Below are positions 1 to 32,379 of a DNA stretch of 32,379 nucleotides, piece by piece. Position 1 is the first letter of the stretch. Every line of letters starts with the position of its first letter. The notes below the pieces were generated by a model that ran no database searches, had not been told where the DNA came from, and worked only from the letters and a program-made list of their open reading frames with translations. This DNA is from Candidatus Rokuibacteriota bacterium (GTDB lineage Bacteria; Methylomirabilota; Methylomirabilia; Rokubacteriales; CSP1-6), in contig JACPCH010000214.1 in the NCBI GenBank assembly GCA_016179875.1, positions 1-32,379 on the forward strand, written 5' to 3'. The position numbers and the translations under genes are program-made.

Positions 1-178
1 GCAGCACGTCCGCGACGAGGGCGGTGGCCGTCACGTGCGGGGTGTGCTGTGGCTCGCGGACGACCATCTCGCCGTCCACCAACTCGATCGGCTCGTCCTC
101 GCCGAGGACGCCGAGCTCCACGAGCCGGTCGTACTCCTTGCGGGTCCAGCGGCGCGTCCGGGTCGGAAGCGTGCTCAT
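1..178 (-). CDS. Uma2-family (DUF820) endonuclease-like protein, N-terminal part; runs off window edge
   Basis: Reverse-strand translation from ATG at 178: MSTLPTRTRRWTRKEYDRLVELGVLGEDEPIELVDGEMVVREPQHTPHVTATALVADVL; the RWT..EYDRLVE.GVL..D..IELVDGE pattern is typical of Uma2 proteins. Confidence 0.8.
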   Translation of the reverse strand, partial: MSTLPTRTRRWTRKEYDRLVELGVLGEDEPIELVDGEMVVREPQHTPHVTATALVADVL

Positions 179-184
179 GCGCGC

Positions 185-213
185 AGTCTAGGGAACGGCC
201 GGACCGGGGTCAA
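185..213 (-). promoter_or_regulatory. Putative sigma70-type promoter of the Uma2 gene: TTGACC-17-TAGACT, 6 nt upstream of ATG
   Basis: Minus strand TTGACC CCGGTCCGGCCGTTCCC TAGACT GCGCGC ATG. Confidence 0.5.
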
Positions 214-260
214 TGTCACCTGGCGGATACAGCGGGTCCGCGCCCGATGGCGCGGTGGGG

Positions 261-911
261 TCACGCCGCGGCCGCGCGCCGCAGCGCGCGGACCGCCTCG
301 GCGGGGTCGGCGGCGCCGAAGATCGCCGAGCCGGCGACGAGCGTGGTGGCGCCGTCCTCCACCAGCGATCGCGCCAGATCCGCCTTCACGCCACCGTCCA
401 CCGAGACCTCCACCGGCCGCGCCCCGAGCAGCGCGCGGACCTCGCGGATCTTCCGGTGGGCGCCCGGGATGAACGACTGGCCGCCGAAGCCCGGGTTCAC
501 GGACATGACCAGCACGAGGTCGAGGTCGTCCAGCACGTACTCGAGCGCGCTCGGGGGCGTGGACGGGTTCAGCGCGACGCCGGCCCGGGCGCCGAGCTCG
601 CGGATCTGGGCGAGCGTGCGCGCGAGGTGCGGGCACGCCTCGGCGTGGACGGTGACCATGTCGCTGCCGGCGGCGACGAACTCGGGGATGTAGCGCTCGG
701 GCTCGACGATCATCAGGTGCACGTCGAGCGGCAGGCGCGTGCGCTTGCGGAGCGCGGCGACGACGACGGGGCCGACGGTGAGGTTCGGCACGAACCGGCC
801 GTCCATCACGTCGACGTGGAGCTGGTCGGCCCCGCCCGCCTCGACCCGCGCGACGTCCTGGCCGAGCGCGGCGAAGTCGGCGGAGAGGATCGAGGGCGCG
901 ATCCGGATCAC
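261..911 (-). CDS. rpe: Ribulose-phosphate 3-epimerase
   Basis: 216 aa; MIRIAPSILSADFAALG, HVDVMDGRFVPNLTVGP, DVHLMIVEPE, MSVNPGFGGQSFI, VDGGV motifs. Confidence 0.97.
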   Translation of the reverse strand: MIRIAPSILSADFAALGQDVARVEAGGADQLHVDVMDGRFVPNLTVGPVVVAALRKRTRLPLDVHLMIVEPERYIPEFVAAGSDMVTVHAEACPHLARTLAQIRELGARAGVALNPSTPPSALEYVLDDLDLVLVMSVNPGFGGQSFIPGAHRKIREVRALLGARPVEVSVDGGVKADLARSLVEDGATTLVAGSAIFGAADPAEAVRALRRAAAA

Positions 912-932
912 GCTCCCGTTATACCGCGAAAG

Positions 933-2219
933 CTACGCGCGGCGGAAGCGAACCGCCGTGAACCCGTCGGTGCCGTGGCGGTGGGGCAGGCACCGGAGCG
1001 TGCCGTCGGCCTCGAGCGGGAAGGGGAACGCCGCCGGCGGGTCGGGGCGGAAGTCGGGATGGGCCGCCCGGAACGCTTCCGTGACCGCCTCGTTCTCCTC
1101 GGGCTCGAGCGAGCACGTCGCGTAGACGAGCCGGCCGCCCGGCTTGACCATGGCCGCCCCGGCGGCCAGGAGCCCGCGCTGGCGCTCGGCGCCGGCGGCG
1201 AGGTCGCCGGGCTGGCGGCGCCACTTCACGTCGGGGTTGCGGCGGAGCACGCCGAGGTTCGAGCACGGCGCGTCCGCGCTGCCCTCGAGCGTCTCGACGA
1301 TGCCGGCGCCCAGCCGCGCGGCGGCCTCGCGAACCCGGGCGAGCCGCATCGGGTGCGGATCGAAGGCGAGCACCCGCCCGCGGTTGTCCAGAAGCTGGGC
1401 GAGGTGCGTCGTCTTCGTGCCCGGGGCGGCGCAGACGTCGGCGACGGTGTCGCCGGGCCGCGGCTCGAGCAGCCGCGCCACCAGCATGGACGCCTCGTCC
1501 TGGACGGCGAACGCGCCTTCGGCGAAGGCGCGCCAGGCCGCGGGCGCGCCGCTCCCGCCCACCACGAGCCCCTCCGGCGCCCAGCGGGTCGGCCGGGGGG
1601 CGAGGCCCTCCTCGGCGGCGAGGCGGGCGGCGAGGGCCTCGCGCGAGACGCGCAGCGTGTTGGCGCGGAGCGTGAGCGGCGGCCGCTCGTTCATCGCCCG
1701 CATGAGCGCCTCGGCCTCGTCCTGCCCGTAGCGGGCGACCCAGCGCGCGGCGAGCCAGGTCGGGAACGAGCAGCGCGTGGCGAGCGCGTCCAGCGGATCG
1801 CGCGGCGGCGCCGGCTCCCGCTCGGCCGCGCCGCGCCGGGCGAACGCGCGCAGGACCGCGTTGACGAACCCGGCGACGCCCGGCTTGCCGCGCGCCAGCG
1901 TGACGGCGTCGTCCACCGCGGCGAACGGCGGCACGCGCTCGAGGAACGCGAGCTGGTAGGCCGTCATCCGGAGGATCGCCAGCACGGGCGCGTCGAGCGC
2001 GTCGAGGCGCCGCTTCGAGTGCGGCGCCAGGATCCAGTCGAGGTAGCGCTGCCAGCGGAGCGTGCCGTACACCAGCTCGGTGGCGAGCGCGGCGTCGCGC
2101 GGCGGGAGCGGGCGCGCGGCGAGCGCGGCGTCGAGGGCGAGGTCGGCGAAGGCGGCGTCGGCCGCCACGCGCGTGAGCACGTGGGCCGCGACCGCGCGCG
2201 CGGCCGACGCGCGCTTCAC
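933..2219 (-). CDS. rsmB: 16S rRNA (cytosine-967-C5)-methyltransferase RsmB, with an apparently shortened motif IV region
   Basis: NusB-like N-terminus plus CAAPGTKTTHLAQLL and DAPCSNLGVLRRNPDVKWRR, YATCSLEPEENE; GTG start overlaps fmt stop (GTGA). Confidence 0.93.
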   Translation of the reverse strand: MKRASAARAVAAHVLTRVAADAAFADLALDAALAARPLPPRDAALATELVYGTLRWQRYLDWILAPHSKRRLDALDAPVLAILRMTAYQLAFLERVPPFAAVDDAVTLARGKPGVAGFVNAVLRAFARRGAAEREPAPPRDPLDALATRCSFPTWLAARWVARYGQDEAEALMRAMNERPPLTLRANTLRVSREALAARLAAEEGLAPRPTRWAPEGLVVGGSGAPAAWRAFAEGAFAVQDEASMLVARLLEPRPGDTVADVCAAPGTKTTHLAQLLDNRGRVLAFDPHPMRLARVREAAARLGAGIVETLEGSADAPCSNLGVLRRNPDVKWRRQPGDLAAGAERQRGLLAAGAAMVKPGGRLVYATCSLEPEENEAVTEAFRAAHPDFRPDPPAAFPFPLEADGTLRCLPHRHGTDGFTAVRFRRA

Positions 2220-3136
2220 GGCGTCCGGAAGACGGCGCCGGGCGCGAGGCGCGCGCCGCGCAGATAATCGGCCCACGGCATCGCGCGGCGGTTCTCCGGC
2301 TGCACCTCGGTCGGCAGGAGCGCGCCCGCGCCCGTCGCGACGGCGAGGCTCCCGGCGTGGGCGACGAGCGTCCCGGGCGCGATCCCGCTCGGGCCGGGCA
2401 CGGCGGCGGCGCGCCAGATCGTGAGCGCGCCCGCCGGGGCCAGCGCGAGCCCGCCCGGCCACGGATTGCAGCCGCGCACCCGGTTCGCCAGCTCGCGCGC
2501 GGGCCGGCGCCAGTCGAGGTGGCCGTCGGCCTTCTTGAGCCGGGGCGCCGCCGTCGCCTCCTCGTGGCGCTGGGGCGTGGAGGTGAGCGCGGGCAGGCGC
2601 GCGAGCGTGTCGGTCAGCACCTCGGCGCCGAGCCCGGCCAGGCGCGCCGCCAGCTCGCCCGCGGTCTCGTCGGCGCCGATCGGCGTGGACGCGGCGAGGA
2701 GGATCGGCCCCGTGTCCATGCCCTCGTCCATCTGGAACGTGGTGACGCCGGTCATGGTCTCGCCGCGGATGAGCGCCCACTGGATGGGCGCGGCGCCCCG
2801 GTAGCGCGGCAGGAGCGAGCCGTGGACGTTGATCGAGCCGCGCGCCGGCGCGTCGAGCACGGCCCGCGGCAGGATCTGGCCGAAGGCGACGACGACGGCG
2901 ACGTCGGCGCCGAGCGCCCGCAGCCGCTCGGGCCACTCCGGGTCGCGCAGGCGCGCGGGCTGGAGCACGCTCACGCCCGCGGCGCGCGCACGGACCTTGA
3001 CCGGCGGCGGCTGGAGCCGCTGGCCGCGGTGGGCGGGCCGGTCGGGCTGCGTGACGACGGCGACGACCTCGTGCCGGGCCAGCACCGCCTCGAGCGTCGG
3101 CAGCGCGAACCCGGGGGTGCCGTAGAAGAGGACCTT
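2216..3136 (-). CDS. fmt: Methionyl-tRNA formyltransferase; conserved N-terminus begins directly at the def stop codon with no canonical start codon
   Basis: KVLFYGTPGFALPTLEAVLARHEVVAVVTQPDRP..., NVHGSLLPRYRGAAPIQWALIRGE, GVTTFQMDEGMDTGPIL; nearest standard start is GTG at 3085. Confidence 0.92.
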   Translation of the reverse strand, partial: KVLFYGTPGFALPTLEAVLARHEVVAVVTQPDRPAHRGQRLQPPPVKVRARAAGVSVLQPARLRDPEWPERLRALGADVAVVVAFGQILPRAVLDAPARGSINVHGSLLPRYRGAAPIQWALIRGETMTGVTTFQMDEGMDTGPILLAASTPIGADETAGELAARLAGLGAEVLTDTLARLPALTSTPQRHEEATAAPRLKKADGHLDWRRPARELANRVRGCNPWPGGLALAPAGALTIWRAAAVPGPSGIAPGTLVAHAGSLAVATGAGALLPTEVQPENRRAMPWADYLRGARLAPGAVFRTP

Positions 3137-3659
3137 AAAGCGCGAAGGCGTGGCGGGGGGCGTCCTCGCGGAGACCTTCTTTCTTGATCTTCCGCTTGAT
3201 GCGGTCGCGCGTCACCGGGTCGAGGCGGTCGATGAAGAGCACGCCGTCGAGGTGGTCCATCTCGTGCTGGAGCACCCGCGCGCGCAGGTCGCGGGCCCGG
3301 ATCCGCACGGGGCCGCCGTCGGCGCCCGCGGCCTCGACGTCGACCCACTCGGCGCGCGCGACGGGCGCGAACACGCCGGGGATCGAGAGGCACCCCTCCT
3401 CCGCCGTCACCTGGCCGCCCTGGGCGATGATCACCGGGTTGACGAGCGCCTGGACGCCGCGGCCCGCCTCGTCGCCGACGACGACCAGGCGCAGCGAGAC
3501 ACCGACCTGCGGGGCGGCGAGGCCGATCCCGACCTCGTCGTACATCGTCTCGGTCATGTCCTCGATCAGCGTCCGGACCTCCGGGGTGACCTCGCCGACG
3601 GGCAGCGCCCGCCGCCGCAGCACCGGATCGCCGTATTTTCTGACTCTCAGAACCGCCAT
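3135..3659 (-). CDS. def: Peptide deformylase
   Basis: MAVLRVRKYGDPVLRRRA, GIGLAAPQVG, EEGCLSIPG, LQHEMDHLDGVLFIDRL motifs; stop TAA at 3137-3135. Confidence 0.97.
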   Translation of the reverse strand: MAVLRVRKYGDPVLRRRALPVGEVTPEVRTLIEDMTETMYDEVGIGLAAPQVGVSLRLVVVGDEAGRGVQALVNPVIIAQGGQVTAEEGCLSIPGVFAPVARAEWVDVEAAGADGGPVRIRARDLRARVLQHEMDHLDGVLFIDRLDPVTRDRIKRKIKKEGLREDAPRHAFAL

Positions 3660-5449
3660 TCGACCGGGTCCACCTCCACGTCCATGATACCGCGGCTCCG
3701 CCCGCGCCCCGCACGAAGCTCGGCGAGCGCGTCGCCGAGGAGCCGCGGCAGCTCGGCGCCGCCCTTCACCACGAAGCGAAGCGCGCGGCCCTTGCGGTCG
3801 GCGGCCGGCGGGTAGACGGTGAGCCCCGTCACGCCGGCGAGCGCCGCGCCGACGGCCCGGGCGAGCCGCCCGGGCGCGTCCCCGGTCCCGGAGAGCGTGA
3901 CGACGGCGAGCCGGCGGAACGGCGGGTAGCCGAGCTCGGCGCGGAACTTGAGCTCGCGCTGGTAGAACGCGGCGAGGTCGTTCGCGCGCAGGGCCTCGAA
4001 CACGTAGTGCGCGGGATTCTGCGACTGCACGATCAGGGCCCCGTCCGGCCTGACGCGCTCGGCCGCCGCCCACAGGAGCCCGAGCGCGCGCTCGCCCGCC
4101 CGGAAGTCGGGCAGGCGCAGGAGCTGGTCCGGCGAGACGAACGCCGCCAGGCCGAGCGACGCCGGGCCGAAGAGCCTGAGCGCGCCCCGGGTGCCGACGA
4201 CGACGTCGGCCGCTGCGGCGGCGGCGCGCTGGGCCTCGCCGCGCGCGCCGCGGACCGCGTCGGGGTCGTAGCGCGCCACGCGCGCGTCGGGGAACCGGCG
4301 GCGCACGGCGTGCTCCACGCGCTCGGCGCCCCAGCCGAACGGCGACAGGCGCCGGCCCCGGCACGCCGGACACGTGTCGGGCAGCGGGACCGGCGCGGCG
4401 CAGAGCCGGCAGACGAGCGCCGCGGCCGTGCGCGAGTAGGCGAGGCCGATCGCGCACTCCGGGCAGCGGAGCATCTCGCCGCACTCGTCGCACGCGAGCG
4501 ACGAGGTGAGCCGGCTCACGCCGAGGAACGCGCGGCGGCCCGCGGCGAGCGTCTCGCGCAGCGCCCGCGCGACGGGCGGCGTGAGCGGCTCGCGCCGGAG
4601 GATGCCGCGGGTGTCGGCCACGCTCACCGCGGGCCAGGGGCCGGGCGGCGCCGCCTCGGCCCGCGCCAGGCCGCTGTCGGCCCGCCACCACATCTCCACC
4701 GAGGGCGTGGCGGAGGTCAGCACGAGTGTCAGGCCTTCGCGCCGCGAGCGCTCGAGGGCGACGTCGCGCGAGTGCAGGCGCGGCGGCCCCGGCGGCTTGT
4801 GGGCGGCCTCGTGCTCGTCGAGGAGGACGACGGTCGCGGGCGGCGCGAGCGGCGCCAGCAGGGCGGAGCGCGTCCCGGTCGCCAGGCGCGCCGACCCGTC
4901 GGCGAGGGCGCGCCACGCGGCGGCGCGCTCGGCGTCCGCGGCGCCGGAGTCGAGCCGCACGACGCGGCCGAGCTTCGCGAGCCGCTGCGCCCAGCGCGCC
5001 GAGGTCTCCACGTCCGCCGCGATGACGAGCCCCGCGCCCGTCGCCCCCTCGAGCCGCTCCAGCACGCGCTTTTCCCGTCCGGCGCCGATCAGCAGCTCGG
5101 GCTTCCGGCTCACCGCGGGCGCGCCCGCCGGCGCCGCGCCGCCGCCCGGGCCGACCGGCGGGGGCAGGAGGGCGGCGCAGGTGGAGCCGACGGTGGACAG
5201 GGACTCGCTCGCGATCCATCCGACGAGGTCGAGCTGCGCCGCCGAGAGGACCGGCGCGGCGTCGGCCAGCCGCGCGATCGGCTTCAGCCCCGCCTCGGCG
5301 CCCTCGCGCAGGGCCAGCACGATCCCGACGCGCGCGGCGCCGTGGAGCGGGGCGACCACGCGCTGGCCCGGGGCGAGCGTCGCGCCCTCGGGCACGCGGT
5401 AGGAGAAGGGGTGGGCGACCGGGGCGTCGAACGCGACGTCCGCGATCAT
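3647..5449 (-). CDS. priA: PriA-like primosomal protein with degenerate helicase motifs
   Basis: N-terminal VAFDAPVAHPFSYRVPEG..PGQRVVAPLHG; zinc cluster CDECGEMLRCPECAIGLAYSRTAAALVCRLC..CPACRG; LPDFRAGER; TSATPSVE; C-terminal DVEVDPVEWRF. Confidence 0.88.
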   Translation of the reverse strand: MIADVAFDAPVAHPFSYRVPEGATLAPGQRVVAPLHGAARVGIVLALREGAEAGLKPIARLADAAPVLSAAQLDLVGWIASESLSTVGSTCAALLPPPVGPGGGAAPAGAPAVSRKPELLIGAGREKRVLERLEGATGAGLVIAADVETSARWAQRLAKLGRVVRLDSGAADAERAAAWRALADGSARLATGTRSALLAPLAPPATVVLLDEHEAAHKPPGPPRLHSRDVALERSRREGLTLVLTSATPSVEMWWRADSGLARAEAAPPGPWPAVSVADTRGILRREPLTPPVARALRETLAAGRRAFLGVSRLTSSLACDECGEMLRCPECAIGLAYSRTAAALVCRLCAAPVPLPDTCPACRGRRLSPFGWGAERVEHAVRRRFPDARVARYDPDAVRGARGEAQRAAAAAADVVVGTRGALRLFGPASLGLAAFVSPDQLLRLPDFRAGERALGLLWAAAERVRPDGALIVQSQNPAHYVFEALRANDLAAFYQRELKFRAELGYPPFRRLAVVTLSGTGDAPGRLARAVGAALAGVTGLTVYPPAADRKGRALRFVVKGGAELPRLLGDALAELRAGRGRSRGIMDVEVDPVEWRF

Positions 5450-5450
5450 G

Positions 5451-6149
5451 TTACCGGGTCCGGCGCTTGTCGTACTCCCGTCGCGCGAGCTGGAGGTCCT
5501 CCCACGCCATGCGCTTGTATTCCTCGCCGGGGTTGCGGAGGAGGAACGCCGGATGGAAGGTCGGGATCAGCACCGCCGAGCCGTAGGGATGCACGCGCCC
5601 GCGCAGCTTGCCGATGGGCTCGCGCGTGTGCAGGAGCGCCTGCGTCGCGACGCTCCCGAGGGCGAGGATGACCTTGGGCTGGAGCGCCGCGAGTTGCGCG
5701 GCGAGCACGGGCGCGCAGGCCGCCAGCTCGTCGGGCTCGGGGTTGCGATTGGCTGGTGGGCGGCACTTGACGGTGTTGCTGATATAGACTTCGTCGCGCC
5801 GCAGCTCGACCTTGCGCGCCTCGAGCATCCGCGTGAGGAGCTGGCCCGCGCGGCCGACGAACGGCAGGCCCTGCGCGTCCTCGTCGGCGCCCGGCCCCTC
5901 GCCGATCACCACGAACTCGGCCCGCGGGTTGCCCGAGCCGAAGACGATCGTCGTGCGCCCGTCGCAGAGCTTGCACTTGCGGCAGCCCTGGAGCGCGCGC
6001 TCCTGGGCCGCCAGCGCCTCCTCCGGGCCGAGCAGGTAGTCGCCGCTCAGGGGGAGCGCGGCGACGCCGAGGTCGCGGTGGTGGCGCAGGGTGGCGCCGA
6101 GCGCGCCGAGCACGTCGGCGAGCGCCTCGCGCGGGTCGGCGCCCGGCAT
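5451..6149 (-). CDS. Uracil-DNA glycosylase, family 4 (Fe-S type)
   Basis: [76 protein letters not shown] motifs. Confidence 0.95.
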
Positions 6150-6153
6150 GCGG

Positions 6154-7374
6154 CTAGGTGTGCGCCTTGCGGGCGGCGGCGCCGGCGCGGAGCGCCAGGA
6201 CGTGGCTCAGGATCGCGTCGGCCACCGCGGCCTTCGGCATCCGCGGCAGCGCGCGGGTGCCGCCCCAGCGGTCGAGCAGCAGCACCTCGTTGTCCTCGGC
6301 GTCGAAGCCGATGCCCTGCCGGCTCACGTCGTTCGCCACGAGCAGGTCGATGCCCTTGCTCTCGAGCTTGGCGCGGGCGTGGGCGGCCACGTCGTGGGTC
6401 TCGGCGGCGAAGCCCACGATGAAGGCGCCGGTGCGGCGGGCCGCCACCTCCGCGAGGATATCGGGGTTCGGCACCAGCTCGAGCGTGACCTCGCGCTTGC
6501 CCTTGAGCTTGGTCCCGGCCGGGTGCTTCGCGCGATAGTCGGCGACCGCCGCCGCCTTGACGACGAGGGTGGCCGACGGCAGGTGCTGGAGCACCGCCTC
6601 GCGCATCTCCTCAGCCGTCTGGACCGGGACGAAGACACAGCCGGGCGGAGGCGTGAGGGCCGTCGGGCCGGAGATCAGCGTCACCTGGGCGCCCCGGCGC
6701 AGCGCCGCCGTCGCGAGGCCGTAGCCCATCTTGCCCGAGGAGCGGTTGGAGATGTAGCGCACGGGGTCGATCGGCTCGCGCGTCGGGCCGGCGGTGACCA
6801 GGACGCGGTCGCCGGCCAGGTCGCGGGCCGGCGAGAGCGCCCGGTAGAGCGCCTCGACGATCCGCTCGACCTCGGGCAGACGCCCCTTGCCGGCGAGGCC
6901 GGAGGCGAGCGCGCCCTCCTCGGGCTCGAGCACGGTGACGCCGCGCGCGCGCAGCGTGGCGACGTTCGCCTGCACCGCCGGGTGCGCCCACATGCCGCCG
7001 TCCATGGCGGGGGCCATCAGCACGGCCCCGCGCGCGGCCAGCAGGAGCGTCGTCAGGGGGTCGTCGGCGATCCCGTGCGCCGCCTTGGCCAGGACGTTGG
7101 CGGTGGCGGGGGCGACGAGGACCGCGTGGCAGCGCTCGGCGAGGGCGACGTGCTCGACCGCCTCGGCGCTCTGCGGATCGAAGAGGTTGGTGAGGACCGG
7201 GCGGCCGGAGAGCGTCCGGAAGGTGAGCGGGCCCACGAACTCCCGCGCGTGCTCCGACAGGCACACGGTCACGGCGGCGCCGAGGCCCGTGAGCTCGCGC
7301 AGCAGGTACGCCGCCTTGTAAGCGGCGATCGAGCCCGTCACCCCCAGGATCAGCTCGCGGCCGGCGAGGCTCAT
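6154..7374 (-). CDS. coaBC: Bifunctional phosphopantothenoylcysteine decarboxylase/phosphopantothenate-cysteine ligase
   Basis: ILGVTGSIAAYKAAYLLREL, LVAPATANVLAK, MAPAMDGGMW.HP, VTAGPTREPIDPVRYISNRSSGKMGYGLA, KAAAVADYR, GFAAET. Confidence 0.96.
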   Translation of the reverse strand: MSLAGRELILGVTGSIAAYKAAYLLRELTGLGAAVTVCLSEHAREFVGPLTFRTLSGRPVLTNLFDPQSAEAVEHVALAERCHAVLVAPATANVLAKAAHGIADDPLTTLLLAARGAVLMAPAMDGGMWAHPAVQANVATLRARGVTVLEPEEGALASGLAGKGRLPEVERIVEALYRALSPARDLAGDRVLVTAGPTREPIDPVRYISNRSSGKMGYGLATAALRRGAQVTLISGPTALTPPPGCVFVPVQTAEEMREAVLQHLPSATLVVKAAAVADYRAKHPAGTKLKGKREVTLELVPNPDILAEVAARRTGAFIVGFAAETHDVAAHARAKLESKGIDLLVANDVSRQGIGFDAEDNEVLLLDRWGGTRALPRMPKAAVADAILSHVLALRAGAAARKAHT

Positions 7375-7586
7375 GGCTTGGCCGTGTCGCCCTCTTCCTT
7401 CACGCGGTACTCGACCTTGGCCGCCGCGATCTCCTCCAGCGCGCCGCTGGTCGGCTTCTTGTGCCGGCTCTCCACGCGCGGCGGCGCGCCGCGGTTCAGC
7501 TGCCGCGCCCGCTTGGCCGCCAGCACCACCAGCAGGTAGCGGTTCGACACCTTGTTGAGCGAGCTCTCCAGGGAAGGGAATGCCAT
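7371..7586 (-). CDS. rpoZ: DNA-directed RNA polymerase omega subunit
   Basis: 71 aa MAFPSLESSLNKVSNRYLLVVLAAKRARQLNRG...TSGALEEIAAAKVEY; located directly downstream of gmk. Confidence 0.92.
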   Translation of the reverse strand: MAFPSLESSLNKVSNRYLLVVLAAKRARQLNRGAPPRVESRHKKPTSGALEEIAAAKVEYRVKEEGDTAKP

Positions 7587-8200
7587 CACTCGCTGACCTC
7601 CAGATCTGGGAGTGTGAGGCGGAGGCGGCCGGTGCGGCAGCGCTCCGCCTGGATGATCGACGCCAGGTGCTCCATCGCCTCCTTGACGTCGCGGTTCACG
7701 ATCAGGTAGTCGTACCGGCGCCACAGCGCGATCTCCTCGCGCGCGCGCTGCAGGCGCCGGGCGATCTCGGTCTCGGCGTCCGAGCGCCGCTCGCGCAGCC
7801 GCTGCTCGAGCTCCTTCAGGGAGGGCGCCACGATGAATACCAGCACGGCCTCGGGATAGCGCGCGCGCAGCTGCGCCGCCCCCTGGGTGTCGATGTCGAG
7901 CAGCACGTCGTGGCCGGCGGCCAGCGCCTGCTCGAGGGCCGTGGCGCGCGTGCCGTAGAGGTTGCCGTGCACCGTCGCCCACTCCGCGAACTCCCCGCGC
8001 GCCAGCATCTCGCGGAACCGCGCCTCCGTGACGAACGAGAAGTCCACGCCGTCGAGCTCGCCGGCGCGCGGCGGCCGCGTGGTCACCGACACCGAGTACG
8101 CCAGCTCGGGCAGGCGCAGCCGCATCGCGCGGCACAGCGTGGTCTTGCCGGCGCCCGAGGGCGCCGAGACCACGAAGAGCGTGCCGTGGCGCTCGATCAT
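7586..8200 (-). CDS. gmk: Guanylate kinase
   Basis: GTLFVVSAPSGAGKTTLCRAM, YSVSVTTRPPRAGELDGVDFSFV, LLDIDTQGAAQL, VFIVAPSLKELEQRLRER. Confidence 0.97.
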   Translation of the reverse strand: MIERHGTLFVVSAPSGAGKTTLCRAMRLRLPELAYSVSVTTRPPRAGELDGVDFSFVTEARFREMLARGEFAEWATVHGNLYGTRATALEQALAAGHDVLLDIDTQGAAQLRARYPEAVLVFIVAPSLKELEQRLRERRSDAETEIARRLQRAREEIALWRRYDYLIVNRDVKEAMEHLASIIQAERCRTGRLRLTLPDLEVSE

Positions 8201-9111
8201 TCGAGGTTCTGCGCCTGCTCGCGGATCTTCTCGACCACGCCCTTGGCCGCCAGGGCGGCCTGGCTCATCTCGAGGTCGTCGGCCTTGGAGGCGATCGTGT
8301 TGACCTCGCGGTGGAGCTCCTGCACGAGGAAGTCGAGGGGCCGGCCGACGGCGCCGCCGGCGCCGAGCAGCGCGCCGAGCTGCGCCAGGTGCGCCCGGAG
8401 CCGCGTCAGCTCCTCGCGCACGTCCGTCTTCTCGGCCCAGACGGCCACCTCCGTCAGGACCCGCGCCTCGTCGCGCGCCGCCTCGCCGAGGAGCGCCGCG
8501 ATGCGCTCGCGCAGGCGCGCCTCGTATCGCTCGACCGCCGCCGGCGAGCGCCCGGCGATCAGCGCCACCTGGGCCTCGAGGGCCGCGGCGAGCGCGGCGA
8601 GCTCGGCCCCGAGCGCCGCGCCTTCCGCCGTCCGCCGCACCACCAGCTCGTCGAGCGCCCCGCCGAGCGCCTCCGCCAGCGGCGGCCAGAGCGCCTCCGG
8701 TCCCGGCGCCTCGCTGTCCTCCGCGCGGACCACCCCGGGGCGCTCGAGGAGCCACGTGAGCGTGACGTCGCCGGCCAGGCCGACGGCGCGCCCCAGCTCG
8801 CGCGCCTGCGCGAGGTACTCGGCGGCGAGGGCGCCGTCCACGCGCACCTTCTGCGCGGCCTGGCCGGGGGCGGGCGCGAGCTGGACGGTCACGTCCACGC
8901 GGCCACGCTCGAGCCGGGCCTGGATCAGCCGGCGCACGTCCGGTTCGAAGGCCGCGAGCGCCCGCGGCAGGCGTACGGCGACGTCGAGGTGGCGGTGGTT
9001 CACGGAGCGGGCCTCGGCGGATACGGTCGCGATGGGGGAGGCCGCCTCAGCCCGGCCGAATCCCGTCATGCTGCGCAAGGTCGTGGCCGGGACGATCCGG
9101 GTGGGATTCAT
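8197..9111 (-). CDS. YicC/YloC-family endoribonuclease-like protein (start 9111, or internal 9078/9069)
   Basis: RSMTGFGRAEA...SVEARSVNHRHLDVAVRLPR; RGRVDVTVQL; C-terminal DFLVQELHREVNTIASKADD. Confidence 0.93.
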   Translation of the reverse strand: MNPTRIVPATTLRSMTGFGRAEAASPIATVSAEARSVNHRHLDVAVRLPRALAAFEPDVRRLIQARLERGRVDVTVQLAPAPGQAAQKVRVDGALAAEYLAQARELGRAVGLAGDVTLTWLLERPGVVRAEDSEAPGPEALWPPLAEALGGALDELVVRRTAEGAALGAELAALAAALEAQVALIAGRSPAAVERYEARLRERIAALLGEAARDEARVLTEVAVWAEKTDVREELTRLRAHLAQLGALLGAGGAVGRPLDFLVQELHREVNTIASKADDLEMSQAALAAKGVVEKIREQAQNLE

Positions 9112-9117
9112 CCAGAG

Positions 9118-9147
9118 ATGATACGGCGAAATTGCCTGTAGTGTCAA
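9118..9147 (-). promoter_or_regulatory. Putative promoter of the yicC-gmk-rpoZ-... operon, TTGACA-18-TATCAT, 6 nt upstream of ATG 9111
   Basis: Minus strand TTGACA CTACAGGCAATTTCGCCG TATCAT CTCTGG ATG. Confidence 0.65.
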
Positions 9148-9157
9148 TATGTTGCGA

Positions 9158-9187
9158 TTGACAGGCGCGGAGGATGGGGCGTACACT
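9158..9187 (+). promoter_or_regulatory. Putative promoter of the ABC transporter operon, TTGACA-18-TACACT
   Basis: TTGACA at 9158-9163 and TACACT at 9182-9187, upstream of SD CAGGAGG and ATG 9250. Confidence 0.65.
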
Positions 9188-9249
9188 GCCTCGCCTGACG
9201 CTTCGCGCCGGGCGTTGCCACTCCACACTCGATCAGGAGGTCGAGCCCG

Positions 9250-10326
9250 ATGCGCATCACCCGACGCCGGTTCCTCGAAACCGCGGGCCTCACGGGCGCC
9301 ACCCTGGCGGCGGCCCGGTGGCCGCGGACCGCCCAGGCCCAGTCGCCCAGGCCCATCAGCGTCTCCCACAGCGTCTCGACGTTCATCTACGGCCAGCACC
9401 TCGTCGCGAAGGAGAAGAAGTTCTTCGAGGCCGAGGGCGTCACGGTGCCGAGCTTCCTCGTGCCCGGCGGGGGCGCGCGGGTCGTCAACGCGCTGACCGC
9501 GGGGCAGGCGATGTTCGGGCTCGGCGACTCGAATCATCCGCTGAAGGCGACCGAGAAGGGCCGGGAGACGCTCATCCTGTTCGCGACCGACACCCGCTGC
9601 AGCTACGCCAACATCGTCGCGCGCCGGGACCTCTGGGACAAGGGTGTGCGCTCGGTCGAGGCGCTCGCCGATCAGAAGCTCGTCGGGCGCAAGGCGGTGA
9701 TCGCGATGACGTCGGTCGGGTCCGGCACCCACGTCTACGGCACCTACGTCCTCAAGCAGACGAAGGCACCCGACGGGAAGTCGGTGAACGACCACGTCGA
9801 GTGGATCGGCGGAGGGGCCTCGACGACCATCCTCGGCGGCCTCAAGGCCGGCAAGTTCGACGCGATCATGGCCGTGCCCGAGTGGCAGGGCGCGGCCGAG
9901 AGCGAGGGGTTCGGGCGGGTCATCTACGACGTGCAGGACGAGAAGGCCTGGACCCGGGTCTTCGGCGGGGCGATCCCGGTCACGGTCGGCTACGCGCTCA
10001 GGGAGACCGTCGAGAAGTCGCCCGACCTCGTGCAGGCCTACGTCAACGCGAACTACCGCGCGCAGCAGTGGATCCGGAAGGCCAAGGACGAGGAGATCGT
10101 CGAGCTGCTGTACAAGCCGTACATGGACACCTTCAAGCGCGAGGACGTGCTGAAGTCGGTCCGGTACTACAAGACGATCTTCGACTGGGATTTCCTGATC
10201 GAGGAGAAGGACTACGAGAACGGGATGAAGATTTTCATCCCGATGGCGATCGAGAAGCCCGTGCCGTTCGCCAGGGCGGTGGACCTGTCGTTCGTCCGGA
10301 AGGCGCAGGCGAAATACACGTCCTGA
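9250..10326 (+). CDS. ABC transporter substrate-binding protein (NitT/TauT, SsuA/THI5-like) with Tat-type signal
   Basis: MRITRRRFLETAGLTGATLAAARWP...; ISVSHSVSTFIYGQHLVAKEKKFFEAEG, followed by ATPase and permease genes. Confidence 0.85.
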   Translation: MRITRRRFLETAGLTGATLAAARWPRTAQAQSPRPISVSHSVSTFIYGQHLVAKEKKFFEAEGVTVPSFLVPGGGARVVNALTAGQAMFGLGDSNHPLKATEKGRETLILFATDTRCSYANIVARRDLWDKGVRSVEALADQKLVGRKAVIAMTSVGSGTHVYGTYVLKQTKAPDGKSVNDHVEWIGGGASTTILGGLKAGKFDAIMAVPEWQGAAESEGFGRVIYDVQDEKAWTRVFGGAIPVTVGYALRETVEKSPDLVQAYVNANYRAQQWIRKAKDEEIVELLYKPYMDTFKREDVLKSVRYYKTIFDWDFLIEEKDYENGMKIFIPMAIEKPVPFARAVDLSFVRKAQAKYTS

Positions 10327-11099
10327 GCGCCCGGCGCCCGCGCATCGTCCTCCGGGGCCTCGCCAAGACCTTCCGCGACGGCGCGCGCGAGATCCCGGCC
10401 GTCGCCGGCGTCGCGTTCGAGGTGTTCGACCAGGAGTTCGTGGCGATCGTCGGCCCGTCGGGCTGCGGCAAGTCCACGATCCTCAACATGATCGGCGGGC
10501 TCGTCGCCCCGTCGGCCGGCGCCATCGAGCTGGACGGCCGGCCGGTGGCCGGCACGCCGCCCGGGGTGGGCTACGTCTTCCAGAAGGACACCGTCTTTCC
10601 CTGGCGCACGGTCGCCCGCAACATCGGGCTCGGGCTCGAGTACCGCGGCGTCGCCGAGGCCGAGCGCGAGCGGCGGGTGCGCGAGGCGGTCCGGCTCGCG
10701 GGGCTGGAAGGGTTCGAGGAGGCGTTTCCCGCCACGCTCTCGGGCGGCATGCGCCAGCGGGTGGCCCTGCTGCGGACGCTCGTCGTGGACCCGGAGATCC
10801 TCCTCATGGACGAGCCGTTCGGCGCGCTCGACACCCACACCAAGATCGGCCTCCACGCCGAGCTGCTGAACCTCTGGGAGGCCAGGCACCAGACGGTCGT
10901 CTTCGTCACCCACGACCTCTCGGAGGCGATCACGCTCGCCGACCGCATCGTGGTGATGACCCGCCGGCCCGGCCGCGTGAAGCTCGTCCACGCGGTGGGC
11001 CTGCCGCGGCCGCGCGACGTCATCAAGCTGCGCGAGTCGGAGGCGTACGGGCGCGAGTACGGCCAGCTCTGGCACGTGCTCGGCGAGGAATTCGCGTGA
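10323..11099 (+). CDS. ABC transporter ATP-binding protein (NitT/TauT type); likely CTG start overlapping the upstream stop
   Basis: VGPSGCGKSTILNMIGGL Walker A, LSGGMRQRVALLRTLVVDPEILLMDEPFGALD signature and Walker B, VTHDLSEAITLADR. Confidence 0.93.
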   Translation: MSARRPRIVLRGLAKTFRDGAREIPAVAGVAFEVFDQEFVAIVGPSGCGKSTILNMIGGLVAPSAGAIELDGRPVAGTPPGVGYVFQKDTVFPWRTVARNIGLGLEYRGVAEAERERRVREAVRLAGLEGFEEAFPATLSGGMRQRVALLRTLVVDPEILLMDEPFGALDTHTKIGLHAELLNLWEARHQTVVFVTHDLSEAITLADRIVVMTRRPGRVKLVHAVGLPRPRDVIKLRESEAYGREYGQLWHVLGEEFA

Positions 11100-11911
11100 G
11101 CGAGCGGGCGCGGGTGCTGGCCTGGCGGCTCGCCATCCTGGTCGTGCTCGTCGGGGCCTGGGAGTGGCTCACCGCGATCAAGGCCGTCTCGAAGACGCCG
11201 GGCCTCTACTGGATCGACCCGTTCTTCGTCAGCCGCCCGTCGGCCATCGTGCGGCGCTTCGCCTACCTCGCCTCGGACCAGGTGCGCCTCTCGATCTGGG
11301 CGATGGCGCTCTCGACCGTCCAGTCCACGCTCTGGGGCTTCCTGGTCGGCGTCTCGACGGGCTTCGCGGCGGGCCTCGCCCTCGGGCGCAACGACCGCCT
11401 GGCGCGGATCTTCGAGCCCTACATCATCGCGTTCAACTCGCTGCCGCGCATCGCGCTGGTGCCGCTCATCACGATGATCTTCGGCTTCGGGCTCCTGGCG
11501 AAGATCGTGCTGGCGTGGTCGATCGTGTTCTTCATCGTCTTCTTCAACACGTTCCAGGGCGCCCGGAGCGTGGACCCCGACCTGATCCACTCCGCCCGGT
11601 TCCTGGGCGCGAACGATCGCCAGATCATGAGCACGGTCATCGTGCCCTCGGCGCTGGCCTGGACGTTCGCGTCGCTGACGCCCTCGATCTCGTTCGCGCT
11701 GATCGGCGTGGTCGTCGGCGAGTTCCTCGGCGGCGAGTCGGGGGGCGGGCTCGGCTACCTCATCATCCAGTCGCTCGGCACGCTCAACGCCGCCGACATG
11801 ATGGTGGCCCTCCTGACCCTCGGCGTGATCGGCATCGTCATGGCGCTCGGCATCAAGCAGGTCGAGGCGCGGCTCCTGCGCTGGCGGCCGGAGTACCGGA
11901 GCCGCCCGTGA
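11096..11911 (+). CDS. ABC transporter permease (NitT/TauT type)
   Basis: 271 aa, multiple TM segments, FNSLPRIALVPLITMIFGFG and the EAA-like SARFLGANDRQIMSTVIVPSALAW loop. Confidence 0.93.
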   Translation: MSERARVLAWRLAILVVLVGAWEWLTAIKAVSKTPGLYWIDPFFVSRPSAIVRRFAYLASDQVRLSIWAMALSTVQSTLWGFLVGVSTGFAAGLALGRNDRLARIFEPYIIAFNSLPRIALVPLITMIFGFGLLAKIVLAWSIVFFIVFFNTFQGARSVDPDLIHSARFLGANDRQIMSTVIVPSALAWTFASLTPSISFALIGVVVGEFLGGESGGGLGYLIIQSLGTLNAADMMVALLTLGVIGIVMALGIKQVEARLLRWRPEYRSRP

Positions 11912-12261
11912 GGCGCTGGGCGTTCGCGACGCTCGGCGTGCTGCTCGCCGCCGGCGTCGCCGCCGTGGCGATCGCCCGCCTGTTCGGCCGCCCCGGCTCG
12001 CGCGGCTCGATGCTGGTGTCCGTGATCGCCCACTGGCTCGGCGCCTGGGTCCTCTGGAGCTTCGCGGGCGGGCTCGCGACGAGCTATGGTCTGCTCACCG
12101 CCTATCACGGCGCCCCGTTCGGCGCGCTCGCGGTGGCCGGCGGCCTCTGGCAGTACCGCGTCGCGCTCCGCGCCGGACGCGAGCAGGGGCTCGCCGTCTT
12201 CGTCGGGGGCCAGCTCGTCTGGCTCGCGATCGTCTTGGTCCAGAACGGTCTCCTGCGCTAA
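11908..12261 (+). CDS. Small membrane protein of unknown function
   Basis: 117 aa from GTG overlapping permease stop: VRRWAFATLGVLLAAGVAAVAIARLFG...; about four hydrophobic segments. Confidence 0.65.
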   Translation: MRRWAFATLGVLLAAGVAAVAIARLFGRPGSRGSMLVSVIAHWLGAWVLWSFAGGLATSYGLLTAYHGAPFGALAVAGGLWQYRVALRAGREQGLAVFVGGQLVWLAIVLVQNGLLR

Positions 12262-12270
12262 CGTGGAAGG

Positions 12271-15200
12271 ATGACGGACCAGGACGCGATCCTCCTGGTC
12301 GACGACGACCCCGAGATCGGCCGTCTCCTGGGCGACTTCCTGGGGGGCGAGGGCTACGAGGTCGTCGTGGCCCGGTCCTGCGCCGAGGGCCGGCGCCGGC
12401 TCGGCGCGCGGCCGTTCGGCCTCGTGCTGCTCGACCTCATCCTGCCGGACGGCGACGGCCTCGACTTCATGCACGAGCCGCCCCGGCCCGACGCGCCGCC
12501 CGAGTTCGTCATCGTGACCGGCCATGCCACCCTCGACACGGCGATCAAGGCGGTCGAGGGCGGCGCGGCCGGCTACGTGATCAAGCCGGTCGACTTCGCC
12601 CGGCTCCACGACATCGTCGACGCGGAGAGCGAGGCGCGCGCGGCCATCGCGGCGGCCGTCGGCTCCACGCTCGACGTGCGCGAGGCGCTGCGGCGGGTCT
12701 GCCGCGAGCTGGCGCGCCTGCTCGGCGCCGACACCGCGGCGGCGTATCTGCACGATCGCGCCACGGACCAGCTCGTGCCGACGGCCGCCTACCACGTGCC
12801 GAAGGAGTACCTGGCGACGCTGGCCTCGGCGCCCCTGCCGCTCCGCGAGCAGGGCTTCCGGCTCGCGGTGTGGGAGGAGCGATGCCCGGTCTACTCCGAC
12901 GACGTCGCGCACGATGCGCGGTTCACCCACGAGATGTTCCGGCGCTTCCCGCACCAGTCGGGCCTGCTCCTGCCGTTGTTCCTCGAGAACGAGGTGGGCG
13001 GCGGGTTCTACGTCGTGTGGTGGAAGGCCCGCCGGGTGCCGAGCGCGCCCGAGCTCCGCGTGCTGGGCGACGTGTGCGAGCAGGTCGGGCTCCTCCTCCG
13101 GAACGCGCGCCTGTACGAGCGGGAGGCGCGGAACCGGCACCGCCTGGAGGTCCTGAACGAGATCTCCCGCCGCCTGGCGGCCGTGCACGACACCGAGGAG
13201 GTCCTCTCGCTCATCGTCAACGAGGCCGGGCGCCTGCTCGAGGTCGAGGCGGCCGGCCTGCGCCTTGTCGACGGCGACGACCTGGTCCTGGCGGCCCGCA
13301 CCGAGTCGGCGGCCGCCGTCATGTCGCGCGCCCGGATCAAGATCGGCGAGAGCCTGAGCGGCCGAGTGGTGGCCGAGGGCGCGCCGATCGTGGTCGAGGA
13401 CATGACCGAGGACGCACGCTACGACCCCGCCCACAAGCGGGGCGCGGTCGCGCTCGGCTTCCGCGGATTCCTCGGCGTGCCGATGCGCGCCGGCGGGCCG
13501 GCCATCGGGACGCTCAACGTCTACACGAAGGCGGCGCGGCGCTTCGAGCCGGACGAAGTCACCCTCCTGTCGGCGTTTGCCGACCAGGCCTCGCTCGCCA
13601 TCGAGAAGGCGCGGCTGTTCCGCGAGACCGAGGCGGGCCGGCGTCTGCTCGAGCGTCTCTACGGCGCCGTCAGCGCGATGCAGACGTCGTGGGATCGTGA
13701 CGACCGGCTGGAGGCCTTCGTCAAGGCCGCCCACGAGATCGTCGGCTTCGACCGCGTCCGCATCCTTCTCGTCACCGACGGCGTGGAGCTGGAGCTGGTC
13801 AAGGCGTTCGGCGAGGCCCTCGATCCCGCCGTCGACCGCCTCCCCCTCTCGCCGTCGTCCGGTTCCTTCTACCAGGCCGTGCAGACGCGCCGGACCGTCG
13901 CCGTCCTGTCGGACGCCGACCTCGCGGCGGTCTGGCCCCCCGACCCGCTCTACCGCCGCCACCCGATGTTCCGCTCCACGCGCTTCGTCGTGGTCCCGCT
14001 GGTCGTGGGCGAGCGCGTGATCGGCGTGGTGAGCGCCGACAACAAGCCGAGCCGGCGGCCGATCAGCCCGTCGAGCGTCGAGCCGTTCGCCTCGCTGTGC
14101 CAGAACCTCGCGATGGCGCTCGAGGAGAGCCGGCTGTATGCGGAGACGCAGGCGCGAGAGCAGAGGGCGACCAAGCTCTATCACGTGACGCGCCAGCTCG
14201 CGACCAGCCTCGATCAGGACCGCCTGCTCGACCTGATCGCGAGCGAGACGATCGAGCTGACCGGGTGCGACGCCAGCGGCCTCTATTTCTACGACGAGGC
14301 CAAGGGCGGGCTCACGTTCCACCGCGGGCTCAACCTCGACCCCGGCGTCGTGCGCGATCTCGTCCTGAAGCCCGGCGAGGGCGTCGCCGGGCGGGCCTAT
14401 CAGGAGCGCCGGGCCGTCTGGACGCGCGACCGGCTCGTCGACCCCGATCTCCATTACTCGTCGACGGCCCGGGCCATCGTCGAACGGCGGGCGTTGCGCG
14501 CCTACCTCGCCGTGCCGATCGTGAGCCGTGACAAGGTGCTGGGCGTGCTCGGGCAGTACTTCCACGCGCCGCACGACTTCACGATGAACGAGATCCAGCT
14601 CGTCTCGACCCTCGCCGACCACGCGGCGCTGGCGCTGGAGAACGCCCGGCTCTATCGCGAGCAGCAGGAACGGCTCGCCCGGCTGCAGACGCTGACGCGA
14701 CTCAACCAGCTCGTGTCCTCGTCGCTCGAGACGAGCGAGGTCCTCGGCGCGATCGCCAGGGCCGCCGCCGAGCTGGCGGGTGTCCCGCTCGCGGGCTTCT
14801 GGCTCGCCGACCACGCGACGCGGACCCTCACGATCGGCGCGCTCTCCGATCCGGCCATGGGTGCGAGCGTGCCCGTCCGGACCCTGCCGTTCGACGGGAC
14901 CAACAGCGGGGAAGTCGTCAAGCGCCGCGCCGCCGTCGCGCTGGACGACGTCCTCGCCGATCCGGCCTTTCGAGCGCGGGAGTGGTGGATGGCGCAGGGA
15001 ATCCGGAGCTTCCTCGGGCTGCCGGTCCTGCACCAGGACACGGTCGTCGCCGTCCTGACGCTCTACAGCGCGGCGCCGCTCCGGTTCACGCCCGACGATC
15101 AGAGCGTCCTCGACAACTTCGTGGCGCAGGCGGCGGTGGCGATCACCAACGCGCGGCTCTTCGAGGAAACGCGCCGCCGCGAGCGTGAGGCGAAGACCCT

Positions 15201-16749
15201 GTCCGACGGCCTCACGCTCCTGAACCAGGCGAGCCGGGCGCTCCACAAGACGCTCGCGGTGGACGCGATGCTCGACGGCGCGCTCGCCGAGCTGGCCCGG
15301 GCGTTCGGCGCCGGCGGCGCGCTGGTGAACCTCTTCGCGGAGGACGGGAGCCTGCTCCGCAGCGTCGGCCGCTGGCTCTCGGGCGCGACGCGGCCCGCGG
15401 GCCCGGTGCGTCGGGGCGGGATCAGCTTCCACGTGCGGGAGACGCGGACCCCCCTGCTCCTCCGCGACGTCACCGAGCGCCCCGACCTCGTCGATCCGGC
15501 CAATCTCGAGCACGGCGTGACCTCCATCGCGGCGTTCCCGATCATCGCCCAGGGCGAGCCCGTCCTCGGCGCGCTGCTGCTCTACTACACGACGCCCCAG
15601 GAGTTCCCGGAGATCGAGGTCCGTCTGCTCGCCTCGTACGCCGACCAGCTGGCGACGGCCCTCGAGAACGCCCAGCTCTACGAGGAGACGCAAACCCAGC
15701 GCGCGCGCCTCGCGCAGATCTTCGACTCGACCTCAGACGGCATCGTGCTCGTGAGCCGCGACGGCGAGATCCAGGCCGCGAACCGGCAGGCGGGCGCGCT
15801 GCTCGGCTTCGACGCCGGGGAGGTCATCGGGCTCGGGCTCGCGGAGCTCCTGGCTGGATACCGCAGCTCGGTCCCCGACTACGACCGGGTGTTCGAGGCG
15901 CTCCAGGCGGTGCTCCAAGACCCGGATCGTCGCGGCGCCGGTGATCTCGAGCTCCGGCGCGCCGGGCGCGTCGTCCACTGGGCCGGTCAGCCGACGAAGG
16001 ACGCCGCGGGCGCGACGATGGGGCTCACCCTCACCCTCCGCGACGTCACGCAGGAGCGGCAGGTCGCGCAGATGAAATCGGACTTCGTGTCGTTCGTCAC
16101 CCACCAGCTCCGCACGCCGCTGGCCGGGATCAAGTGGATGCTGGAACTCGGCGCCGGTAGCCCCGACGTGCCCGAGGACACCGCGAGCTACATCCACGAC
16201 GCCCGCGCGGCCGCGGAACGTCTCATCAGCCTGGTGAACGACCTGCTCGACGTGTCGCGCCTGGAGAGCGGCAAGCTGACGTTCGCGCCGCAGCCGACGG
16301 ATCTCGCCGCGCTGACGCGGAGCGTGCTCGACGACCTCGTCACCCTCGTGCGTGACAAGGCGCACGAGCTCGACGTTGCCGGCGGCGAGGCGCTGCCGCC
16401 GGTGCAGGCCGACCCGCAGCTCCTCCGCCAGGCGATCCTCAACCTCACCTCGAACGCGATCAAGTACACTCCCAGCGGCGGGCGGATCCGGATCCGCGTG
16501 GACCGCGAGAACGGCTGGGTGCGCTGGGCCATCCAGGACAGCGGCATCGGGATCTCCAGGGAGGGTCAACGACGACTGTTCGAGAAGTTCTACCGCGCGG
16601 AGAACGTGCACACGGTGGAGACCGAGGGGACGGGGCTCGGGCTCTATCTGGTGCGGCTCATCGTCGAAAAGCACGGCGGCCGGGTGTGGTGCGAGTCGGA
16701 CAAGGGGCAGGGCTCGACGTTCATCTTCACGCTCCCCGTGAGAGACTGA
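12271..16749 (+). CDS. Hybrid sensor histidine kinase: REC - six tandem GAF-like - PAS - HisKA - HATPase_c
   Basis: REC ILLVDDDPEIGRLL..VLLDLILPDGDG..VIKPVD; repeated GAF-type segments; PAS IFDSTSDGIVLVSRDGEIQAANRQAGALLGF; FVSFVTHQLRTPLAGIKWML H-box; LTSNAIKYTPSGG N-box; GTGLGLYLVRLIVEKHGG G-box. Confidence 0.92.
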   Translation: MTDQDAILLVDDDPEIGRLLGDFLGGEGYEVVVARSCAEGRRRLGARPFGLVLLDLILPDGDGLDFMHEPPRPDAPPEFVIVTGHATLDTAIKAVEGGAAGYVIKPVDFARLHDIVDAESEARAAIAAAVGSTLDVREALRRVCRELARLLGADTAAAYLHDRATDQLVPTAAYHVPKEYLATLASAPLPLREQGFRLAVWEERCPVYSDDVAHDARFTHEMFRRFPHQSGLLLPLFLENEVGGGFYVVWWKARRVPSAPELRVLGDVCEQVGLLLRNARLYEREARNRHRLEVLNEISRRLAAVHDTEEVLSLIVNEAGRLLEVEAAGLRLVDGDDLVLAARTESAAAVMSRARIKIGESLSGRVVAEGAPIVVEDMTEDARYDPAHKRGAVALGFRGFLGVPMRAGGPAIGTLNVYTKAARRFEPDEVTLLSAFADQASLAIEKARLFRETEAGRRLLERLYGAVSAMQTSWDRDDRLEAFVKAAHEIVGFDRVRILLVTDGVELELVKAFGEALDPAVDRLPLSPSSGSFYQAVQTRRTVAVLSDADLAAVWPPDPLYRRHPMFRSTRFVVVPLVVGERVIGVVSADNKPSRRPISPSSVEPFASLCQNLAMALEESRLYAETQAREQRATKLYHVTRQLATSLDQDRLLDLIASETIELTGCDASGLYFYDEAKGGLTFHRGLNLDPGVVRDLVLKPGEGVAGRAYQERRAVWTRDRLVDPDLHYSSTARAIVERRALRAYLAVPIVSRDKVLGVLGQYFHAPHDFTMNEIQLVSTLADHAALALENARLYREQQERLARLQTLTRLNQLVSSSLETSEVLGAIARAAAELAGVPLAGFWLADHATRTLTIGALSDPAMGASVPVRTLPFDGTNSGEVVKRRAAVALDDVLADPAFRAREWWMAQGIRSFLGLPVLHQDTVVAVLTLYSAAPLRFTPDDQSVLDNFVAQAAVAITNARLFEETRRREREAKTLSDGLTLLNQASRALHKTLAVDAMLDGALAELARAFGAGGALVNLFAEDGSLLRSVGRWLSGATRPAGPVRRGGISFHVRETRTPLLLRDVTERPDLVDPANLEHGVTSIAAFPIIAQGEPVLGALLLYYTTPQEFPEIEVRLLASYADQLATALENAQLYEETQTQRARLAQIFDSTSDGIVLVSRDGEIQAANRQAGALLGFDAGEVIGLGLAELLAGYRSSVPDYDRVFEALQAVLQDPDRRGAGDLELRRAGRVVHWAGQPTKDAAGATMGLTLTLRDVTQERQVAQMKSDFVSFVTHQLRTPLAGIKWMLELGAGSPDVPEDTASYIHDARAAAERLISLVNDLLDVSRLESGKLTFAPQPTDLAALTRSVLDDLVTLVRDKAHELDVAGGEALPPVQADPQLLRQAILNLTSNAIKYTPSGGRIRIRVDRENGWVRWAIQDSGIGISREGQRRLFEKFYRAENVHTVETEGTGLGLYLVRLIVEKHGGRVWCESDKGQGSTFIFTLPVRD

Positions 16750-16754
16750 GGCCT

Positions 16755-17141
16755 ATGGCGACGACCGGGAAACGTATCTTATTGGTGGAAGACGATCGCT
16801 TCCTGCGCCGGGCGTGCGAGGCGAGCCTGCGCCAGCGGGGATTCACGGTGGCGACCGCGGCCGACGGCGAGGAGGCGCTGCGCAGCGTGACGGCGGAGCG
16901 CCCCGACCTGATCCTGCTCGACCTGCTGATGCCCAAGCTCTCGGGCATCGAGGTCCTCCGGGCGCTGCGCGGCGCCGGGACCACCCGGGATATCCCGGTG
17001 CTCGTGCTCTCCAACTCCTCGCGCGAGCAGGATATGGCCGAGGTGAAGAAGCTCGGGGTGGCCGGGTACTTCGTGAAGGCCGACCTCTCGCTCAAGGAGC
17101 TGGGCGAGCAGGTCGATCGGATCCTGGGCGGCGCCTCCTAG
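16755..17141 (+). CDS. Single-domain response regulator (REC only)
   Basis: 128 aa RILLVEDDRFLRRACEASL..DLILLDLLMPKLSGIEVLRAL..VLVLSNSS..GYFVKADLSLKEL. Confidence 0.92.
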   Translation: MATTGKRILLVEDDRFLRRACEASLRQRGFTVATAADGEEALRSVTAERPDLILLDLLMPKLSGIEVLRALRGAGTTRDIPVLVLSNSSREQDMAEVKKLGVAGYFVKADLSLKELGEQVDRILGGAS

Positions 17142-17707
17142 CTCCGGCTGCCGGGCTTGATCGCCGGGCCGCCGGCCGCGCAGAGCGGGCACGCGGCGGG
17201 ATCCCACGTCGTCGCGCTCACCGTCGCCAGCGCCGCGCGCGTCACCGGGAATTGCGCCGCGCCCCCGCTCCGGTCGATCAGCGAGCCGACCCCCACCACC
17301 ACGCCGCCCGCCGCCTCGACGCACCGGACGACCTCGCGCGTGGAGCCGCCGGTGGTGATGACGTCCTCGACCACGAGGCACCGCTCGCCCGGCTCGAGCG
17401 CGAAGCCCCGGCGCAGGCGCATCACGCCGTCCTCGCGCTCCGCGAACAGGGCGCGCACGCCGAGCCCGCGCGCCACCTCGTGGGCGACGAGGATGCCGCC
17501 GATCGCGGGCGCCAGCACCGTGGTGGCGCCGAGGCCGCCGAGCCGAAGCGCCAGCTCCCGCCCGAGCGCCTCGGCGTGCGCGGGGTGCTGGAGCACGAGC
17601 GCCGACTGGAGGTAGACGTCGGAGTGCAGGCCCGAGGTCAGGCGGAAGTGGCCGCGCATCAGGGCGCCGGTCTTCTCGTACAGGTCGAGCGTCTCGCGCT
17701 CGGTCAC
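17138..17707 (-). CDS. pyrE: Orotate phosphoribosyltransferase
   Basis: GHFRLTSGLHSDVYLQSALVLQ; PRPP motif CLVVEDVITTGGSTREVV. Confidence 0.95.
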   Translation of the reverse strand: MTERETLDLYEKTGALMRGHFRLTSGLHSDVYLQSALVLQHPAHAEALGRELALRLGGLGATTVLAPAIGGILVAHEVARGLGVRALFAEREDGVMRLRRGFALEPGERCLVVEDVITTGGSTREVVRCVEAAGGVVVGVGSLIDRSGGAAQFPVTRAALATVSATTWDPAACPLCAAGGPAIKPGSRS

Positions 17708-18424
17708 GCCAGCTCCTCGAGGATGGCGCGCGCGGCGGCGGCCGGGTCCGGCGCGGCGATGATCGGGCGGCCCACCACGAGATAGTCGGCGCCGGCCGCG
17801 AGCGCCCGCCGCGGCGTCGCGACCCGGACCTGGTCGTCGGGGCGGGAGCCCCCCTCGGCCGGAGAGATCCGGATCCCGGGCGTGACGATCACCCAGCCGT
17901 CGCCGAGGGCCCGGCGCAGGAGGCCGATCTCGCGCGGCGAGGCCACGCAGCCGTCGAGCCCGGCCTCGCGGGCGCGCTCGGCGAGGCGGAGCACGTGGGC
18001 CTCCACCGTCGAGGAGACGCCGAGGTCGCGCTGGAGCGCGCGCCGGTCGAGGCTGGTCAGGACGGTCACGCCGAGGCAGAGCGGGCGCGGCACGGCGAAG
18101 TCCGCCGCCGCCTTCGCCGCCGCCTCCGCCGCGGCGCGCATCATCGCGGCGCCGCCGCTCGCGTGGACGTTCAGCATGAACACGCCGAGGCGCGTCGCCT
18201 CGCGGACCGCCCCGGCGACGGTGTTGGGGATGTCGTGGAACTTGAGGTCGAGGAAGACGCGGAGCCCGCGCGTGCGCGCGGCCTCGACCGCCGCCGGGCC
18301 CGCCGCCGTGAAGAGCTGCGTGCCGATCTTGCAGCCGGTCACCACGCCCTGGAGCCGCCCGAGCAGGCCGCCGGCGGCGGCGAGCGTCTCGACGTCGAGC
18401 GCGACCAGGAGGCGGTCGGCCGGG

Positions 18425-18438
<14 letters not shown>
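17704..18438 (-). CDS. pyrF: Orotidine 5'-phosphate decarboxylase
   Basis: [45 protein letters not shown] motifs. Confidence 0.96.
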
Positions 18439-21630
<3,192 letters not shown>

Positions 21631-21631
<1 letters not shown>

Positions 21632-21846
21632 TACGTCTGACCCCGGAGTCGCTTGCGGGCGTTGAGGATCGTGACGCCCACGAGCCGATCGCCGCGGTAG
21701 CGCATGAGCACGCCTTCCTCGCTCAGCTCGCTGTCCGTCGCGCCCTGCGGCCGCTCGAAGCTGACGTACAGGACGTCCGCCTCCTCATCGAGATCGAACC
21801 AGATCTGCCTCGACGGAAGCTTGAGGAGGTGCGGAAGGCTCTCCAA
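21631..21846 (-). CDS. DUF2283-family small protein (TTG start)
   Basis: 71 aa [58 protein letters not shown]2283-like pattern. Confidence 0.75.
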
Positions 21847-21904
21847 GCCAGTCTCCTCCTCTCGATCTGTCGCAGGCGCGTGCGCCGTCGCCGTCTGTAT
21901 GGTC

Positions 21905-22171
21905 CTACTCCTCGACCAGGCCGTAGACGATGGAGACCTCCGGGGCGGCTTCCTCCCGCCGGTAGAGCACGTCGTCGAGGCGGCCCTGGCCGAGCCACAC
22001 GACGTCGCCGGTGCCCCAGAGCTGCTCGCCGAGCACGCTCATCCGCTTGTCGACCCGCTCGCGGATCGCGTGGGCTTCCAGCGAGGCGTCGCTCTGCGTC
22101 GTGAACGACGCCCACTCGGGCTTCTGCCCGGTGCTCTCGGTCTTCCGGTACGAGATCAGGTACTTGGGCAT
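21905..22171 (-). CDS. Conserved hypothetical protein, 88 aa, between carA and carB
   Basis: MPKYLISYRKTESTGQKPEWASFTTQSDASLEAHAIRERVDKRMSVLGEQLWGTGDVVWLGQGRLDDVLYRREEAAPEVSIVYGLVEE; ATG start within a tightly packed operon. Confidence 0.65.
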   Translation of the reverse strand: MPKYLISYRKTESTGQKPEWASFTTQSDASLEAHAIRERVDKRMSVLGEQLWGTGDVVWLGQGRLDDVLYRREEAAPEVSIVYGLVEE

Positions 22172-22179
22172 GACGAGGA

Positions 22180-23304
22180 TCAGCCTCCCTTCCGTGCCAT
22201 GAGATCCGTGAAGCGGTGGAACAGGTAGTTGGCGTCGTGCGGGCCCGGCGAGGCCTCCGGGTGGTACTGCACCGAGAACGCCGGCCACTCGCGATGGCGG
22301 AGGCCCTCGCAGGTGCCGTCGTTCAGGTTCACGTGGGTCACCGTCCAGCCGTGGCGCTCGGCCGAGTCCGGGTCCACGGCGAAGCCGTGGTTCTGCGCGG
22401 TGATCGCGACCTTGCCGGTCGCGAGGTCCTTCACCGGATGGTTGGCGCCGTGGTGACCGAACGGGAGCTTGTACGTCCGGCCGCCGCCGGCGAGGCCCAG
22501 GATCTGGTGCCCCAGGCAGATGCCGAAGATCGGGACCCGGCCGAGGAGCGCGCGCACCGCCCCGATCAGGTACGGCACGCCCTCGGGGTCGCCGGGCCCG
22601 TTGGAGAGAAACAATCCGTCGGGCTTCAGCTCGAGCACGGCCGCGGCCGGCGTCGAGGCCGGCACCACGGTGACGTCGCAGCCCGCCATGCGGAGCTGGC
22701 GCAGGATGTTCCACTTGATGCCGCAGTCGTAGGCGACGACCGTGCAGCGCGGCGGCGGCGGCGCGACGTAGCCGCGCGCCCGCTCCCAGCCGCCCTGCGC
22801 CCAGGTGTACGGCGCCTCCGCCGTCACCTCGGCGACGAGGTCGCGGCCGACGAGCCCCGGCACGTCGCGCACGCGCGCCACGAGGTCGGCCGGGCCGGCC
22901 GCCACCGACGAGACGATGCCGTCCTGGGCGCCGTGGTCGCGCAGGTGGCGCGTGAGCGCGCGGGTGTCGATGCCCTGGATCCCGACGATGCCGTGGGCCT
23001 TCAAGTAGGCGTCGAGGGTCGTCGCCGAGCGGAAGCTCGACGCGATCGACGAGGCTTCCTTCACGATGAACCCGTTGACCCACGGCCGCCGCGACTCCAC
23101 GTCCTCCTCGTTGACGCCGTAGTTGCCGATGAGCGGGTAGGTCATCGCGACGATCTGGCCCTTATAAGACGGGTCGGTGAGGATTTCCTGGTAGCCCGAC
23201 ATCGCCGTGTTGAAGATCACCTCACCCGAGGCTTCCCCTATGGCGCCGAGCGCCTGGCCGCGGAAGATCCGGCCGTCGCGGAGCACGAGGAGCGCCGGCC
23301 TCAC
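22180..23304 (-). CDS. carA: Carbamoyl-phosphate synthase small subunit
   Basis: 374 aa; [35 protein letters not shown]; GATase [13 protein letters not shown] and [16 protein letters not shown]. Confidence 0.97.
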
Positions 23305-24571
23305 GGGCGCACGACCTTCCCGCCCACGATGGTCAGCCACGGCCCGCCGGTGAGCATCCAGCCTCCGAACGGCGTGTTCCGGCTCTTCGACTGGAAGCGC
23401 GCGGCGTCCACGGTGAGCGTCTGCTCCAGGTCCAGGATCGTGACGTCGGCGGGGCCGCCCGGCGTCAGGCTCCCGCCGGGGAGATCGAGCAGCCGCGCCG
23501 GATCGCGCGAGAGCCGCGACACCAGCGTGGGGAGCGGCACGAGCCCCGGGCGGACGAGCCGGTCGAGCAGCAGGGCGACCGCCGTCTCGAGCCCGACGAC
23601 GCCGAACGCGGCGCGGTCGAACTCGCCCTCCTTCTCGGCGAGCGCGTGCGGCGCGTGGTCGGTCGCGACGCAGTCGATCGTGCCGTCGGCGAGCGCCTCG
23701 ACGAGCGCCTCGGTGTCGCGCTTGGTGCGGAGCGGCGGCGCCATCTTGGTGTTCGGGTCGTAGGTGCGCACCGCCTCCTCGGTCAGCACCAGATGGTGCG
23801 GGGTGACCTCGGCGGTGACGCGCACGCCGCGCGCCTTGCCGTCGCGGACGAGACGGACGGCGCCGGCCGTCGAGAGGTGCGCGATGTGGACGTGGGCGCC
23901 CGTCAGCTCGGCGAGCAGGACGTCGCGCGCGACCATCACGTCCTCGGCCGCCGCCGGCGCCCCCGGCAGGCCGATCTCCGTGGAGACGACGCCCTCGTTC
24001 ATCGCCCAGCCGTGGCAGAGCGACGTGTCCTCGGCGTGGCTGATGATCGGCACGCCGAAGGGGAGCGTGTACTCCATCGCGCGGCGGTAGAGGCCGGCGT
24101 TCAGCACGCACTTGCCGTCGTCGGAGAAGGCGACGCACCCGGCCTCGGCCAGCTCGGCCAGCTCGGCCAGCTCCTCGCCCTTGAGGTTCCTGGTCACGGC
24201 GCCGATCGGGTACACGCGCACGGCGCCCTCGACCTTGGCCTTGGCCAGGATGTAGTCGGTGACGGCGCCGTTGTCGTTGACGGGGTTCGTGTTGGCCATG
24301 CAGGCGACGGCGGTGTAGCCGCCGGCGGCCGCGGCGCGGGTGCCCGTCCGGACGGTCTCCTTGTACTCGTAGCCGGGCTCGCGCAGGTGCACGTGGACGT
24401 CGATGAAGCCCGGGCACACGACCTTGCCCGTCGCGTCCACGACCTCGGCGCCGGGCGGCGCCGCCAGACCCTTGCCGGCCTTCTCGATCTTGCCGTCCGC
24501 GATCAGGAGGTCCTGGACCGCGTCGACGCCGTTCGCCGGGTCGATGACGCGGCCGCCCGTGATCAGGAGGC

Positions 24572-24575
<4 letters not shown>
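23301..24575 (-). CDS. pyrC: Dihydroorotase (class I)
   Basis: [58 protein letters not shown]. Confidence 0.96.
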
Positions 24576-25510
<935 letters not shown>

Positions 25511-25512
25511 GC

Positions 25513-26136
<624 letters not shown>

Positions 26137-26163
<27 letters not shown>

Positions 26164-26679
26164 CCAGCAGCGCCAGCAATCGAGCGCGAGCATCGCGAGG
26201 GCCGCGAGGACCGTGAGCGCGCCCAGCGCGAACGTGAAGCGGCCGAGCGCCTCGGCCTGCTGCAGGAGCCCGAGGCGGCCGAGGAGCCAGTTCCAGTCGT
26301 GGATGAGCCCGTCGGCCAGGAGCGGCAGCCTCATCGCGCGGCCGTCGGCGACGTAGATCGCCAGGTCGGTCAGGCTCTCGCCCGTCCAGAAGAGCGGCGC
26401 CGAGGCCGACGCGTACTGGCCGCGCCACAGGAAGGCGCCGGCGCAGACGGCCGGCGCCAGGACCTGCATCAGCGAGCCGCCGACCACGTGCATGAACTGG
26501 CCGAAGAGCCCGAAGATGACGTGCCCGGCCTCGTGGAAGATGAGGTCCACGCCGTGGAAGAACCCGAGGAGCGAGCCGGCGTCCCCCACGCCCATTGGCC
26601 GCGTCAGCACCTTCCAGGCGAGGACCGTCAGGACGGCGAGCCCGAGGCCGCGCCCGGCCAGCGCCAGCTCGCGCGGCAC
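26137..26679 (-). CDS. Membrane protein with HEAGH (HExxH) metalloprotease-like motif
   Basis: 180 aa; FHGVDLIFHEAGHVIFGLFGQFMHVVGGSLMQVLAPAVCAGAFLW within a multi-TM protein. Confidence 0.75.
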
Positions 26680-26680
26680 G

Positions 26681-27919
26681 CTAGCCCCGGCCCTCGCGCC
26701 AGCGCTGGACGACGCGGCGCTCGTGCTCGATCGTGATCCGCCCGCCCTTCACGATCCAGCGGCGCGCCGGCAGCGACATCACGATCTCCTCCGGGCGCTC
26801 GCACTCCCACACGACGAGGTCGGCACGGCAGCCCGGGGCGAGCCCGTGGTCGGCGAGGCCGAGGATGCGCGCGGCGTGGGTGGTGACGCACGCCACCAGC
26901 TCGCGCATCAGCTCGGGTGTCCCCATGTGGGCGGCGACCGCGGCGAGGAACGTCAGGTGGGCGAGGTCCGCGGTGCCGACGGGCGTGAAGGGGTTCCGCA
27001 CGTTGTTGGTGGCGAGGGCCACCGGCACGCCGGCCGCGAGCAGGCGGCGGATCGGCGTCAGGCCCCGCCGGACGTTCGCCTCGTCGCGGCGGCCCATCAG
27101 GTAGAGATCGGTCGCGGGCAGGCTGATCACGCCGATGCGCGCGGCGGCGAGCTGCGCCGCGATCGCGTCCTGCTCGGCGGCGGGGAGCGCCGCCAGCTCG
27201 GTCAGGTGGCCGAGCGCCACGCGGCCCTGCCAGCCGTTCTGCACGGTCTGCCGCACGATCTCGAGGACGTGCAGGTGGTCGGCCTCGTCGAAGAAGTCCA
27301 CGTGGAAGTCGGCGTCCACGCCGAACTCGCGCGCGAGGGCGAACACGATCTCGATGTGCCGGCGGCCGTCGGTGTCGTTGTAGGGACAGCCGCCCACGAG
27401 GTCGGCGCCCGCCCGGAGCGCCTGCCTCAGCAGGCCCTCGGTGCCCGGCGATTGCAAGATCCCCTCCTGGGCGAAGGCGCAGAGCTGGAGGTCCACGGCC
27501 GGCGCGTACTCGCGCTTGAGCGCGAGCATGGCCTGAAGGCCCGTGAGGCCCACGATCGGGTCCACCTCGACGTGGGCGCGCATGGCGGTCGTGCCGGCGG
27601 CGACCGCGAGGTCCAGCACGCGCCGCGCCCGCTCGGCGATGTCCTCGCGCGTGAAGCCGCGCTTCGCCGCGCCGGTCACGCGGATCGCCTCCTCGAGCGT
27701 CCCCGCCGAGGTCGCGACGCGCCCGGCGAGGAGCGCCTTGTCGAGGTGGATGTGGGCCTCGACGAGCCCGGGGGTGACGAGCCGGCCGCCGGCGTCCAGC
27801 GTCTCCCGCGCGGGCCCGGCGCCGTCGCCGACCGAGACGATGCGCCCCGCGGCGATCGCGACGTCGGCGGGCGCGTCGCGGTCCGGGAGGCGGCAGCCGT
27901 GCAGGACGAGGTCGTGCAC
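26681..27919 (-). CDS. Amidohydrolase, cytosine deaminase-like / AtzC-type
   Basis: 412 aa; VTPGLVEAHIHLDKALL, TTAMRAHVEVDP, DADFHVDFFDEADH, GHLTEL, LATNNVRNPFTP. Confidence 0.85.
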   Translation of the reverse strand: MHDLVLHGCRLPDRDAPADVAIAAGRIVSVGDGAGPARETLDAGGRLVTPGLVEAHIHLDKALLAGRVATSAGTLEEAIRVTGAAKRGFTREDIAERARRVLDLAVAAGTTAMRAHVEVDPIVGLTGLQAMLALKREYAPAVDLQLCAFAQEGILQSPGTEGLLRQALRAGADLVGGCPYNDTDGRRHIEIVFALAREFGVDADFHVDFFDEADHLHVLEIVRQTVQNGWQGRVALGHLTELAALPAAEQDAIAAQLAAARIGVISLPATDLYLMGRRDEANVRRGLTPIRRLLAAGVPVALATNNVRNPFTPVGTADLAHLTFLAAVAAHMGTPELMRELVACVTTHAARILGLADHGLAPGCRADLVVWECERPEEIVMSLPARRWIVKGGRITIEHERRVVQRWREGRG

Positions 27920-27920
27920 G

Positions 27921-28451
27921 CTAGCGGCGGCGGGCGAGCCGCTTCTCCACGGTGTGGAGGCTGCCTTCCTGGTCGGGCCCGCCGTCGTCGCGCCGCGCGT
28001 ACGCGCGCACCGACTGCAGCAGCTTCTGGCCGGTCGTCGGATCGAGCCGGCGCGCGAGCTTGACGCCGTCCACGCGCTGGAGCGCGATCTCCGCGAGCGA
28101 GAGCACGCGGCAACCCGGCTCGAGGTGGCCGCCGAACGCACGGGTCTTGTCGCAGAGCACGATGTGGCAGTGGACGTGATAGTCGGCGATCACGCCGCTC
28201 ATCGCGATGATCTCGACGCCGCGCGGCGTCTTCCGGTTGTAGAAGCGCTTCGGCGGGAACGCGGGACCGACCACGCCCGTGACCGAGTGGTGGCTGAGGC
28301 TGCCGAAGCCCGTCAGGATCACGCCGTTCCGGATCTTCTCGCGGCGGCAGATCTCCTGGAGCGACTCGAGCAGCCGGTCGCCGTAGGCGAGCCGGACGAT
28401 GGTGATGGCCCCCGCCCGGGCGGGGCGCGCGATCAGGCGTGTGGCTGGCAT
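27921..28451 (-). CDS. PPC (DUF296) domain protein
   Basis: RLAYGDRLLESLQEICRREKIRNGVILTGFGSLSHHSV...IIAMSGVIADYHVHCHIVLCDKTRAFGGHLEPGCRV. Confidence 0.82.
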   Translation of the reverse strand: MPATRLIARPARAGAITIVRLAYGDRLLESLQEICRREKIRNGVILTGFGSLSHHSVTGVVGPAFPPKRFYNRKTPRGVEIIAMSGVIADYHVHCHIVLCDKTRAFGGHLEPGCRVLSLAEIALQRVDGVKLARRLDPTTGQKLLQSVRAYARRDDGGPDQEGSLHTVEKRLARRR

Positions 28452-28464
28452 GGGAGGCTCCTTG

Positions 28465-29628
28465 TCAGTAGCCGAAGAGTCGCGGCACCCACATGTAGAG
28501 TGACGGGAAGTAGACGCACAGGAAGAGCACGGCGAACTGCAGCAGCACGAACGGCCAGACGCCGCGCACGAGCCGCTCCATCGTGAGGCCGGAGAGGCTC
28601 GCGACGACGAAGAGCACGACCCCGACCGGCGGCGTGAGCATGCCGATGACCAGGTTCAGCACGAACACGAAGCCGAAGTGGAGCGGGTCGATCCCGTACT
28701 GGACGGCGATCGGGTGGAGGATGGGCACCAGCATGATGTAGGCGGCGTTCGACTCGAGGAACATGCCGACGACGAGGAGGAAGAGCATCACGAGCGTCAG
28801 GAAGACGGTCGGGCTCGTCGTGACCGACGTGAGGAACGCCGCGACCGCGGCGGGCACCTGGGCGACCGTCAGCAGAAAGGTGACCCCGGACGCGAGCGCG
28901 ATGAGGACGACGACGATCGAGGTCGTCGTGCCGCTGCGCACGAGCGCGGGCCAGAGGTGCGCGGGACGCAGCTCGCGCGTGACCAGGAAGCCCACCGCGA
29001 GCGCGTAGACGACCGCCACCGCCGCCGCCTCGGTGGCCGTGAAGACGCCCGCCACCATGCCCCCGATCACGACCACGGGCATGAGCAGGACGGGGAGCGC
29101 CTTCCACGTGCGCACGGCCACGTCGCGCGCCCGCGGCCGCGCGCCCGACACCGGGTAGCCGCGCCGGCGGGCGATCGCCCAGGCGAGGACCATCATGCCG
29201 ATCGCGATCAGGATGCCCGGCACCAGGCCGGCCAGGAAGAGGCCCGCGATCGACACGCTCGAGCCCGCCATGATGGCGTAGACGATCATCGCGGCGGACG
29301 GCGGGATGATGGGCCCGATGTTCGCCGCCGCCGCGACGACCCCGGCGCCGAACTCCTCGTCGTACTCCTGCCTCATCGGGCCGAGGAACACGCTCGCGAG
29401 CGCCGCGGCGTCGCCGACGGCGGTGCCCGTCACGCCGGAGAGGATCATCTCGCAGATCACGCAGACGTGGGCGAGGCCGCCGCGGATGTGCCCGACCAGC
29501 ACGCGGGCGAACTCGACGAGGCGCGAGAGGATGCCCGCCGACTCCATCAGCTCGCCCGCCAGCATGAAGAGCGGGATGGCGAGGAGCGGGAACGAGTCCA
29601 CCGCGGCGACCATGCGCTCGGGGATCAT
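28465..29628 (-). CDS. dctM: TRAP transporter large permease (DctM-like), apparently lacking its N-terminal TM segment
   Basis: VDSFPLLAIPLFMLAGELMESAGILSRLVEFARVLVGHIRGGLAHV...NIGPIIPPSAAMIVYAI...NLVIGMLTPPVGVVLFV. Confidence 0.88.
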   Translation of the reverse strand: MIPERMVAAVDSFPLLAIPLFMLAGELMESAGILSRLVEFARVLVGHIRGGLAHVCVICEMILSGVTGTAVGDAAALASVFLGPMRQEYDEEFGAGVVAAAANIGPIIPPSAAMIVYAIMAGSSVSIAGLFLAGLVPGILIAIGMMVLAWAIARRRGYPVSGARPRARDVAVRTWKALPVLLMPVVVIGGMVAGVFTATEAAAVAVVYALAVGFLVTRELRPAHLWPALVRSGTTTSIVVVLIALASGVTFLLTVAQVPAAVAAFLTSVTTSPTVFLTLVMLFLLVVGMFLESNAAYIMLVPILHPIAVQYGIDPLHFGFVFVLNLVIGMLTPPVGVVLFVVASLSGLTMERLVRGVWPFVLLQFAVLFLCVYFPSLYMWVPRLFGY

Positions 29629-29644
29629 CCGGTCGCGAAGAACG

Positions 29645-30106
29645 TCAGCGCGATGGCAGTGAGCACGCGAGCCCCACGAGCTGGACGGCCATGAGGAGGG
29701 CGCCGGCGGGCACGGCGAGATAGAACCAGAACACGCTGAAGCCGAGCGTCGCCGTCTGCTGGCCCCACTGGTCGGGCAGGATGGAGGCCCCGGTCACGAC
29801 GACGACGGCCAGCAGCGCGAGCGTGAGCGCCCGCGCGACGGCCAGCACGGGGCGCCGGCGGGCCGGGGCGAGCCGCTCGGTGAGGAGCGTGACGCCGATG
29901 TGGCTGCCCTCGCGCATCGCCAGGCTCGCGCCGAGGAACCCGGCCCAGACGAAGCAGAAGCGCGACAGCTCCTCCGAGAAGTAGATGGAGCTGTTGAGCA
30001 CGTAACGGCCGAAGACCTCGGCGCTGATGACCGTGGTCATCAGCGCCATGGCCAGGGCGACCGCGAGCTGCGTCAGCGCCGTCAGCCCGTCGAGGAGGCG
30101 GCGCAC
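29645..30106 (-). CDS. dctQ: TRAP transporter small permease (DctQ-like)
   Basis: VISAEVFGRYVLNSSIYFSEELSRFCFVWAGFLGASLAMREGSHIGV. Confidence 0.92.
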   Translation of the reverse strand: MRRLLDGLTALTQLAVALAMALMTTVISAEVFGRYVLNSSIYFSEELSRFCFVWAGFLGASLAMREGSHIGVTLLTERLAPARRRPVLAVARALTLALLAVVVVTGASILPDQWGQQTATLGFSVFWFYLAVPAGALLMAVQLVGLACSLPSR

Positions 30107-30107
30107 G

Positions 30108-31082
30108 CTACTTGTTGGCGGCCGCGAAGCGGTCGATCAGCTCCTTCGTCAGCTCCTTCTCGAACTCCTTGTAGACGGGCAGCGTCGTCGCCCGGAACGT
30201 GGCCAGGGCCGCCGGCGACATGGTGTTGACCTGCATGCCCTTCTGCTTGAGCTGGTCGAGGCACTTGAGGTCGTCCTCGGCGGCCTGCTTGCGCTGGAAC
30301 TCGGTCGCGGCCCGCGCGGCCTGCTCGACGATCGCCTGCCGGTCCTTGCCGAGGCCGTCGTAGAAGCGCTTGTTCATGATCGCGCCCATCAGGTCGTAGA
30401 AGTGGCCGCTCACCGAGAGATACTTCTGGACCTCGTAGAACTTGAGGTTGAGCGTGTTGCAGTACGGGTTCTCGTGTCCGTCGATGACCCCCTGCTGCAT
30501 CGCCGAGTAGACTTCCTTGATGTCCATCGGCACCGGGTTGGCGCCGAGCAGCTTGAACGTGCGGAGATGGACGCTGTTGTTCTGGAGGCGGATCTTGAGC
30601 CCGGACAGATCGTCCGGGGTCGCGATGGCGCGCTTGCTGTTGGTCATGTGGCGCCAGCCGTTCTCCCAGAAGCCGAGGTTCTTGAAGCCGGCGCGCTCCA
30701 TCTCGCGCTCGAGCTCCTTGCCGATCGGGCCGTCGAGCACCTTGAAGGCGGTCTCGCGGTCCTTGAAGACGAACGGCAGATTGAACACGCCGAGCTTCGC
30801 CACGTAGCCGGTCATGAACGCGGTGGACAGGTAGGCGGCCTGGAGGGTGCCGCTCTTGACCTGGTCGAGGTTGTCCTTGGCGCCGCCGAGCTGCATCGCC
30901 GGGAAGACGTCCACCTTCATCGTCCCGCCCGAGCGCTTCTCGACCTCTTGCTTGAAGACCTCCATCGCGCGCGAGTTGGAATTCGCGGGCGGGAGGTTGC
31001 CGGCGAACCGGATCTTGACCTCCTGGGCGGCGGCGGGGGCGGCGAGGGCGAGCGTCAAGGCGAGGGTCAGTAACGTGCGCAT
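30108..31082 (-). CDS. dctP: TRAP transporter solute-binding protein (DctP-like)
   Basis: 324 aa with signal peptide MRTLLTLALTLALAAPAAAQ; KIRFAGNLPPANSNSRAMEVFKQEVEKRSGGTMKVDVFPAMQLG; strong SD AAGGAGG. Confidence 0.94.
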   Translation of the reverse strand: MRTLLTLALTLALAAPAAAQEVKIRFAGNLPPANSNSRAMEVFKQEVEKRSGGTMKVDVFPAMQLGGAKDNLDQVKSGTLQAAYLSTAFMTGYVAKLGVFNLPFVFKDRETAFKVLDGPIGKELEREMERAGFKNLGFWENGWRHMTNSKRAIATPDDLSGLKIRLQNNSVHLRTFKLLGANPVPMDIKEVYSAMQQGVIDGHENPYCNTLNLKFYEVQKYLSVSGHFYDLMGAIMNKRFYDGLGKDRQAIVEQAARAATEFQRKQAAEDDLKCLDQLKQKGMQVNTMSPAALATFRATTLPVYKEFEKELTKELIDRFAAANK

Positions 31083-31102
31083 GGTTCCTCCTTGTGAGGT
31101 GC

Positions 31103-31870
31103 TCATTGTAGCGTGGCGACGACGGGCGCGTGGTCGGAGGGCTTCTCGCCCTTGCGCTCGTCGCGGTCGATCTCGACGGCGGCCGAGCGCGCGGCCAGCG
31201 GCGGCGACAGCAAGATGTGGTCGATGCGGAGCCCCCAGCCGCGGTGGAAGGCGCCGGCCCGGTAGTCCCACCACGTGAAGAGCCCGCCGTCCTCGCGGTG
31301 GAGGCGCAGCGAGTCCTGGAAGCCCCACGCCACGAGGTCGTGGAAGGCGGCGCGCTCCGGGTCGCTGAACATGATCTGGCCGCGCCACTTCTCCGGGTCC
31401 CAGACGTCGCGGTCCTCGGGCGCGATGTTGAGGTCGCCGCAGAGCGCGAGCGGCTGCTCGGGCCGGGCGGTGGCGTCGAGCCACGCCCGCAGGCGTCGGT
31501 ACCAGTCGAGCTTGAAGGCGTACTTGTCCGAGCCGACCTCCTGGCCGTTCGGCCCGTACACGTTCACGATGCGCAGGCCCGCGAACTCGGCGGCGAGCAG
31601 GCGGCGCTGGGCGTCGTCGCCCTCGCCGGGGAGCGCGCGGGCGACCTCCTCCAGCTCGTCGCGCGCCAGGATCGCCACGCCGTTGTACGTGCGCTGGCCG
31701 TTGGCGAGGGCGCGATAGCCGAGCGCCGCCAGCGCGGCGTGCGGGAACTCGTCGTCGCTGACCTTGGTCTCCTGCAGGCACACGACGTCGGGCTGCCGGC
31801 GCGCGAGCCACGCGGTGAGGCGCGGCAGCCGGATGCGGATCGAGTTCACGTTCCACGTCGCGATCTTCAC
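31103..31870 (-). CDS. xth: Exodeoxyribonuclease III
   Basis: VKIATWNVNSIRIRLPRLTAWL, DVVCLQETKV, VYGPNG, CGDLNIAPEDRDVWDP, RIDHILLSP, PSDHAPVVATL. Confidence 0.95.
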   Translation of the reverse strand: MKIATWNVNSIRIRLPRLTAWLARRQPDVVCLQETKVSDDEFPHAALAALGYRALANGQRTYNGVAILARDELEEVARALPGEGDDAQRRLLAAEFAGLRIVNVYGPNGQEVGSDKYAFKLDWYRRLRAWLDATARPEQPLALCGDLNIAPEDRDVWDPEKWRGQIMFSDPERAAFHDLVAWGFQDSLRLHREDGGLFTWWDYRAGAFHRGWGLRIDHILLSPPLAARSAAVEIDRDERKGEKPSDHAPVVATLQ

Positions 31871-31912
31871 CGTTGGGTCCCCCGGCACAGTATAGTAGCG
31901 GCGGAGGGACGG

Positions 31913-32379
31913 ATGGCCGACCGGTTCGGGAGCCGTCTCCGCGTCGAGGCCGAGCGCTGGGTGCGCGACGGGCTCCTCACCAGCGCCCAGGCCGAGCGCA
32001 TCGTCGCCCGCCATCCCGCGTCGCCCGCCTGGTTCACCCGGCCGATCGCGATCTTCTCGATCCTGGGCGGCGCGCTCATCGCCGCCGCGATCGCACTCTT
32101 CGTCGCCCACAACTGGCACGAGATCCCGCGCGGGGCGAAGCTCGGCGGGGTCATCGTGCTGCTCCTCGCCGCCCACCTGTCGGGTCTCGCGCTGCGCGCC
32201 CGGGGCTACCCGAAGGCCGGCGACGGCGTGCTCGTCGTCGGCGGGAGCCTCCTGATGGTGGGCATCGCGCTCATCGGCCAGATCTACAACCTCTCCGGGC
32301 GTGAGTCGGACTGGGTCGCGCTCGCGCCGAAGGACGGCGTCTGGCAGGTGGCCGGCGCGAGCCTCGCGCCGCTCGAGCC
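31913..32379 (+). CDS. DUF2157 domain membrane protein, N-terminal part; runs off window edge
   Basis: ATG 31913: MADRFGSRLRVEAERWVRDGLLTSAQAERIVARHPAS...IFSILGGALIAAAIALFVAHNW...IALIGQIYNLSGRESDW; open to the window end. Confidence 0.85.
   Translation, partial: MADRFGSRLRVEAERWVRDGLLTSAQAERIVARHPASPAWFTRPIAIFSILGGALIAAAIALFVAHNWHEIPRGAKLGGVIVLLLAAHLSGLALRARGYPKAGDGVLVVGGSLLMVGIALIGQIYNLSGRESDWVALAPKDGVWQVAGASLAPLE

Follow-up and report, generated by a model that had tools for sequence, protein, structure and literature searches.

Among the chromosomal genes of bacteria, conserved +1 frameshifting is, to our knowledge, known mainly from prfB, where a short leader is joined to release factor RF2 at the site CUU UGA C. 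The stop codon of the prfB sites is UGA in 98.6% of cases and UAA in 1.4%, and is never UAG (PMC12421855). Of 32 shift codons compared in E. coli with UAG as the next codon, none came close to CUU_U in efficiency, and the Shine-Dalgarno (SD) stimulator of +1 shifting sits 3 nt upstream (PMC5009743). Frameshift fusions have also been predicted by GeneTack, e.g., that of magnesium chelatase, which involves a -1 shift on an A-rich run; the main text of that paper names neither deformylase nor formyltransferase (PMC3711429). The two enzymes considered here, peptide deformylase (Def) and methionyl-tRNA formyltransferase (Fmt), occur as a natural in-frame fusion in Exiguobacterium, and this fusion complements an E. 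coli def-fmt mutant (PMC12690207). Finally, overlapping neighbours in operons are commonly coupled by stop-start overlaps such as ATGA and GTGA, and re-initiation works without an SD when the stop and the start are close (PMC2268962). No description of a frameshift between def and fmt was found in the literature that we searched, a search with most subscription journals outside its coverage.

The def-fmt junction in the window

The window, i.e., the whole stretch of 32,379 nt that was analyzed, belongs to a metagenome-assembled genome of Candidatus Rokuibacteriota bacterium (GCA_016179875.1, contig JACPCH010000214.1), and carries def and fmt on its minus strand. Rokubacteria are uncultured bacteria of soil and groundwater. 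The two enzymes have opposed activities: Fmt formylates the first amino acid of new proteins and Def deformylates. The features are listed below, with counts that refer to the 17 species sharing the junction (see next section).

3135..3659, minus strand: def, peptide deformylase, 174 aa, ending in RHAFAL (PF01327, E 1.2e-45; open reading frame and slip translation)
2216..3136, minus strand: fmt, methionyl-tRNA formyltransferase, from codon 2 (AAG) to TGA, with no canonical start (TIGR00460 and alignment with 1fmt)
3135..3137, minus strand: def stop TAA (TAA or TAG in 17 of 17 species), whose last two bases are the first two of Fmt codon 2
3137..3140, minus strand: proposed slippery CTTT, made of the last Leu codon of def and the first base of the stop (CTT in 16 of 17 species)
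3149..3151, minus strand: ACG in the fmt frame, five codons upstream of codon 2, a candidate non-AUG start that would give MPSRF-KVLF (17 of 17 species)
3083..3085, minus strand: GTG at Fmt residue 19, the first in-frame canonical start, likely the one chosen by gene callers and unconserved in relatives
3135..3173, minus strand: last 12 codons of def and its stop, where synonymous sites are more conserved than elsewhere in def and fmt
2217..2219, minus strand: GTG start of an rsmB-like gene of the same operon, in an ordinary stop-start overlap (GTGA) with the fmt stop (direct sequence reading)

The def gene starts with ATG at 3659, and its final sense codon, CTT (3140-3138), is preceded by GCG and followed by the stop TAA (3137-3135). 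Homology to Fmt begins at AAG (3136-3134), shifted by +1 from the def frame and with a two-base overlap with the def stop, and the codon aligned with Met1 is TTT (3139-3137). Between the stop that opens the fmt frame in the window, 26 codons upstream, and codon 2, there is no ATG, GTG or TTG, nor any CTG, ATT, ATA or ATC. Our reading of the minus strand agrees with the earlier note, which had described an fmt without a start at its conserved N-terminus, with TTT at Met1, AAG overlapping TAA by two bases, and a first usable GTG at 3085. The two genes are overlapping operon neighbours, like those linked by ordinary stop-start coupling and like fmt and rsmB here. Yet the start at or near the upstream stop that characterizes ATGA or GTGA coupling is missing in all 17 species, with no ATG, GTG, TTG or CTG in the fmt frame near the junction.

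When CTTT is decoded as a single Leu step, the translation reads HAFAL-KVLFYGTPGF across the junction, within an open Def-Fmt frame of 480 residues. This slip-translated protein is a complete Def followed by a complete Fmt, both families matching over approximately their full length. It scores 266 bits against TIGR00460 (cut-off 201.5), with profile positions 1-305 on fusion residues 174-470, so that the first position of the profile aligns with the proposed slip Leu. The Fmt of the window aligns with that of E. coli (1fmt) from residue 5 of 1fmt. We searched for a second Fmt elsewhere in the genome of the window: the only other match to PF00551 has a weak Fmt score and resembles PurN. As an intact gene whose conservation begins at codon 2, and as the sole Fmt gene of this genome, fmt must be translated from upstream.

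Conservation of the junction among relatives

The pattern of a Leu codon, a TAR stop and an overlapping Fmt N-terminus was found in 17 of the 57 genomes of the family, spread over five genera. With a broader pattern applied to 95 genomes of the phylum, the same 17 were recovered and no others. Each of them has an overlap of exactly two bases; the Leu codon is CTT in 16, ahead of TAA or TAG, and CTC in L006 (genome G003), ahead of TAG. In other words, the exact -2 junction is present in 17 of the 18 species of the group in which the junction can be read. The five genera include three other genomes: in G069 the genes are separated, and in G028 and G070 the junction is interrupted by contig ends. 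None of the start-less species has a permanent in-frame Def-Fmt fusion. In the genera outside the group, the gap between def and fmt ranges from 4 to several hundred bases, and ATG, GTG, TTG or CTG lies exactly at the position of Met1; at two further loci def is not adjacent to fmt. The start-less sequences form two neighbouring groups inside an unresolved fork of the Fmt tree, and the sequences suggest that the junction likely arose once.

In the aligned set of start-less species, Fmt is 76-82% identical to that of the window, and it is conserved from codon 2 on, with K, R or S followed by VLFYGTP. The same does not hold for start codons. Across the 17 species, there is no conserved canonical start between codons -26 and +70 of the fmt frame, and the junction is conserved among relatives whereas the GTG at 3085 is not. 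The first downstream canonical start falls at Fmt residue 13, 19-21, 42-47, 58, 64 or 73, depending on the species. As it varies from residue 13 to residue 73, internal initiation would cost up to approximately one quarter of Fmt.

The end of def also shows constraint at the nucleotide level. In these species, CTT accounts for 2.5% of the Leu codons of def and fmt, but for 16 of the 17 junction codons. Among 127 four-fold columns with an unchanged residue, T is the commonest base in only two, one of which is the junction column. In-frame CTTT occurs nowhere else in the 480 codons of def and fmt in the window, and the same is true for most of the relatives checked. The six four-fold sites in the final 12 codons of def have accumulated 3 changes in total along the tree, whereas four-fold sites elsewhere average 2.36 changes each (p about 0.0005 by resampling). 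The restriction of the def stop to TAA or TAG in all species follows from the overlap: the last two bases of the stop begin codon 2 of Fmt, where TGA would lead to Asp or Glu, not to Lys, Arg or Ser.

Around 33 nt before the def stop, most members of the start-less group keep a purine run resembling GGAAGG, written with the less common codons GAA GGT; its version in the window is AGAAGG (3170-3182, minus strand). We rejected this run as a stimulator of the RF2 type, since at such a distance it is too far upstream. Folding of the alignment near the junction gave a 7-bp stem, CGCGAGG/CCUUCGCG, which ends just before CTT. It was also discarded as a stimulator: its energy is within that of column-shuffled controls, L012 disrupts it, and its 3' arm would sit within a ribosome paused at CUU. 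No upstream hairpin at the junction was stronger than the shuffled controls.

The separated genes of G069 (L038, QHSQ01000197.1) are nested in the start-less group. In this locus, approximately 1.7 kb lie between def and fmt (246-1985), and the insert carries an ECF-sigma-like gene and a cupin-like anti-sigma gene. Once the two genes are apart, fmt has a start codon, a GTG giving MTTRF-RVLFYGTP, and def no longer keeps TAR but stops with TGA. Taken as a natural experiment, the sequence of this locus supports a dependence of fmt translation on def. Sequences resembling GCGCTTT flank the insert on both sides, which suggests that insertion produced a target duplication, and with such a duplication the position of the GTG tells little about the ancestral start. 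The start-less fmt is a real feature of the clade: the junction, its frame, its conservation and that of CTT, and the restriction of fmt start codons to loci with separated genes are all read directly from the genomes.

Weak starts also occur outside the group. In seven species of sister genera (L016, L017, L048, L122, L020, L021 and L023), fmt has CTG at Met1 and no other start nearby. This CTG, a conserved CUG start, sits 4 to 36 nt past the def stop, which indicates that the lineage tolerates weak initiation. At another locus (L047:1322-1806), def is matched in two different frames and looks frameshifted in that MAG, either by error or by a lesion.

Probable frameshifting and the rival explanations

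We consider it probable that +1 frameshifting of the RF2 type at CUU UAR yields a Def-Fmt fusion alongside free Def. Ribosomes translating def would arrive at the final CUU with a UAA or UAG stop occupying the A site. The majority would terminate and release free deformylase, and some peptidyl-tRNA-Leu would move by +1 off CUU onto the overlapping UUU, the slip known from prfB. Translation would then proceed into fmt through AAG, AAA, AGA or AGC, and Def would be fused to Fmt, with Leu174 of Def in the position of Fmt Met1. The predicted junction peptide of the fusion is AFALKVLFYGTP or AFALRVLFYGTP, from ...HAFALKVLFYGTP or ...HAFALRVLFYGTP. Most or all Fmt would come from this fusion, and the level of the fusion would be linked to the translation of def and to the speed at which RF1 (or RF2, at UAA) acts on the stop. 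By analogy with the fusion of Exiguobacterium, such a product of the slip is plausible.

The comparison with prfB reveals both likenesses and differences. As in prfB, the def-fmt junction has CUU_U (16 of 17 species, with CTC_T in L006), a stop directly 3' of the slip codon (TAA or TAG, 17 of 17), a downstream reading frame in the +1 frame without a start of its own, and a slip site conserved beyond coding need. Unlike in prfB, the stop is UAA or UAG followed by A, G or C, instead of the RF2-specific UGA C, and two complete enzymes are joined. There is also no SD-like stimulator 3 nt upstream of CTT: all 17 species have ACGCCUUC there, with no anti-SD pairing, in line with what the earlier note had said of a prfB-like upstream SD. 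For comparison, all 12 prfB loci read in Rokubacteria (L079-L090), which come from genomes with the start-less junction and from related ones, have CTT TGA C with an upstream SD-like run of the GGGGG type. Lacking two defining features of the RF2 frameshift, the SD stimulator and UGA C, the def-fmt junction is a variant and not a member of the RF2 cassette. With the stimulator missing, a modest shift frequency is to be expected, perhaps sufficient for an enzyme needed in small amounts. The fusion by frameshifting proposed in the earlier note stands in part. It is the best-supported reading, in which we infer that the slip occurs, how often it does so, and that the fusion is active. The missing SD, the conserved ACG and the species with CTC TAG, where re-pairing to UCU would be less favourable, count against it, as do the absence of a permanent fusion in any species, the CUG starts of sister genera and the lack of a hairpin beyond the shuffled controls.

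The main rival is a separate Fmt made from a non-AUG start within def, the best candidate being the ACG five codons upstream (fMet-PSRF-KVLFYGTP), with the help of GAGG and of the translation of def. It is the only near-start codon common to the 17 species. It has the weak SD GAGG upstream in 16 of them, with a pairing energy of -5.9 or better; L005, which has lost this SD, argues against the ACG. The nearly invariant codons for PSRF could encode MPSRF, E. coli Fmt carries a short extension ahead of the same strand, and the GTG of L038 is at the same distance as the ACG. The CUG starts of sister genera are also in favour of this explanation, and the species with CTC is slightly more compatible with it than with slipping. 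On the other hand, the ACG is forced by the conserved His-Ala of def (codons CAC GCC), and a single synonymous change in def, CAC to CAT (creating ATG) or TTC to TTT (creating TTG), is seen in none of the 17 species. As C-ending codons are strongly preferred, the lack of these changes is only mild evidence against an ACG start. Initiation at ACG is very weak in bacteria, and it gives no special reason for the presence of CTT beside the stop. We regard it as unlikely.

Re-initiation by the same ribosome, after termination at the def stop, at the UUU or AAG that touches this stop would be consistent with the sister genera that seem to use a CUG 4 nt after the stop, and with the GTGA overlap of fmt and rsmB in the same operon. 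Yet the species share no near-cognate start at this place: UUU or UCU stands at Met1, and AAG, AAA, AGA or AGC at codon 2. Because these codons differ between species, we find re-initiation there very unlikely. A short Fmt starting at the GTG at 3085 is what a gene caller would choose, and Pfam still matches most of such a protein. But this GTG is not conserved, the next starts of the relatives being at residues 13 to 73, and all of them retain KVLFYGTP as the first strand, which makes the short form extremely unlikely to be the true product. Lastly, the earlier note had considered a one-base assembly error as a real alternative, one in which an extra base would give TGA and TTG; these are short-read MAGs. 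The same junction in 17 species from independent assemblies refutes such an error, and no close relative has an extra base giving TTG or ATG. With fmt intact and its protein conserved, we give next to no credence to sequencing error or to a decaying gene.

If the frameshift is real, the trick of RF2 would be reusable for stoichiometry or fusion, with the same slip codon, another stop and no SD across a whole clade, and the junction would provide a natural test of the contribution of the SD to frameshifting. If initiation at ACG is right instead, an important gene has an equally odd conserved start. Fmt has probably been truncated by annotation pipelines in these genomes. More tentatively, and with some doubt, this could be a second conserved chromosomal +1 frameshift at CUU-stop in bacteria, SD-free and joining Def and Fmt, in which the amount of Fmt would be tied to termination at UAR, so that the supply of release factors would feed back on initiation.

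The junction shares with the fusions predicted by GeneTack (PMC3711429) a conserved frame transition linking two adjacent reading frames, with a proposed shift of +1 in def-fmt and one of -1 in magnesium chelatase. It involves the same two enzymes as the Exiguobacterium protein (PMC12690207), which is encoded in a single reading frame, whereas in Rokubacteria def and fmt are split by a stop and a +1 change of frame. Hence, free Def would also be made, unlike in Exiguobacterium. A second stand-alone deformylase in the genome is a further likeness to Exiguobacterium: that of the window's genome (L001, G000:C166:222-695) is divergent, with 37% identity, and a second deformylase is present in most genomes of the start-less group.
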